Source: Balneolaceae bacterium
Lineage (GTDB): Bacteria; Bacteroidota; Rhodothermia; Balneolales; Balneolaceae
DNA length: 64,000 bases
Direction: 5' to 3'
Assembly (NCBI GenBank): GCA_034521495.1
Contig: JAXHMK010000009.1
Span: 62,001-126,000, forward strand
Positions 1 through 64,000 of the stretch are shown piece by piece. The first letter of the stretch is position 1. The number at the start of each line of letters is the position of its first letter. Made by a program: the position numbers and the translations under genes. The notes under the pieces were generated by a model that did no database searches, was not told the origin of the DNA, and was given only the letters and a program-made list of their open reading frames with translations.

Positions 1-282
1 AGCCAAACAACCGAAGATCGCCGCCATTCCCGAACCCGTGGCCACACCTGCTTCTGCTCCTTCCAGCTTGCACATTTTCCTGATAAATTCATCCGTATTG
101 GGATTGGAGTAACGGCTGTACACATTTCCCTCAACCTCTTTGGCAAACAGTGCACGGGCATGCTCGGCAGATTCGAAGGTGAAACTGGAGGTCATGTATA
201 ACGGAGTGGAATGCTCACGTTCACCGGTTGTTTCGGTTTGTGTTCGAATCGCTTCAGTTTCGAAATTTTTCTTTTTTGACAT
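1..282 (-). CDS. metZ: O-succinylhomoserine sulfhydrylase, N-terminal part (partial)
   Basis: This is the first 94 codons of a gene that runs off the left edge. The ATG is at 282 and the predicted start is MSKKKNFETEAIRTQTE. Segments such as TPLYMTSSFTFESAE, GNVYSRYSNPNT and LEGAEAGVATGSGMAAI are characteristic of the Cys/Met-metabolism PLP enzymes and match the MetZ branch best. That enzyme makes homocysteine from activated homoserine and sulfide. The PLP lysine lies outside the window, so choosing among O-succinyl- and O-acetylhomoserine sulfhydrylase and cystathionine gamma-synthase is provisional. Confidence 0.75.
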   Translation of the reverse strand, partial: MSKKKNFETEAIRTQTETTGEREHSTPLYMTSSFTFESAEHARALFAKEVEGNVYSRYSNPNTDEFIRKMCKLEGAEAGVATGSGMAAIFGCLA

Positions 283-312
283 CTTTCAGGACGCAGGGTT
301 CAGATTTTGTAC

Positions 313-395
313 AACGGGCAGCCTGCCCGTTACTGATAGATTAAAATGAGATTAATATCTAAAACAAAGATTTGGAGCCGGTCAAGCTGACCGGC
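313..395. repeat. two short perfect palindromes between metZ and osmC-like gene
   Basis: Positions 313-331 form AACGGGCAG/CTGCCCGTT and 377-395 form GCCGGTCA-AGC-TGACCGGC, an 8-bp perfect stem with a 3-base loop. Either could act as a terminator or mRNA-stabilising hairpin for the upstream minus-strand gene ending at 407. Neither is followed by a clean T-run. Confidence 0.5.
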
Positions 396-406
396 GTACT
401 AATTCC

Positions 407-823
407 TTAGTTATTAACAACCTCAAAGCTGGTCGTAATTTTCGCAGTCTTTTCCAGTGTTTTAGAGACAGAACAGTACTTATTGACTGACAAATCTATC
501 GCTCGTTCGGCTTTCTTTTCATCCACATTGCCTGTAAAAATATAGTGCATGTGAATCGCTTTAAATTCCGAGTAGGTACCAACTTTTTGGCGATCACCGG
601 TCACTTCAACGGTTATATCATCCGGGTTTTGTTTCTGTTTTTTTAGAATTCCAACAATGTCGATGGTTGAGCATCCGGCAGCCGCGGCGAGTAACATCTG
701 CATGGGGCGAAATCCGCCGTTGATCCCTCCGATATTGGCCGATCCATCCATTTGAAGGGTAGCACCGTCCTCGTTTGTTGCCTCCATGTGGACGGCATCG
801 TTAAGTCGTTTTACTTTAATCAT
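407..823 (-). CDS. OsmC/Ohr-family peroxidase-like protein
   Basis: This 138-aa protein has the OsmC fold signature. Cys51 lies in AAAAGCSTIDIV and Cys117 in VNKYCSVSKTL, the two positions of the redox-active cysteine pair that reduces organic hydroperoxides in this family. Length fits the family (about 135-145 aa). It is closest in look to the YhfA-like OsmC subgroup rather than Ohr, so its true substrate is not predictable. It is cytosolic, with no signal peptide. It lies upstream of metZ on the same strand with a 124-bp palindrome-bearing gap, so co-transcription is possible but not certain. Confidence 0.85.
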   Translation of the reverse strand: MIKVKRLNDAVHMEATNEDGATLQMDGSANIGGINGGFRPMQMLLAAAAGCSTIDIVGILKKQKQNPDDITVEVTGDRQKVGTYSEFKAIHMHYIFTGNVDEKKAERAIDLSVNKYCSVSKTLEKTAKITTSFEVVNN

Positions 824-954
824 TTTAGAAATTTGATTGCTTAATTAATACAAGTAAGAAGATAGGGATTCTTGACTTGATGATGAAAGGAGGGGATGGA
901 TTGATTTGATTCCGAGTAAACGAAGTATCAGGTTAGTTATCCGTTTTACGGGAA

Positions 955-1140
955 GCAGAGCTTCCAACTGGCTGTGCCGAAGGGGACCTTCGGCACAAGT
1001 AACCCCGGAAAGTTTAGACTTCCCCTTCCTTGTTCCGTTCTTCTGCGGAATAGGGAAGGGGATTGAGGGGATGGGTCAGAAAAACGGGAAGCGGAGCTTT
1101 TAACTGGGCGATCCGAAGGAGGATCTTCGGATCGAGTATT
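955..1140. repeat. composite palindromic intergenic repeat (family 2)
   Basis: The 335-bp gap 824-1158 holds no convincing gene. It contains nested small inverted repeats (GGAAGC-AGAGCTTCC, CCGAAGG-GGACCTTCGG, GATCCGAAG-GAGGATCTTCGGATC) around a stretch rich in AGGGAAGGGGA. Related composite elements occur at about 15402-15533, 16570-16660 and 10735-10795. Read as a dispersed non-coding repeat. A 69-aa reading frame across it is a by-product. Confidence 0.6.
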
Positions 1141-1158
1141 AAACGAGTAGCTCAAGTG

Positions 1159-2205
1159 TTAAGTAGTTGTCCCACCACAGCTGCTGCCGGCTCCGGCTGT
1201 GCATCCAAAGCAATGCTGATTGGTTTTGATTTCACGATCATTGAGGCTTTCCAAATCCCAATCTTTGATGTGCTGTGGAGAACCATCCTCGGTTTTCATC
1301 TTCAGCATCTGGTTGAAATCGCAATCGTAGAGAGTTCCGTCCCAGCCGATGGAGATCGTATTTCTGCACATTACACCTTCGGCTGCAGCAGGATTGAATG
1401 ATGTGACAAGTTTCTCCATATATTCATCCAAATTCCCGCTTGTGACGAGGAAATTCAGATACCGGCTGATCGGCAGGTTCGTAATTGTAAACAGATCATT
1501 AAATACTATTCCATGATCTTTCCATAAACGATCTTTGTATTGCTGTTTGAGTGATTTCTGGTCACCCGGGAGAAATGCCCCCACGGGATTGTAGACAAGA
1601 TTTAATTCTAAACCGGTATCCTCTTTCCCGTATCCTATCTCATTCAGAATTTTCAGCACCTTCATCGATTTATCGTAGGTGCCTTCACCGCGCTGGGCAT
1701 CGGTTCTTCTTTTGTTATAAAATGGAAGAGAGCAGGTAATCTCCACACCACGATCTGCCATAAACTGCGGCAGATCCTCAAACTTTCGTGTATCCAAAAT
1801 GGTGAGATTCGAGCGGACAATAATATGTTTATCCAGTTTCGATGCCTCATCCACAAACCACCGGAAGTGGGGATTCATCTCGGGAGCTCCACCGGTCAAA
1901 TCAACTGTTTCGATATCAGAATGTTTGAGAGCTTCGAGGCAGTATTCAAGCGTCTCTTTGGTCATGATCTCCTCCCGATCCGGCCCGGCATCCACATGGC
2001 AGTGTTTGCAGGTCATATTACACATGTACCCAACATTTATCTGGAAGATCTCAATACCGGTCGGTTTCAGAGGATATAACCCGATATCATTCAATTTCGA
2101 TTCAAACTTTTCCAGCCGTTTTACCTTTTCAGTTTGATTGTTGATGATGTCAAGCTGGACTTCCGGATCAGCAAGAGAATGGCTTTGTGCAATAAGAGAC
2201 TTCAT
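1159..2205 (-). CDS. arsS: arsenosugar biosynthesis radical SAM protein ArsS
   Basis: This 348-aa protein has a radical-SAM CX3CX2C cluster at Cys62/Cys66/Cys69 (GYMCNMTCKHCHVDAG), a typical SAM-binding LTGGAPEMNP motif, and the diagnostic C-terminal tail HCFGCTAGAGSSCGG with Cys332, Cys335 and Cys343. This combination is the ArsS/DUF3641 family. In characterised members it helps join a 5'-deoxyadenosyl group to dimethylated arsenic, a step towards arsenosugars. It is cytosolic. An AhpD-like gene 78 bp upstream on the same strand is the usual partner, which supports the assignment. No ArsM methyltransferase is in the window, so the rest of the pathway must be elsewhere or absent. Confidence 0.9.
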   Translation of the reverse strand: MKSLIAQSHSLADPEVQLDIINNQTEKVKRLEKFESKLNDIGLYPLKPTGIEIFQINVGYMCNMTCKHCHVDAGPDREEIMTKETLEYCLEALKHSDIETVDLTGGAPEMNPHFRWFVDEASKLDKHIIVRSNLTILDTRKFEDLPQFMADRGVEITCSLPFYNKRRTDAQRGEGTYDKSMKVLKILNEIGYGKEDTGLELNLVYNPVGAFLPGDQKSLKQQYKDRLWKDHGIVFNDLFTITNLPISRYLNFLVTSGNLDEYMEKLVTSFNPAAAEGVMCRNTISIGWDGTLYDCDFNQMLKMKTEDGSPQHIKDWDLESLNDREIKTNQHCFGCTAGAGSSCGGTTT

Positions 2206-2283
2206 ATATTGGACTGTGCAGATTACTATTTTGGATTATAATACATGCTCAATTATGTATAGATGCGTACAGATCTTAATATC

Positions 2284-2619
2284 TTACATCGATAACTTTT
2301 TAACTTTGTTCATCATCTGTACGCCGTGAACGAGAGATGCACCTCCCCGGATTGCAGTGGCAACATGAACAGCTTCCATCATCTGTTCTTCCGAGCAGCC
2401 CTCTTGGAGTGTCTCATCTGTGTAGGCATCGATACAGTAGGGGCATTGGATAACGTGAGCAACAGCAAGTGCAATTAATGCTTTTTCGCGCTTCGTAAGA
2501 GCGCCTTCCTCAAAAACAGAACCATAGTACTCGAAGAATTTATCGCCTAACTCTTTTTGAAATTCAGTGACATCGCCAAATTTTTTAAGATCTTCGGGGT
2601 CGTAGTATTTCTTATCCAT
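2284..2619 (-). CDS. arsenosugar-associated AhpD/carboxymuconolactone decarboxylase-like protein
   Basis: This 111-aa all-helical CMD/AhpD-type protein has a CPYC redox motif at Cys59/Cys62. In classical AhpD the motif is CxxCxxxH. Here the third position is Tyr66 (CPYCIDAY), so the proton-relay His is missing, which suggests a specialised rather than general peroxidase role. Families of this kind are regularly found beside arsS and are named arsenosugar biosynthesis-associated peroxidase-like proteins. It is the upstream gene of the pair, probably in one transcript with arsS. No arsenic-repressor site could be recognised upstream. Confidence 0.8.
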   Translation of the reverse strand: MDKKYYDPEDLKKFGDVTEFQKELGDKFFEYYGSVFEEGALTKREKALIALAVAHVIQCPYCIDAYTDETLQEGCSEEQMMEAVHVATAIRGGASLVHGVQMMNKVKKLSM

Positions 2620-2855
2620 GTTGCTTTCTTTTTGATTTGAGTTCTGTAAATGAATACGAAATATTCACTGAATCAGATGGTAAAAATTGCCCATCAGATT
2701 CAGAATCATTCGCAGTGATGCTTAAAAGTATAAGGTAAAAATCGTTTGATTCATTCTTTGTAAAAATGAATCATAGCAAAGGCGGGCTGGAATTATATCA
2801 CAAAAGGATAAAAAGAGGAGAAAATCAGGTCAGATATTTATTGATAGTTTTCTGA

Positions 2856-3037
2856 AGATCCCTCCACTGCAACCCAAAAAGCACGGATTTCCGGTCGGGA
2901 TGACAGGGTAAGTGGTGGGTATCGGCGGCGGGCAATACGCGATGTTTTTTTCAAATACAATCTTTTATGCCCGCCGCTTCCTCAACTTTGCCGTGTCATC
3001 CCGACCAAGAGAGCGGAGCGAACGCATGGAGGGATCT
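2856..3037. repeat. 182-bp long imperfect palindrome downstream of leuB
   Basis: The outer arms are AGATCCCTCCA (2856-2866) and TGGAGGGATCT (3027-3037), a perfect inverted repeat. Nested inside are GGTCGGGATGACA with TGTCATCCCGACC, and GGCGGCGGGCA with TGCCCGCCGC. The whole could fold into one long stem. It lies just past the end of the ilv-leu operon, so it may block readthrough or 3' decay. The rest of the 537-bp gap 2620-3156 shows nothing recognisable. Confidence 0.7.
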
Positions 3038-3156
3038 CATTGATCAAAGAGATCATCTCTGCCTGCATACTACATGGATCTTGGTATTTACTCGAATGAT
3101 TTAGAACATTAAAACCAATTGGGAAAGTTGAAATGTGTTCAGTATTTCAAAATCCA

Positions 3157-4251
3157 CTATGCTTTTTCTGTCTCTTCGAGAGAGGCAATCAGTTGATCTG
3201 AAACTTCCTGGGTATTAACGAGTGTGGTTCCCGGTTCTTCATTGTAAAGATCAGCGGGTCGATACCCATCATCTAATAGTTTCAGAATGGCAGCTTCAAT
3301 TCTCTTTGCAGCTGTTTCGAGCTCAAGTGAATGCCTGCACAACAGTGCCGCAGATGCAACAGCTGCCAATGGATTAGCAACACCCTGGCCGGCAATATCA
3401 GGAGCAGACCCGTGAACCGGCTCATATAATCCGTTTTCGCCCCCTAAACTTGCAGACGGCAGCATCCCAATAGATCCTGTAAGCATGGAAGCTTCATCAC
3501 TTAAAATATCTCCGAAAAGATTTCCGGTTACAATTACATCAAACTGTTTTGGATTTCGGATGAGCTGCATGGCGGCATTATCCACCAGCATATGGCTTAG
3601 TTCTACATCCGGATAGTCTTCAGCAACCTCAAGCACTGCTTTTCTCCACAATCGTGAGCTTTCCAACACATTCATTTTATCTACAGAGCAGACTCTTTTA
3701 CCACGAAGTTTCGCTGCTTCAAATGCAATCCTGGCTACCCGCCGAACTTCGGAACGGCTGTATTTCATGGTATCAACAGAGGTGAGGTCGCCATCAATCT
3801 CTTTCGTGAATCGAGGCTGACCAAAATAGACGCCGCCGGTCAATTCACGAACGATGAGAATATCCGTTCCTTCAATCACCTCTTTTTTGAGAGTTGATGA
3901 ATTAGCCAGCGCAGAGTGGACAAAAATGGGCCGCAAATTTGCATAAACTCCCAGTTCTTTCCGGAGTTTCAATAAAGCAGCTTCCGGGCGCATGCTGGCG
4001 CTGAGGTCATCCCATTTCGGGCCGCCAACAGCACCCAGAAGCACAACTTTATGCTTTTTACAGGTTTCTAAAATTTCATCCGTTACCGGCTCACCGTGTT
4101 CATCATAGCAGGTTCCGCCAAACGGGTGTTTTGTAACATTCAGTTTGATATCGTGTTGTTCGCAAACGGTGTTTAAAACTCGCAGCGCAACTTCTGTAAC
4201 TTCTGGTCCGATTCCATCTCCGGGAAGTGCAACAATACTTACTTCTTTCAT
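3157..4251 (-). CDS. leuB: 3-isopropylmalate dehydrogenase
   Basis: This 364-aa enzyme oxidises and decarboxylates 3-isopropylmalate to 2-oxoisocaproate with NAD, the third step specific to leucine. Because cimA is in the same operon, it probably also handles citramalate-derived 3-methylmalate for isoleucine. Family signatures include the start VALPGDGIGPEV, LLGAVGGPKWD, the substrate-binding RELTGGVYFG and the metal-site region GDILSDEASML. Length is normal for LeuB. It is the last gene of the operon. Its ATG overlaps the leuD stop by 4 bp (ATGA), indicating translational coupling. A long palindrome at 2856-3037 follows. Confidence 0.97.
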   Translation of the reverse strand: MKEVSIVALPGDGIGPEVTEVALRVLNTVCEQHDIKLNVTKHPFGGTCYDEHGEPVTDEILETCKKHKVVLLGAVGGPKWDDLSASMRPEAALLKLRKELGVYANLRPIFVHSALANSSTLKKEVIEGTDILIVRELTGGVYFGQPRFTKEIDGDLTSVDTMKYSRSEVRRVARIAFEAAKLRGKRVCSVDKMNVLESSRLWRKAVLEVAEDYPDVELSHMLVDNAAMQLIRNPKQFDVIVTGNLFGDILSDEASMLTGSIGMLPSASLGGENGLYEPVHGSAPDIAGQGVANPLAAVASAALLCRHSLELETAAKRIEAAILKLLDDGYRPADLYNEEPGTTLVNTQEVSDQLIASLEETEKA

Positions 4252-4826
4252 GCTTTTTCTATCATTCCGTTTTGTCGGGCATACTCAAAGATTCCGCCGG
4301 CGTGAACAATGTCGGCCACGCTGCCCAAAGGTTTGATTTTATATGTCTTGTTTTGGGTATGATTGATCAGTTCATGATTCTCTTGATCAATCTCCAATTC
4401 ATCTCCTGTGTGAACTTCTTTGCTGAGGTCCTTTAAGCTCTCGAAGGGGATCAAGAAGCCACCGTCAACAGAGTTTCGATAAAATATGCGTGCAAAAGAT
4501 GGAGAAATGATCGCTTCAATTCCTGCAATTTCAAGAGATGCCGGTGCGTGTTCACGTGATGAACCACATCCAAAATTATCACTTGCTACAATTATTTTGA
4601 ATTCACTTTCCGTTTCTTCTCCTTTGGTAAGCGGAATATTTCCCTCTGGCAATCCTGATTCTTCAAGGGGAACACCGGAGAGTGCATATTTTCCGTATAA
4701 TTTTCGTTCTTCCGGATCATCCAAACTGTACACAAGATGTGCAGCCGGTATAATCTGGTCGGTATCTATATTCTTTCCCAAAACAAAGGCTTTTCCTTTG
4801 ATCGGTTGCTGTGATTCGTTGCTCAT
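4248..4826 (-). CDS. leuD: 3-isopropylmalate dehydratase small subunit
   Basis: This 192-aa swivel-domain subunit pairs with LeuC to isomerise 2-isopropylmalate to 3-isopropylmalate. Motifs include GKNIDTDQIIPAAHL, NFGCGSSREHAP and FARIFYRNSVDGG. The frame stays open upstream to 4928, but that stretch reads through a palindromic repeat. The ATG at 4826 (MSNESQQPIKGKAF) gives the family's normal length and N-terminus, so it was chosen. There is a 4-bp overlap with leuB downstream and a 189-bp gap with a palindromic element to leuC upstream. Confidence 0.96.
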   Translation of the reverse strand: MSNESQQPIKGKAFVLGKNIDTDQIIPAAHLVYSLDDPEERKLYGKYALSGVPLEESGLPEGNIPLTKGEETESEFKIIVASDNFGCGSSREHAPASLEIAGIEAIISPSFARIFYRNSVDGGFLIPFESLKDLSKEVHTGDELEIDQENHELINHTQNKTYKIKPLGSVADIVHAGGIFEYARQNGMIEKA

Positions 4827-4862
4827 TTTATTGAGTAAATATTTTTTCTGTTTATAATTAAT

Positions 4863-4980
4863 CCCCCTTCGAAGGGGGGATGGGCAAACGCGTTGAGCGT
4901 TTGCTCTGGGGGGATGTTCAAACGTCATACAGTGAACACCCCTCCCCGCCTAAAGGCGATACTCCCCTCAAGGGGAGATT
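4863..4980. repeat. operon-junction palindromic element (family P1), leuC-leuD gap
   Basis: The left arm is CCCCCTTCGAAGGGGGG, the internal hairpin GCAAACGCGTTGAGCGTTTGC, then ACACCCCTCC, and the right arm ACTCCCCTCAAGGGGAGATT. It is one of seven related elements in the window (see 6374, 7734, 9485, 10655, 22902 and 48391). Confidence 0.85.
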
Positions 4981-5015
4981 TTAGAATCTCATGTCTCAAA
5001 TCTCAAGACTCACAT

Positions 5016-6329
5016 CTATATAACTGTTTCCTGGATAAATACCCGAGGATCAGTAATCACACCTGTAACTGCTGATGCAGCAACGGTATATGGCGATGCG
5101 AGATAGACAGATGACTGTTTGGATCCCATTCGGCCGGGGTAATTCCGGTTGGTGGATGAGATACAAACTTCTGTGTCTTGAAGTCGGCCGAATGTATCAG
5201 ATGGCCCGCCCAAACATGCTGCACATGAGGCGTTTCCGATCTTACAACCCGCTTCTTTGAAGATTTCAATGAGCGGAGTTCCAAACAGCGTTTCAGTTTC
5301 CAGGCCTTTAGCAATTTCTGTTGTGGCTGGAACAATGTAAGTATCAATTTTCAATTCGTTGCCGCGAATAATCTCTGCAGCAGCTTTAAAGTCAGATAAT
5401 TTTCCACCGGTACAAGAACCAATATAGGCCCTGTCGAGTGGAGTGCCTTCAACCTCTTCAGCCGTTGCTTTGTTATCCGGACTGTGTGGTTTTGCAACCA
5501 TCGGAACAATCTCTTCCAGGTTGTAAAAATGTTCGCTGAAATACTCCGCATCCGGATCACTGTACACACATTCGTATGGTTGATCCGTTCTGGATTTCAC
5601 ATACTCTTCTGTGATTTCATCCGGTTCAACAACACCATTTTTTCCACCGGCTTCAATCGCCATGTTGGTCAGGGTCATTCGGTCTTCCATGGTGAGAGCT
5701 TTGATACCCGGTCCGGCAAATTCCATCGCCCGGTAGGTGGCTCCATCTGTTCCAATATCACCGATAATTTTCAGGATAACATCTTTGGCCATCAAATAGG
5801 GCGGAAGAGATGTTCCTTCAAATACAAAACGCATCGTTTCGGGCACTTTTACCCAAAGCTTTCCGGTTCCCATAATAAATGCTGCATCCGTATTTCCGAT
5901 ACCGGTTGCAAACTGGCCAAAAGCTCCGGCCGTACAGGTATGAGAATCAGTTCCAAAAAGAACTTCTCCAGGCCGCGTAAAACCTTCTTCGGGAAGAGCT
6001 ACGTGGCAAACACCCTTGTACCGTTCAGATCCTACATCATAGAAATAGGGCAGATCCTGGTCCGCAGCAAAAGCGCGAAGAATGTCCACATTTCGGTTAG
6101 CATATTTATCACTGGTAAAAATGTAATGGTCGGGGAGTATTACGAGTTTCTCTTTATCCCAGACCCGGGCATTTTCACCAAATTCTTTATTAAAAATTCC
6201 AATTGCCGGCGGTCCGCAGACGTCGTGGGTCATCAGGACATCAACGTCCACCCATACACTTTCGCCCGGAGAGACATGATCTCTTCCACTGTGATTGGCG
6301 ATGATTTTTTCTGTAAGCGTCATTCCCAT
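5016..6329 (-). CDS. leuC: 3-isopropylmalate dehydratase large subunit
   Basis: This 437-aa aconitase-type subunit carries the 4Fe-4S cluster. Predicted ligands are Cys306 (GSCTGGKLSDF) and Cys369/Cys372 (NASCAACLGG). It also has the HTC motif region LFGTDSHTCTAGAFG and NYPGRMGS near the C-terminus. Its length and sequence style resemble the shorter archaeal/HacA-like LeuC group rather than the 466-aa enterobacterial enzyme. With LeuD it performs the isopropylmalate isomerisation and probably the parallel citramalate isomerisation. Two in-frame ATGs, at 6329 and 6323, are equally possible starts. Confidence 0.96.
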   Translation of the reverse strand: MGMTLTEKIIANHSGRDHVSPGESVWVDVDVLMTHDVCGPPAIGIFNKEFGENARVWDKEKLVILPDHYIFTSDKYANRNVDILRAFAADQDLPYFYDVGSERYKGVCHVALPEEGFTRPGEVLFGTDSHTCTAGAFGQFATGIGNTDAAFIMGTGKLWVKVPETMRFVFEGTSLPPYLMAKDVILKIIGDIGTDGATYRAMEFAGPGIKALTMEDRMTLTNMAIEAGGKNGVVEPDEITEEYVKSRTDQPYECVYSDPDAEYFSEHFYNLEEIVPMVAKPHSPDNKATAEEVEGTPLDRAYIGSCTGGKLSDFKAAAEIIRGNELKIDTYIVPATTEIAKGLETETLFGTPLIEIFKEAGCKIGNASCAACLGGPSDTFGRLQDTEVCISSTNRNYPGRMGSKQSSVYLASPYTVAASAVTGVITDPRVFIQETVI

Positions 6330-6373
6330 AATTCAGGAGTTGTTCTTTAGTGTTAATAATTAAAAAGTTAGAA

Positions 6374-6504
6374 TTCCCCTTCGAAGGGGGAAGAATCAAC
6401 AAAGTTGATTAGGGGGATGACTCGTAGCGTAACAGCTATGAGAACACACCCCTGATAGCTTCGCTAAACGCTACGCTATCTGTCCCCTCTCAAGAGGGGA
6501 GATT
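6374..6504. repeat. operon-junction palindromic element (family P1), leuA-leuC gap
   Basis: The left arm is TCCCCTTCGAAGGGGGA and the first internal hairpin AATCAACAAAGTTGATT. A second hairpin has GCGTAGCGTT-like arms, and the right arm is TCCCCTCTCAAGAGGGGAGA. It shares the AATCAAC/GTTGATT subtype with the 9485 copy. Confidence 0.85.
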
Positions 6505-6506
6505 TA

Positions 6507-7700
6507 TTACCCTTCAGCCGCTACCGACTGATCGGGTGTTTGTTTTGTATATTTTGTGTTTGCCATCAATTCAATCAGATCTTCATCACTCACCACTTTC
6601 TGTTCATCCGCCAGTTTAGTGACCATGATGTACACTTTATTCAGATCTTCTTTGCTGAGGTGATACCCAAGTTCTTCCAGTTTTTTGCCGAGGGCAAAAC
6701 GGCCGGAGTGCTTTCCGATTACAATTTTATTTGAGGTTAACCCAACAGAATCAGGCGTCATAATTTCATACGTCAAGGGATTCTTCAGGACACCATGCTG
6801 ATGTATTCCTGCTTCGTGCGCAAACGCATTATCACCTACAATTGCCTTGTTGGGCTGAACACCTTTGCCGGTGATCTGTGAAAGCAACTGGCTGGACGGA
6901 TAGATTTCCCGCGTGTTGATTCCTGTTGTATAGTTCATGTTATTTTTACGGGTTTCAATCGCCATTACAACTTCTTCTAAAGATGCGTTACCGGCCCGCT
7001 CACCAATTCCATTGACGGTACATTCAATCTGTCGGGCTCCGTTTCGAACAGCCATCAGTGAATTTGCAACAGCTAATCCCAAATCGTTGTGGCAATGCAC
7101 GCTGATGGTAGCCTGGTCGATATTCGGAATGTTATCATGCAATGTTTTGATCAGATCGGCATATTCCCAGGGAAGGCCATATCCAACTGTATCGGGTATA
7201 TTAATGGTGGTGGCACCGGCTTCAATGACGGCCGTGAAAATTTCAATCAGGAATTCAGGATCGCTTCTTGATGCATCCTCTGCCGAGAATTCAATATCAT
7301 CATAATATGATTTCGAAAACTTCACGGCATTAACGGCAGACTCCAGAACCTCCTCGCGGCTCAAATGAAGCTTATGCTGCAGGTGAATGTCGCTTGTTGC
7401 GATAAATGTGTGAATCCGTGGTTTTGCTGCGTGTTCGAGAGAGGAAACCGCCCGTTCTAAATCTACCTGTCGGGTTCTGCAAAGAGCAGCCACCGTACTT
7501 TTTTTGATGGTCTTTCCAATCTCTTTCACGGTTTCGTAATCACCGTCTGATGCGATTGGGAAGCCGGCCTCAATCACATCAACACCCAGCTTTTCGAGCT
7601 GTAGAGCAAGACGAAGCTTTTCGGGCTTGTTCATGCTATATCCCGGCGACTGTTCGCCGTCTCGAAGGGTTGTATCAAAGATGGTAATGTGATTGTCCAT
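6507..7700 (-). CDS. leuA: 2-isopropylmalate synthase, short form
   Basis: This 397-aa protein condenses acetyl-CoA with 2-oxoisovalerate, the committing step of leucine synthesis. The TIM-barrel start is [13 protein letters not shown], with metal-ligand Asp14. Other motifs are [27 protein letters not shown] and the communication region [14 protein letters not shown] followed by IGKHSGR. It ends about 110-120 residues earlier than enterobacterial LeuA (about 520 aa). The C-terminal LeuA-dimer domain that binds leucine for feedback inhibition therefore appears absent. Homocitrate synthase is a theoretical alternative, but motifs and operon context favour LeuA. Confidence 0.93.
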
Positions 7701-7733
7701 GATTTTGACTGTTCTTATGATTGTTGTTAAAAC

Positions 7734-7860
7734 TCCCCCTTTGAAGGGGGGATGACTAAGCGCGTTTAGCGGTTAGTCTGGGGGGATGTAAATTTGGCGA
7801 TCTCTGCCATCGAATCGAACACCCCTCCCGGCTATGCCGTACTCCCCTCAAGGGGAGATT
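7734..7860. repeat. operon-junction palindromic element (family P1), cimA-leuA gap
   Basis: The left arm is CCCCCTTTGAAGGGGGG, the internal hairpin ACTAAGCGCGTTTAGCGGTTAGT, then ACACCCCTCCCGG, and the right arm ACTCCCCTCAAGGGGAGATT. The right arm touches the cimA stop codon. Confidence 0.85.
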
Positions 7861-9452
7861 CAATACTCTGTTTTCTGTTTTGGTTTACTGTTTCTGTTCA
7901 TCAAAAAGTAGATAATTCCTTCTGAGAGTGCCTTCCAGCTTGCATCAATAATATTTTCGGATACCCCAACAGTACCCCAGCTTGAACCATCCTGTGCTGA
8001 ATCAATGAGTACACGAACTTTAGCACCCGTTCCATCTTTTTCATTCAGTACACGAACTTTATAGTCTTGAAGCTGAACCGTGGAAATTTCGGGATAAAAT
8101 TCGCAAAGTGCTTTTCGAAGAGCCGCATCCAGTGCATTCACAGGACCGTTTCCTTCGGCTGCACAAAGTTCAATCTGATCATTTACGCGAACTTTTATCG
8201 TTGCTTCAGCTCGTGATTCGCCCCGGGCATTGCGCTCCATAATCACACGGAATCCTTCCAGGTGGAAAAATTCAGGAGTTTTGTTGGTTTTTTGCTTCAC
8301 TAATAATTCGAACGATGCCTCGGCTGCTTCAAACTGGTACCCCTCATTTTCAAGTCGTTTCAACTCGCTGATAATTTCGGCGCCTTCTTTTGAGGTCTTG
8401 TCAAAATCGAACCCGAGTTCATCAGATTTGTATGATATATTGCTTTTACCAGAGAGCTCAGACAACAAAACCCGACGACTGTTTCCAATCAATTCGGGTT
8501 TTACATGTTCATAGGTCTGTTCGTTTTTCATGACGGCACTGACATGGATTCCGCCTTTGTGGGCAAATGCACTCTTCCCGACGTATGGCTGTTTATTGTC
8601 GGGGATCAGGTTGGCCAACTCACTCACATATTTCGAGAGGGTTGACAAGTGTTTCATCTGTTCTTCAGGAATGCATGAGTATCCTAATTTCAACTGCAAG
8701 TTTGGAATGACGGAACAGAGGTTTGCATTTCCGCATCGTTCGCCATATCCGTTGATGGTTCCCTGTACATGCATCGCACCGGCTTCAACCGCTGCAACTG
8801 CATTGGCAACACCAAGTTCACAATCGTTGTGAGAATGAATACCGATAGGTGCGCCGATAGAATTTCGAACGTCTTCTACAATTTTGGTGATTTCGTGAGT
8901 CAGGGTTCCGCCGTTTGTATCGCACAGAACAATAACATCCGCACCGGCAGCTTCCGCCGTGCGCAACGTTTTTATTGCATACTCGCGGCTGTCTTTATAT
9001 CCATCAAAAAAGTGCTCAGCATCATAAATCAACTCTTTGCCGTTGCCTTTTAAAAACTCGATGGAACCAGAGATCAACTCGAGATTTTCTTCCGGGGTGA
9101 TTTTCAACGCTTCTCTTACATGAAGCAACCACGATTTTCCAAACAGAGAAACAGCGGGAGTTTCGGCCGCAATCAATGCTTTTAAGTTCGGATCTTCCTC
9201 AGGCTTGTTTCCAGCACGGCAGGTACTTCCAAAAGCCACAATTTTTGAATGTGAAAACTCGTGGGTTTTCGCCTTATCAAAGAAAGCCATGTCTTTCGGG
9301 TTGGAGCCGGGCCAGCCGCCTTCAATATAGTCGATACCAAATTCGTCGAGCCGAATGGCAATTCGAAGCTTATCCTCGGCCGAAAATGAGACTTTCTCAC
9401 CCTGGGTACCGTCCCGGAGAGTTGTATCAAATATTTGGATTGACTTTGACAT
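7860..9452 (-). CDS. cimA: (R)-citramalate synthase
   Basis: This 530-aa protein condenses pyruvate and acetyl-CoA to citramalate, the entry to isoleucine that bypasses threonine deaminase. The start is [17 protein letters not shown]. It has GGWPGSNPKD, characteristic of the CimA type rather than LeuA, the metal-binding HSHNDCELGVAN, NGYGERCGNANL, and HKGGIHVSAVMKN. Unlike the neighbouring LeuA, it keeps a full C-terminal dimer/regulatory domain from about residue 385, so allosteric control of isoleucine flux probably acts here. LeuC, LeuD and LeuB can process its product. No ilvA is in the window. Confidence 0.93.
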   Translation of the reverse strand: MSKSIQIFDTTLRDGTQGEKVSFSAEDKLRIAIRLDEFGIDYIEGGWPGSNPKDMAFFDKAKTHEFSHSKIVAFGSTCRAGNKPEEDPNLKALIAAETPAVSLFGKSWLLHVREALKITPEENLELISGSIEFLKGNGKELIYDAEHFFDGYKDSREYAIKTLRTAEAAGADVIVLCDTNGGTLTHEITKIVEDVRNSIGAPIGIHSHNDCELGVANAVAAVEAGAMHVQGTINGYGERCGNANLCSVIPNLQLKLGYSCIPEEQMKHLSTLSKYVSELANLIPDNKQPYVGKSAFAHKGGIHVSAVMKNEQTYEHVKPELIGNSRRVLLSELSGKSNISYKSDELGFDFDKTSKEGAEIISELKRLENEGYQFEAAEASFELLVKQKTNKTPEFFHLEGFRVIMERNARGESRAEATIKVRVNDQIELCAAEGNGPVNALDAALRKALCEFYPEISTVQLQDYKVRVLNEKDGTGAKVRVLIDSAQDGSSWGTVGVSENIIDASWKALSEGIIYFLMNRNSKPKQKTEY

Positions 9453-9484
9453 ATATGTTTCTGTTTGAAATTTACTGCTTTAAA

Positions 9485-9600
9485 TTCCCCCTTTGAAGGG
9501 GGAAGAATCAACAAGGTTGATTCAGGGGGATGACTCGTAGTATTGAGCTACAAACACCCCTCCCCCCGAAGTGTCGGGGGACTCCCCTCAAGGGGAGATT
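9485..9600. repeat. operon-junction palindromic element (family P1), ilvC-cimA gap
   Basis: The left arm is CCCCCTTTGAAGGGGG, with internal AATCAACAAGGTTGATT, then ACACCCCTCC, CCCCCGAAGTGTCGGGGG, and the right arm ACTCCCCTCAAGGGGAGATT. It fills nearly all of the 154-bp gap. Confidence 0.85.
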
Positions 9601-9606
9601 TTCTTT

Positions 9607-10602
9607 TTACTCCTCTATCCAGTCCATCATGGAGCGGAGTTCTTTTCCTACTTTTTCAATTTGATGTTCGCTGAGGTCTTTTCTCATCTTCTTGAGATTT
9701 GGAAGACCTTCTTTGTTTTCGTCGATCCATTCCTGGGCAAAATCGCCATTTTGGACTTCTTCAAGAATATTCTTCATTCGCTTTTTGGTGTCTTTATCAA
9801 TTACGCGGGTTCCGCGTGAAAATCCACCATACTCAGCTGTATCACTTACTGAGTAGTACATCCCGGCGATACCGCCTTCGTACATCAGGTCTACAATCAG
9901 TTTCAATTCGTGCAGACATTCAAAATAAGCAATTTCGGGCTGATATCCGGCTTCAACCAATACTTCAAATCCGGTTGCTACCAGTTCGGATGCGCCACCG
10001 CAAAGTACAGCTTGTTCACCAAACAGGTCGGTTTCTGTTTCCTCTTTGAAGGTGGTTTCGAGAACACCGGCCCGTGTTCCGCCAATTCCTTTTGCATAAG
10101 CAAGTGCGGTATCTTTTGCAGTTCCGCTGGCATCCTGGAAAATGGCAAACAAGCACGGTACGCCTGATCCTTCAGTAAAGACTCGTCGAACGAGGTGCCC
10201 GGGTCCTTTTGGAGCCACCATAAATACATCTACATTCTCTGGAGGAACGATCTGATCAAAGTGAATATTGAATCCGTGCGCAAATAAAAGTGCATTTCCC
10301 TCTTCAAGATTGGGTTCGATGCTCTCTTCATATACTGATTTCTGAAACTGGTCAGGGATCAATATCATCACAAGATCGCCTTTGGCGGCTGCTTCTGAGG
10401 TTTCGTACACTTTTAGTCCCGCTTCCTCGGCATCATTCCAGGAAGAGCTGTCTTCACGGAGGCCCACAATTACATTTACCCCGCTTTCGTGCAGGTTCAG
10501 CGCGTGAGCATGCCCCTGGCTTCCGTAACCAATAACCGCTACGGTTTTATCATTAAGGACATCGAGGTCGGCATCTCCGTTATAATATGTTTTCACTTTC
10601 AT
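9607..10602 (-). CDS. ilvC: ketol-acid reductoisomerase, class I
   Basis: This 331-aa enzyme rearranges and reduces acetolactate or acetohydroxybutyrate with NADPH, using Mg2+, on the shared valine/isoleucine path. The Rossmann motif [12 protein letters not shown] has Gly25, Gly27 and Gly30. The following loop [11 protein letters not shown], with Arg and Ser residues, fits NADPH preference. Catalytic regions include [23 protein letters not shown] and [14 protein letters not shown]. Length is that of the short class I enzyme. It sits between ilvN and cimA in the operon, each junction holding a palindromic element. Confidence 0.97.
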
Positions 10603-10654
10603 TGAATCGATTCTTGTTTGGTTCGTTATGTTTATTTAAAAATTTGTTTGAAAC

Positions 10655-10795
10655 CTCCCCTCTTGAGAGGGGAAAAGTCAGACTGCGTTTAGCAGTATGA
10701 CGAGGGGTGTGTTCACTCGGTATTGAGCATCTGACCCACCCCCAACCCCTCCCTATCCCGACCAAAAAGCGGTCGGCACAAGGAGGGGAGGATCA
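10655..10795. repeat. operon-junction palindromic element (family P1, chimeric), ilvN-ilvC gap
   Basis: It begins with the P1 arm CTCCCCTCTTGAGAGGGGA and hairpin AGACTGCGTTTAGCAGTATGA, then ACGAGGGGTGTGTTCA. From about 10735 it changes into the CCCTCCCTATCCCGAC/GTCGG...AAGGAGGG module seen in the family 2 repeats. It appears to be a junction of two repeat families, and ends directly at the ilvN stop. Confidence 0.75.
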
Positions 10796-11323
10796 TTAAT
10801 TAAAACTCACAGTTCCCTGGAATTCTCGTTTCAGGGCTACGCTTCCGGTTCGCGACATTTCAGTGATTCCATATGGTTTCAATACCTGGATAATCGCATC
10901 TACTTTGTCGGTATTTCCGGTCACTTCAAGTGCCAGCTTATCATTCGTGATATCGATCACTTTGGCCTCGAAAGCCTGGGCAATCAGCATGATTTCAGAT
11001 CGTCCGGCTTTTGCGGTTGACACTTTTATAATTGCCAGTTCGCGTTCGATACATTTTTTATGTGTTAAATCGGTCACCTTCCGTACATCAATCACATTGT
11101 GAAGATGTTTGTTGATCTGTTCTACGGTCTTTTCATCGCCATATGTGGTGATGGTAATTCGTGCCATTCCGGGTTCAGCCTCCGATGCAAATGTAACACT
11201 GTCCAGTTCAAACCCTTTTCCGCTGAAAATCCCGATTATACGGGAGAATGTATTCAAATTGTGCTTTACCAATACGGTAAGCGTGTGCCTGGAATCTTTT
11301 TTCAAAACTGTAGTTGTTGCCAT
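10796..11323 (-). CDS. ilvN: acetolactate synthase small (regulatory) subunit
   Basis: This 175-aa protein binds valine through an N-terminal ACT domain (about residues 9-85, with LVKHNLNTFSRIIGIFSGKG) and has the C-terminal ALS_ss region ending KPYGITEMSRTG. It activates the IlvB catalytic subunit and gives it feedback sensitivity. Length matches the IlvN/IlvH family. Its ATG overlaps the ilvB stop by one base (TAATG), a tight arrangement suited to equal production of both subunits. Confidence 0.95.
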   Translation of the reverse strand: MATTTVLKKDSRHTLTVLVKHNLNTFSRIIGIFSGKGFELDSVTFASEAEPGMARITITTYGDEKTVEQINKHLHNVIDVRKVTDLTHKKCIERELAIIKVSTAKAGRSEIMLIAQAFEAKVIDITNDKLALEVTGNTDKVDAIIQVLKPYGITEMSRTGSVALKREFQGTVSFN

Positions 11324-13110
11324 TATTTTTTCACGTCTTCATCACGTTCAACCATTTCATCGAGAGCTGCACCGGAGGGTACCATCGGGTAGCAGTTTTC
11401 CGTTTTTACGACTCGAAAGTCCATAAGTACCGGGCCGTCTTTAATTTGCATCGCTTTCTCAAGTACTTCATTCATTTCCTTCGGATTGGATGCACGCATT
11501 GCTGTTGCTCCGTAGGCTTCAGCCAGTTTCACAAAATCAGGATTATTACTTCCAAATACAGAATAACTGGTTCGGTTATCATAAAAGAGTTGCTGCCACT
11601 GGCGAACCATGCCGAGACATTCATTATTCATCAGGGCAATCTTTACCGGAATCTTGTATTCCACAGCGGTTGCCAATTCACAAGAGAGCATCTGGAATCC
11701 GCCATCGCCCGTAATACATACCACATCGCGATCGGGACAAGCCATTGCGGCTCCCATTGCTGCGGGAAATCCGTATCCCATTGTTCCGAGTCCGCCGGAT
11801 GAGATCCACGACCGAGGATTGTTAAACGTATAATGCTGAGCTGCCCACATCTGGTGCTGACCCACATCGGTCACCACAATCGCATCTCCATTCGTTGCAT
11901 CAGAGATCGCTTTAATCATATGCTGCGGGTAGATCGCATCGTCAGATTTCGGCACCTTCAACGGATGCTCTTTTTTCCAATCGTTAATGGTATCCCACCA
12001 GGCATCTATTTTTGGCTTTTTAGCCAGTTTACCGATAGCGGGAAGTACATTCTTCACATCTCCCACAATCGGAACTTCACATTCCACATTTTTGCCGATG
12101 CAGGAGGGATCGATATCAATATGTATTTTTCGGGATTTCTGAGAGAATCCGTTTAAACGGCCGGTCACGCGATCATCAAACCGGGCTCCAACGGCAAGCA
12201 ATACATCACATTCGGTAATTGCCATATTGGCATACCAGGTTCCGTGCATTCCCAGCATTCCCACCGATTGCGGTTTGCTTTCGGGAAATGCACCGAGTCC
12301 CATCAAAGTAGTTGTGATCGGGATGTTCAATTTCTCGGCAAATTCGGTTACCTCTTCCCACGCATTGCCCAAAATGGCACCGCCGCCCACATACATCAAG
12401 GGCCGTTCCGCTTTACTGATCATCTCGGCCGCTTTTGCAATCTGAGGCTGATGCCCGTGAAGGGTGGGTTTGAAACTCGGTATATCTACTTTCTTCATTC
12501 CTGAGTACCGGGCCGCCGTGTTCAGCATATCTTTAGGAAGATCAACCAAAACCGGTCCCGGCCGTCCGTTTGTTGCAATATGAAATGCTTCGCGAACTAC
12601 ATTTTCAAGTTCATTAACATCACGAACCAGGTAATTCTGCTTGGTGATGGGCCGTGTAATTCCCACGATATCCGCTTCCTGGAAAGCATCGTTGCCAATC
12701 ACACTTGTTGGAACCTGACCTGTTAAAACAACCAGCGGAATGGAATCCATCATGGCTGTGGCGATTCCGGTTACCGTATTGGTTCCGCCCGGTCCTGATG
12801 TTACCAGCACAACCCCTGGTTTTCCTGTAGCCCGGGAGTAGCCGTCGGCCGCATGAGCGCCTGCCTGTTCGTGCCGAATCAGAACGTGGTCCAGGTCGTG
12901 CTCATCAAAAAGCACATCATAGATTGGAAGGTTGGCCCCGCCGGGATAACCAAAGATGGTATCCACGTCAAGATCTGCTAATGTTTTGATGAGGATCTCG
13001 GCTCCGTTGAACTTTGGAGCAGAATCTTCCTCTTCAGAATGCTTAATAGACTGGAGGGGTTTTTTCTGTTGAAGTTTATTTGCCGGTGAACTTGATTCGG
13101 ATGGTTTCAT
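11323..13110 (-). CDS. ilvB: acetolactate synthase large (catalytic) subunit
   Basis: This 595-aa TPP- and FAD-dependent enzyme makes acetolactate or 2-aceto-2-hydroxybutyrate. Motifs include [13 protein letters not shown], the catalytic-glutamate region [29 protein letters not shown] and the TPP/Mg2+ motif ITGDGGFQM...NN. The first about 35 residues are polar and Ser/Lys-rich, an extension beyond the conserved core. It is the first structural gene of the operon, 29 nt downstream of a stem at 13137-13182 and an Ile/Leu-rich leader ORF. Confidence 0.96.
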
Positions 13111-13136
13111 ATTGTCTCGCGGATATATATTGCCCG

Positions 13137-13182
13137 CCAGAGGTCAAAGTTTTGTAAAATCATATTCGCTTCTAACCTCTGG
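13137..13182 (-). promoter_or_regulatory. RNA stem between ilv leader ORF and ilvB start
   Basis: On the minus strand CCAGAGGT (13182-13175) pairs perfectly with ACCTCTGG (13144-13137) across a 30-nt loop. It starts 9 nt after the leader ORF stop and ends 26 nt before the ilvB ATG. There is no T-run, so it is not a classic terminator. It could sequester or space the ilvB initiation region or compete with another structure. The regulatory role is inference. Confidence 0.5.
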
Positions 13183-13191
13183 TAGGTGTGA

Positions 13192-13434
13192 TTAACTAAT
13201 AATTAGAATTAGGTTTAGAATGCCAGAAATTAGAATAGATAGGACTAACAGCGGAATAAGATTGCTGGTAATTCTATCAAAAGAGAGAGAAAGAGTAGAT
13301 GCTGAAGCTTGTATATTACTGATAGAGATCGCGATAAATACAGCAATCACGTTCAATAAAGAAGCTGTGCCAATCCCGGTAGCCGGGTAGTGCGGAAAAT
13401 TTTTAGAAAAAGTATGTGTGATTGCGGTAGACAA
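13192..13434 (-). CDS. candidate ilv-leu operon leader peptide, Ile/Leu/Val-codon rich
   Basis: This open frame of up to 80 codons starts with TTG at 13434. GTG at 13350 is an alternative start that would give 52 codons. It ends 81 bp upstream of ilvB. The last 22 codons encode LIPLLVLSILISGILNLILI then IS, about 15 of them Ile, Leu or Val. A second Ile/Val cluster (VIAVFIAISIS) lies upstream. Attenuation by branched-chain codons is well established for enteric ilv and leu operons, and the product of this operon is exactly these amino acids. The alternative is a small two-helix membrane protein, since the same composition is hydrophobic. No good ribosome-binding site separates the two readings. 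Confidence 0.55.
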   Translation of the reverse strand: MSTAITHTFSKNFPHYPATGIGTASLLNVIAVFIAISISNIQASASTLSLSFDRITSNLIPLLVLSILISGILNLILIIS

Positions 13435-13623
13435 TTTGTAATCTGTTATTTCAACATCGCATTCAAAAACATAGACAAAGGCATGAATGGAAGCAAGAAA
13501 TTTTTATAGTTTGTTTAGACAATTTTATTATTCAAAGATTGATTTTATCAAAAGCGCTTCCAGTAAAATTGTTTTGGATGTCTAACATATTGAATTTCAA
13601 TAACTAAGAACCTTTTTAAATTT
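13435..13623. promoter_or_regulatory. divergent promoter region between ilv leader and ilvD
   Basis: This 189-bp AT-rich gap must hold promoters for both directions. On the minus strand, TATGTTTTTG (about 13468-13459) resembles the Bacteroidota -7 element TAnnTTTG, with a weak CTTG about 23 bp upstream. On the plus strand no element was convincing. A 7-bp inverted repeat TGGAAGC/GCTTCCA spans 13488-13562. Confidence 0.3.
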
Positions 13624-15300
13624 ATGACGAAACTCAACAAATACAGCTCCAGATTAACCGAAGAACAGTCTCAGGTCGGCTCAAAAGCGATGCTTTATGC
13701 CACCGGGTTGAGCGAGGAAGACATGAAAAAGGCTCAGGTCGGAATCGCAAGTACCGGCTGGGACGGCAATCCATGCAACATGCATTTGAACGGTTTGGCC
13801 TCTGTGATTAAAGAAAATGTGTGGGAAAACGACCTGGTTGGTTTCGTGTTTCATTCCATTGGAGTGAGTGACGGAATCTCCATGGGAACCCAGGGGATGA
13901 AATTTTCATTGCCATCGCGGGATATTATTGCGGATTCCATTGAAACGGTGATGAATGCCCAGTGGTATGATGCCAATATCTCTGTTGTGGGGTGTGATAA
14001 AAACATGCCCGGCTCCATCATGGCGATGGCTCGCGTAAATCGTCCCTCTATTATGGTGTACGGCGGAACGATCCGTCCCGGAAATCTGAATGGAGAGAAA
14101 CTGGATATTGTCTCAGCGTTTGAATCTTACGGACAACTGCTTTCAAATGAGATTGATGAAGATCAGATGCACCAGGTATTGAAGCACGCTTGTCCCGGAG
14201 CGGGAGCCTGCGGCGGAATGTACACGGCCAATACGATGGCCTCCGCAATTGAGACAATGGGGATGAGCCTCCCGTTTAGTTCATCCATCCCGGCCACACA
14301 CCAGGAGAAGATCAACGAATGTAAACGCGCGGGTAAGGCGATCCGAACTCTGCTCGAAAAAGACCTGAAACCGCTCGATATCATCAATACAAAATCGATT
14401 GAAAATGCAGTGACCATGATTATTGCACTGGGCGGATCAACCAATGCGGTGATGCATATGCTGGCAATTGCCCGCGCAGCCAAGGTTGATTTTACAATTG
14501 ACGATTTCCAAAAAGTCAGTGACCGTACTCCTTTCCTGGCTGATCTGAAACCAAGTGGAAAATATGTAATGGAAGACCTCTATAATGTGGGGGGTGTTCC
14601 CGCGGTTCAAAAACTTCTGTTTGAGGAGGGATTGTTGCATGAAGGATGCATGACCGTGACCGGCAAAACACTCGAAGAAAATGTAGCCGATCTGCCCGGA
14701 TTGCTGGAAGAGCAAAACGTGATTCAGCCGGTCTCCGATCCTGTGAAGAAAACGGGCCACCTTCAGATTCTCTACGGAAATCTCTCGCCCGAAGGAAGCG
14801 TGGCGAAGATCACCGGGAAGGAGGGAACCACATTTAAAGGAACCGCCCGGGTGTTTGAATCCGAAGAGGATGCCCTCCAGGGAATTCGAGGCGGCGAAGT
14901 GAAAAAGGGCGATGTTGTTGTGATTCGATACGAAGGTCCCAAAGGCGGACCCGGCATGCGCGAAATGCTCTCCATCACCGCGGCCATTATGGGAGCCGGC
15001 CTTGGCAAAGAGGTGGCCCTGATTACCGACGGGCGCTTCTCCGGCGGAACCCACGGCTTTGTGATTGGGCACATCACACCCGAAGCGCAACTCGGCGGAA
15101 CGATCGGACTTCTTCAAAACGACGATATCATAGAAATAGATGCCGACGAACGCACGCTGAATGTCAAGCTCTCGGATGAAGAACTTGAACAACGCCGTAA
15201 AAACTGGACCGCACCCGAACTGAAAGTACAAAGCGGTTCCCTCTATAAATATGCCAAACTGGTTTCGACCGCGTCTGAGGGATGTGTTACCGATTTGTAG
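13624..15300 (+). CDS. ilvD: dihydroxy-acid dehydratase
   Basis: This 558-aa Fe-S dehydratase produces 2-oxoisovalerate and 2-oxo-3-methylvalerate, the last shared step before transamination. Predicted cluster cysteines lie in [21 protein letters not shown] and [16 protein letters not shown]. The C-terminal [15 protein letters not shown] motif is also family-typical. Length is standard. It is transcribed divergently from the ilvB operon across 13111-13623, so the two transcription units probably share control. G+C rises in its second half compared with its neighbours. Confidence 0.96.
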
Positions 15301-15337
15301 AATTGTTGATTGATGAATGGGGAATGTTGAATAATGA

Positions 15338-15533
15338 ATTGTCATTGCGAACGAATCGAACGGAGTGAGAGTAGTGTGGCAATCCCCAAGCGTTTTTTGG
15401 ACCCATCCCCTCAGTCCCCTTCCCTATGCTCCGGAAAAACACCGGATCACAAGGAAGGGTAGGTTTTTTACTCGTACCGAAGCTCCTGCTTCGGTACGCA
15501 TCATGTGAAGCTCCGCTTCCAGTACCCTCTACA
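15338..15533. repeat. repeat cluster downstream of ilvD (families 3 and 2)
   Basis: The 486-bp gap 15301-15786 has a GTCATTGCGAACGA...GTGGCAATCCCC element (15338-15389), like copies near 17811, 20484 and 42828. It is followed by a family 2 composite (15402-15533) with CCGAAGC-TCC-TGCTTCGG and GAAGC-TCC-GCTTC hairpins. The rest, to 15786, shows no gene. Confidence 0.6.
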
Positions 15534-15786
15534 ACAAAAAGGCATACTTGAGCGGATCTTAAATTCATCCCACGTTCCCTACCCTATACTCGTGACTGCC
15601 ATCTCCGTATTCTTGGCGAGAATTATTTTCCCGAGCTGGGGTACGAGGTATTCGCATCAGCGATCATCTGCCGGTAATAGCGCGTTTTTTAACCAGTGAC
15701 AGACAGGAAAGACCGGACTAAAATGCACGATATACCTGATTGCTTTGTTGAAACAGAAACCATCAATAAAACCTGACCGGATCAAG

Positions 15787-16230
15787 ATGACAAAGGAAAG
15801 TTTTGAAGACAGAATTGTATCAACCTATTTCGACCGAATTGACCGAAGAATCACCAACTGGATGGCACGTACGGGAATTACAGTTCTTCGGATTGGGCTC
15901 GGAATTATATTTATTTGGTTTGGAGTATTGAAATTTTTCCCGGGTCTGAGCCCAGCTGAAGAACTTGTCCGAAATACCGTTTACTTTGTCTCTCCTGACC
16001 TTTTTATACCGGTCTTGGCAACGTGGGAAACCCTGATTGGACTCGGCCTGATCTCCGGAAAGTTTATGAGGCTGACATTACTTTTATTGTTTCTCCAGAT
16101 GACCGGGATACTGCACTGGCCCACATGTGTTAGTGCTGATCCTGATGGTGATGTTGGACGACTTCCGGCTGTTCGGCGGCTGACGATCTCGATAGACGGC
16201 GAACGATATGATCAAACAATCTTGTACTGA
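15787..16230 (+). CDS. DoxX-like membrane protein, 3' end apparently frameshifted
   Basis: The ATG at 15787 ([15 protein letters not shown]) is preferred over an upstream in-frame TTG. The N-terminal 100 residues look like the DoxX/YkgB-type small membrane family, with TM segments around [21 protein letters not shown] and a helix ending [11 protein letters not shown]. After about residue 100 the frame turns hydrophilic ([17 protein letters not shown]). In another frame the same DNA reads [20 protein letters not shown] then stop, a good membrane helix. A small indel at about 16100-16130 has probably broken or remodelled the C-terminus. The function of this family is not firmly known. Confidence 0.55.
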
Positions 16231-16466
16231 ATCCAGAAGCAACGGATATCGGTACTCGCCGACGGCGAGTGGTTCGTAGCCGGTTAACAGATGATGACCC
16301 TTCGATGTAGGGGTTATACTTTTTAACCAAGGCTCCTGCTTCGATACGCACCATGGGAAACTGCTAGCGTCATCACGGACGAATACTCTCTCCAAGACGG
16401 AAATCTATTTCCGAGACATAAAGATGAACAACTAAATAGCCACTGGAAATATATACACCTTTTGTA

Positions 16467-16537
16467 TCTCTCTGCGTCCCTTAGCGTTCACTGCGGTTCA
16501 ATCAAACCGCTGAGTGCGCAGAGAGTCGCAGAGGGAT
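16467..16537. repeat. 71-bp palindromic repeat (family 5), copy 1
   Basis: CTCTCTGCGTCC...CACTGCGGTT-CAATC-AAACCGC...GCAGAGAGTCGCAGAGGGA forms a long imperfect hairpin. A close copy lies at 17850-17916, so the PD40 gene at 16711 sits between two direct copies. The gap 16231-16710 otherwise holds a family 2 element (about 16570-16660, TCCCGACGGGTTTTTGTCGGGA) and no gene. Confidence 0.7.
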
Positions 16538-16710
16538 TATTTTTGGACTCATCCCAATTCCGCAAAAAATGGAACAAGGAAGGGGAGCTATTGAAAGTCC
16601 CTCCTTGTCCCGACGGGTTTTTGTCGGGATAGGGAGGGATTTAGGGTGGGTCCGACTGGAAATAAGCTCCACATTTTTATACAATCCCATAACCAACTCC
16701 AACAAACCCG

Positions 16711-17772
16711 ATGTCTGCCATGAAAAAAACTATTCTTTCTGTTTTATTTGCCACGATGTTCATTTCAACCATTCACGCACAGGAGATGCAGGAATGTTTC
16801 CCGGAGGATCTATTGCCGGATCATATTACCCAGCTCACCGATTTTGGACAGCGGAGTGAGTGGTCGCACGACGGGGAGCGGGTCTTTTTTGTGGACAAGG
16901 CCGGCGGCGAGGTGTTTATGGTGAATGTGAACACGAAAGAGACCACCCAAATTACCGACGAAAATTCCCGCCCCGAGGGACACGGCTATTACCGAGTATT
17001 CGAACTTTGGAACGGCGATCTGCTTCTGGGCCACGGACCGGAACGTCATGTGCTGTATTTCCAGATTTTAGATGAAAGCCTCGAATTCCCCGCCCAAACC
17101 ATTGAAGGCGAGAACTTTGATGAAGGCCCGGCCGTCTCGCGAACCACCAACAAGATTGCATGGACGCTCCCCGAACAGGAGGAGATCTATTTTGGCGAGA
17201 TTGTGTATGATGAAAACGGTCAGCCCGATATTGCCAACAAGCAACTGCTGGTGGACAACAGCAAGGTGGTGGATACGGACGGAAACAGGTACGAAGAGAT
17301 CCTCGAGTCGCAGGATTGGGCGCCGGGCGAGGAGAATGTGTTGGTCTGGAACCAGTATCACCGGAACGAGCACGGTTTTCGCGCCGATATTATGAGCATT
17401 GACCTGGAGACCCGTACCATTGTAAACCACACCAAGACAGACCATCTCTACCACGAGGCGGAGGGAATTTTTCCCGACACAGAGACCACCTACACACTGG
17501 TAGAATCCGACCAGCACAACCCCACCAGCGGCACCGGCACGATTGACCTCTACAAACTGGAAATTGACCGTGACGCCGCCATAAATACCGACTCTTATGA
17601 TCTGGATGACTACATGGAACGCCTCACCTTCTTCAGCGACACCGAAGGCTTCCGCTCCAGCAATGGCGTCATCAGCGATAACGGCAATTGGATGGTGTTC
17701 CAGGGATCGATTTCAGGAAGTGATGCCGGCGTTGGCTGTGGGCTTTACCTCTATGACTTACGACATGAATAA
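16711..17772 (+). CDS. secreted PD40/TolB-type beta-propeller protein
   Basis: This 353-aa protein has a signal peptide (ATG at 16711 or 16720; hydrophobic core ILSVLFATMFISTIHA then QEM). The body is built of TolB-like PD40 blades, for example SEWSHDGERVFFVDKAGGEV, WNGDLLLGHGPE and SNGVISDNGNWMVFQGS. It is probably periplasmic or exported. No catalytic motif is visible, so the role is unknown. Propellers of this type usually bind ligands or other proteins. The last 35 codons recur twice downstream as fragments (17935-18048 and 20553-20651), showing past duplication of this gene. Base composition is G+C-richer than the surrounding DNA. Confidence 0.8.
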   Translation: MSAMKKTILSVLFATMFISTIHAQEMQECFPEDLLPDHITQLTDFGQRSEWSHDGERVFFVDKAGGEVFMVNVNTKETTQITDENSRPEGHGYYRVFELWNGDLLLGHGPERHVLYFQILDESLEFPAQTIEGENFDEGPAVSRTTNKIAWTLPEQEEIYFGEIVYDENGQPDIANKQLLVDNSKVVDTDGNRYEEILESQDWAPGEENVLVWNQYHRNEHGFRADIMSIDLETRTIVNHTKTDHLYHEAEGIFPDTETTYTLVESDQHNPTSGTGTIDLYKLEIDRDAAINTDSYDLDDYMERLTFFSDTEGFRSSNGVISDNGNWMVFQGSISGSDAGVGCGLYLYDLRHE

Positions 17773-17849
17773 AGAATAACGATCAAATTAATCTGAATTT
17801 TAGCTTTCATAGCGAGGTACTCTGCGACCGCGGCAATTCCCATATTTTT

Positions 17850-17916
17850 CTCCGCGTCTCTCAGCGTTCACTGCGGTTCAATAAAACCGCTGAGTGCACA
17901 GAGAACCGCAGAGGGA
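17850..17916. repeat. 67-bp palindromic repeat (family 5), copy 2
   Basis: TCCGCGTCTCTCAGCG...CACTGCGGTT-CAATA-AAACCGC...GAGTGCACAGAG matches the copy at 16467-16537. It is preceded (17811-17847) by a degenerate AGCGAGGTACTCTGCGACCG element of family 3 and followed directly by a gene fragment. Confidence 0.7.
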
Positions 17917-17934
17917 TTGTTTTAGGATTCTACC

Positions 17935-18048
17935 TGCAACGGCGTGATCAGTGACGAGGGCAACTGGATGGTTTTTCAAGGCTCGATTTCCGGAAGTGAT
18001 GCCGGGGTTGGGTGTGGGCTTTATTTATATGATTTGAGGGGTGAATAA
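17935..18048 (+). pseudogene. 3'-end fossil of the PD40 gene, copy 1
   Basis: The 3' 114 bp of a PD40 gene: it reads GVISDEGNWMVFQGS...CGLYLYDLRGE then stop, nearly identical to the C-terminus of the intact gene ending at 17772. Synonymous differences show it is not a recent exact copy. It has no start codon or 5' part, and follows directly after the second family 5 repeat. Confidence 0.85.
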
Positions 18049-18193
18049 CGAATATCGAATAAGAAATTGAGAATATTGAAGAGATCCATAATATAACAGG
18101 CCGCTGTTGTGAACCACTGTATTTAAGTTAAAAAAGCTTATCTTTATAAAGGTCACTAAAGCTTTGCGACCCATAGTAAAGCTCAGAAAAAAT

Positions 18194-19252
18194 ATGACAT
18201 CTGTGCATTCTGAAAAATCTTTGGAGTACACGCTCGAACGCAATCAACATAGAATCGTTCAAAGCATGGCAGATCAACTGCATCAAAAAACGGATGTGGA
18301 AATCGGCAAGCAGAATTTTGACTGGGAAGCCCACCTGAATCTCTACTACCAGCATTTTACCCAGGCTATAGTCAATTCCAATCCACAGTTATTTCACGAA
18401 TTTCTCTCCTGGGCTCGCTCCGTTCAGAAAAGCCGGAATATGAGCAAGAAGACTTTTAATGAAATATTGAGTCGTTTCGATTCTGAATTGAGCAGTTCTC
18501 TGGATATTGCGGCAAGACAGCAGGCTATCGAATTTTTACACTCTGTGATGGATGAGAAATCGATCACAAATGGTGAAACCGAATCTTATATCAAGAAGGA
18601 GAATGAACTTGGGAATTTGGCGGTCTCATATTTCAACAGCTTGATGGATGGTGACCGAAGAACAGCCAGCCGCCTTATCCTGGATTCCGTTGAGGAAGGC
18701 GTATCCGTCAAAGATATTTACATGTATGTATTTCAACCTACCCAATACGAAGTTGGCAGGCTTTGGCAGGTCAATGAGATCAGTGTTGCACAGGAGCATT
18801 TCTGTACGGCCGCTACCCAGCTTATCATGTCTCAGCTCTATCCGCACATCTTCAATACGGAACGGGTTGGTAAGAGTATTGTAGCTACCACAATCGGGGG
18901 CGACTTGCATGAAATCGGCATTCGAATGGTCAGTGACTTTTTTGAAATGGAGGGCTGGGATACCTTTTACCTGGGAGCCAATTCTCCTGCAGCAGACGTA
19001 ATCGACGAAATCATCAACAGGGAAGCAGACATGCTTGCCGTATCGGTTACCATGAGCAATTTTTTAAGCAATGCAAAGGAGTTGATAAAATCCGTGAGGC
19101 AAAATCTTGAATGTGGGGATGTCAGGATTTTAATCGGCGGCAGGCCATTTAAGATTTATGATAGATTTTGGGAAAAATTCGGTGCCGACGGATTTGCCGA
19201 AAATGCCCATGAAGCCGTTGAAATTGCAAACAGGTTAACCTCAACAGAATGA
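18194..19252 (+). CDS. cobalamin-binding sensor protein, CarH-type photoreceptor module
   Basis: This 352-aa protein is read from ATG 18194 (MTSVHSEKSLEYTLE). A B12-binding helical cap (about 130-220) carries a Wx9EH motif, Trp191 to Glu201-His202. A Rossmann B12-binding domain (about 227-350) carries DLHEIG, with Asp237, His239 and Gly242 matching DxHxxG, so His239 would be the lower cobalt ligand. Wx9EH is the signature of CarH-type adenosylcobalamin light sensors. Unlike CarH there is no MerR DNA-binding domain; the first 130 residues are helical and of unknown type. The stop overlaps the start of a histidine kinase by 4 bp, so the signal probably passes to that kinase. Binding of a non-photoactive corrinoid is the alternative. 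Confidence 0.8.
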   Translation: MTSVHSEKSLEYTLERNQHRIVQSMADQLHQKTDVEIGKQNFDWEAHLNLYYQHFTQAIVNSNPQLFHEFLSWARSVQKSRNMSKKTFNEILSRFDSELSSSLDIAARQQAIEFLHSVMDEKSITNGETESYIKKENELGNLAVSYFNSLMDGDRRTASRLILDSVEEGVSVKDIYMYVFQPTQYEVGRLWQVNEISVAQEHFCTAATQLIMSQLYPHIFNTERVGKSIVATTIGGDLHEIGIRMVSDFFEMEGWDTFYLGANSPAADVIDEIINREADMLAVSVTMSNFLSNAKELIKSVRQNLECGDVRILIGGRPFKIYDRFWEKFGADGFAENAHEAVEIANRLTSTE

Positions 19253-20469
19253 ACTCTGAGAATAAAAAGCTGGGTGTTGCTTTCACATGTAATTTAGAGG
19301 GCAAAGTAAAAGATATCGTGAGCGATACCTGCGGTTTCTTCGATGAGAAAGGTGAAGGAAATCTTTTTACCACATTGGTAGACACCGAAAGTATTGAGAA
19401 GGCCCTGAACTTCCTGGAATTTATTAAAGAACATGATACAGCTCATAACTGGGAGTTTTTCTTTGAGAATAAACAATATGACATCGACACATTGTTCTTT
19501 TCCGGCGCCCAAAAGGATGACGAGATATTTATCATCGGCACAACCCATAAAGATGATGATGAGTTTCTCGACGAGTTGATGAAAATCAATAATGAGCATT
19601 TAAATTCACTACGGGCACTCCTGAAAGATTCTTCCCTGAAAGGCCGGGAGAAAGATGGCAGCCCGGATAAGAAATTATTTACGGAACTCAGTAAGTTGAA
19701 TAACGAGCTGGCAAGTGCTCAGCGGGAACTTGCCAAGAAAACGACAGAGCTTCAAAAGCTGAATGAATTAAAAAATGAGATGCTGGGAATGGCGTCTCAC
19801 GATCTCAGGAATCCGCTCAGCGCAATTATGTCGCTCAGTGAATTGATGTTGGATGAAGAGGATGCAGATTACCAGAATCTTTCGGAAGAGCAGAAAGAGT
19901 TTTTGAAACAGATACACAAATCCAGCCAGTTTATGCTGTCGATCATAGAAGATATGCTGGATATTTCCAGGATAGAGTCCGGTAAAATTAAACTGGATCT
20001 GGATCTGATCGATTTGGTGCAGTTGGCGGACCACTCTGTGAGTATGAACCGAAGGCTTGCCGAAAAGAAAGATATCTATCTGGAATTTAAAGAACCTGCT
20101 GAAAATATTGAGATTAAAGCTGATGCTCACAAATTGGAGCAGGTATTAAACAACCTGATTACAAATGCCATCAAATTCTCACATGCCTCTACCCATGTTA
20201 CTGTGCAAATTCGCAGGGATGATGATTCTTCGGTCATCCTGTCTGTGGAGGATGAAGGACAGGGTATTCCGGAGCAAGAGCAGGAGAAACTGTTTAAACC
20301 GTTCAGCAAATTGAGTGTAAAAGCCACGGCCGGAGAGACGAGTACCGGCCTGGGGCTTGCCATTTCCCGCCGCATTGTTGAGGCACACGGCGGCGAGATT
20401 TGGGTTGAGAGTGAAGTGGGGAAAGGGTCCACGTTTTACGTCAGGCTGCCGGCAGATACAGAGGAGTGA
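19249..20469 (+). CDS. soluble histidine kinase coupled to the cobalamin sensor
   Basis: This 406-aa protein has an N-terminal PAS-like sensory region (about 1-105, with Cys14 and Cys28), a coiled-coil linker (about 145-178), HisKA with phospho-acceptor His184 (ASHDLRNPLSAI), and a HATPase domain with N box NNLITNAIKFS, G1 DEGQGIP, F box LFKPFSKL and G2 STGLGLAIS. There is no membrane segment, so it is cytosolic. Its ATG overlaps the stop of the cobalamin-binding gene (ATGA), implying co-translation and a working pair. No response regulator lies nearby, so the output partner is elsewhere. Confidence 0.9.
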   Translation: MNSENKKLGVAFTCNLEGKVKDIVSDTCGFFDEKGEGNLFTTLVDTESIEKALNFLEFIKEHDTAHNWEFFFENKQYDIDTLFFSGAQKDDEIFIIGTTHKDDDEFLDELMKINNEHLNSLRALLKDSSLKGREKDGSPDKKLFTELSKLNNELASAQRELAKKTTELQKLNELKNEMLGMASHDLRNPLSAIMSLSELMLDEEDADYQNLSEEQKEFLKQIHKSSQFMLSIIEDMLDISRIESGKIKLDLDLIDLVQLADHSVSMNRRLAEKKDIYLEFKEPAENIEIKADAHKLEQVLNNLITNAIKFSHASTHVTVQIRRDDDSSVILSVEDEGQGIPEQEQEKLFKPFSKLSVKATAGETSTGLGLAISRRIVEAHGGEIWVESEVGKGSTFYVRLPADTEE

Positions 20470-20483
20470 TTTTGGTTTTTTCT

Positions 20484-20520
20484 GTCATTGCGAGGGAGCC
20501 TGCGACCGCGGCAATCCCCG
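20484..20520. repeat. family 3 repeat (GTCATTGCGAGGGAG...GCGGCAATCC)
   Basis: Inverted ends GTCATTGC/GGCAAT flank GCGACCGC. Similar elements lie at 15338, about 17811 and 42828. This copy sits just before the second PD40 gene fragment. Confidence 0.6.
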
Positions 20521-20552
20521 AATGTCTTTTTACATCCCCGCTCCGCCAATAG

Positions 20553-20651
20553 AGCGACGACGGCAACTGGATGGTTTTCCTGGGATCGATTTCAGGGACA
20601 GATGCCGGGGTTGGATGTGGGCTTTATCTCTACGACTTAAGTCATGAATAA
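20553..20651 (+). pseudogene. 3'-end fossil of the PD40 gene, copy 2
   Basis: A 99-bp fragment reading SDDGNWMVFLGSISGTDAG...CGLYLYDLSHE then stop, homologous to the last 32 codons of the gene ending at 17772. Similarity continues into the bases after the stop (GAATAAAGAATA). An in-frame TAG immediately precedes it. It lies on the far side of the sensor-kinase pair from fossil 1. Confidence 0.85.
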
Positions 20652-20694
20652 AGAATATTGAACATAAATTATCAACTTATTACTGGCCGCGAAC

Positions 20695-20913
20695 CTATTT
20701 AAACTTAGCCATTGGATCTTTTAAATTATTTACAATCGTATAAAAGGTTACTATTGATAGGAGAAGAATGAAAAAAGAAAGTAGGTTGTGAAACCAATTC
20801 TCACTTTCTCTATTAAAGACCATGATTACAGGTGCAACCATTGCCAAACCAAAGTATAAAACGACAATAGAATAAAAGATTTTCTTAAGCAGTATTTGAA
20901 CAGCCTCTTTTAT
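20695..20913 (-). CDS. small two-helix membrane protein, start uncertain
   Basis: This 72-codon open frame ends with TAG at 20695. It reads QILLKKIFYSIVVLYFGLAM, then VAPVIMVFNRESENWFHN, a second helix LLSFFILLLSIVTFYTIV, and the tail KDPMAKFK. The pattern of two helices with charged ends is what a real small membrane protein looks like. There is no ATG at the 5' end: CTG at 20892 or a frameshift from a TTG near 20919 are possible starts, and the first ATG is codon 25. It follows the gene at 20919-21305 by a few bases, so probably the same transcript. Function unknown. Confidence 0.4.
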   Translation of the reverse strand: MKEAVQILLKKIFYSIVVLYFGLAMVAPVIMVFNRESENWFHNLLSFFILLLSIVTFYTIVNNLKDPMAKFK

Positions 20914-20918
20914 TCAAC

Positions 20919-21305
20919 TTATTGCGATATGAATAAATGATTGGTTTTCTTTTCAAAGGGAACATATAAATTAACTATGTAGGAGTTATCGGATTTAAAG
21001 GCAAAACTTCGGCGGGAGTAATTTTCTGAATCCACAAATGTCTCTTGCCAAGCTCGAGCCCTTCCAAAGAAATCATCCTCCAAAACCATTGAGTTTATTT
21101 CACTCATGATCATCATATCCCACTGCTCCTCAACTTCACATTTATAAGTATCACCAACAAAACTTCTTCCTTCAACTTTTTCTATGATTTCACCATTCAA
21201 TTTATCGCAAATGTATTCACCAGGACTTTGGGCGGCTAACTTCGAAATGGATGCAAGTATCATAAATACTGATGAAATAATAATATAGAATTGTTTATTA
21301 AACAT
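20919..21305 (-). CDS. secreted protein of unknown function
   Basis: A 128-aa orphan with a clear signal peptide (MFNKQFYIIISSVFMILASI, cleavage after KLAAQ). The mature part has two cysteines (YICDKL and YKCEVEE), which could form one disulfide, and no recognised motif. It lies in an AT-rich patch with two membrane-protein genes on the same strand. The low G+C relative to the flanking genes hints at recent acquisition or weak constraint. Not recognised. Confidence 0.55.
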   Translation of the reverse strand: MFNKQFYIIISSVFMILASISKLAAQSPGEYICDKLNGEIIEKVEGRSFVGDTYKCEVEEQWDMMIMSEINSMVLEDDFFGRARAWQETFVDSENYSRRSFAFKSDNSYIVNLYVPFEKKTNHLFISQ

Positions 21306-21351
21306 GATTTAGTCATTTAAAATGTGAATACCTATGAAAAGTTTTCTTTGA

Positions 21352-22071
21352 TTAAGAAAAGATAAAAAATAAGTATCCAATTGCTGCGCTAAAAAACAAG
21401 CCAAAACCCCAAAGAACGAACTTTCTTGAAGAAACTATATCTCGATGCCTTCTTATCCCTTGTCCAATTGCAAAAACTCCAGCAGGAAAAATTTTAGTTC
21501 TAATTTTGTTCAATAGTAATCCAATTAAAAAAGTAGCTGCTATTATTCCAATGATCACTAAATTAACTATAGCCTTATTTTGAGTACTTGCCTCGACATT
21601 TGAAGTCTGAATAATCCCAGAGGCTGGAAGAATGCTTAGGAGTATAAAAAGAAGACCAATTCCCAAAATTAAATCTAAAATAAAATTCCTTTTAGTCCAC
21701 TTTGAATACCAAGCTTCTGTTCCTTCAATTAAATCAATTACTCTTTGGAATTTTGGAATTAGATTTTCATCGTCAGCACTGAAAAAATATGAAATGCCAT
21801 GAGAGTTATTAATTTTAAAGCTAATGTTTAATTGTAAGTAAGGGTCATTAGAATATTTATTTATAGTTATTTTTTGAATAGAATTTTTTGATGAATTTTC
21901 ATGAGATAAAACTCCTTCAATAGATTCAAAATCTCTTTTAAACCCATCACTTGTTTCAATACTGAAACTGGAGTTACCAGGTAATTCGTTGAGCAATTTA
22001 TCAATGCTATTCAGATCTGTAGATTCTATGATAAATGCTTCATTAATACTTTCAATTTTGGAGATATTCAT
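21352..22071 (-). CDS. membrane protein of unknown function
   Basis: A 239-aa protein with an N-terminal soluble part (about 1-125, beta-rich, SFSIETSDGFKRDFES) followed by three predicted membrane helices: FILDLILGIGLLFILLSIL (about 129-147), IVNLVIIGIIAATFLIGLLL (about 168-187) and VLWGFGLFFSAAIGYLFFIF (about 219-238). No family recognised. It sits 46 bp upstream of the secreted-protein gene on the same strand, so the three AT-rich genes may form one operon. The upstream gap 22072-22457 shows no firm gene. Confidence 0.55.
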   Translation of the reverse strand: MNISKIESINEAFIIESTDLNSIDKLLNELPGNSSFSIETSDGFKRDFESIEGVLSHENSSKNSIQKITINKYSNDPYLQLNISFKINNSHGISYFFSADDENLIPKFQRVIDLIEGTEAWYSKWTKRNFILDLILGIGLLFILLSILPASGIIQTSNVEASTQNKAIVNLVIIGIIAATFLIGLLLNKIRTKIFPAGVFAIGQGIRRHRDIVSSRKFVLWGFGLFFSAAIGYLFFIFS

Positions 22072-22457
22072 ATTTAATTCGTCTTAGGTCTATTGTCGAA
22101 GTCTCTATGAAAATCAATTCCCAAATCTCTGGCTCAGCAGCCACATAACCCGACAATTCATTGAGATTAAGTCGATTCCATGCCACCCAAATTCAAAGGT
22201 ATAAAATTCTTGCCTTTTTAATATTTATATGAACCTGATTTTTTTATCCCTTACAAAATTATTTGTGGCAAAAAAATCTGTAAAATTTCTCTCTTTTTGG
22301 TTCTTGCTAAAATAACTAAAATGAAATTTTAAATTTTTTGGGTTTAGCGGTCTAATCTTCAGAGGGGCGTCAATATATAGGAATATGCTTGTCGTTATAT
22401 TAGTAGAAATGGATAAAATGTGTATTGTTAGTGTGATTAGAATTAATTAGTGGCTAT

Positions 22458-22856
22458 GAGCAAAAGCAGTTATTTATATCCGAAGAAGAATGGATCAGAT
22501 TCAAGATTTGCCCCTCAAAACAATGATCCAAAAACCCTTCGCACAATCGGCAGAAAAAGTGCACAATCTTCTGTTAGGAGAACCGGGTTTTGGGATTGCC
22601 TGTAACCTATATCAACAGAAACCAGGTTATTCAGGAAGAAGCCGACGGGCGAAAATTTTTCTGAATATTACCGGGTAAATTCAGGACAGGCTTAAAGATT
22701 TACCTACCACTGCGATGGTTTTTGCAGGCGAGGAAGCTCTCGTTCAGTGAAGTACTGATGCAGCAGGATGAATACCAGGAGGAAAAAAATGAGCGCTCCC
22801 CGCTGTCAACAGAGGAGCGCCTTCATCATAAATCACACTGCGGTGATGTATGTTGA
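22458..22856 (+). pseudogene. decayed small ORF with three internal stops
   Basis: One frame reads protein-like text across 399 bp but with in-frame TGA, TAG and TGA: LFISEEEWIRFKIC, then PVTYINRNQVIQEEADGRKF, then SFSEVLMQQDEYQEEKNERS, ending HHKSHCGDVC and stop. The style resembles a small soluble protein, but no family could be named. Frame consistency across the stops supports a decayed gene rather than chance. The ATG-started 62-aa frame over the same DNA is less protein-like. Confidence 0.35.
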
Positions 22857-22901
22857 AGTTTACGAGAACGCGTTTACCGGTTGAGATTGTTTTGAAGAGT
22901 G

Positions 22902-23000
22902 TCCCCCTTCGAAGGGGGCAATGGGGGATGATCATTACTCATCTGGTCATCCCCCTGCTCACTCCGTTCGTTTTCCCCCTTCAAAGGGGGACTGTTTCGA
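22902..23000. repeat. palindromic element of family P1
   Basis: It has CCCCCTTCGAAGGGGG at the left end and CCCCCTTCAAAGGGGG at the right, with GGGGGATGA/TCATCCCCC paired between. It lies just downstream of the minus-strand lipoprotein gene ending at 23045, and is the only P1 copy here not inside an amino acid operon. Confidence 0.8.
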
Positions 23001-23044
23001 ATTTTTTAATCCTACTGGTAAACACGTTACGAAAATAATTTTGA

Positions 23045-24082
23045 CTATTCCGATATTGTAAATGTTTTCAGCATGTTGGCGCTGACCGGGTCGGGAATTT
23101 CGGCAATCCATGCGTAATCGCCCGGTTCAAAATCGGCATGAATATACGCGGTTGATCCTCCCGTCATTTCCATGGTGCCACCCATAAACTCTGCACCCTG
23201 TGGCGCCGTGTTTACGAGGCTGCCCGGCTTCGACCAATTCATCCACTCTATCACAGATTCGATCAGTTCCTGATCGCTGTTGTCACTCAGTTTTACAAGC
23301 TGAACGTTGTGTCCGAGCAGGTGACCATAACTTGTCTGATCTTCAAAAAAGACCTCAACGACTTGTGATCCATTTTCAGGATTTCCATTCACCACAATTC
23401 CCTGTGTGGATGAAATGGTAATATTCATATCCGGTTCCGGCTCTTCTGCACCCGACTGTTCTTCAGTTACGGTCAGTTGTTCCAGCATACCCAGGTAAGA
23501 GTGGAACTGCTCGTTTTCGTCTTTCACATAGCATTCCACAATGTACTCTCCAGGCTCAAGGTGTACCGTGGTTTCGGACGTTTTGTTGGCGGCGGTTAAT
23601 CCAGGGCCACCCATCGGGGGCGCACCGGGATCTAAAAACCAGGGCCCTTTTTCAGATATGTGTGCCACAAGATTGTCCACAAACTCCCCATACTCTATTT
23701 CGCCCGCAGCATAGGGATTGAACTCCACCTGGAACGGTTCCGTAACTCCCTGGAACCAGTGATCGAGCAGCGGTTCGTCGGCTGCGTTTGCGGCTTCGAT
23801 GGCTGCCTCAGGAACTTTATAGATCACAAAAAAGTGATCCACATGCGATGCGTTATTAAACTCAAACGTAGTCCAGCCGGATGAGATCGATTGGGTATCC
23901 ATCTCAAAAAGATGCAAATTTTCATCGTGATTGTGAGTAGCTGTAACTTCCACAAGGTTCTCAATAGGTTGCTCGCTTGATGTTACATTTTCATCGTCGC
24001 AGCCTAAGAAAAGCTGGGAGGTTGAAAAAAATAACATCATCATACTGGTGTACAGAATTGTATTCTTGATAACGTAAAACAT
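23045..24082 (-). CDS. lipoprotein with two cupredoxin-like modules
   Basis: This 345-aa protein has a lipobox STSQLFLGC (Cys28). Two beta-rich modules follow: about 45-205 (DTQSISSGWTTFEFNNASH...LEPGEYIVECYVKDENEQFH) and about 220-345 (a shorter block ending FEPGDYAWIAEIPD). The GxYxxxC/W and late H/M residues recall cupredoxin-type folds, but a full copper site is not clear. Negatively charged surface and Pro/Glu linker fit a cell-surface or periplasmic protein. It is divergent from the BTAD-TPR regulator at 24376, which may control it. Function unknown. Confidence 0.65.
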   Translation of the reverse strand: MFYVIKNTILYTSMMMLFFSTSQLFLGCDDENVTSSEQPIENLVEVTATHNHDENLHLFEMDTQSISSGWTTFEFNNASHVDHFFVIYKVPEAAIEAANAADEPLLDHWFQGVTEPFQVEFNPYAAGEIEYGEFVDNLVAHISEKGPWFLDPGAPPMGGPGLTAANKTSETTVHLEPGEYIVECYVKDENEQFHSYLGMLEQLTVTEEQSGAEEPEPDMNITISSTQGIVVNGNPENGSQVVEVFFEDQTSYGHLLGHNVQLVKLSDNSDQELIESVIEWMNWSKPGSLVNTAPQGAEFMGGTMEMTGGSTAYIHADFEPGDYAWIAEIPDPVSANMLKTFTISE

Positions 24083-24375
24083 AATGATAAGAGATTTGTT
24101 TAAATTGACGTTAGCTTTGAAGATTTGATTTATTCTTTATAACTGTAGCGATAAAAATTGTGGGTTGGCTTTTACCGAGCCATTATTAACGGTTTGCAGT
24201 GTGTTTGATATGAATGAGTGCATCGTTTTTTGGTTTTATGATGATGAGTTGGATTGTTGAACTAACCAGCAGCCAGTTGACTGCCTTTCCAATTTGATTC
24301 CATAATAACCCCCGGCTCTTTCCTTCCTCTCGTTTAGTTCTTAGATTGTCATCTAAGACCTGATCCCGTATCCCT

Positions 24376-26532
24376 ATGAATCAACTCAACATCCTTGGCC
24401 CTGCAGAACTTCGAACGCATGATGGCAAGCTGGAACACTCGTTTCTTGCGGGTCCCAAGCGATTGTTTTTGCTCTCCTTTCTATTGATTAATAAAACGAC
24501 CGGCTTTCAGCGAAGAGACAGAATTCTCCCCCTGCTTTGGCCGGAGAAAGGACAAAAGAGCGCACGGAATGCTCTCAGCAATATGCTCTACCATTTGAGA
24601 AAAACGCTTGGCAAAAATTGTATCGAAACCAGGGGTACAGAAGAACTGAGAGTCAATAATGAACTTTTTGAATGCGATGTTTTTGCTTTTGAAAACGCAA
24701 TTGAGAATCATGACTGGCAAAAAGCATTGAAACTATACCGGGGCAAGCTGCTGGAAGGTCTTCATATTCCGAAAGCCTCCGCCGAACTCGATCAGTGGCT
24801 TGATACTCATCGTAATCACTACCATAATGAGTACCTGAAAGCCGCAGAAAAAGCAGCGCAACAATTTGAGAGCAGTCAGCAGTATAGAGAGGCTGTAACG
24901 TACCGGAGGATCCTCTACCGCGAAGATCCGTTCAGCATAAAAAAAGTTAAAGACTTGTTGCGCTCACTCATGTATGAGGATAAGCAATCTGAAATTTCTG
25001 AGATTATAAACAGCCACGCCAAGCAAATGGCCGATGAGTTTGGAGAGAATCCATCTGCAATCAAAAAAGAGCTCTCTGATTTTATTGAGAAGAGTAAACC
25101 TGAAATTGAAAAGAAGAAAAAGTATCTGAAAGCCACACATGAAAACTCTTTGGCTGTGCTTCCGTTTGATGTTCTGGGAAACCACGAACCTACCCTGCAT
25201 TTTGCCAGAGGTCTGCACAACGACTTGTTGACCCGCCTCTCCGCCAACAGGCAGCTATCGGTGATATCCAGAACATCTGTTCTTCGGTATGAAGAGAGCA
25301 ATCAGCCGATTCCCGAAATTGCTCGTGAACTGGGTGTACGAATTATTGTTGAAGGGTCGGTTCAGCAGATCGAAAACAGAATTCGGCTTAATATTCAGAT
25401 GATTGAAGCTGAGACAGACGACCATCTCTGGGCAGAGACGTTCGACCGGGAACTGACGGTAAAAAATATATTTGATATTCAAAGCGAACTGGCCGGGCGA
25501 ATTACCGAGAGTTTGAAAGGGCAATTTACCAATACAAATACGGATCAGCGCGAAACGGAACCGACCCAGAACCTCGATGCCTACCTGCTGTACACCAAAG
25601 GACGGTTTCATCTGAGTCAGCGCTCAGAAGCCGGTATTACGAAAGCGATCAGCTATTTCAGGCAGGCTATTGACGAAGATAAAAACTATGCGCAGGCATG
25701 GACCGGCCTGGCTGAGGCGCAAATTCTGGCCGAGTGGTACAACTATCCTCAGAAGTCTTCTCATACGGATGCTATGGAATCGGCTGTAAAGGCGCTTTCG
25801 CTGAATCCAACACTTGGTGAAGCTCACACTGCACTTGGAATCATCTATGTGCGCAGGCAAAACGGACCGGACGCACTTCGTGAATTCAAAACCTCTGTGG
25901 AACTGCAACCCGGATATGCGGAAGGACACAACTGGCTTGGATGGATGAATATGGTTCTGGGACGGCTTGATGAGTCGATTGAACCCGCAGAAAAAGCAGT
26001 GACACTTGATCCCCATTCACCCTACACACGGGTTTACCTGGGACAAATTTACCTGGCCAATGGCCAGCCGGAAAAAGCACTCAAGGAAGTTCAAACTGCA
26101 AAAAAGATTGAACCGGAATATGGTGTTATCCACTTCATAGAGGGATTGATCCTCTACCACCTGGGCAAATACGAAGAAGCTGAACAGGCCCAAAAAGAAG
26201 CATTAACGCTTTTAACTCCACACAGCTCTCCATCTTCATCAGAGGGGGTCGCTTCTCTGGCAATTATTTACAATAAGACAGAGCGAAGAAACAGAGCTGA
26301 AGAGCTTTTCAAAAAAGTTCTGCAGGCAGACGATTACGCCTCTGCCGGTTTCGTTTATGCTGCAGTGGGAGATTATAATAAAGCATTTGAAGCATTTGAT
26401 CAGGAAGAGCATTGGGGTGCCTTCACAACACCAACCATCCGGTATCTCTATCCCGATTTTTTATCAGGAATACGAAAAGACAACCGTTTTGAGAAAGTAC
26501 TAAGCAGTGTAAATTCAAGCTGGGAAATGTAA
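24376..26532 (+). CDS. BTAD-type transcriptional regulator with TolB-like and TPR domains
   Basis: This 718-aa protein has a SARP-like winged-helix DNA-binding domain (about 1-95, with LLWPEKGQKSARNALSNMLY and LRKTLG), a bacterial transcriptional activation domain of helical repeats (about 97-240), a charged linker, a TolB-N/FlgO-like module typical of adenylate-cyclase-type TPR proteins (about 260-390, SLAVLPFDVLGNHEP, IVEGSVQ) and at least five TPR units (about 400-690). This architecture is common in Bacteroidota and Balneolota as a one-component regulator. No membrane helix or cyclase domain is present. The divergent lipoprotein is the obvious candidate target. Ligand unknown. Confidence 0.85.
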   Translation: MNQLNILGPAELRTHDGKLEHSFLAGPKRLFLLSFLLINKTTGFQRRDRILPLLWPEKGQKSARNALSNMLYHLRKTLGKNCIETRGTEELRVNNELFECDVFAFENAIENHDWQKALKLYRGKLLEGLHIPKASAELDQWLDTHRNHYHNEYLKAAEKAAQQFESSQQYREAVTYRRILYREDPFSIKKVKDLLRSLMYEDKQSEISEIINSHAKQMADEFGENPSAIKKELSDFIEKSKPEIEKKKKYLKATHENSLAVLPFDVLGNHEPTLHFARGLHNDLLTRLSANRQLSVISRTSVLRYEESNQPIPEIARELGVRIIVEGSVQQIENRIRLNIQMIEAETDDHLWAETFDRELTVKNIFDIQSELAGRITESLKGQFTNTNTDQRETEPTQNLDAYLLYTKGRFHLSQRSEAGITKAISYFRQAIDEDKNYAQAWTGLAEAQILAEWYNYPQKSSHTDAMESAVKALSLNPTLGEAHTALGIIYVRRQNGPDALREFKTSVELQPGYAEGHNWLGWMNMVLGRLDESIEPAEKAVTLDPHSPYTRVYLGQIYLANGQPEKALKEVQTAKKIEPEYGVIHFIEGLILYHLGKYEEAEQAQKEALTLLTPHSSPSSSEGVASLAIIYNKTERRNRAEELFKKVLQADDYASAGFVYAAVGDYNKAFEAFDQEEHWGAFTTPTIRYLYPDFLSGIRKDNRFEKVLSSVNSSWEM

Positions 26533-26747
26533 ATCGAAGCACCCGCTGCGATTATACTGATATAAGCAAGTAATCAGTTTTGAATAAATCCATGATTCAA
26601 ACCGAATCCCTATGGATTAACTGTCAATCCCAACTCGTTGAGGAGTTACCCCATTTTTTTAAGCAAATAATTAGCAATGACGATGAAATTTGTCTCGGTT
26701 TTTGAAACGTCCCGAACCGTCGGGACCAAGGAGTTTTTGCGATCAAA

Positions 26748-26944
26748 AGCCCCGAAGGGGCGTCATCAATAGCATAGGACGGAGTCCTATGTATTGGGAA
26801 TCATAGGAATTGTGTAGCCCTGAAAGGGCGCAAGCTTTCCTCTGACAATCTCTTGGGCTTACGCCCTTTCAGGGCTGATCGAATGAAATGCGTTATTTTT
26901 CATAGGGTTTCACCCCATGCTATTGATGACGCCCCTTCGGGGCT
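26748..26944. repeat. 197-bp element with 28-bp perfect terminal inverted repeats
   Basis: Positions 26748-26775 and 26917-26944 are exact reverse complements over 28 bp, and each arm itself contains the palindrome GCCCCGAAGGGGC. Inside is a second pair, GTAGCCCTGAAAGGGCG and CGCCCTTTCAGGGCT, plus AGGAC-GGAG-TCCT. Non-coding and MITE- or integron-like in shape, but no transposase link is visible. The rest of gap 26533-27093 has only short hairpins, such as GTCCCGAACCGTCGGGAC at about 26709. Confidence 0.8.
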
Positions 26945-27093
26945 TATTATGTAGTCTTCTTTCAAACAAAGAGCATTTCCACTTGTTTAAAAAAGAATCC
27001 TTCTGATTTTATTAAACTTACAGTTCAAGAAGTAAAAATTTCGGGGTAACTTCTCCAACTCGTTTCCAAGCCTCTCGAACCTGGAAGTTCGAG

Positions 27094-28485
27094 TTACGCC
27101 GGTTCAATATTCTGATTGCTCCGAAACAGGTTATGCGGGTCCCACTCTTTCTTGATCTTTTTCAGCCTTTCATAATTAGAACCATAGGCGTCAGGTATCC
27201 GGCGTTCTTCATCCTGGCCCATTAAGTTGACGTATACACCGCCGCTGGAGTAAGGCGACATGGCAGTATGGAACTCTTTTACCCAGTTCATTGGCTCCTC
27301 ATCCGGAGCCGATTCGGGCCAACCGGCAAATATGTGGAGTGAATATGCAGCATCACGATGTGGAAATGCCGTTAGTTCCGGTTCAACCCTGTTGATCTTG
27401 CCGCCCATTGGTTCAAAATAGGCGACCGATAAAGCCCCCGCGATCTGTTCCGTATGTTCCAGAACTGTGTTGATCGCAGCATCTGAAATCTCATTCATGT
27501 AGTGCGCTTTCGAATACCACCGGTTTCCGCTTGCCATGCCCTCATCAAACATTTTTTGTGCCGTTGTATATGGCATAGGCTCTACGGCATTCAACATCGG
27601 ATCGCCAAAATTGAGAAGCGGACTGAGCTCTTTAGTTGCAGTTTTAATATCTCCCGTGTGACCAATAACCAGTGAAAGAACCGGTTTGCCGTGAAATTTT
27701 TCCGGGAATGCATCGATAGGAGGCGCATTCAGAAAAAATGCGTAGCAGGTCAGTTCATCAGGTGCATCCTCCATAAATTCACGATAAAACCGCAGCACAT
27801 CCCCGGCCTGCTTGATCGGGAAAACTACCTGGCCGGCCATAATCTCAGGACCTGTTTCGTGGAGCTGGAATTCGAATGAAGTTACAATCCCGAAATTCCC
27901 GCCGCCACCGCGAATGGCCCAGAACAGATCTTGATTGTGATGTTCGTTTGCCAGCACTGCTTCCCCGGATGCCGTCACAATCCTCGCTGACAACAGGTTA
28001 TCCAGCGCCAGGCCATGTTTCCGGGCAAGATAGCCGGTCCCGCCGCCGAGTGTATAGCCGGCAATACCAACGGTTGATACCGTTGCCCCGGTCGTTGCCA
28101 GGCCGTGCTCTTGTGCGGCTTCATCAAATTCACCCCATCGAACTCCCGGCCCAACAATTGCCACTTCTTCAGCCGTATCAATTTCGATCGATTTCATAAG
28201 GGAGAGATCAACCACGAGTCCGCCGTCGCAAATGGATTTTCCGGCATAATCATGACCTCCGCTTCTGACCGAAAATGGAAGGTCATGTTTTTTCACAAAT
28301 TCGACAGATTGAACAACGTCTTCTTCAGTTTCACAGCGCACGATAGCTGCGGGAAATTTGTCGAAAAAACCGTTCCAGCCCTTTCTAAACTCTTCATAGT
28401 TAGATTCGCCTTTTAAAATAACCGGTCCGCTAACATCTTTAGCAAGTGTATCAAAAAATGAACTGTCCATCTTTGATGAGCTCAT
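27094..28485 (-). CDS. FAD-binding oxidoreductase, berberine-bridge-enzyme family
   Basis: This 463-aa protein has a PCMH-type FAD domain with SVRSGGHDYAG, whose His probably attaches FAD covalently, and VGIAGYTLGGGTGYLARKHG. It ends in the BBE signature (NYERLKKIKKEWDPHNLFRS). The cysteine that would give a second covalent bond in bicovalent members is missing (TVSTVGIAG), so single attachment is expected. Family members oxidise sugars, alkaloids or phenolic polyketides with O2. The substrate is not predictable. No signal peptide. It stands alone between two repeat-rich gaps. Confidence 0.85.
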   Translation of the reverse strand: MSSSKMDSSFFDTLAKDVSGPVILKGESNYEEFRKGWNGFFDKFPAAIVRCETEEDVVQSVEFVKKHDLPFSVRSGGHDYAGKSICDGGLVVDLSLMKSIEIDTAEEVAIVGPGVRWGEFDEAAQEHGLATTGATVSTVGIAGYTLGGGTGYLARKHGLALDNLLSARIVTASGEAVLANEHHNQDLFWAIRGGGGNFGIVTSFEFQLHETGPEIMAGQVVFPIKQAGDVLRFYREFMEDAPDELTCYAFFLNAPPIDAFPEKFHGKPVLSLVIGHTGDIKTATKELSPLLNFGDPMLNAVEPMPYTTAQKMFDEGMASGNRWYSKAHYMNEISDAAINTVLEHTEQIAGALSVAYFEPMGGKINRVEPELTAFPHRDAAYSLHIFAGWPESAPDEEPMNWVKEFHTAMSPYSSGGVYVNLMGQDEERRIPDAYGSNYERLKKIKKEWDPHNLFRSNQNIEPA

Positions 28486-29159
28486 AGCAACTGTATTGGA
28501 TTAAACAAAACGAATAGGATAAGGTGTAACTGACAATTTATAATAAGAATTCAGATCTGCAAAAAAAGTGGCAAGAACATTATGATTCGGGATGACAGAA
28601 TTCTCTGTGTGTATTCGCGGCGTGATCGTTCATTCCCTCAGTAACAATTCTGATTGCACCGCTGTTTGGTTTAAGCTGATATGAACGTTTGAAATTCGGC
28701 AGGTGTGCCAAAGGCATCCTGTCGGGAAAAAAATTCCTGTCCACCGAAGCTTTGGTAATCATAAGCTTCATCTTAAAAATGAGCTTGCGCAGGTGGAAAT
28801 CGCCAGCCGAAGGAGCCAATATCAAGATTCTGCCACTAACCCTCGAATTCCCTGTCTGGTGCAAGTGTTAAGCGAAGCGTCACTTGTGCCCCTTTTCCTT
28901 AGTAAAAGTCACAAGTGACATCCTTGGCTTACTGATAGTAAAGTGATTCTTCCTGCAAGACAAATCCTACATTATTTGAATATATGCTTTCAAATGCCGG
29001 ATTTAACACTTGCGCCAGTTTGAGTAAAATTACATGGGTAATGTCAGGGGGTTGGGGTGGATCCAGTCAGCCGATAGATAAATTTATGAAATATTGCTCT
29101 TTTCCTGCGATATTAATGAATACGATGTCTAACAAATCAAGCTAACAAACCTGTTTTCT
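28486..29159. other. 674-bp gap with one hairpin, no confident gene
   Basis: The only structure seen is an inverted repeat GTCACTTGTG (28879-28888) with CACAAGTGAC (28910-28919). A TTG-started 94-codon frame on the minus strand (28580-28864) has no family resemblance and is not called. The promoter of the GH2 gene at 29160 should lie in its right part. Confidence 0.4.
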
Positions 29160-30989
29160 ATGCGAGCTCAAAAACTCTGTCTACTGTTAATAACTTTCCT
29201 CTTCACATTCACATCATTAAATCTTCACGCCCAATCCTGGCAACCGGCGGGAGATAAAATCAAAACCACGTGGGGTGAGAATCTGAATCCCGAAAATGTG
29301 TGGGATGCCTATCCGCGGCCGATGATGGAGCGGGAGGAGTGGATGAACCTGAACGGGTTGTGGGACTATGCCATTCGTCCGGTCAACAGCCCGGCGCCGA
29401 ATTCCTATGACGGCGAGATTTTGGTACCGTTTGCGGTGGAGTCGAGCCTCTCCGGGGTGATGCAGCGGCTGGGCACGGAGAACGAACTTTGGTACGAGCG
29501 GGAGATCGAGATTCCGTCGGACTGGAACGGCAAGGATATTATTCTGCACTTTGGAGCGGTGGACTGGAAAGCGGAGGTGTGGCTGAACGACATTAAAATT
29601 GGTACGCACACCGGCGGGTATGCACCGTTTTCGTTTGATATCACGCCGTACCTGGCGGACGGTTCGCAGACATTGGTGGTGAAAGTGTGGGATCCCACGG
29701 ATGAGGAGGGTCAGCCGCGCGGCAAGCAGGTGAATGAGCCGGGCGGAATTTACTACACGCCGGTCTCCGGAATCTGGCAAACAGTGTGGCTGGAACCGGT
29801 CGGCGAAGCATCGATCCAGGATTTCAGGCAGACACCGGACATCGACAAGGGAATTGTCACCTTCAGTGTAGACACCCGAAACGCTCAACCCGGCGATCTG
29901 TATGAAGTGATTGTCCGCGATGAGGGAGAGGTTGTGGCCCGGCAAAAATCAGCTGTGGATCAATCGCTCGATATTCCTATTCCGGATGCGAAATTATGGT
30001 CGCCGGAATCGCCGTTTTTGTATCGAACGGAAATTGTGTTGCATCGCGACGGGGAAGAGGTGGATCGCTTCGACAGCTATTTTGCGATGCGGAAAATCAG
30101 CATGGAGCGGGATGACGAAGGAAAATTCCGGCTGCATCTGAACAATGAAAAATATTTCCAGTTCGGCACGCTGGACCAGGGCTGGTGGCCGGACGGGCTC
30201 TACACCGCACCGAGTGATGAGGCGCTGAAGTACGACATCGAAAAGACGAAAGAGCTTGGATTTAACATGATCCGCAAGCACGTGAAAGTGGAGCCGGCGC
30301 GCTGGTACATGCATGCCGACGAGCTCGGGATGCTGGTGTGGCAGGATATGCCGAACGGTGGCGGCCAGCCCAACTGGCAGCGAACGCAGTTTTTTGATGA
30401 TGGAGTGCTGACGCGTCCCCCGAAAGAGGAGGCGATCTACAAGAAGGAGTGGAAAGAGGTGATCGACTACCTGTACAACCAGCCAAGTATCGTGGTGTGG
30501 GTGCCGTTCAACGAGGGCTGGGGTCAGTTTCGAACCAAAGAGATTACGGAGTGGACGAAAGAGCTGGATCCCTCGCGGCTGGTGAATTCGGCATCGGGCG
30601 GAAACCATTTTCCCGGCGTGGGCGATATCCTGGACCTGCACAACTACCCACCGCCGGAGATGCACCTGTACGACGGCATGAAAGCCAACGTGATGGGCGA
30701 GTACGGCGGCATCGGCCTGGTGATGGACAATCATCTTTGGGACACTGAAAAAGAGAACTGGGGCTATGTGTCGTATCAATCCGTTGATGAAGTGACAGAC
30801 GAATACGTGAATTTCGCCGAAATGCTGATCGACTTTGTGAGCGGCGGATTTACAGGTGCCATTTATACGCAAACCACGGATGTTGAAGGAGAAGTGAACG
30901 GTCTGATGACCTACGACCGCAAGCGCATGAAGGTGGATGCGGAACGGGTGAGAGAGATTAATCGGAAGGTGATTGAGGCGCTTGAATAG
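29160..30989 (+). CDS. secreted glycoside hydrolase family 2 protein
   Basis: This 609-aa protein has a signal peptide ending NLHAQS. Sugar-binding jelly-roll (about 40-215, FGAVDWKAEVWLNDIKIGTH), immunoglobulin-like middle (about 216-320) and TIM-barrel (about 325-609) domains are in GH2 order. The catalytic acid/base is predicted as Glu452 (WVPFNEGWG) and the nucleophile as Glu514 (VMGEYGGIG). It acts as a beta-galactosidase, glucuronidase or mannosidase-type exo-enzyme; the exact sugar cannot be read. It is shorter than E. coli LacZ and lacks its C-terminal domains. G+C is clearly higher than in its neighbours, hinting at a different origin. Confidence 0.9.
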   Translation: MRAQKLCLLLITFLFTFTSLNLHAQSWQPAGDKIKTTWGENLNPENVWDAYPRPMMEREEWMNLNGLWDYAIRPVNSPAPNSYDGEILVPFAVESSLSGVMQRLGTENELWYEREIEIPSDWNGKDIILHFGAVDWKAEVWLNDIKIGTHTGGYAPFSFDITPYLADGSQTLVVKVWDPTDEEGQPRGKQVNEPGGIYYTPVSGIWQTVWLEPVGEASIQDFRQTPDIDKGIVTFSVDTRNAQPGDLYEVIVRDEGEVVARQKSAVDQSLDIPIPDAKLWSPESPFLYRTEIVLHRDGEEVDRFDSYFAMRKISMERDDEGKFRLHLNNEKYFQFGTLDQGWWPDGLYTAPSDEALKYDIEKTKELGFNMIRKHVKVEPARWYMHADELGMLVWQDMPNGGGQPNWQRTQFFDDGVLTRPPKEEAIYKKEWKEVIDYLYNQPSIVVWVPFNEGWGQFRTKEITEWTKELDPSRLVNSASGGNHFPGVGDILDLHNYPPPEMHLYDGMKANVMGEYGGIGLVMDNHLWDTEKENWGYVSYQSVDEVTDEYVNFAEMLIDFVSGGFTGAIYTQTTDVEGEVNGLMTYDRKRMKVDAERVREINRKVIEALE

Positions 30990-31082
30990 ATTTGAGACAT
31001 GAGATTTGAGAGGTGAGACGGGCAGAAGGCAAAACGAAAAAGTGAAAAGGCAGACGAAGGAAGAGGCGGTGTACGTTTATGA

Positions 31083-31470
31083 GTCATTCTGAGCTTGACT
31101 CAGAATCTCCGGGTCGTGGTTAATTATGGAGATCCTGAATCAAGTTCAGGATGACATTTGTATTATTTTTCCCCTTGGCACGGCACCCTGGAAGCTCCGG
31201 CTTCCTATTAAAAACGAGAACTATTGGAATGATCCTTTTATCCATTACCGTTGGCTTCAGCCAACGGCTGGAGGTCCTAAGCAAGAAATGGGCTTTAGCC
31301 CCATCCTCTATGCGGCTAAAGCCCCTCCTGAAGATTGCAGGCTCTCGGATCCGTCAGTTAAAACTGACGGTAATAGATATCCAGAACCCGGCCTTCGGGG
31401 CGACGAGGAAAAAACCATCAGCTCATTGCGAGGGAGCTCGAAATGGCGCAAGCGTCCCGCTTGTGCCCCC
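31083..31470. repeat. cluster of at least four dispersed repeat types
   Basis: 31083-31155 is a family 4 element (GTCATTCTGAGCTTGACTCA...CAAGTTCAGGATGAC). Next come CGTTGGCTTCAGCCAACG, GGGCTTTAGCCCC, CGTCAGTTAAAACTGACG and a family 3 fragment. A REP-type hairpin GGCGCAAGCGTCCCGCTTGTGCC lies at 31444-31467. No gene was found in 30990-31643. Confidence 0.75.
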
Positions 31471-31643
31471 TATTTAGTTCCATTTCCCAATTGTGCCTTA
31501 AGTTCAACATGAAAAGCATGAATTGAATCCATAGAGATCGTTCTACTCCTTTCGCGATAACGCATTCATTTTTTGCTTGCAAACAATCCCATTTCTCGTA
31601 TTTTCTGCAAATAATATTCATTTCTTAACCAAATACAACCGTT

Positions 31644-33242
31644 GTGACCGAAGAGAAAACGAAATCACAAACAAAGCCTCCATCGTCCGAAGGCCGGGGA
31701 ACACTATTTGATAAATTTCTAAACGGTATTGAAACCCTGGGCAATAAGCTTCCCGATCCGGCTATGTTGTTCTTCATCCTGCTGGTGATTGTGTGGGTGC
31801 TTTCGGCAATCCTGGCACCGATCGATTTTGGAGAGGTGCATCCGCGTACCGGTGAGGAACTGCTGGTACAAAATCAGCTTACAGGCGAAAATATGGCTGA
31901 TTTCCTTGCGAATATGGTGAACACCTTTGTGCTTTTTGCACCCCTGGGAATTGTGCTTGTAGCTATGCTCGGTGTTGGCGTTGCAGAACACTCGGGTTGG
32001 ATTGATGCCGGCCTCAAAAAACTGCTCAACTTTACACCTCCGTCACTCCTAACGCCCATGCTGATATTGATAGCGATTGTCAGCCACACCGCCGCCGATG
32101 CCGGGTATGTCCTTGTAATTCCGCTGGGAGGAGTGATTTTCTATGCCGCTGGACGACATCCGCTGGCGGGAATTGCAGCTGCATTTGCGGGGGTAAGTGG
32201 TGGGTTTTCCGCAAATTTTATTCCCTCGGCTATCGACCCGCTGTTGATGAGTTTTACCCTGGAAGCCGCCCAGATTTTGAACCCGGAGATGGCTCTGAAC
32301 CCCATCAACAACTGGTATTTCACGAGTGCGTCGAGTGTTTTGATTGTAACGGTTGGTTGGTACATCACCGATAAAATTGTAGAACCGCGCCTCGAGGGAA
32401 TTGAGATTGACGGTGACGAAGATGAGATGCCCCAGATGGAGACCGTAACCGATAAAGAAAGCCGCGCTTTCTGGTGGGGTTTTGCTGCGATGATGTTGGG
32501 AATTATTGGGTTAATTGCATGGGCTTACCCGGCTGATTCTGCCCTTCGCGGTCCGGATATGGTGAATCCTGACGAAATGTCTTTGGTCTCATTCGAGGCT
32601 CCGCTGATGCAGGCGATTGTCCCGCTCATATTCATTCTTTTGCTGATTCCCGGTGTGGTGTATGGTTTTGTATCCGGTAAATACAGCAGCTCCAAGGATA
32701 TGATCGACAATATGACCAAGTCGATGGAGAGCATGGGGTATTACATCGTGATGGCCTTTTTCTGTGCACTGTTTATTGATGCATTTAGCAAATCGAATAT
32801 CGGGCTGTTGGTGGCTCTGAAGGGTGCTAATTTCCTGGAGGCACTGGCTCTTCCGGGGCAAGTGACGGTTGTAGGAATCATTTTTTTGAGCGGAATTGTG
32901 AATCTGCTGGTTGGATCGGCTTCTGCCAAGTGGGCACTCATCGCTCCCATCTTTGTCCCCATGCTGATGCAGCTCGGCATCTCACCTGATCTGACCCAGG
33001 CAGCCTATCGTGTCGGTGATTCGGTTTCAAATATTATCACTCCGCTGCTACCGTACTTCCCGCTCGTGGTTGTCTTTTGTCAGCGCTATGTGAAGAATAC
33101 GGGAATCGGGACACTTATTTCAATGATGCTGCCGTATGCTATTATTTTTATGATCACCTGGACCATCTTTCTGCTGGTCTACTGGGCGATTGGAATTCCA
33201 CTGAGTTTTGAGGCGTATTACACCTATCCGGCTGGTGGGTAG
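31644..33242 (+). CDS. AbgT-family transporter
   Basis: This 532-aa inner-membrane protein starts with GTG at 31644. It has about 9-11 helices and two re-entrant-like hairpins, in the pattern of the AbgT family (LGNKLPDPAMLFFIL, IVSHTAADAGYVLVIPLGG, SGGFSANFIPSAIDPL, GSASAKWALIAPIFVPMLM). Characterised members import p-aminobenzoyl-glutamate or export sulfonamides using the proton gradient; which applies here is unclear. No abgA/abgB hydrolase genes are nearby. It stands alone. Confidence 0.93.
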   Translation: MTEEKTKSQTKPPSSEGRGTLFDKFLNGIETLGNKLPDPAMLFFILLVIVWVLSAILAPIDFGEVHPRTGEELLVQNQLTGENMADFLANMVNTFVLFAPLGIVLVAMLGVGVAEHSGWIDAGLKKLLNFTPPSLLTPMLILIAIVSHTAADAGYVLVIPLGGVIFYAAGRHPLAGIAAAFAGVSGGFSANFIPSAIDPLLMSFTLEAAQILNPEMALNPINNWYFTSASSVLIVTVGWYITDKIVEPRLEGIEIDGDEDEMPQMETVTDKESRAFWWGFAAMMLGIIGLIAWAYPADSALRGPDMVNPDEMSLVSFEAPLMQAIVPLIFILLLIPGVVYGFVSGKYSSSKDMIDNMTKSMESMGYYIVMAFFCALFIDAFSKSNIGLLVALKGANFLEALALPGQVTVVGIIFLSGIVNLLVGSASAKWALIAPIFVPMLMQLGISPDLTQAAYRVGDSVSNIITPLLPYFPLVVVFCQRYVKNTGIGTLISMMLPYAIIFMITWTIFLLVYWAIGIPLSFEAYYTYPAGG

Positions 33243-33271
33243 GTCAGATATGAGATGTGAGTTAAGTTGAA

Positions 33272-33420
33272 AGCACGAGCGAGACGCTCGCGCTATTACA
33301 AATGTGAGTTAGGTTGAAAGTAAGAGCGAGGACGCTTGCGCTATTCTAAATTAAGAATCGAAATGGCGCAAGCAGCCTGCCCCGAAACGAAATGGCGCAA
33401 GCGTCTCGCTTGTGCCTATT
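33272..33420. repeat. REP hairpin cluster on the left of the RAYT gene
   Basis: At least four units are present: AGCACGAGCGAGACGCTCGC at 33273, a diverged unit at about 33321, and two GGCGCAAGC...GCTTGTGCC-type units within 33361-33416. Each is a hairpin with one internal mismatch. Opposite-orientation pairs recall BIME structures. Confidence 0.8.
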
Positions 33421-33470
33421 ACCTATTGCTTGTGCCTATTGCCTATTTCAATATCCCGCATGTGCCTGTT

Positions 33471-34025
33471 TCACTCGAATATATTTCTAACATTTATCAA
33501 CCCTTGCTTTCCAGAATAATCTGAAGCACTACTAAATACATAATCAGTTGCTTTAAACACAAAACCTGCTTTTACAGGATTTTGATGAATGTATTCAATT
33601 TTTTCTTTGATCAAATAATGGTTATCCAATTCAAGTGGATGAAAGTTTCTTTTCCACAGTTGATAAGTTGTATTCGATTTTCTTTTATTCCCTTCAAATC
33701 TAAAAGACTTCAAAAGCCATTTCTTTCGACTTTCTCTTGGGTTGCTTTTGATGACATCTAAGAGTGTTTTTGATGTGAATCCACGGAAGTCTCGAATCGT
33801 GTTACTTAGATTTGATTCATCACTTGAGCTCAAAATTAAATGAATATGATTTGTCATGATGCAATACGCATAAATGATCAATCCTTTATTCTTTTGGCAA
33901 TATTGAAGATTGTTAATTATAACCTTCCGGTATTCATTCCTGGTAAATAAATCAATCCATTTCACAACTGTAAATGTGACGAAATAGGGAAGATTATCAT
34001 CAAAAATTTTAAACTTTTCACTCAT
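33471..34025 (-). CDS. REP-associated tyrosine transposase (RAYT)
   Basis: This 184-aa IS200-like Y1 transposase of the TnpA-REP group has the HUH metal motif His60-x-His62 (CIMTNHIHLI) and the expected nucleophile Tyr145 (IEYIHQNPVKAG), with the usual WKRNFHP stretch between. RAYTs are single-copy domesticated transposases that cut and spread REP hairpins. REP-like hairpins lie on both sides (33272-33420, 34223-34292) and again at 31444, 35930 and 46140-46297. The gene has no terminal IS ends, in keeping with a RAYT rather than a mobile IS200. Confidence 0.9.
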   Translation of the reverse strand: MSEKFKIFDDNLPYFVTFTVVKWIDLFTRNEYRKVIINNLQYCQKNKGLIIYAYCIMTNHIHLILSSSDESNLSNTIRDFRGFTSKTLLDVIKSNPRESRKKWLLKSFRFEGNKRKSNTTYQLWKRNFHPLELDNHYLIKEKIEYIHQNPVKAGFVFKATDYVFSSASDYSGKQGLINVRNIFE

Positions 34026-34221
34026 CGATCTGAAAACGTTTTTTATAAGTATGAATCGAAAAAGTGAAAAACCTTACAGAATATTCTTATCGTACTGATT
34101 ATTCTTGTAAACAAAAGATCAGCAGAAGTGATACGCTGACACTAAAAAGATTCCTGAGATTTGAATTTAGTGCATAGCACGAGTGGGATACTCATTTCAG
34201 TTTTGAGCAGGTTGTCTACGC

Positions 34222-34292
34222 AAAGCACGAGCGAGACGCTCGCGCTATATCTAAATTAAGAATCGAAATGGCGCAAGCGTCCCGCTTGTGCC
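34222..34292. repeat. REP pair, left border of decayed cassette copy A
   Basis: AGCACGAGCGAGACGCTCGC at 34224, then GGCGCAAGCGTCCCGCTTGTG from 34270, in opposite orientation. The same pair with the same spacer (CTAAATTAAGAA) borders the intact cassette at 35929. The gap 34026-34336 has nothing else recognisable. Confidence 0.8.
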
Positions 34293-34336
34293 TGTTTCAG
34301 TCCGATTCTTAGATTTGCGACAGTAACCTCACTTCA

Positions 34337-35195
34337 TTACTCATTTGTAGCATACAGCCACTCATTCTCCCGTTTCACATTGATACCGGAATCCTTGTAT
34401 GGATTTACAGTAAGCCTCATCTGAATGTGGCCGGTAGTACCGTCGGCATTTTGAAAATCCGGGTTATTACCTTCAAGGTCCGAAATACCGATAATGGTAA
34501 TTGTTGAGTCGGTGATGTTCTCAGAAATCACAAAATTGAACTTGCTGTCCGGGTTGTACCGGTCCAAATCACTCAATTGGATAGGTCGGGTGGAGCCGTC
34601 GTCTGCGACAAATGTTGTGAAATGTCCACCGCCACCTCCTTTCTCTTGTGGCAGTATGGCTTTGGCAGATGCATCGAAATGAAGATCAAACATCTCAAAC
34701 TGAAGCTGATCTAGACGCCTGCTGCCGATCTGCATGAGGCAACATAGCTCACTTTATTGAAGTAGACCCAAGCTTACTGAGGAATAAACTCCGATACCAA
34801 GTCGCGATGCAGTCACAATCCCCGTACCCAGATGCCATGCAGTATGGGCGAAGTTCGCCATTCAGACTGTTTCCGACTTTTCTATATCCGAAAATCGATC
34901 AATGTTGGTGCCAGATTACAAAGATGACAGCGATACCCATCAACCCATACGTATCAGATGCAGAATTGAATCCTTCCATGCTCATATCGCCTCCAAACTG
35001 ATTGATGGCGTTTCGAGTGGCATACCCAATGTAGCATCATCAGAGGGATCAGTCAGCATAAATGGCCAATCCTTCTGAGCAGCAGGGCTAGAATGGCTCA
35101 AAGGCTTTCGGTACCAGAATCAAAAGCAGCACGATTCCCGGCGATAAATGATTGGCTATCACCCAGTTCAAAATTGGTTTAGTTCTCTCTTTCAT
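34337..35195 (-). pseudogene. decayed copy A of the 276-aa membrane protein
   Basis: DNA closely related to the intact gene at 36071-36901 but with scattered small insertions and deletions (859 versus 831 bp). Only the last 132 codons stay open. The C-terminal module is almost unchanged (DLEGNNPDFQNADGTTGHI). The original ATG position is at 35195. The membrane-helix part is shifted in frame several times, so no functional product is expected, except possibly a soluble C-terminal fragment. Confidence 0.85.
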
Positions 35196-35827
35196 AGTCG
35201 ATACCGTTTGGAGTTAATGTTGCATAAGCCTGATATTTTCCGGTTTGAGAATTCACATTCACAAATTCAGGGTTTTGCCCCTGGCCGATCTTCGCACTTG
35301 CAGTGATTGCCACCTCATCAGGAGAGACGATTTCGTATTCGAAATACGATTTATCTGTTTGTACACCGGGTTCACGACAAATCAATGGAACCATCGTCAT
35401 TTAACTTGTCTCCCATTACTTCTCTGAATGAAGATGCGATTGTGGTGCTGTCCTGATCTGACTGGCTGTAATAGTGTTTAAAGGTATCTAAAAGTATTTC
35501 CTGAGTATGAATTTTTGAGCTTCCTTCATCGATGCTGGATCGTGTTTCAGCTAAATTATTTTCCATAAATTGACTGCGGTCATAAACCACGTAAGCAGCA
35601 AACGATTGAGCCAATACCAACAAAACGATGAGAACGCGAAGGGCAACTTTTTGACTCGAGCTCTCTAACGGTTGAATGAGCTTTCGATTCATTATAATTA
35701 GATAAAGTACGCCAATTAAAACAGCGGTTAGAAATCCGGACCAGATATTTCCCGTTACGTACGAGACCCCGGCAGATGCTGCTACGCCCAAGATCCCTGC
35801 TATGATATATCCCAACTCTTTTGTCAT
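35179..35827 (-). pseudogene. decayed copy A of the 214-aa membrane protein
   Basis: Copy of the intact gene at 36885-37529, with net +4 bases. An extra base near 35372-35378 (TTCACGAC where the intact copy has TTCCGAC) breaks the frame after about codon 150. The N-terminal three-helix part is well kept (MTKELGYIIAGILGVAASAG). The last part continues in another frame to the original stop. Confidence 0.85.
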
Positions 35828-35928
35828 ACACTCTTGGTTAGATTGAATTTACAATACAAATCACGCTCTTTTTGGTGAAAAAAGCAAAAAAGGAGATAGG
35901 TCAGATATGAGATGTGAGTTAAGTTGAA

Positions 35929-35998
35929 AGCACGAGCGAGACGCTCGCGCTATTCTAAATTAAGAAACGAAATGGCGCAAGCGTCTCGCTTGTGCCTA
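35929..35998. repeat. REP pair, border of intact cassette copy B
   Basis: GCACGAGCGAGACGCTCGCGC and GGCGCAAGCGTCTCGCTTGTG face opposite ways with the same spacer as at 34222. It marks the boundary of an approximately 1.67-kb tandem duplication (about 34222-35896 and 35927-37600). Confidence 0.8.
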
Positions 35999-36070
35999 TT
36001 GCCTATTTCAATATCCCGTTTGTGCCTGTTTCAGTACGATTCTTAGATTTACGACAGCAACCTCACTTCA

Positions 36071-36901
36071 TTACTCATTTGTAGCATACAGCCACTCATT
36101 CTCCCGTTTCACATTGATACCGGAATCCTTGTATGGATTTACAGTAAGCCTCATCTCAATGTGGCCGGTAGTTCCATCAGCATTTTGAAAATCCGGGTTA
36201 TTACCTTCAAGGTTAGAAATACCGATAATGGTAATTGTTGAGTCGGTGATGTTCTCAGAAATCACAAAATTGAACTTGCTGTCTGGGTTGTACCGGTCCA
36301 AATCACTCAATTGGATAGGTCGGGTGGAGCCGTCGTCTGCGACAAATGTTGTGAATTGTCCACCGCCACCTCCTTTCTCTTGTGGCAGTATGGCTTTGGC
36401 AGATGCATCGAAATAGAGATCAAACATCTCAAACTGAAGCTGGTCAGATGCCTGCTGCCGATCAGCATACTCAGATATTGCTTCATTAGAATTGACCCAA
36501 CTTACAGATGAATAAACTCCGATACTAAGTGCTGCAATCACAATCCCCGTACCAAGATGCCAGGTTATGGGGTAAAGGACCCCATCAGAATGGTTACTTT
36601 TCTTATATCCAAAAATCATCAGGGATGGAGCCAGAACAAAGATCACAGCGATTCCCATCAACCCATACAATAATGCAGAATTGAATCCTTCCATGCTCAT
36701 ATCGCCTCCAAACTGATTGATGGCGTTTCGAGCGGCATACCCATGTAGCATCGCAGAGGGATCAGTCAATAAATGGCCAATCCATTGAGCGGCATTAGAA
36801 AATGGCTCAAAAGCATTCGGTACCAGAATCAAAAGCAGCACGATTCCCGCGATAATGATTGGAATAACCCAGTTTACAATAATTTTAGTTCTCTCGTTCA
36901 T
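36071..36901 (-). CDS. membrane protein with C-terminal NPxF...TG module (cassette gene 2)
   Basis: A 276-aa protein. Three predicted helices: about 8-28 (VNWVIPIIIAGIVLLLILVP), 77-98 and 113-133. Then an extracytoplasmic region with a Gly run (EKGGGGGQF) and a C-terminal module ISNLEGNNPDFQNADGTTGH ... VKREN. The partner upstream ends with a clearly related module (GQNPEFVNVNSQTGKYQ ... YEREN), so the two proteins share a homologous domain. The start overlaps the partner's 3' end by 17 bp. No known family. A decayed tandem copy lies at 34337-35195. Confidence 0.75.
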   Translation of the reverse strand: MNERTKIIVNWVIPIIIAGIVLLLILVPNAFEPFSNAAQWIGHLLTDPSAMLHGYAARNAINQFGGDMSMEGFNSALLYGLMGIAVIFVLAPSLMIFGYKKSNHSDGVLYPITWHLGTGIVIAALSIGVYSSVSWVNSNEAISEYADRQQASDQLQFEMFDLYFDASAKAILPQEKGGGGGQFTTFVADDGSTRPIQLSDLDRYNPDSKFNFVISENITDSTITIIGISNLEGNNPDFQNADGTTGHIEMRLTVNPYKDSGINVKRENEWLYATNE

Positions 36902-37529
36902 AGCTGATCCCGTTTGGAGTTAAGGTTGCAACAGCCTGGTATTTGCCGGTTTGAGAATTCACATTCACAAATTCAGGGTTTTGCCCCTGGCCGATCTTCG
37001 CACTTGCAGTGATTGCCACCTCATCAGGAGAGACGATTTCGTATTCAAAATAGATATCTGTTTGTACACCGGGTTCCGACAAATCAATGGAACCATCGTC
37101 ATTTAACTTGTCTCCCATTACTTCTCTGAATGAAGATGCGATTGTGGTGCTGGCATCCTCAGGCTGAGACGTGTAGTGTTTCAGCGTTTCCAAAAGCACT
37201 TCCTGTGTTCTTACTTTTGAAATGCCTTCATCGATAGTGGCTCTTATTTTAACCAGGTTGCTTTCGGTGAATTGACTGCGGTCATAAACCACGTAAGCAG
37301 CAAACGATTGAGCCAATACCAACAAAACGATGAGAACGCGAAGGGCAACTTTTTGACTCGAGTTCTCTAACGGTTGAATGAGCTTTCGATCCATTATGAT
37401 TAGATAAAGTACGCCAATTAAAATAGCGGTTAGAAATCCGGACCAGATATTTCCCGTTACGAACGAGACCCCGGCTGATGCTGCTACGCCCAAGATCCCT
37501 GCTATGATATATCCCAGCTCTTTTGTCAT
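36885..37529 (-). CDS. membrane protein with C-terminal NPxF...TG module (cassette gene 1)
   Basis: A 214-aa protein with helices at about 7-25, 28-46 and 62-81 (ALRVLIVLLVLAQSFAAYVV), then a soluble domain (82-214) ending in GQGQNPEFVNVNSQTGKYQ and the C-terminus SYEREN. It overlaps gene 2 by 17 bp, so the pair is translationally linked and the products probably form a membrane complex. The C-terminal domain looks pilin- or carbohydrate-binding-like only in a vague way; not recognised. The frameshifted copy is at 35179-35827. Confidence 0.75.
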   Translation of the reverse strand: MTKELGYIIAGILGVAASAGVSFVTGNIWSGFLTAILIGVLYLIIMDRKLIQPLENSSQKVALRVLIVLLVLAQSFAAYVVYDRSQFTESNLVKIRATIDEGISKVRTQEVLLETLKHYTSQPEDASTTIASSFREVMGDKLNDDGSIDLSEPGVQTDIYFEYEIVSPDEVAITASAKIGQGQNPEFVNVNSQTGKYQAVATLTPNGISYEREN

Positions 37530-37685
37530 ACACTCTTGGTTTGATTGAATTTATAAAGGGAATCAAGTTCTTTTTGGTGAAAAAAGCAAAAAGGAGAGAA
37601 ATTTTCCATCTTGCAATGGCAACCACGGTTTGCGACACTGCCCGGCCGCTAAACAGATACTCTCGCTTGTGGGAGGTTCAATTCC

Positions 37686-38165
37686 CTAATCTTCCCGAAG
37701 CATATTCTCAAGACCGTCGGTATTACTTCTTTGAGTGGTTTTCCGCGAACCTGTTTGTTTTTTGTTTTGGCGGCTGAACTCCTTCTTTTCATCCTCATCG
37801 AGACTCTCAAGCTTTCGTTCAAGAATTTCATACATCAGTTTTGACCGAAATGACCGGGCTTTCTCAAGATCATTCTTTTTTACGGATAGTTTCAGATGAT
37901 TTCCCTCCAACTGAAATGGATTGTCGAGGTTGGGTATTCGGTTTAAGGTTATATCAAAAAACCCTGAAAACCACTTTTTCTCAACCTCAATCGAATCAAT
38001 AATTCCTAACGGAATGCGGCACGATTTTACGTCCGAATCCAGAAAACCCAGTGTCGTATCTTTTACTTTGTACTCCAGTTCCAACGATTGATCAGCAATA
38101 CGCAGCAATCCATGGATCTCCGCCAGGCCGAGATAAATATCTTTTTGTTTGAATGGAAGAGTCAT
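37686..38165 (-). CDS. cytosolic protein of unknown function, PH-like
   Basis: ATG at 38165 (MTLPFKQKDIYLGLAEIHG) chosen: the longer frame to 38294 adds a stretch of repeat-derived DNA. The 159-aa protein has a beta-rich first two-thirds (LGFLDSDVKSCRIPLGIIDS, VEKKWFSGFFDITLN) that could be a PH/GRAM-like barrel, and a charged helical tail (LESLDEDEKKEFSRQNKKQ). No signal peptide, membrane segment or catalytic motif. Alone between repeats and the large gene at 38389. Not recognised with certainty. Confidence 0.6.
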   Translation of the reverse strand: MTLPFKQKDIYLGLAEIHGLLRIADQSLELEYKVKDTTLGFLDSDVKSCRIPLGIIDSIEVEKKWFSGFFDITLNRIPNLDNPFQLEGNHLKLSVKKNDLEKARSFRSKLMYEILERKLESLDEDEKKEFSRQNKKQTGSRKTTQRSNTDGLENMLRED

Positions 38166-38388
38166 GGTATTTGAGTTGATCTCTTTTTGAAAGCTGTACC
38201 AAATTAAAAGAAATGGAGATGATTGCAAAGGGAAATGGCAAAAGTGAAAAGGCAGATAGCTCCGGGGGATCGGTACTACGGAAACATGCAGCAAATATAA
38301 AATAGCAGTCGGAGGCCGTGGATCATCAAGATAGATTGCTTAACCTATAGGCCACAAATTTGGTATGTCTGAGATTTTACGTTTGTGT

Positions 38389-41300
38389 TTACCAACCCGG
38401 CGAGATTTGAAAGCCAAAGTATCCGCTTTTATCCGGCCGCTGGAAAGGAATTGCGTAGTATAGTTCTGCAACCAGGTAGCCCAGGATATTTACCCTGGCA
38501 CTCAACCCTGTACTGAAGACGGGAACATTATCAGAGGTTTCATCTGTAGTCCATCGAAAGTCCGGGCTTCGTGAGTTCGACCAAGCCAATCCGCCGTCAA
38601 AAAATGCAGAAAGAGTGGTTGGAATGGTTCTGGATCGAAACAGCGCAAGATCTTCAACTCCAAGTATCGGCATCCGTAGCTCAGCATTGGCAATGGCAAG
38701 CCGGCTTCCGAAGAGTCTGTCGAATTCGGGACAACTGTTCCCGGCTGAGTCTCGGCACTCCCGGGCGGAAAATGATCCGATGTTATATCCGCGAACAAAC
38801 CGTTCATTTCCAAGAAATATCGGGTTTAAACGGCCATCTTCTGCATCGGAGGCATATCGTCCGTAGTGAAGAGCACGAAATCCGAGTGTGAGCGGTTCAA
38901 AGTAGAAATATTTCCTGTAGTCGGCAGTTGCAGTTAGGTAACTGAGTGAACCAAAGGTCTGTTCAGCTTCCAGCCGCATCCGGTGGCCCTGGATCGGGCC
39001 GGTAAATGCAAAAATTGAATTGTCACTTACATAGGCAGCCGAGCTGGTAAAGAGGTTTAAAGGATCTGGTTCGTCGATTGCGGATTCGGTGGTTTCCCGT
39101 TTGAAAGGAATTCCGCGACCCGAAAAATAGATCTGTTCTTGTTCAAACTGGTACCAGAGATGAGTCCAGCCGCCGGAAAATTCAAACCGTTGCGTTTGCG
39201 AAAGCGGATACTTACCCAGGGCATTTACCCGTTCACGAAAAATTCGCTGATTCAAACGGATGACTGACTCAGGAGCAACAACAGGTTCTCCGTCTACCCT
39301 GGTAGTATCGTTTCTGGAAATTCCGGTTCGGGTACTTCTATAGGTTTGATGGGTGATAGATCCACCCCAGATAAATCGATTATCCTGATTGAGATATGCA
39401 ACCTGTCCTGCGATATCTTTTAACCGCCCCTGTACTCGTAATGAGGTTACAAGCTGATGCTGATTTAACATATCGCTAAAGCTCGCTGTAACACCACCGG
39501 CAACTCCAACCCCGAATTGATTGGAAACTCCTGCCCCGGCACCACCGCTGATTCCATCTAAACGAAGAGTAGGCGTATAATCGGAAACACCAAAAGAGGT
39601 ATCATCCGGGAGATCAGTCATGGGATTATTCAGATACATCTGTACGATCTGGTTGCCCTGTTGGCCCGAGCCTGGAAGCTGGCCAGATTCAACAATGGCA
39701 GATTCACCAGATAGTGGAACGTCTTGTTGCTTCTCCTCACTAATTCGGTGAATTTTGTAATTGGAATCATTAAATACGGTAGCCATCATCTCCCCGGTAT
39801 TTGATGCCACAGTGAGAACAGGAGAAAGTTTACTGATCCCGGAAATGCCGGTACTAACATTTGTAACCCGGTATCGCTGACCAGTTTCAAAATCAAACCG
39901 AAAAATATCGCTGAATCCCTGGTAATCAGAGATATAATACAGAGAAGACCCATCTTTACTGTATTTCGGATTGATATGCTTGGCGTTTTCAAAAGATGGA
40001 ATCATTCGAATTTGTTGAGTACGGAGGTTTAGTTCAGCGATTTTCATGTTGCCAAAAATCATGTTCTCCAAATCCGTCTTACTTCCCCGGTCCGTCACAA
40101 AAGCTATTCGTTCACTATCGGGTGACCAGGTAGGCTGCAAGTCTGAATGACGATCCTGTGTAACATTTCGGAGTGAATCGGTTTCAAGATTGTAGATATA
40201 AAGATCGGTATAACCACCATCCGAACCTGAGAAGGCTATTTTGCTTCCATCGGGCGACCAAGCCGGATTGGTAATGGCATCTACATCACCAAAACTGAGT
40301 TGCCGTTCTACTTTCCCGTTATGAATATTGATCAGAGTGATCTGGTTATCGCCTTTAGAAAATACAACTGCGGCAAATGTATTGTTATCCGGAGACCAGC
40401 TGCCAGAAGATTCGATAAATCGAAGAGCACTCAGGTGCGGATCTGTAATTGTAGAGGTTAATTTTCGAATAATCTCACCGGTTTTGGCATCAGCAAGAAA
40501 GAGTTCAATCGAAAATAAATTTCTTTCTGAAATAAATACCACATATTCGCCATTCGGACTGAGTGAGGGAGAAACATTGATACTACCGGTATCTTCCTTT
40601 TTACCAAGAATCGGTTCCCCAACTTCTTCCGGGTGGGTACGATTTTTGATATCATCAGAATACTTTTCCCGAATAGAATTTTGCCACAGTGTTGAAACCG
40701 AATCCCGTGAGATTCCCAGCACTTGTTTAAAACCTTTTTCAAGCCCTTTTTGTGCCGACCTTACATATAATTTCGAAACAGCCTGGTCTCCCCACTGGCC
40801 GGCGATATAGGTCCAAACGGAGTGTCCATATCGGTAGGGGAAATACTCTTGCGGATTGGAAAGATCTTTAATGGAGGGCAGATCATCATTCAAAAGAGCA
40901 CTTCGCATCCACATAGCAGTATGGGTGTCTTCGGCTCCAACTGATAAGTACTCTGCCATTCCCTCAATGAACCACAAAGGCATTTGGCTGGTTGCACGGA
41001 TTCCGCCAATCTTATCCTGGCGTGCAATATCGTACTGAAATGCATGCACAAGTTCATGGCCAAGAACATGATTGGTACTGCTGTTCGCCTCAGCAAATGG
41101 CATAACAACCCGGTTCCGAAGGCCTTCCGTTACACCGCCGGTGCCGACACCTACTTGAGGTACAATATTATTTTGCTGAAAATCGGCATGATTGGCATAG
41201 ATAATTAACGGATTTTTGGATTTCAGGGAGTGATCAAGTGTTACCGAATGGCGTTTATACCAGCGTTCAGCCAGAATGCCGATATCTGCTGTTGCCTCAG

Positions 41301-41466
41301 CTTCTTTGGGATAATGATAGATATCGAAATGTTCGGTATGAAGTATTTTATAATTAAAATTTTCATACTGAACATTATTTCGGCCAAAATACTGGGCCTC
41401 CGCAGAGAAGGGAACTAAGATGAAAATTATTGCTAAACTTGCCAGGAATAACTTTCGAGAAATCAT
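38389..41466 (-). CDS. exported metallopeptidase-propeller-outer-membrane barrel protein
   Basis: This 1025-aa protein has a signal peptide (cleavage after FSAEA). About 35-290 is a gluzincin-type peptidase domain with HExxH at His137-Glu138-His141 (GHELVHAFQYD) and a downstream WFIEGMAEYLS supplying the third zinc-ligand Glu. About 295-600 holds TolB/PD40 beta-propeller blades (PAWSPDGSKIAFSGSDGG, PTWSPDSERIAFVTDRG). About 640-1025 is a strand-rich region ending in an aromatic residue (YFGFQISPGW), as expected for an outer-membrane barrel of the BamA/surface-antigen kind. The reading is an outer-membrane-anchored protease or assembly factor. Substrate unknown. No neighbouring gene on the same transcript is evident. 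Confidence 0.8.
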   Translation of the reverse strand: MISRKLFLASLAIIFILVPFSAEAQYFGRNNVQYENFNYKILHTEHFDIYHYPKEAEATADIGILAERWYKRHSVTLDHSLKSKNPLIIYANHADFQQNNIVPQVGVGTGGVTEGLRNRVVMPFAEANSSTNHVLGHELVHAFQYDIARQDKIGGIRATSQMPLWFIEGMAEYLSVGAEDTHTAMWMRSALLNDDLPSIKDLSNPQEYFPYRYGHSVWTYIAGQWGDQAVSKLYVRSAQKGLEKGFKQVLGISRDSVSTLWQNSIREKYSDDIKNRTHPEEVGEPILGKKEDTGSINVSPSLSPNGEYVVFISERNLFSIELFLADAKTGEIIRKLTSTITDPHLSALRFIESSGSWSPDNNTFAAVVFSKGDNQITLINIHNGKVERQLSFGDVDAITNPAWSPDGSKIAFSGSDGGYTDLYIYNLETDSLRNVTQDRHSDLQPTWSPDSERIAFVTDRGSKTDLENMIFGNMKIAELNLRTQQIRMIPSFENAKHINPKYSKDGSSLYYISDYQGFSDIFRFDFETGQRYRVTNVSTGISGISKLSPVLTVASNTGEMMATVFNDSNYKIHRISEEKQQDVPLSGESAIVESGQLPGSGQQGNQIVQMYLNNPMTDLPDDTSFGVSDYTPTLRLDGISGGAGAGVSNQFGVGVAGGVTASFSDMLNQHQLVTSLRVQGRLKDIAGQVAYLNQDNRFIWGGSITHQTYRSTRTGISRNDTTRVDGEPVVAPESVIRLNQRIFRERVNALGKYPLSQTQRFEFSGGWTHLWYQFEQEQIYFSGRGIPFKRETTESAIDEPDPLNLFTSSAAYVSDNSIFAFTGPIQGHRMRLEAEQTFGSLSYLTATADYRKYFYFEPLTLGFRALHYGRYASDAEDGRLNPIFLGNERFVRGYNIGSFSARECRDSAGNSCPEFDRLFGSRLAIANAELRMPILGVEDLALFRSRTIPTTLSAFFDGGLAWSNSRSPDFRWTTDETSDNVPVFSTGLSARVNILGYLVAELYYAIPFQRPDKSGYFGFQISPGW

Positions 41467-41647
41467 TTGTAATGATCGAATGAATTTTAAAAATTCAAGT
41501 TTTATATCATATTACATAATGATTTCACCTTCAATTAAGTTCCTGTAAAATAACCACTTAAATACAGATAGATACGTATAAGAGAGAAGGATTTTTAAAA
41601 AAATTGAGATGCATGGGTTTTACAACCTGCCATCCCGGATTAAAAAT

Positions 41648-41947
41648 CTATTTTTTACTTCTGAGCATCATCTCCTGGATCACTCTGTCAAGTGGAATCT
41701 CTTTTTCAACGAGAAGAACAAGCATGTGATAAATTAAGTCTGCTGTTTCGCCAATCAGTTCAGCATCCTTTTTGTTTTTCGCAGCGATGATGGTTTCAAC
41801 AGCTTCCTCACCTAATTTTTGAGCAATTTTGTCGATCCCCTTTTTGAATAGTTTTGTGGAGTACGATCCTTTAGGCTTTTCAATTCGCCTGCTGACAAGT
41901 AATCGTTCGAGGTCGTATAGAAATTCAACTTCTTCTTTGGTAGCCAT
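41648..41947 (-). CDS. hisE: phosphoribosyl-ATP diphosphatase, stand-alone
   Basis: This 99-aa all-helical MazG-like enzyme hydrolyses PR-ATP to PR-AMP, the second histidine step. Motifs: SYSTKLFKKGIDKIAQKLGE, then EEAVETIIAAKN and ELIGETADLIYHMLVLL with the metal-binding acidic residues. In most Bacteroidota HisE is fused to HisI. Here there is no HisI domain on either side and no hisI gene in the window. It starts 9 bp after hisF, the likely co-transcribed partner. Confidence 0.93.
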   Translation of the reverse strand: MATKEEVEFLYDLERLLVSRRIEKPKGSYSTKLFKKGIDKIAQKLGEEAVETIIAAKNKKDAELIGETADLIYHMLVLLVEKEIPLDRVIQEMMLRSKK

Positions 41948-41956
41948 ATCTGTGTT

Positions 41957-42724
41957 TTAATTAATAATTCGTACGTTAATTCCTTCTTCTGCCATTTTAG
42001 CCTTAAGATCTGAAATTTCAATCTCCCTGAAATGAAAAATGCTGGCGGCTAACACTGCATCTGCGTTGCCAATTAGAACAGCATCGCAACAGTGCTGAAT
42101 GGTACCGGCGCCGCCACTTGCAATCACGGGAATGGAAAGGCGTTTATTCGCTTCTTTAAGTAATTCAAGGTCAAATCCGGATTTTGTTCCGTCGCGATCC
42201 ATGCTGGTTAACAAGATTTCGCCGGCTCCAAGCTGTTCGGCTTTTTCCATCCAGTCAAGTGCATTCAGGCCGGTTGGTTCAGATCCACCTTTCACAAAAA
42301 CTTCCCACGAATCGTCATCTGGTCGTTTTTTGGCATCTACTGCGGCAACAATCGCCTGGAAGCCAAATTCGTCGGATGCGCGGGTAATCAAATCCGGATC
42401 ACGAACAATTGCGCTGTTTAACGACACTTTATCTGCACCCGCTTTTAAAATTTCTTCGATCTCTTCGACTGATTTGATTCCACCCCCTACGGTAAACGGA
42501 ATATTGATATGCAATGCGATATCTTTTACCAACTTAACAAGCGTTTTCCGTTTCTCTTTGGTGGCAGTAATATCAAGAAAAACAAGTTCGTCTGCACCCT
42601 CTTCGGTATATCGCTGGGCCAGTTCTACAGGATCACCGGCATCCCGAAGGCCGACGAAATTCACCCCTTTCACGGTCCGGCCGTTTTTAATATCAAGGCA
42701 TGGTATGATTCTTCTTGTTAGCAT
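41957..42724 (-). CDS. hisF: imidazole glycerol phosphate synthase cyclase subunit
   Basis: This 255-aa TIM barrel, with HisH, converts PRFAR to IGP and AICAR. Signatures: start [20 protein letters not shown] with catalytic Asp11, [33 protein letters not shown] with the second catalytic Asp, and [10 protein letters not shown]. Length is standard. It is separated from hisA by 1.9 kb holding the plus-strand serpin and zinc-ribbon genes, so it needs its own promoter in 42725-43108 or very long readthrough. Confidence 0.97.
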
Positions 42725-43108
42725 AATTTAGAAGGTGTGAAGATAACAGATATTTTGATTGAAAAGAATGTTTTCTGTGGATTCTGTGGTGTAGGTTATG
42801 ATTATTTCATTCAAATAAAAAATCGTTGTGGGTGAGCTTCCGGCGGTGGCAATCCCCAAACTATTGATAGGGGATTTCAAAAATCTATGTGAGAATTTAA
42901 AAAAGAAGATCATTTGGTTATGAGATTGCATGCTGCTAACAATGGTCGTTAGAGGCGTCGTAGCGATGTCAGAAACATCACTTGATAACAAAAGTACATA
43001 GGTACATCATCAGAAGCGGGTGTATAGATAACAGAGGTCATCAAAAAAAATAAAATATAAAATATCATTCTGCAGGTAATGACGTTCTATCAATAAATCA
43101 AATCAACC
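42725..43108. other. 384-bp divergent gap between hisF and the serpin
   Basis: It must hold promoters for both directions. A degenerate family 3 element (GAGCTTCCGGCGGTGGCAAT) lies at about 42834-42853. No clear promoter pair or gene was recognised. Confidence 0.4.
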
Positions 43109-44374
43109 ATGAACATGAAGATTAAAAAACTGCTGATTTTGACTTTTTCAACCATTCTCATCGCGATATTTTTTCTCACCTGCCAATCGGATGTAACAGG
43201 TCCGGGCGACAGTAGTGGTGAACTGCCAAGAGAGCTTACCGCTTCAGAAAAACAACTTGTAAAAGCGGATCAGTCGTTCAGCTATGATATTTTTCGCCAA
43301 ACCGTTTCGTACGATAATGAGGAGGAGAACCTGTTTATCTCTCCGTTAAGTATTTCTACCGCCCTGGCAATGACGTTAAACGGAGCAGAGGGAGAAACAC
43401 TTGCCCAGATAAAAGAAGCCCTTCATTTGAGCGGAATGGAAATCGAAGAGGTAAACCAGGCGTTTCAATCACTTATTGAGTTGTTGGTTTCTGTTGATCC
43501 TAAAGTGACCATGAAAATTGCAAACTCAGTCTGGCATGAGCAGTCTTTGCCGGTAAAAGATGATTTCCTGCAACGTTTAGAAGAATTTTATAATGCCGAG
43601 GTTGCCGGGCTGGATTTTCAGGATCCGGGATCTGTGGATACGATCAACCGTTGGGTGGATGATAAAACCGAAGGAAAAATTGAGAAAATTCTCGATGAAA
43701 TTCCTGCCGAGATGGTGATGTACCTGATAAATGCGATCTATTTTAAAGGAGACTGGCTCAGTAAGTTTGATAAGGATGATACCCGTAAAGCGGATTTTCA
43801 TCTCGAAAATGGGGAAACCGCGGAGGTTGATATGATGAGCCAAAAAGAGAGATTTGCAGCTTATTTTTCTGAGGACGTTCGGATGATTGAGCTGCCATAT
43901 GGAGACAGTTTGTTTACCATGAGTGTGCTGATGCCGGGTGATCCGGAAATGCCTCTCGATCAATTTATTGAAGAAAAAGTAACATATAAAAACCTGTCCC
44001 AATGGAGATCAAATTTGCACGTTTCAGAGGTTCCACTGGAACTTCCAAAGTTTGAGATGGACTATGAGATTACCTATAACGACATTCTGAAATCGATGGG
44101 CATGGAGCAGGCTTTTAATGAGAATTTAGCTGATTTCTCAGGCATCGCAGACGTCTCACCACAGAATCTCTATATCAGTGAGGTGAAGCATAAAACGTTT
44201 GTCAGCGTTGATGAAGAGGGCACCGAAGCTGCTGCTGTAACTTCAGTTGGTGTTGGAGTTACGTCTTTGCCACCATCCATGGTTGTAAATCGGCCGTTTG
44301 TGTTTATTATCCATGAGAGAGAAAGTGGCACGAATCTTTTTATGGGTAAAGTGAAAGATCCGTCCGTGTTGTAA
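43109..44374 (+). CDS. serpin-family protease inhibitor, lipoprotein
   Basis: This 421-aa protein has a lipobox IFFLTC (Cys25), so it is membrane-anchored. The serpin fold is complete: NLFISPLSISTALAMTLNGA, AIYFKGDWLSKFDK and the C-terminal NRPFVFIIHERESGTNLFMG. The reactive-centre loop starts at about residue 369 with hinge EEGTEAAAVTSVGVGV, small residues as needed for an inhibitory serpin, and ends SLPPSM. P1 cannot be fixed, but lies near Thr-Ser-Leu. It interrupts the his gene run on the opposite strand. It probably protects the cell surface from foreign or own proteases. Confidence 0.95.
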   Translation: MNMKIKKLLILTFSTILIAIFFLTCQSDVTGPGDSSGELPRELTASEKQLVKADQSFSYDIFRQTVSYDNEEENLFISPLSISTALAMTLNGAEGETLAQIKEALHLSGMEIEEVNQAFQSLIELLVSVDPKVTMKIANSVWHEQSLPVKDDFLQRLEEFYNAEVAGLDFQDPGSVDTINRWVDDKTEGKIEKILDEIPAEMVMYLINAIYFKGDWLSKFDKDDTRKADFHLENGETAEVDMMSQKERFAAYFSEDVRMIELPYGDSLFTMSVLMPGDPEMPLDQFIEEKVTYKNLSQWRSNLHVSEVPLELPKFEMDYEITYNDILKSMGMEQAFNENLADFSGIADVSPQNLYISEVKHKTFVSVDEEGTEAAAVTSVGVGVTSLPPSMVVNRPFVFIIHERESGTNLFMGKVKDPSVL

Positions 44375-44453
44375 ATCAATTTAAAGACCCGAAGGTATGT
44401 TTTATTTAAACCAAGTATAAACTATGGTTTAGTTGAACATTTTCCGGGAAAGT

Positions 44454-44476
44454 TGACGTTATTAAAATGAACGTCA
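44454..44476 (+). promoter_or_regulatory. inverted repeat upstream of the zinc-ribbon gene
   Basis: TGACGTT (44454-44460) and AACGTCA (44470-44476) form a perfect 7-bp inverted repeat with a 9-base spacer, 21 bp before the start codon and just before an AAAGGAGGA ribosome site. It could be an operator or an RNA hairpin. Confidence 0.45.
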
Positions 44477-44497
44477 ATCATAAAAGGAGGATCAGAT

Positions 44498-44593
44498 ATG
44501 GATAAACCGTCAACATGTCCGCAATGCGGAGCAACAGCAGTTGATACTTGCCAGATGGAAGAGCAAAAGCAAGATGACTGCATTCGAGAATAA
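44498..44593 (+). CDS. 31-aa zinc-ribbon-like microprotein
   Basis: A tiny gene with ATG at 44498, an unusually strong ribosome-binding site (AAAGGAGGAT, spacing 6-7) and a terminator directly after it. The product begins MDKPSTCPQCGATAVDTCQM and ends KQDDCIRE, with cysteines at 7, 10, 18 and 28. CPxCG is a half zinc ribbon. A second pair is only loosely present, so zinc might be held by a dimer or a partner protein. Compact signals on both sides argue that it is real. Function unknown. Confidence 0.6.
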   Translation: MDKPSTCPQCGATAVDTCQMEEQKQDDCIRE

Positions 44594-44613
44594 CGGATAA
44601 ATTATTTAATTAA

Positions 44614-44647
44614 AAGCCGTCCTGATTAGTGGGATGGCTTTTTCTTT
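44614..44647. terminator. terminator between zinc-ribbon gene and hisA, probably bidirectional
   Basis: AAGCCGTCC-TGATTAGT-GGGATGGCTT is followed by TTTCTTTTT on the plus strand. On the minus strand the same stem is followed by TTTTAATTAAAT. It lies between convergent genes, so it can end both the microprotein transcript and the hisG-hisA transcript. Confidence 0.75.
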
Positions 44648-44668
44648 TTGAAATTGAGTTGTGGATAA

Positions 44669-45379
44669 TCAAATCTCCGATAGTTCTTCAAGGCCAATCT
44701 TTCCTTCGTAATATGCTTTCCCCACAACTACGCCGTATATATCCAGTTCTTTAAGTTCGTTTAGATCTTCTATTTTTGATACCCCTCCTGATGCTATCCA
44801 ATTCAGTTCAGGAAATTCGTCTTGAAGATCTCTGTACATTTCAATATTGGGCCCGCTCAGCATTCCATCCCGCGCAATATCGGTGCTTAGAACGGTTTGC
44901 AGCCCGGCATCAAGCATTGGTTTTATAAACTCGCCGATGGATTGATCCGATGTTTCCAGCCAACCCCCGTAAGCCATTTTTCCATCCTTCAGGTCTAAGC
45001 CAAGAATCATTTTTTCAGGATAATTTTTGATCGCCTGAAGCCACTCTTTTGGTTTTTTTACCGTCATGGAGGAGCAGATTATACCACTTAATCCGGCATC
45101 TAAAAGCAGTTCTATATCTCCTTGAGATCTGACTCCACCCCCGGTTTGAACGGACAATTCCAGTTCATTAATGATCCGTTTGATGATCAGCAGGTTCTCA
45201 AACTTCCCACTTTTAGCCCCGTTCAAATCCACCACATGGATGTGAGAAAAACCAGCTTCCTTAAATTTTGAAGCTTCTTCTATAGGGTTGTCGTTATAAA
45301 CTGTTTTCTTCTGATAATCTCCTTTCTGAAGGCGTACAACCTGACCGTTAAGCAGGTCAATAGCGGGAATAACTTTCAT
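44669..45379 (-). CDS. hisA: ProFAR isomerase
   Basis: This 236-aa TIM barrel opens the ProFAR ring by an Amadori rearrangement. Signatures: MKVIPAIDLLNGQVVRLQKG with catalytic Asp8, VQTGGGVRSQGDIELLL, and the second half STDIARDGMLSGPN with the second catalytic Asp, then WIASGGVSK. Length fits. It is the last gene of the first his block. A two-hairpin region separates it from hisH, and a terminator follows. Confidence 0.96.
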   Translation of the reverse strand: MKVIPAIDLLNGQVVRLQKGDYQKKTVYNDNPIEEASKFKEAGFSHIHVVDLNGAKSGKFENLLIIKRIINELELSVQTGGGVRSQGDIELLLDAGLSGIICSSMTVKKPKEWLQAIKNYPEKMILGLDLKDGKMAYGGWLETSDQSIGEFIKPMLDAGLQTVLSTDIARDGMLSGPNIEMYRDLQDEFPELNWIASGGVSKIEDLNELKELDIYGVVVGKAYYEGKIGLEELSEI

Positions 45380-45407
45380 AGATAATTTTAAATTTTTACT
45401 TAACGAA

Positions 45408-45495
45408 AGATCCGCGAAGTCTTAGAAGACTTCGCGGATCTGACTAAATTTTACAGGCAATTAGCCGTCAGACCGCTCAAAGCGGTCAGACGGCT
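45408..45495. repeat. two strong hairpins in the hisH-hisA gap
   Basis: 45408-45423 and 45426-45441 form a perfect 16-bp stem (AGATCCGCGAAGTCTT). 45463-45477 and 45481-45495 form a 15-bp stem (AGCCGTCAGACCGCT) with one central mismatch. The second unit recurs at 59806-59838. Either may slow decay of the upstream mRNA. Confidence 0.8.
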
Positions 45496-45501
45496 CTGTG
45501 A

Positions 45502-46092
45502 TTAACCCACCATATCCAAAAAATTCTGTAGTAACAGCGAACCCACCTGGCCCGATTTTTCCGGATGGAACTGAACACCAATAAAATTATCTTTTGCTGC
45601 AACAGCTGTAAAATTTTGAATATAGTTGCATGTAGCCAGTGTGCATTCACTTAGTGGAGCATAATAGCCATGCACGTAGTAGAGAAAATGTTTCTCCTCA
45701 ATTCCTGAGAGAAGATCGTGTTTTTTAATCGATTCGAATCGATTCCACCCCATATGCGGAACTTTAGCTTTTGTAGAATCAAACCGTTTAAGCCGGCCGG
45801 GAATAATGCCAAGAGCTTCGCAATTGCCCTCTTCGGATGATTCATAGAAAAGCTGCATTCCCAGGCATATTCCTAAAACAGGCTTTTTTGTATTTTTCAG
45901 CCAGACGTCCAGATCTTTGGATCGCAAGTCGTCCATTGCTGCAGCGGCATGGCCTACTCCGGGGAAAATGATTGCATCTGTATTGTCAAGTTTATCCGTA
46001 TTGTCCGAAATAATGTAATCAGCCTGAAGCCTGTCCAAGGCATTCGAAACGGATGCCAAATTTCCCGCTTGGTATTTTATAATTCCTATCAT
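45502..46092 (-). CDS. hisH: imidazole glycerol phosphate synthase glutaminase subunit
   Basis: This 196-aa class I glutamine amidotransferase feeds ammonia to HisF. The nucleophile Cys is in VLGICLGMQLFYE; the His-Glu pair is in GVQFHPEKSG. The start MIGIIKYQAGNLASVSNAL is typical of HisH. Its partner HisF is encoded 2.8 kb away in the second his block rather than next to it. Confidence 0.95.
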   Translation of the reverse strand: MIGIIKYQAGNLASVSNALDRLQADYIISDNTDKLDNTDAIIFPGVGHAAAAMDDLRSKDLDVWLKNTKKPVLGICLGMQLFYESSEEGNCEALGIIPGRLKRFDSTKAKVPHMGWNRFESIKKHDLLSGIEEKHFLYYVHGYYAPLSECTLATCNYIQNFTAVAAKDNFIGVQFHPEKSGQVGSLLLQNFLDMVG

Positions 46093-46138
46093 TTCTCTGA
46101 GTGAAAAGGCAAAAGTGAAAAGTGAGAAGTTTTATACA

Positions 46139-46379
46139 GCGATGGCGCAAACGTCTCGTTTGTGCCCGATAAGATGTGGCACAAGTAAGATGCTTGCGCC
46201 ATCCAGAATAACCAAGATGTTTGCACAATCCACAGTAAATGTACCACAGCAGAGCGGTGGAACGAGTTAAGGTCACAAGCGGGACGCTTGCGCCATCCAA
46301 GAGAAAAGTCATTCTGAGCTTGACTCAGAATCCCCTTTTGCGTTAAAGCCAGGAGATCCTGAATCAAGTTCAGGATGAC
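46139..46379. repeat. REP cluster and family 4 repeat in the hisB-hisH gap
   Basis: REP-like hairpins GGCGCAAACGTCTCGTTTGTG (46143), GTGGCACAAGTAAGATGCTTG (46176) and CACAAGCGGGACGCTTGCGCC (46273) are followed by a family 4 element (46308-46379) with CTGAGCTTGACTCAG and CCTGAATCAAGTTCAGG hairpins. This 327-bp gap has no gene. Confidence 0.8.
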
Positions 46380-46419
46380 ACTAAATAAATCATTCATCTT
46401 TTGCCGTCTCACTATAAAC

Positions 46420-47307
46420 CTAAATTGTTCCTTTTGTAGTTGGTAAAATTCCTTTGATTCGTTCATTGCGGCTCACAGAAAATCGCAGTGCTTTCGCGAA
46501 CCCCTTAAAAATGGCTTCAATTATGTGATGCTCATTTTTTCCATCTGCTGAAACATGGAGGGTGGCGCGTGCGTTCATTGCCAGCGAATAAAAAAAGTGC
46601 TCCAGCATCTCCGTTGGAAAATCGCCAACATACTCCCGTTTCAGATCAACATCCCATTGCAGGTAGGGTCTGTCTGACAAATCAATAGCAACAGTGGCCA
46701 GGGTTTCGTCCATCGGCAGAGCAAACCCGTAACGCTGAATTCCGGCTTTATTATCAGAAATTGCTTTTCGAATGGCCTGACCCAGGGCGATAGCGGTGTC
46801 TTCAATTGAGTGGTGCTCATCCACTTCCAGGTCTCCATCACACCTGATTTCCAGATCTACTAATCCATGTCGCGCAATCTGTTCCAGCATATGATCGAAA
46901 AACTTCAGGCCGGTATTGATCTCACTCTGACCCGTTCCATCGAGGTTTATAGAAACAGAAATGTCGGTCTCTTTCGTATTTCTTTTGACGACCGCCTTAC
47001 GGCTTGGAAATAAAATACTATGGCTCAATGTAGCCCAGTCGGCAGCTTCTTCAACAAGCAATTCACCTTCGATAAATTGGAAAGATTGCTTTCGCTGAAT
47101 TGATCCGTCAGCACTTTCAGCACTAAAATCACCCACATAGATCTCTTCATTTTCGATCAGTTTCTTCTGTTGATCCGATAAGAAACCGGTATCAAATGAA
47201 AACTCGACATCATGTTCCTGCAGATATTTTATCGAGAAAAGCGCACCGGGCGGGAGTAAAGAGTCGGAACTGTTGGTTAGAGCAGACTTATCAATCCATA
47301 TTTTCAC
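46420..47307 (-). CDS. hisB: imidazoleglycerol-phosphate dehydratase with novel N-terminal extension
   Basis: 295 aa. Residues about 108-295 are a complete IGP dehydratase: FFDHMLEQIARHG, the metal-binding DEHHSIEDTAIALG, and KNEHHIIEAIFKGFAKAL. The first about 105 residues (IWIDKSALTNSS, LLPPGALFSIKYLQ) occupy the place of the histidinol-phosphate phosphatase domain in bifunctional HisB, but are much shorter than its 165 residues. They keep only one Asp where HAD enzymes have DxDGT, so phosphatase activity is unlikely. Its start overlaps the hisC stop by 4 bp. Calling the extension a degenerate HAD is inference. Confidence 0.93.
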   Translation of the reverse strand: MKIWIDKSALTNSSDSLLPPGALFSIKYLQEHDVEFSFDTGFLSDQQKKLIENEEIYVGDFSAESADGSIQRKQSFQFIEGELLVEEAADWATLSHSILFPSRKAVVKRNTKETDISVSINLDGTGQSEINTGLKFFDHMLEQIARHGLVDLEIRCDGDLEVDEHHSIEDTAIALGQAIRKAISDNKAGIQRYGFALPMDETLATVAIDLSDRPYLQWDVDLKREYVGDFPTEMLEHFFYSLAMNARATLHVSADGKNEHHIIEAIFKGFAKALRFSVSRNERIKGILPTTKGTI

Positions 47308-48311
47308 GAGAGTACCTCCTTCAGGGTTTTAAGGAAACGAATATTTTCATCCGGCATTCCAATTGTCACGCGCAGACAATTTTCGCACAGGGGTTCATTT
47401 CCCCGATAGCGAACAATCACACCTCTGGCGGCAAGTTCCCGATAGATTTCTTCCGCATTCTGAATTTTAAAAAGCAGGAAATTTGCATCAGACGGATACA
47501 CTTTCTCAACCTCTTCTGCGTGTCCCAACTGCTCAGCTACATACTCTTTCTCCTCAATAATTTTTTGAATATTGAACTTCATCAACTCCATATTATCAAA
47601 AGCATCAAGGGCGGTTTTAGCCGTCAGTTTGTTGATGTTGTACGGGGCCTTCACCTTCATCATGTAGTTGATGATTTGCGGATTTGAGATCGCAATTCCT
47701 AACCGAATTCCTGCCAGCCCATAAGACTTTGAAAATGTTTGCAGCACCACCAAGTTTGGATACTGCTGAACCAAGCTCGCCATCGACTCTTGCCCGCTGA
47801 AATCAATGTAGGCTTCGTCAATAACCACAATGCCAGGAAACTGGGTAACAATTTTGAGCAGGTCTGTCTGCTTCATACTGTTAGCTGTGGGGTTGTTGGG
47901 CGAGCACAAAAAGAGAACTTTGGTTTGTTCATCAGCCGCTTCAATAATTTTTTCCGGCTTCAACTGAAACGATTCCGTTAAAAGAACCTCCTTTACATTC
48001 AGATCATTGATATTGGCCGATACCTTGTACATGCCATATGTAGGCGGAGTTGTAATGATCGAATCTTTTCCGGGTTCACAAAAAATCCGCATGATCAGGT
48101 CCACCGCTTCGTCACTTCCCACACCTAAAAAAATATTTTCAAAATCGACCTGGCGCCATTCCGCAATCTTCTTTCGCAGTGCATCTTGAGTTGGAGTAGG
48201 GTACCGGTGCAGTTCAAGATCATTTCGAACCGGTGAGCCAAGACTATTTTCGTTGGCATCCAAAAGGAGGCCCTCTTCAAAGTCATCGCGGGCACTTCGG
48301 TACGGCTTCAA
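47304..48311 (-). CDS. hisC: histidinol-phosphate aminotransferase
   Basis: This 335-aa PLP fold-type I enzyme transfers the amino group to imidazole-acetol phosphate. PLP lysine in LQTFSKSYGLAGIRLG; other motifs LDANENSLGSP, CSPNNPTAN, VIDEAYIDFSG and CLRVTIGMPDEN. It is slightly short of E. coli HisC (356 aa). Four-bp overlap with hisB downstream. It is separated from hisD by a P1 palindrome. Confidence 0.95.
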   Translation of the reverse strand: MKPYRSARDDFEEGLLLDANENSLGSPVRNDLELHRYPTPTQDALRKKIAEWRQVDFENIFLGVGSDEAVDLIMRIFCEPGKDSIITTPPTYGMYKVSANINDLNVKEVLLTESFQLKPEKIIEAADEQTKVLFLCSPNNPTANSMKQTDLLKIVTQFPGIVVIDEAYIDFSGQESMASLVQQYPNLVVLQTFSKSYGLAGIRLGIAISNPQIINYMMKVKAPYNINKLTAKTALDAFDNMELMKFNIQKIIEEKEYVAEQLGHAEEVEKVYPSDANFLLFKIQNAEEIYRELAARGVIVRYRGNEPLCENCLRVTIGMPDENIRFLKTLKEVLS

Positions 48312-48390
48312 ATTTCTGATGTTTGGGCGAACAAGGCTATCTATGTCGATTATTTCGGGCTTTTTATTTTTTGTTATTTCGGTTTAAAAC

Positions 48391-48492
48391 TCTCCTCTTG
48401 AGAGGAGACAGATGGAGGAGCGTTCAGCGTAACCATCAGAGGTGTGTCGACCGTGCCGAACACACCCCTAAATCCCCTCTCGAGAGGGGACT
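48391..48492. repeat. palindromic element of family P1, hisD-hisC gap
   Basis: The left arm is CTCCTCTTGAGAGGAG and the right arm TCCCCTCTCGAGAGGGGA, with ACACACCCCTAAATCCCC before the right arm, as in the other P1 copies. The right arm ends 8 bp from the hisD stop. Confidence 0.8.
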
Positions 48493-48499
48493 TCTATTT

Positions 48500-49792
48500 C
48501 TACTCCTTCGATAATTTCTTCAATCTTAAACTCACTGCTTGTTTATGTGCATCCAGGCCTTCCAATTCTGCCAATGTTTCAACAGTGGGGCCAAGATCCT
48601 TTAATCCTTTCTCAGAGATTTTCTGAATGGTAATAAATTTCTGGAAACTGTTTAGTGAAACTCCGCTGTACATCCGGGCATATCCGTATGTTGGTAACGT
48701 GTGATTTGTTCCGGAGGCGTAATCTCCCATGCTTTCCGGTGTCCACGGGCCTATAAAAACGGATCCCGCGTTGGTCACATTTCCAGCAAGTCGGTCGGCA
48801 TCTTTTGTGTTGATGATCAGATGCTCAGGAGCGTATCGATTGGAAAAATGGATCGCTTCATCTGAATTATCAACCTCTAAAATAAAACTGCTTTCAATGG
48901 CTTTGGATGCAAATTCTTTACGTGGAAGATCCTCAAGCAGACGATCCAGGTTATCAGAAATTGCTGAAATATTAGTCTCTTTTGTGGCAACCAAAACGGC
49001 TTGACTGTCAGGGCCATGTTCCGCCTGTGATAAAAGATCGATGGCTGCAAATTCAGGATCGGCTGTTTCATCAGCAATGAGTAACACCTCTGAGGGACCG
49101 GCGGGCATATCAATAGAAACCATCGCTTCACTGTTTTGAAGGATCATCTTCGCAGCGGTTACATACTGGTTGCCCGGACCGAAAATTTTATCCACTTTCG
49201 GTATCGATTCCGTACCAAATGCCATCCCCGCAATGGCCTGAGCACCCCCCGCTTTCACAATTACTGATACGCCGGTTTTTTGGGCTACGTAGGCAACTGA
49301 ATCGGGAATCTTTCCTTCTTTATCCGGGGGAGTGGCAAGCACAATTTTTTCACAGCCGGCAATCATCGCCGGTATACAGAGCATCATAGCAGTAGATGGA
49401 AGCGGAGCTGTTCCGCCCGGAATATACACACCCACCCGCTCAATTGGTTTTGCAACACGCCGGCAGATAACACCTTGCTGTGTTTCCACTTCAATATCAT
49501 TCGAAATCTGTTTTTGATGAAACTTCGAAATATTGTGCATCGCCCGGTCTAAAGCGGCTTTTACATCGTCAGACAGATTGATTGGAATGTCACTCGGATT
49601 GATGGCTAACAGATCGAATTCAACACCATCAAATTTTTTGGTGTATTTCCGAATTGCCGAGTCTCCTTTGGTCTCAATATCATTCAGAATTGGCTGTACC
49701 TGTCCAAAGACCGACTTGAAATCCATTTTCGGCCGCCGGCAGAGAGATTCAATTTCAGATTCAGAAAGTTGGTTGTAGGTATATATTTTCAT
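48500..49792 (-). CDS. hisD: histidinol dehydrogenase
   Basis: This 430-aa zinc enzyme oxidises histidinol twice with NAD to histidine. Motifs: [55 protein letters not shown] and the catalytic RYAPEHLII. Length is standard. It is separated from hisG by 73 bp containing a perfect 17-bp hairpin. Confidence 0.96.
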
Positions 49793-49811
49793 TGCATTAG
49801 TCTTGAGTTCC

Positions 49812-49855
49812 GAGTCTTGAGTCCTGAGAATCTAATGACTCAGGACTCAAGACTC
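49812..49855. repeat. perfect 17-bp hairpin in the hisG-hisD gap
   Basis: GAGTCTTGAGTCCTGAG (49812-49828) pairs exactly with 49839-49855 around a 10-base loop. Similar GAGTCT/GAGATT-rich stretches occur near 4990, 31007 and 53630. It has no T-run and lies inside the his operon. Confidence 0.8.
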
Positions 49856-49865
49856 ATATCTAAAA

Positions 49866-50744
49866 TCAAGCGATCATACTTTCAATTGGCAGCATTACAA
49901 TTCCTGTGGCGCCAGCTTCTTTGAGCCGTTCCATTACATCCCAAAATGTAGATAACGGAACAACAGTATGGATAGCCACCATTCCATTATCGGCCAGTGG
50001 CATCACCGTTGGGCTTTTTAGTGAAGGTATAATTTCTTTGATTCTTTCCACCGATTCCTGTGGTGCATTCATCATAATATACCGGCTTTTAGCCGCTTTT
50101 TGATATCCTTCAATTCGCTGGAGGATTTTTTCAATAAGTTGTTGTTTGCCTTCGGAAAGAGGCTTATTCGTTTTAATAAGCTGAGTTTCAGAATCAAAAA
50201 TATTAATGATCTCCTCAAGGCCGTTTGCTTTTAATGTGTTTCCGGTGGAAACGAGATCGCAGATAGCATCGGCAATTTCCAGCCGGGGTGCAATTTCAAC
50301 CGATCCGGAGAGTGTAATTACTTTTACATTCACGCCCTTCTTTTCAAAAAATCGTTTGGTGATTCCGGGATAACTTGTTGCAATTTTTTTTCCGGCAAAA
50401 TCTTCCGGTTTTTTGATGGCGCTGTCTTTAGGAACTGCCAGAGATAACCGGCAAACGCCGTAATTCAATCCGCGGAGGATCTCAACATCCACCTGGTCTT
50501 CCTCAACAACGTTAGCCCCGACAAAGCCAAGATCGCAAATGCCGTCTTGTACATATTCGGGAATATCGTCATCACGGATCAAGAGGAGTTCAACATCGAA
50601 ATTGAGACATTTAACGAGCAGGCTTCGTTTATAATCGTCGAATTTTAAGCCAATGCCCTCCAAAAGGTTCAATGTTTTATCGGTCAGCCGTCCGCTTTTT
50701 TGAACGGCAATTCGTAGTGATGTAGTAGAATCGAGAGTTCTCAT
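49866..50744 (-). CDS. hisG: ATP phosphoribosyltransferase, long form
   Basis: This 292-aa protein catalyses the first and controlling step of histidine synthesis. Catalytic part about 10-215 (LRIAVQKSGRLTDKTLNLLE, LVSTGNTLKANGL for PRPP binding). The C-terminal ferredoxin-like domain (about 216-292, IIPSLKSPTVMPL, GIVMLPIE) is the histidine-sensing region of the long HisG form, which does not need HisZ. It is the first structural gene of the operon, 79 bp downstream of a His-rich leader ORF. Confidence 0.96.
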   Translation of the reverse strand: MRTLDSTTSLRIAVQKSGRLTDKTLNLLEGIGLKFDDYKRSLLVKCLNFDVELLLIRDDDIPEYVQDGICDLGFVGANVVEEDQVDVEILRGLNYGVCRLSLAVPKDSAIKKPEDFAGKKIATSYPGITKRFFEKKGVNVKVITLSGSVEIAPRLEIADAICDLVSTGNTLKANGLEEIINIFDSETQLIKTNKPLSEGKQQLIEKILQRIEGYQKAAKSRYIMMNAPQESVERIKEIIPSLKSPTVMPLADNGMVAIHTVVPLSTFWDVMERLKEAGATGIVMLPIESMIA

Positions 50745-50777
50745 AGGTCAAAAAATGGTCTATTAATACAGAAAATT

Positions 50778-50862
50778 AAATTTAAAAAGATGAAGTAAAG
50801 CTGTTGCGCGAAGAAAGGGAAGTTTAATGCACAGCATGTTCGTGGCTACCATGATGGTGGCC
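50778..50862 (-). promoter_or_regulatory. candidate his attenuator: alternative hairpins after leader peptide
   Basis: On the minus strand, GCTGTGC (50835-50829), at the end of the leader ORF, can pair with GCAACAGC (50807-50800) with one bulged base. The downstream stretch TTTACTTCATCTTTTT makes it terminator-like. A second hairpin GGCCACCATCATGGTAGCC (50862-50844) lies over the consecutive His codons. A ribosome stalled at those codons would change which hairpins form. The mechanism is inferred by analogy to classical his attenuation. Confidence 0.55.
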
Positions 50863-50898
50863 GAAATGATAAGAGGTATGTAATTTGTTTGTCAACAC
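50824..50898 (-). CDS. hisL: his operon leader peptide
   Basis: A 24-codon ORF (GTG start at 50898; TTG at 50895 is an alternative) ending 79 bp before hisG. The product includes TSYHFGHHHGSHEHAVH. Eight of 24 residues are His, with three consecutive His codons, in front of the histidine operon. The frame is closed by TAA just upstream at 50908. A possible -7 box TAATTTAC lies immediately upstream, with TTGG about 20 bp before it. His-rich leaders controlling his operons are classical, but the sequence is unlike the enteric HisL. A chance ORF with this composition at this place is very unlikely. Confidence 0.8.
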   Translation of the reverse strand: MLTNKLHTSYHFGHHHGSHEHAVH

Positions 50899-50987
50899 GA
50901 TTGTAAATTATGGATTTCAAAAATGGAATTCCAATACAATGCAAGAATAGCAGACGGTTAGTAGATTGATGAGTTAAATTCAGGCAT

Positions 50988-51044
50988 AAAAAAAGCAGAG
51001 TATCACTTCAAAACAGCCTTTTGCTTTGATGAACACCCTGCTTA
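50988..51044 (-). terminator. terminator of the DUF4382 lipoprotein gene
   Basis: Minus-strand AAGCAGGGTGTTCATC (51044-51029) pairs with GATACTCTGCTT (51004-50993), followed by TTTTTTT. It separates this gene from the his leader region. The remaining part of gap 50745-51069 holds the his leader and promoter. Confidence 0.7.
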
Positions 51045-51069
51045 TTAACTAAAAGTAAAATTTTCGGAT

Positions 51070-51903
51070 CTACTCCTCGTCTTCGTCGAGATTAATTACG
51101 CCAAGATCGGTTGTGTCTGGCGCTGTAACATCTACATCGCTAATAATCTCATCGGAATAGCCTTCTTCTGATGGATTGATGGCGACATTATAAGAACCGG
51201 ATAACAATCCAACCAATCTGAATTCGCCTTCAGCATCAGCACGGGTACCTGCAACGGTATCAGTACCGGCAATGGCATAGACCCAGGGGAGGGATTCAGC
51301 GGGTTCAATACTTCCTTCAATGGCACCGGTTTCAGCAAATGCAACTGCACGAATAACCGGTTTTAAAAGAAACTTCCCGGAATTTCCGGCTTCAATAATA
51401 GAACGGGAGGCATCGAAATCCAGCAGAAGTGTGTACACCTGTCCACCCTCTATCTCTGCATTTACATTCAGTTTTAAACCAGATTGTTGAGCACTTGGAG
51501 TATCAAGAGAATGTGTGACCCCATTTTTGACGACCTCATTATCGTCACCCAGAATAAGCCTGATCTGGCTGTACATTCCTTCATCAAGATCGGTTTCGCC
51601 AAGTACTTCAAGCTTACCATTGGTGAGATCAAGAAGGTTGACTTTTTTAGGTTCTTCGCTGATAGTAATCCAACCGTCATCGTCGTCCTCAATCTCCTCA
51701 TTTTCACTGCGATGAATTCGTACCTCCTGAATATCAATCCAAACGGCTTCATAATTTCCGGGGGCATCTGTCAGATAGACTTGTAGTGTACCTCTGGTGG
51801 AATTTGAGTTTCCGTTATCGGCAACATCACATGAGGTGAGCAGAAACAGAGTAAAAAGTAGTAGTGTAGCAATTCGTGATATCATATTTCTCAGGTTTTT
51901 CAT
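51070..51903 (-). CDS. DUF4382 lipoprotein
   Basis: This 277-aa protein has a lipobox LFLLTSC (Cys about 25). A DUF4382 domain (about 38-195: GTLQVYLTDAPGNYEAVWID, VNLLDLTNGKLEVLGE, YSQIRLILG) is followed by a carboxypeptidase-regulatory-like beta-sandwich (about 195-265, GAIEGSIEPAESLPWVYAI) and an acidic tail. It is a typical Bacteroidota-style surface lipoprotein; the function of DUF4382 is unknown. Own terminator downstream. An esterase gene lies 77 bp upstream on the same strand. Confidence 0.85.
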   Translation of the reverse strand: MKNLRNMISRIATLLLFTLFLLTSCDVADNGNSNSTRGTLQVYLTDAPGNYEAVWIDIQEVRIHRSENEEIEDDDDGWITISEEPKKVNLLDLTNGKLEVLGETDLDEGMYSQIRLILGDDNEVVKNGVTHSLDTPSAQQSGLKLNVNAEIEGGQVYTLLLDFDASRSIIEAGNSGKFLLKPVIRAVAFAETGAIEGSIEPAESLPWVYAIAGTDTVAGTRADAEGEFRLVGLLSGSYNVAINPSEEGYSDEIISDVDVTAPDTTDLGVINLDEDEE

Positions 51904-51980
51904 AAAATAAATTCAATTAATGAAATCAAAAAAACTTTTAAATGTTCCTGAGTTTTTTTAACTGAAAGTTTGGCATCAAC

Positions 51981-53189
51981 TTAATCAGGCATATTGATGT
52001 GAAAGTGCCGATCCGCAAAATTCAGAAACTGTATCCAGTCATATAATTTCAGATCATGTTCTCCATTTCGAATATGGTACGCGGCATAGGGATTGTCCGT
52101 CGGGTTATTTATCGCCGGCATTCGTTCATTCAGCGGAACGGAAATCCCATAGATCTTCTCATATACCTCGGATGCATGGAGGAGCGACTCATACATTCCC
52201 TTTGGATCAGCCCACTGGTCATCCTCGGCAGCGGTGATATACAATCCTCTTGGGGCGATTGTACCCAGAAGCATATGCTGATCAAACGGCAACTCCGATT
52301 CATTTTGATTGAATGCTTCAAAATTGGGGGTAAACCAGTACGGGAACCCATTATTTATGATATCTATTGTCTCTCCGAATTTACGTTTTGAAAGTGCCGC
52401 GCCCACTGCACCGGATTCATTTGCTACAATAATACTCCATCTCTCGTCATTCGCCCCGGTCCAAAGAGCCGCTTTACCGCCTCTGGAATGTCCCACAAGC
52501 ATCGACTTTTTGTGATCAATATCATCATCCGTTTCCAGGTAATCCATTACGCGCATTGCACCCCAGCCCCAGGCGGAGAGCCCCATCATTCCATCTTCCT
52601 GGCCGATTTGTTCGGGATAAAGTGTTTCGAGAAGATCTTCGGCATATGTATCAGGATCATCATCAGCCACATCTTCCACATTAAAAACCGCGGCGGCATA
52701 TCCACGCTCAAGAATCGTTTCAGCCGGCCAGAAATCTTCCTTTGCTTCCCGGGTGATATCCATATTTTCAGCTCCCCGATGATTCATCAGTAATGTAACC
52801 GGTACAGGATAATCTGCATGATTCGGAATGAGAAGATTGAGCCGAATCGGTAAAGAGTTCCCATTTCTGGAGACGATAATATCCACCTCTTTTGCAGTGG
52901 CTGTGCCGTCAATCGCCGAGCTGTTTTTGCTGACCACATTGAATTCGATGGAATCAAAATGATTCGGCATTTGGCCGTATACATGCTCGGCAAACATGTT
53001 GACAATTTCTGCTCGTCGTTGATACTTCCACTCATTGATGGTTTTGACAGGTTCACCCGAGGTAGTTTCGAGAATTTTTGGCAGAGTAAAATTTGGGACG
53101 TTGGACTCATCGTAATTAGCTTCTTCCTGCGCATTAATTTGATGAGCGAATAGAAATAAAATAAAAAGTGTTAAGACGGTAATTTTCAT
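51981..53189 (-). CDS. secreted CE15-like glucuronoyl esterase / alpha-beta hydrolase
   Basis: This 402-aa protein has a signal peptide ending HQINA. The alpha/beta-hydrolase nucleophile is Ser235 in VGHSRGGKAALW; the family-typical NESGAVGAALSKRKFGETI follows. The catalytic His is predicted as His378 (RNGEHDLKLYDW). This pattern is that of CE15, which splits ester bonds between glucuronoxylan and lignin alcohols. Bacterial relatives act on varied uronate esters, including in marine polysaccharides. The acid residue is not certain. It may share a transcript with the DUF4382 lipoprotein downstream. Confidence 0.85.
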   Translation of the reverse strand: MKITVLTLFILFLFAHQINAQEEANYDESNVPNFTLPKILETTSGEPVKTINEWKYQRRAEIVNMFAEHVYGQMPNHFDSIEFNVVSKNSSAIDGTATAKEVDIIVSRNGNSLPIRLNLLIPNHADYPVPVTLLMNHRGAENMDITREAKEDFWPAETILERGYAAAVFNVEDVADDDPDTYAEDLLETLYPEQIGQEDGMMGLSAWGWGAMRVMDYLETDDDIDHKKSMLVGHSRGGKAALWTGANDERWSIIVANESGAVGAALSKRKFGETIDIINNGFPYWFTPNFEAFNQNESELPFDQHMLLGTIAPRGLYITAAEDDQWADPKGMYESLLHASEVYEKIYGISVPLNERMPAINNPTDNPYAAYHIRNGEHDLKLYDWIQFLNFADRHFHINMPD

Positions 53190-53373
53190 TTATGATGGCT
53201 TATTTTTGGATTATAATTGGGTTGTTCCAGAAGTTGATCTTACTCTTTCAATTTAATACTCATGAACTTATCTGCAAATATTAAAAATATCGAAAGGTTC
53301 ATGAAAAGTTATGTATTGTTTTTTGAAGGCATTATTTTCGGTGAGATAAGTCACCAACCAAAAAAAGATTATC

Positions 53374-53619
53374 ATGAAAACCGTTGCACAACTTACCTAT
53401 ATACCCCTTTACACCGATCACCCGAAAGAAAAAGTACAAGACCTGATAGAGTTCGTTGCCCAACATGATGTAGAGGTCGATATCAACTACCTGTCCACGA
53501 GCGTGAAGGGGGATACAGATGTTGTTTTCGACCTGATTAGGGAAATTTACGATACCATGACTCTTGAAGATGAAGCCTTTCGTTTTCATGTGGAGCTGCT
53601 AAGCCCGACGGAAGATTAA
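53374..53619 (+). CDS. YkoF/MTH1187-like thiamine-binding family protein
   Basis: This 81-aa protein has a ferredoxin-like pattern: strand VAQLTYIPLYT, helix VQDLIEFVAQHD, strand VEVDINYLSTSVKGD, helix VVFDLIREIYDTM and a last strand FRFHVELLS. Start, length and the TSVKGD turn resemble the MTH1187/YkoF group, whose members bind thiamine or its pyrimidine. It is solitary. The match is by pattern only, so the ligand is uncertain. Confidence 0.6.
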   Translation: MKTVAQLTYIPLYTDHPKEKVQDLIEFVAQHDVEVDINYLSTSVKGDTDVVFDLIREIYDTMTLEDEAFRFHVELLSPTED

Positions 53620-53937
53620 TTTCAGAGTTGAGAAATGAGACCTGAGATGTGAGAAGGCAAAACGCAAAAGTGAAAAGGCACATGTGAGACGTCATTGGGT
53701 GGAAACGACAGCGATGAAGCTGCAATTTACAATCGTAAAGATGACCTTACTCGAAATCATATTTGAGGATTGGCGAACTTCATTCAATTTGTTAGCTCCG
53801 CTTGCAATGACACATTTACTTCTCACGTTTCACTTTTGCCTTTTCACTCAAACTAAAAGAGATAACATTTCGCTGTAATGACCGTTTCGAATTTGTATAT
53901 TTAAGGCTTCAGTAATTTTAGTCTTTTTCTTATTTGA
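53620..53937. other. 318-bp gap before lepA, repeat debris
   Basis: AAGGCAAAACGCAAAAGTGAAAA (shortened here; about 53653-53678) and its near-reverse complement TTTCACTTTTGCCTTTTCAC (about 53829-53848) flank the gap's middle, forming a loose inverted repeat. The same words recur near 31030, 38238 and 46100. A family 3 fragment (TTAGCTCCGCTTGCAATGAC) lies at about 53791. No gene seen. Confidence 0.4.
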
Positions 53938-55738
53938 ATGAAGAATATTCGGAACTTTTGCATTATTGCGCACATCGATCATGGCAAATCTACGCTGGCC
54001 GATCGTCTGCTTGAACGCACCGGCACCATTAGTGAAAGAGAGATGCAGGAACAGGTTCTCGATGATATGGACCTGGAACGCGAGCGTGGAATCACTATTA
54101 AAAGCCATGCCATCCGAATGGATTACAAACGTCCTAACGGAGAAGTAGTAACCTTCAACCTGATCGACACACCGGGTCATGTTGATTTTTCGTATGAGGT
54201 GTCTCGTGCCCTGAAAGCATGTGAAGGTGCATTGCTGGTAGTGGATGCCGCGCAGGGGATTGAAGCGCAGACTATTTCGAATCTCTACCAGGCACTTGAC
54301 CAGGAACTGGAGATTATACCGGTTCTCAATAAGATTGATCTTCCCGGTGCAGATATCGAAGGCGTGGGACAGCAAATTGTAGATCTGATCGGTGGGACAC
54401 ATGAAGAAATTTTGCATGTATCTGGTAAAACCGGTGAAGGAATTGAGGACCTTCTGGAGGCGATTGTTGAACGAATTCCGCCTCCTAAGCAGGAAGTTGA
54501 CAAACCTCTGAAAGCATTGATTTTTGATTCCATTTTTAACACCTACCGTGGCTCTATCTGTTATGTTCGGGTGATGGAAGGTGTTCTCGAAAAAGGAGAG
54601 GGCATCACGTTTATGGCGACTAAAAAGGAGTATGATGCCGAAGAGATCGGTTACCTGAAGCTGAAAAAGGAGAAAACGGATAAACTGGAAGCCGGTGACG
54701 TTGGTTACGTGATCGGGAGTGTAAAATCTCTTCAGGATGCAAAAGTGGGGGATACAGTTACAAATACGAAAAACAAAGCAGATTCTCCCATCCCCGGTTA
54801 TAAAGAAGTGAAACCGATGGTGTTTAGCGGAATTTTTCCTACCAACTCAGAAGATTTTGAAGATCTGCGGGGAGCACTTGAAAAACTTCAGTTAAATGAT
54901 GCATCTCTTTCCTATCAACCCGAAACCTCGAAAGCACTTGGTTTTGGTTTTCGGGCGGGATTTTTGGGACTCCTTCATATGGAAATTATCCAGGAACGGC
55001 TCGATCGTGAGTTCGATATGGATATTATTACCACAGTCCCCAATGTTCGGTATGAAATTGACCTTGAAGACGGAGAGCGAATCAAAGTAGATAACCCCAG
55101 CGAAATGCCGGAGGTCGGTAAAATTGATTCCGTTTGGGAACCGTATATCAAAGCGAGTATCCTAACGCCGGCGGATTACATCGGGCCTATTATGTCGCTC
55201 TGCCAGGATCGGCGGGGAGTTTACGTCAATCAACACTTTATGCAGAACAACCGCGTTGAGATAACGTACGAACTGCCGATGGCCGAGGTGGTGTTCGACT
55301 TTCTACGATCGGCTGAAGAGCGGAACACGCGGATATGCATCGCTCGATTATGAATTTTTGGAATACCGAAAAGGCGATCTGGTACGTTTGGATATTCTGT
55401 TGAATGGCGACCAGGTGGACGCACTCTCGAGCATTACGCACAGGGATAAAGCGTACTACCTGGGCCGCAAGATCTGTGGCAAACTGAAGGAACTTATTCC
55501 GCGACAGCAGTTTGAAGTAGCAGTGCAGGCGGCAATTGGATCGAGGGTGATTGCCCGCGATACAATTCGTGCACTGAAGAAAGATGTGACTGCCAAATGT
55601 TATGGCGGCGATATCTCCCGAAAACGAAAACTCATTGAAAAACAGAAAGAAGGTAAAAAACGAATGAAACAAGTGGGATCGGTTGAAATTCCCCAGGAAG
55701 CGTTTTTGGCTGTACTTTCAATGGATGAAGAAGATTAA
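53938..55738 (+). CDS. lepA: elongation factor 4 (LepA), one-base frameshift
   Basis: A membrane-associated ribosomal GTPase that back-translocates stalled ribosomes. GTPase motifs: [20 protein letters not shown] and NKIDLPGAD. The frame is broken at 55300-55302: GAC TTT CTA CGA replaces the expected GAC TTC TAC GAT (conserved [15 protein letters not shown]). Removing one T restores a 599-aa protein, exactly the usual length. Upstream of the break 463 codons are normal; downstream, from 55304 to the stop at 55738, the LepA C-terminal domain is normal ([20 protein letters not shown]). A sequencing or assembly error is the likeliest cause; a recent real mutation is possible. Confidence 0.93.
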
Positions 55739-55752
55739 ATCATTAAAAACAT

Positions 55753-56325
55753 ATGATGAGAAAGTTATTTTTAGTTGTTCTTTTTCTTTTTGGCTCGGTC
55801 TCAATTGCCTTTGCTCAATTTGAAGATCCCGAAATTGTAAAAGTTGAACCATCTGAAAAGAGCCAGTTCGAAAATCGATTTAGCGATATTAAATGGACCG
55901 GCCAGGGGCTATACAATCCAACTACAATAGATAGAATTCCAACCATTGAGCTCCGGTCACGATTGCAGGCTGTGTTTGGGGAACCAACTCAAACCATTGG
56001 AGATCTTATTAACGAGCAAAACTTCCGTCCCGGAAAGGCGATCCAGTTTGAGTATTGGTTTGTGGTAGACGGCCAGATGCCGCTGATGATTTTGGATCTT
56101 GATGGACCATTTGAAAATGGGCTTGTATATGTAGGAGCCAGCCGTTTTATTGATTTGATGCCACAGGTAAAACGAACGTTAAACAGACTTTTAATGAGTG
56201 AACAGGGCGATCCGGTAGAATTTCAGGATTATTTTTACTCGCCGGAGCGGAAACAATGGTACCTTGTTCAGTACGAAGACGGCGAATTCCAGCGGGATAT
56301 GATCGACCGTCCAACATTTAACTAA
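55753..56325 (+). CDS. secreted protein of unknown function downstream of lepA
   Basis: A 190-aa protein with a signal peptide (LFLVVLFLFGSVSIAFAQ). The mature part is mixed alpha/beta, with PTIELRSRLQAVFGEP, EYWFVVDGQMPLMILDLDGP and YFYSPERKQWYLVQYEDGEF. No cysteine, metal or catalytic motif is visible. It starts 14 bp after lepA, so it is co-transcribed, and is followed by a large hairpin with a T-run. Not recognised; conserved-looking and probably periplasmic. Confidence 0.7.
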   Translation: MMRKLFLVVLFLFGSVSIAFAQFEDPEIVKVEPSEKSQFENRFSDIKWTGQGLYNPTTIDRIPTIELRSRLQAVFGEPTQTIGDLINEQNFRPGKAIQFEYWFVVDGQMPLMILDLDGPFENGLVYVGASRFIDLMPQVKRTLNRLLMSEQGDPVEFQDYFYSPERKQWYLVQYEDGEFQRDMIDRPTFN

Positions 56326-56327
56326 CA

Positions 56328-56467
56328 GTGTCTCTAAGAAAACGTCAATCTCTGCGTTTCGCTTCGCGGGATAAAAGAGGAGCACTCGCCCCAAAAATGC
56401 TTCCCGAGCAGTCGGGACGTTTTTTTGGGACTTCGTGCGCCTTGATCTTGACGTTTCCTTAGGACAC
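56328..56467. repeat. 140-bp palindromic element containing a terminator
   Basis: The outer arms GTGTCTCTAAGAAAACGTC (56328) and GACGTTTCCTTAGGACAC (56450-56467) are near-perfect inverted repeats. The centre is TCCCGA-GCAG-TCGGGA (56402-56417) followed by CGTTTTTTT, a good terminator for the lepA transcript. Intermediate arms CCCCAAAAA/TTTTTTTGGG extend the stem. Confidence 0.75.
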
Positions 56468-56505
56468 TATGAGTTTTCTTACAAACACTAACTAATTTTT
56501 AGACA

Positions 56506-57591
56506 TTGAAAAACAATAAAAGCTCTTCGGGGAAACGGTCAGCGAGATCGGAACGAAGAAAATCAGAAGAGACAAAAGCAAAACATTGGGCAAAAGAGTG
56601 GCTGGACGCGCTGATTTGGGCGGGTATAGCTGCCATTATTCTACGCACATTTTTCTTCGGAGCCTACCGAATTCCTACCCCAAGTATGGAAAAAACCCTT
56701 CTTACCGGCGACTTCCTGATCGTAACAAAGCTGGCATATGGTCCGCGAACACCGATGACGCTTTCTGTTCCATTTACCGATATCTATATGCCGGGCGTAA
56801 ACTTGCCCTGGACTCGAATTCCTGGTTATACCGATATCAAACGAAATGACATTGTGGTATTCAACTACCCGATTGATGTAGCCCCGATCTCCGTTAAAAC
56901 CAATTACATTAAGCGAGCAGTTGGGGTACCGGGTGACCAGTTACGACTTGATGACAAAGTACTTTACGTGAATGGAGAAGAAGCTGAAACGTTTGATACA
57001 TATATGTATAACTATCGCGTGGATGTTCGGGAACGAATTCGCTTAAGCCCCTCAAAAGTACGAGAAGCCGGAGCTGAAATTGTACAGAATGGGAATGGAT
57101 TTCACATCATAAATATGACGGAACAGATCGCATCTGAACTGCGCGAATGGCCGGAAATTGATAATGTTCAGAAGTTTGTATTACCCGATGATTACGACGG
57201 CTTTAGCCGACGCGGATTTAATTTTTCAGACGGATTTGCCAACCATGATAATATGAAGGAATTTACTGTTCCCGCTGAGGGAATGGAGATACAACTTACG
57301 CCGGAGAACTGGCATATCTATGAAGATATACTTCTTCGATACGAGCGAAATTTGGTTGAGCGAAATGGCGATCAGTTTATCATCAACGGTGTTGAGACCA
57401 ACAGCTATACCATCCAGCAGGATTACTATTTTATGATGGGAGACAACCGCGATGACAGTGAAGACAGCCGCTATTGGGGTTTTGTACCGCAGGATCACGT
57501 GATCGGTAAGGCCGGAATTATCTACTTCTCATGGGATGGCGAAAACTGGCTGCCTCGATTTAATCGAATTTTTGATCTGATTCATTCCTAA
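56506..57591 (+). CDS. lepB: signal peptidase I
   Basis: This 361-aa inner-membrane serine protease cleaves signal peptides. TTG start at 56506; no nearer ATG keeps the N-terminal helix. One membrane helix at about 34-51 (ALIWAGIAAIILRTFFFGAY), catalytic Ser60 (IPTPSMEKTLL), general-base Lys136 (YIKRAVGVPGD) and box E GDNRDDSEDSRYWGFVP. About 150 residues lie between the Lys box and box E, a long insertion common in Bacteroidota-type LepB. It starts 180 bp after the lepA partner gene, beyond a terminator. Confidence 0.93.
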   Translation: MKNNKSSSGKRSARSERRKSEETKAKHWAKEWLDALIWAGIAAIILRTFFFGAYRIPTPSMEKTLLTGDFLIVTKLAYGPRTPMTLSVPFTDIYMPGVNLPWTRIPGYTDIKRNDIVVFNYPIDVAPISVKTNYIKRAVGVPGDQLRLDDKVLYVNGEEAETFDTYMYNYRVDVRERIRLSPSKVREAGAEIVQNGNGFHIINMTEQIASELREWPEIDNVQKFVLPDDYDGFSRRGFNFSDGFANHDNMKEFTVPAEGMEIQLTPENWHIYEDILLRYERNLVERNGDQFIINGVETNSYTIQQDYYFMMGDNRDDSEDSRYWGFVPQDHVIGKAGIIYFSWDGENWLPRFNRIFDLIHS

Positions 57592-57621
57592 ACTGTAAGA
57601 AGGTTTTGCAAAATTCTGACC

Positions 57622-57700
57622 GTCATTCTATACTTGATTCAGGATCTCCAGATACTGGCTATAAAGACGAATGGAGAATCTGAATCGAGTTCAGATTGAC
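57622..57700. repeat. family 4 palindromic repeat downstream of lepB
   Basis: GTCATTCTATACTTGATTCAGGATCTCC at the left (shortened: GATTCAGGATCTCC) and GGAGAATCTGAATCGAGTTC at the right. Same family as 31083, 46308 and the centre of the 59304 element. Confidence 0.7.
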
Positions 57701-57753
57701 CAATAACCACGGTTTTGCATAGCCCTCTGTAAATGACTCAAAAGTCATAACAG

Positions 57754-58077
57754 TTAGCTTTCTTGGAGATTTACATCTTGTTTGTAAACAGTAACGCCAA
57801 CTCTCCTGATATGATCGAGTAGTTCAGGATTGGTAATATTGTGAAAAATGGACACATCGAACTTCCAGGGAAGCAGAAGGTCATCCAGTTCATTTTCAAG
57901 CCTCAGCTGATCTTTTGTAGTGATCTCTTCTCCTTTCAAAACCAGATCGATGTCTGAAGCCTCTTTGTGTGTACCTTTCGCCCTGGAACCATAAAGAATC
58001 ACCTCTTCAATCCGATCATTTTTTTTCACGCAACTGATAATTTGATTCCAAATATGTGGCTTCAGGCCGTATTTCAT
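57754..58077 (-). CDS. mntA: MntA-type nucleotidyltransferase antitoxin
   Basis: This 107-aa minimal nucleotidyltransferase has the exact GSx10DxD signature: Gly30-Ser31, then Asp42-x-Asp44 (GSRAKGTHKEASDIDLV). A third carboxylate is in KFDVSIF. In type VII toxin-antitoxin systems MntA modifies a tyrosine of the HEPN toxin with AMP. The ATG overlaps the stop of the HEPN gene by 4 bp (ATGA), fixing a two-gene operon with the toxin first. Confidence 0.88.
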   Translation of the reverse strand: MKYGLKPHIWNQIISCVKKNDRIEEVILYGSRAKGTHKEASDIDLVLKGEEITTKDQLRLENELDDLLLPWKFDVSIFHNITNPELLDHIRRVGVTVYKQDVNLQES

Positions 58078-58484
58078 TTCAGGTTTTCCATTTTTCTATT
58101 AAATGAATCAAAAAGGTTGAAATAAACATTTACGATGTTTTCTGCGATCTCCTGAGCGGTTGCTTCATTGTACAGATGTGCTGTTTGATTTCGGCTTTTA
58201 ATCATCTCCATCCAACCTTCTCCCTCTGAAATAATTTCCTTTTGAAACGATTCCCTGATAGCATCTCTTGAGCCTGTTATGCCTGTAATTCCCTGAAATT
58301 CAAGGTAATCTTTCATTACTTTCCAGGCTAATTCATAGGTATACTCAAATCTTTGAATAAGACCTTCTTTTTCTAAGTCTGTCAGCTGACCCAATGTTTT
58401 GTTCTCAACGACTTCGGCAAGTTTGCCAAATGCTTTTTGATAATTTGAGAATCGTTGTTTCCATCGAATATCTTGATCAGGCAT
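58074..58484 (-). CDS. hepT: HepT-type HEPN ribonuclease toxin
   Basis: This 136-aa all-helical HEPN protein of the HI0074 group carries the RNase motif Rx4HxY as Arg98, His103 and Tyr105 (KSRNQTAHLYNEA). The Tyr is the residue AMP-modified by MntA in characterised pairs. QRFEYTYELAWKVMKDYLE is also typical. It is the first gene of the pair. HEPN-MNT modules often serve in stress or phage defence. Catalysis and toxicity are inferred from motifs. Confidence 0.88.
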   Translation of the reverse strand: MPDQDIRWKQRFSNYQKAFGKLAEVVENKTLGQLTDLEKEGLIQRFEYTYELAWKVMKDYLEFQGITGITGSRDAIRESFQKEIISEGEGWMEMIKSRNQTAHLYNEATAQEIAENIVNVYFNLFDSFNRKMENLK

Positions 58485-58555
58485 TGTATCTTTTTTTATG
58501 ATAGAGTTTATTCAATTTGCTCATACATTCCAATAACATCAACTATTACTGTAAA

Positions 58556-59149
58556 ATGAAAAATAGAATGAATGAAAAAACCCGCTGCGAATGGGCCGAA
58601 GGCCAGTTTGACGAATACATCCAATACCACGATGAAGAGTGGGGTGTGCCGGTTCATGATGATCAAACGCATTTCGAATTTTTGATATTGGAGGGAGCCC
58701 AGGCCGGGTTGAGCTGGTCCACGATTTTGAAAAGAAGAGAGGGCTATCGACAATCCTTTGCCAATTTTGATCCGAAGAAAGTGGCCAAATTTGATGAAGA
58801 GAAAATCCAGGAACTGCTTCAATTTGAAGGGATCATTCGTAACAAACTGAAAGTTCGGTCAGCCGTAACCAACGCTCAAAAATTTCTCGAAATCCAGGAT
58901 GAATTCGGCAGTTTCGACGAGTACATCTGGCGATTTGTCGACGGAGAGCCGATCGTCAATCACTGGAAAAGTTTGAAAGAAGTTCCGGCCACAACTAAAG
59001 AATCCGACGCCCTCAGCAAAGACCTTAAAAAGCGCGGGTTCAAATTCACGGGAAGCACCATTATGTACGCTCACATGCAGGCTTGCGGCCTGGTCAATGA
59101 TCATACTGTGGATTGTTTCCGGTATGAAGAACTGGTAGGTTTAGCATAG
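58556..59149 (+). CDS. tag: DNA-3-methyladenine glycosylase I
   Basis: This enzyme removes 3-methyladenine from alkylated DNA. ATG at 58556 or 58568 (MNEKTRCEWAE); the upstream TTG frame is not family-like. Zinc-snap ligands are visible: Cys in TRCEW, His in QYHDEEWG, and His and Cys in VNDHTVDC. Other motifs LEGAQAGLSWSTILKRRE and GFKFTGSTIMYAHMQACG. Length about 195 aa fits. Divergent from the HepT/MntA pair, with 71 bp between starts. Confidence 0.95.
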   Translation: MKNRMNEKTRCEWAEGQFDEYIQYHDEEWGVPVHDDQTHFEFLILEGAQAGLSWSTILKRREGYRQSFANFDPKKVAKFDEEKIQELLQFEGIIRNKLKVRSAVTNAQKFLEIQDEFGSFDEYIWRFVDGEPIVNHWKSLKEVPATTKESDALSKDLKKRGFKFTGSTIMYAHMQACGLVNDHTVDCFRYEELVGLA

Positions 59150-59303
59150 TTAGTTTCTGATTAACCTGAGTTCAGGTTAAGAACGTTGAAGATGAAATCC
59201 CCTCCTATGATTAGGAGGGGTTAGGGGAGGTAGAAAGGAGATTTAAACTTTAAAACAAATGTCTGTTTCTCCGTTGGAAGCCTTTGGTGCAACCACCCCT
59301 AAG

Positions 59304-59444
59304 TGAGGCTGTCCAAAAAGGATGTGCTTTAAGCATATAAACTCAATTTTGTCATGCCGGACCCCGATCCGGTATCTCCAAGCATAGTTAAAGAGTGGAG
59401 ATTCTGAATCGAGTTCAGAATGACATCCTTTTTGGATAGCCTCA
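59304..59444. repeat. 141-bp MITE-like element with 22-bp terminal inverted repeats
   Basis: The left end starts TGAGGCTGTCCAAAAAGGAT (59304-59325) and the right end (59423-59444) is its reverse complement with one mismatch in 22. A family 4 repeat (59351-59423) fills the centre. TGAGGCTGTCC-type ends resemble IS termini, so it may be a miniature derivative mobilised by a transposase elsewhere. Beside it, at about 59201-59230, is a CCCCTCCT/AGGAGGGG hairpin. No gene in 59150-59501. Confidence 0.75.
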
Positions 59445-59501
59445 TTTTTCCATATCAATTTTAATATTCTTATGCCGAACACACGTTTTTTAAAATGATG
59501 C

Positions 59502-59777
59502 ATGATGGAATATCGAATTAAGATAGTGTACTGCACCCAATGCCGATGGCTTCCCCGAGCCTGCTGGATGGCCCAGGAACTGCTGACCACGTTTGAACAA
59601 GAGTTGGATGAAGTGGCGTTGGCTCCGGGAACCGGCGGTACATTTGATATTTTCCTCAACGGTGAGATGATCTTTTCAAGAGCTGAAAAAGATCGTTTCC
59701 CGGAATCGAAGGAATTAAAGCAATTGGTTCGGGACCAGATTAATCCCAACCGTGATTTGGGGCACAGCGATCGTTAA
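59502..59777 (+). CDS. SelW/Rdx-family CxxC protein
   Basis: This 91-aa thioredoxin-like-fold protein has a CxxC motif at Cys11/Cys14 (KIVYCTQCRWLPRA) and the family's LAPGTGGTFDIFLNGEMIFS. Bacterial SelW-type proteins with Cys replacing selenocysteine are probably small redox carriers. Second ATG at 59505 equally possible. Tail charged. Solitary; physiological partner unknown. Confidence 0.88.
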   Translation: MMEYRIKIVYCTQCRWLPRACWMAQELLTTFEQELDEVALAPGTGGTFDIFLNGEMIFSRAEKDRFPESKELKQLVRDQINPNRDLGHSDR

Positions 59778-59805
59778 AGTGTTCTTTTATCAACGAAATT
59801 AGGTT

Positions 59806-59838
59806 AGCCGTCAGACCGCTCCAAGCGGTCAGACGGCT
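59806..59838. repeat. hairpin identical in arms to the one at 45463
   Basis: AGCCGTCAGACCGCT-CCA-AGCGGTCAGACGGCT lies between convergent genes, downstream of the SelW-like gene and of the DinB gene. It probably acts as a bidirectional stop or stabiliser. Confidence 0.75.
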
Positions 59839-59855
59839 CTTGTGCTCTCAAAAAA

Positions 59856-60389
59856 CTATTCACTCCATGGCGGTACAATTCCATTCATCCGCGCATAGGA
59901 GATGGATTGACCCACATGCTCACTCTTATGCGTAATAAGCTGCATCAGCACAGCCTGCCCGTTTACGGTTCTTCCATACATCTCCGTTTCTTCCAGCAGC
60001 TTTGACTCAGGCATCGCTCCGATATGTTCTTTTACATGCTCAATGGAGCGCTCCAATATTTCTAACACATCTTCTTTACCGGTAATAGATTCCATATTCT
60101 CAACATCCAGATCCTCGGGTGCCGGGATACCAAGCGATTCTTCCAGGTAATAGAAATTGTATCGTGCAATGTGGGTATAAACTTCTTCCACCGAAAAGAC
60201 ACCCTCGTCAGGCCGCCACGAATACAGATCGGCAGGCATTTCTTCAGCCAGCGACAGCACACGAGAGGCATAATTAAAATGTTGATTAAACTGGCTTTTG
60301 AAATTATTTGATTCTTGAGCCTGTATCATTTGCGCAGATAAAGCTACAATCAAAAAGGATGATAAAAATATGTTTGCTAATTTTTTCAT
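59856..60389 (-). CDS. exported DinB-family protein
   Basis: ATG at 60389 (MKKLANIFLSSFLIVALSAQ) gives a signal peptide ending QAQ; the longer frame to 60461 is not needed. The 177-aa protein is a four-helix DinB/YfiT fold with three candidate metal-ligand His residues in NQHFNYASR, VYTHIARYN and THKSEHVGQ. Most DinB proteins are cytosolic thiol-dependent enzymes, so export is uncommon but recurrent in this phylum. Substrate unknown. Confidence 0.8.
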   Translation of the reverse strand: MKKLANIFLSSFLIVALSAQMIQAQESNNFKSQFNQHFNYASRVLSLAEEMPADLYSWRPDEGVFSVEEVYTHIARYNFYYLEESLGIPAPEDLDVENMESITGKEDVLEILERSIEHVKEHIGAMPESKLLEETEMYGRTVNGQAVLMQLITHKSEHVGQSISYARMNGIVPPWSE

Positions 60390-60513
60390 GAATATCTGAT
60401 TGGTTTCGAGTTGAGATAATCCTTCAAATACAGCTTCTAATGTAAGAAAGGAAATTACCAAAGATCTATTAACTCAAAATTCATGTGTTAGATCTCCAAA
60501 AAACTAAAATTTT

Positions 60514-62507
<1,994 letters not shown>

Positions 62508-62935
62508 TCAGGTCTTGAAGGGTTCAAAAATACAGTGGACGTAAAAATAAGAATCAAATTGGAAGGGAAATAGATAAAATGAAATTAAAAATTCGGACGT
62601 GATTCAGGGGACTCAACGGATGAGGGTTTTGAGGTAGACTTTAGATAACAGATGAGTACACTTATCCGATGAATGAGAGATATTTTCAATCGAATCGGCT
62701 GCAGAGTCCATCTCGGTTCATTCGTGAGAGGGGGGTCGGCAGGTGATTAACCCAATCGCCGAGAGGTTATGGGATTGTAAAATTCGGCAGTTGAAAAAAG
62801 CAATCAACAGCCGATAAGGTAGAAGTTTTTTTATGATCAAATGTCAATTAAGCCGAACAAAGTTAGCATATCCGGCGGGAGTGGAGTATTTTCAAACCTT
62901 GATGAACTTTCTGATAAGTTAATGCAGATTTGTTG
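62508..62935. other. 428-bp divergent gap, no gene seen
   Basis: It should contain promoters for the ABC-F gene (left) and the sialidase-like lipoprotein (right). No inverted repeat of note or convincing -33/-7 pair was recognised. Confidence 0.4.
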
Positions 62936-64000
62936 ATGTTTAAAAAAGCAGTTCTACTACTTTCCGTAATTCTTTTTGCCATCTCTTGCGAGGAACAACC
63001 TCTTCAGCGTCCGCTCATGGAATATGTGATGAGTAATCCCGCTCAGAGCGGATCAAGATATCCCCATTTCTATAAAGACAATTCCGGCCGCCTGTATATG
63101 AGCTGGATGACCATAATAGAAGAGGAAATTTTTGCCCTGCAATATTCTACCTATAAAAACGGGCGATGGACGGAACCACAAACGGTTCAAATAGATATGA
63201 ATTTTTTCGTGAACTGGGCTGATTTTCCATCGGTTGTTGGTTTGAATGGAACCGAACTTGCAGCGCATCGGCTCCGGAAAATACAGGGTGGACCTTACGC
63301 CTATAATGTTGAACTTTCATTTTATAATGAAGCCGACGGAGGCAGTTGGGGCGAAGGTATCACTCCTCACCAGGATGGAACAGCTACAGAACACGGTTTT
63401 GTTTCATTGGAACCGATAGATTCAGACAAGGTACTTGCTGTTTGGCTGGATGGCAGAGAAACAGAAGACCGCGCAGATGATGAATATGCTGATACCAGTA
63501 AATCGATGACGTTACGATCGGCCGAAGTATCGAGATCGGGCGAGATTATCAACAAACAGGTGATTGATCATACAGTTTGCGATTGCTGCCCGACAGATCT
63601 TGCCAAAACAGATGAGGGATACGTAACTGTCTACCGGGGGCGAAGTGCTGATGAAATTCGCGATATTAAAATTGCCCGGTATAACTCTGAAAGTGGTAAT
63701 TGGAGTGATCCGGTAACCGTTCATGATGACAACTGGAAGATAATGGCATGTCCTGTGAATGGACCCAGTGTGTCGTCTACTGGAAACAGTGTGGCTGTTG
63801 CCTGGTACACCGCAGAAAATGATAATCCGCGAATTCTGCTTGCGCGTTCAACAGACAGCGGGCGAACTTTCAGTGAACCAATTCAGGTCAACAATACAGA
63901 TTACAGGATTTTGGGCCGAACCGATCTTACAATGAGTGAAGACGGAACCATCTATGTAAGCTGGATGCAGGAGTTCGAAGGTTTAGGATACGTAATGATG
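62936..64000 (+). CDS. sialidase/BNR-like propeller lipoprotein (partial)
   Basis: 355 codons are open from ATG 62936 to the window edge. The lipobox LFAISC (Cys18) predicts a lipid anchor. The body shows BNR/Asp-box-like blades, for example LLARSTDSGRTFSEPIQV and MSEDGTIYVSWMQEF, and an unusual CxCC in VIDHTVCDCCPTDLAK. It resembles exo-sialidase-fold hypothetical proteins of Bacteroidota. The catalytic Arg triad of true sialidases cannot be assigned, so a binding role is equally possible. Confidence 0.75.
   Translation, partial: MFKKAVLLLSVILFAISCEEQPLQRPLMEYVMSNPAQSGSRYPHFYKDNSGRLYMSWMTIIEEEIFALQYSTYKNGRWTEPQTVQIDMNFFVNWADFPSVVGLNGTELAAHRLRKIQGGPYAYNVELSFYNEADGGSWGEGITPHQDGTATEHGFVSLEPIDSDKVLAVWLDGRETEDRADDEYADTSKSMTLRSAEVSRSGEIINKQVIDHTVCDCCPTDLAKTDEGYVTVYRGRSADEIRDIKIARYNSESGNWSDPVTVHDDNWKIMACPVNGPSVSSTGNSVAVAWYTAENDNPRILLARSTDSGRTFSEPIQVNNTDYRILGRTDLTMSEDGTIYVSWMQEFEGLGYVMM

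Follow-up and report, generated by a model that had tools for sequence, protein, structure and literature searches.

A histidine-rich leader peptide, probably translated from a leaderless mRNA, and a candidate attenuator in front of hisG in Balneolales

The window considered here, 64,000 nucleotides of a Balneolaceae genome, carries histidine biosynthesis genes on its minus strand. hisG is followed downstream by hisD, hisC, hisB, hisH and hisA on the same strand, and NCBIfam models confirm all of these as well as hisF. In window 41957-45379, hisA and hisF are set apart by an oppositely oriented ORF (43109-44374, plus). About 100 N-terminal residues of HisB (window 46420-47307) lie outside the matches to single-domain HisB models, and the bifunctional model covers 82-294 only. 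Around the start of hisG we distinguish the following features, given in window coordinates.

50988-51043, minus strand: strong intrinsic terminator after the upstream gene (51070-51903), a stem followed by T7, -22.8 kcal/mol.
50932-50934, minus strand: putative -33 element, the TTG of TTGG, 21 nt before the -7 box, from TTGG columns and spacer counts.
50903-50910, minus strand: putative -7 box TAATTTAC, with 4 of the 6 letters of TAnnTTTG by box scoring, ending 4 nt before the start codon.
50898, minus strand: predicted transcription start at the first base of the GTG (leaderless), placed from the 4-nt box spacing.
50824-50898, minus strand: histidine leader peptide ORF, GTG to TAA, translation VLTNKLHTSYHFGHHHGSHEHAVH*, 24 codons with 8 His, 3 of them consecutive.
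50844-50862, minus strand: H1, a hairpin that spans His codons 14-16 and is a candidate for pausing, -7.2 kcal/mol, with covariation.
50800-50835, minus strand: hairpin T, codons 22-24 with a downstream GC-ACAGC, weak terminator candidate, -5.7 kcal/mol, 21-nt loop.
50778-50799, minus strand: T-rich stretch 3' of hairpin T, from the sequence.
50745-50823, minus strand: C/U-rich, G-poor spacer before hisG, rut-like candidate, C 22.8%, G 7.6%.
49866-50744, minus strand: hisG, first gene of the presumed regulated operon, NCBIfam TIGR00070, 204.3 bits, above the cut-off.

The original prediction, made from the letters of this stretch, described a 24-codon ORF with eight His codons, three in a row, on the minus strand at 50898-50824 and 79 bp before hisG. 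On re-reading, the ORF is exactly as described, and the distance measured again from the leader stop to the hisG ATG is 79 nt. ORFs of this kind fall below the length that gene callers usually report. Set against the 8,978 ORFs of 12-60 aa that 464 kb of this genome contain (the 64-kb window plus 400 kb of another contig), the leader has the highest His density (8/24), and at least 6 His together with at least 20% His occurs in two of them, the leader and one 6/23 ORF. Since the strong terminator at 51043-50988 separates the gene upstream, the leader probably needs a promoter of its own.

The genome of the window belongs to the same genus as genomes whose hisG loci match Rhodohalobacter, the hisG of R. 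sulfatireducens being 97% identical. The search of relatives covered 98 genomes, of which 94 have hisG, the own genome counted, and G009, G043, G074 and G094 gave no hisG match. Upstream regions were read at 63 loci and in 60 further stretches; G010 and G053, where a contig end cuts hisG, and the same-class G095 and G097 lie outside this set, and L022, L048 and L058 were excluded for having little or no upstream sequence. The resulting 120 upstream stretches comprise 97 distinct ones, of which 71 carry 5 or more His within their last 36 codons. Three without ATG or GTG were dropped, namely L017 (wrong ORF picked), L069 (contig edge) and L091, leaving 68 leaders, one of them (L119) doubtful; as the leaders are related, the counts and combined z-scores given here are non-independent.

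It had been proposed that aligning the region upstream of hisG across Balneolaceae would support the leader if His codons were conserved between variable flanks, and this is the pattern that we find. With a His leader defined by 4 or more His among the last 36 codons, the window's own family has a His-rich ORF before hisG in 51 of its 55 stretches (L017 being positive through the wrong ORF; its true leader has 6 His, and it is missing from the 32-row alignment used below). Three other Balneolales families have one in 10/11, 3/4 and 1/1 stretches (14/16 in total). In a fourth, f3, the count is 2/18 (L085, L086, L088, L101-L108, L110-L113 and L115-L117), and the His leader is apparently missing from this family. 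The His codons stay in frame while the sequence and length of the leader change, L002 and L003 carrying an additional CAT codon; the peptides are otherwise variable, with G-S-H-G-H-x-V-H as a frequent ending in the genus. A histidine leader peptide before the his operon is thus strongly supported by comparison with relatives.

Two hairpins had also been predicted, GCTGTGC/GC-ACAGC after the leader with a T-rich stretch behind it and a second one over the His codons. Both are present, as T at 50835-50800 and H1 at 50862-50844. Taken over its full length, the leader RNA of the window is no more stably folded than its shuffles (z -0.46, 60/200 shuffles as good) and a terminator-pattern scan returned no site at the leader, so structural support comes from the relatives. 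In 32 aligned leaders, 6 of the 7 H1 pairs have changed on both sides and 60.7% of cells are paired, in an alignment with some rows out of register. H1 and T jointly reach a covariation score of 0.241 vs 0.200 +/- 0.014 for shuffles (2/500 as high), and slid versions reach at most 0.180. Paired cells amount to 64.1% vs 62.1 +/- 1.0 (16/500 as high), and the number of further pair types is unremarkable (76/500 shuffles as high). This count was made on an H1+T structure that we specified ourselves, after RNAalifold had predicted zero pairs on the same 32-row alignment. The covarying stems expected by the original prediction are supported by the covariation score and not by RNAalifold.

Compared with synonymous recodings, H1 is unusually stable in the 32 leaders (mean z -1.94; own sequence z -2.3). 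It is not extra stable in other genera of the family (z -0.09, n=21) or in other families (z -0.33, n=15). On this comparison, H1 is a feature of Rhodohalobacter and its near relatives. T has its 5' arm inside the last leader codons, which pair with a GCAC-type arm beyond the stop, and it is weak in Rhodohalobacter. 5-mers from these last codons are complemented downstream in 29/32 leaders of Rhodohalobacter and near relatives vs 16.3 +/- 2.6 expected, in 11/21 leaders of the family's other genera vs 10.4 expected, which is no excess, and in 11/15 of those from other families vs 7.8 expected. In each of the three leader groups, the T region folds more stably than its shuffles (mean z -1.1, -1.17 and -1.58), with z -0.5 for the own sequence. 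Searching 67 leaders for a hairpin with a U-rich tail gave none in 19, and two leaders from one sister-family genus have terminators of -17.0 and -15.4 kcal/mol with T-runs.

Over the leader region, an Rfam scan found no match at the gathering score, and three sub-threshold matches belong to other families and lie on the plus strand. Rfam includes both T-box and His leader families, and a T-box or other Rfam element was rejected for lack of a match. Elsewhere in the window (26748-26791, minus), there is an Acido-Lenti-1 RNA match scoring 37.1 vs a gathering score of 37.

We consider it likely that the his operon is controlled by an attenuator that senses charged histidyl-tRNA through translation of a leader peptide from a leaderless mRNA. 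Comparison of sequences supports the conserved His ORF, the promoter-to-start geometry described below, H1 and, more weakly, T. We infer the start site, pausing, termination and the direct blocking of T by the ribosome without a separate antiterminator.

The manner of termination is open to other explanations. Leader-peptide attenuation could operate with Rho, the C/U-rich spacer acting as a Rho site that is exposed once the ribosome leaves and covered while it stands at the last His codons. Between leader stop and hisG, the spacer has C 28.5% and G 6.1% in the 32 leaders of Rhodohalobacter and near relatives, compared with averages of C 17.2% and G 15.5% over 209 intergenic stretches of the same genome, 5.7% of which have as much C over G as the spacer of the window. 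Because the spacer is C-rich and G-poor, Rho-dependent termination is a live rival, and the weakness of T is in its favour. It is harder to reconcile with a T region that beats shuffles in all three leader groups, with the -17.0 and -15.4 kcal/mol terminators of the two sister-family leaders, and with the strong hairpin and T-run seen by eye in 14/15 His leaders of other Bacteroidota. On balance, we regard termination by Rho as somewhat unlikely.

An attenuator of three or four segments, whose antiterminator our folding missed, would be closer to the textbook case, since such attenuators have terminator and antiterminator structures (PMC9413887). We folded 22 leaders with a ribosome constrained at the first His codon. 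H1 and T then stand side by side in 16/22 folds in our reading, and the H1 region pairs otherwise in 6/22, which speaks for this form; no alternative pairing is common to the 22 leaders, and we think the three- or four-segment form unlikely. The coexistence of H1 and T in 16 of the folds means that an early stall alone would not prevent termination, and the pause role of H1 is assumed as the solution to this problem. When the ribosome stands at the stop, the 5' arm of T is by construction covered. This, together with the lack of an antiterminator common to the folds, favours direct blocking, although for want of a shared antiterminator the manner in which termination is blocked is an indirect reading.

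When 36 distinct upstream regions are aligned, a TTGG block is followed after about 21 nt by (C)ATANNTTT and, a few nt on, by GTG or ATG. The TTGG columns are 78, 91, 81 and 88% conserved in the 32 leaders of Rhodohalobacter and near relatives, and the most frequent spacer from TTG to box is 21 nt (28 TTGs over 68 leaders). A box 3-6 nt, mostly 4-5 nt, before an in-frame RTG has at least 4 of 6 letters in 67/68 leaders and at least 5 in 47/68, compared with 27% and 4.6% for shuffled sequences and with 23% and 3.0% at 624 other RTGs of the same regions, the count for the 68 leaders being made with the best box among in-frame starts, a choice that favours the result. When only the 43 leaders with a single possible start are counted, a box of 4 or more letters is present at 3-6 nt in 42/43; of the boxes that match 5 or more letters, 20 lie 4 nt before the start and 9 lie 5 nt before it. 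Over all 68 leaders, the latter boxes number 26 at a distance of 4 nt and 20 at 5 nt, followed within 60 nt by 19 nt and 33 nt with 6 each. The start codons themselves interchange among the 68 leaders (GTG 43, ATG 25). No box excess is seen at 318 ordinary genes in the 464 kb of the same genome (12 at 4-5 nt vs 6.2 per position at 8-60 nt), and a genome-wide leaderless habit is rejected on this ground.

In Flavobacterium johnsoniae, the box letters are placed at -12, -11, -8, -7, -6 and -5, and candidates whose box lay 4 or 5 nt from the start site were regarded as probable promoters (PMC6847099). Under this rule, a box at 4-5 nt from the start codon would make the RNA begin on the first base of that codon, and the leader mRNA is probably leaderless, as judged by promoter geometry and a box rule taken from F. 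johnsoniae. It counts against the leaderless reading here that the own box has only 4 of 6 letters, and so does the inefficiency of GTG starts on leaderless mRNA described in E. coli (PMC9031893).

Transcription might instead begin a few to tens of nucleotides further upstream, giving an ordinary short 5' UTR, in which case the TAnnTTT near the start codon would not be a promoter. The imperfect own box fits this, as does the minority share of transcripts with a very short 5' leader, or none, in Bacteroidota that have been mapped: 3.7% of leaders are under 10 nt in B. thetaiotaomicron (PMC7366714), 5.5% are leaderless in F. psychrophilum (PMC9723704), and 13% are at most 10 nt in F. johnsoniae (PMC6847099). 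A short 5' UTR would, however, leave unexplained the narrow box spacing, which many genera combine with a TTG some 21 nt farther upstream, and the lack of an excess at the same spacing in ordinary genes, and we therefore find it quite improbable. The original prediction had named a transcription start downstream of 50827 as evidence against itself, which matters because a sigma-70-like TTGACA-18-TATCAT with 11/12 consensus letters lies within the ORF. That this site is the promoter and the His codons incidental is hardly credible and was rejected, as promoter-like sites in the scanned region show no excess (2 vs a shuffle mean of 1.8), the site is by eye in the alignment weaker in the nearest relative L002 (CTGACA, TACCAT) and absent farther out while the upstream TTGG/TAnnTTT is kept, and an internal promoter does not explain the retention of in-frame His codons.

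In the preferred reading, that of a leaderless attenuator, a Bacteroidota-type sigma-A promoter would start the transcript at, or 1-2 bases from, the GTG, and a ribosome would load immediately on the transcript 5' end. By analogy with the his leader of enterobacteria, H1 would pause RNA polymerase until the ribosome reaches it. With ample histidine, the ribosome would pass the last His codons and leave, allowing T to form ahead of the U-rich stretch and transcription to end before hisG. With scarce histidine, it would be held at late His codons and cover the 5' arm of T, and polymerase, with T blocked, would continue into hisG. After the H1 pause, each remaining His codon for which charged tRNA is short would hold the ribosome over or beside this arm. 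In its complete form, the proposal is that most Balneolales families have a leaderless two-hairpin his attenuator in which the promoter is welded to GUG/AUG, H1 acts as the pause (in Rhodohalobacter), and a weak or Rho-dependent terminator is blocked directly with no antiterminator. We offer this full version tentatively, as a serious possibility that falls short of being probable.

A second leader was noticed in the window, an Ile/Leu/Val-rich ORF within 13111-13520 (minus) before ilvB (11323-13110). It lies upstream of ilvB in 21 of the 22 loci L134-L155, the remaining one, L154, being without upstream sequence. A conserved TTG is its likely start; as this in-frame TTG lies by eye about 25-30 nt after the -7 box, a leaderless start was rejected for the ilv leader. 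In a 19-row alignment, a hairpin CCAGAGGT..ACCTCTGG follows the stop with no T-run, and by eye it competes with a pairing to CTAATTTCTGGC within the ORF. Upstream of the ilv promoter, at window positions of about 13553-13565, TGGAAGCGCTTTT is strongly conserved with a palindromic core and is possibly an operator. Separately, C9:717793-718380 in genome G000 (L133) matches homoserine dehydrogenase with four internal stops and is pseudogene-like, an open copy lying elsewhere in the genome.

In a phylum sample of 80 genomes, hisG matches were found in 70, the own genome counted. At 19 loci outside Balneolales (L194-L212), a His leader precedes hisG in 15. These leaders resemble those of Balneolales in being short His-rich ORFs before hisG but differ in that a box with 5 or more letters is absent from the 3-6 nt interval ahead of the start in all 15, while 9/15 have a perfect box at 10-33 nt, and in the strong terminator already mentioned. 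His leaders are thus common among the Bacteroidota sampled, and it is the leaderless start that would mark Balneolales within this sample.

Compared with hisL of E. coli and Salmonella, the leader shares a His-rich peptide and a terminator-like hairpin before the first gene. It differs in that hisL has seven His codons in a row (PMC3896937), whereas here they are scattered through 24 codons, and in having probably no 5' UTR, a GTG start, a weak terminator that extends into the last codons, folds that show no common antiterminator, and no Rfam match at the gathering score. The layout had originally been called classical. This holds for a His leader before hisG; the promoter on the start codon, the weak terminator and the missing shared antiterminator depart from it.

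Leader peptides with similar starts have been described in Actinobacteria. Transcription of ilvBNC in Corynebacterium glutamicum begins one nucleotide from the start codon of the leader IlvL, although that system differs in phylum, amino acids and hairpins, with 292 bp from start site to first gene (PMC11857589). Mycobacterial polycysteine short ORFs are likewise leaderless, with contiguous codons for the sensed amino acid, and act as attenuators (Canestrari 2020, via PMC9031893), but they concern cysteine and actinobacteria. Within Bacteroidota, transcriptome-based clues point to leader peptides before amino-acid operons in Flavobacterium psychrophilum; "histidine" is absent from the main text of that paper, and its passage on leader peptides draws no link to leaderless mRNA (PMC9723704). 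Attenuation by his leader peptides is known from Proteobacteria and has been proposed for some Firmicutes (PMC9413887), and a study of leader genes near start codons in several phyla names leaders of hisG in gamma-proteobacteria and, in some Firmicutes, of hisZ (PMC4833913). In the open-licence literature, whose silence is weak evidence of absence, we found no publication on leader-peptide attenuation or leaderless leaders in Balneolales, none on attenuation of a his operon by a leader peptide in Bacteroidota, and none on transcription start sites in Rhodohalobacter.

Leaderless mRNAs are a minority in mapped Bacteroidota (PMC7366714, PMC9723704, PMC6847099). The narrow promoter-to-start spacing across an order would offer a natural and testable case of selected leaderless initiation, often at GTG. 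The timing of the start could matter for regulation in such leaders, and the arrangement in front of hisG suggests an attenuator that may work without an antiterminator.
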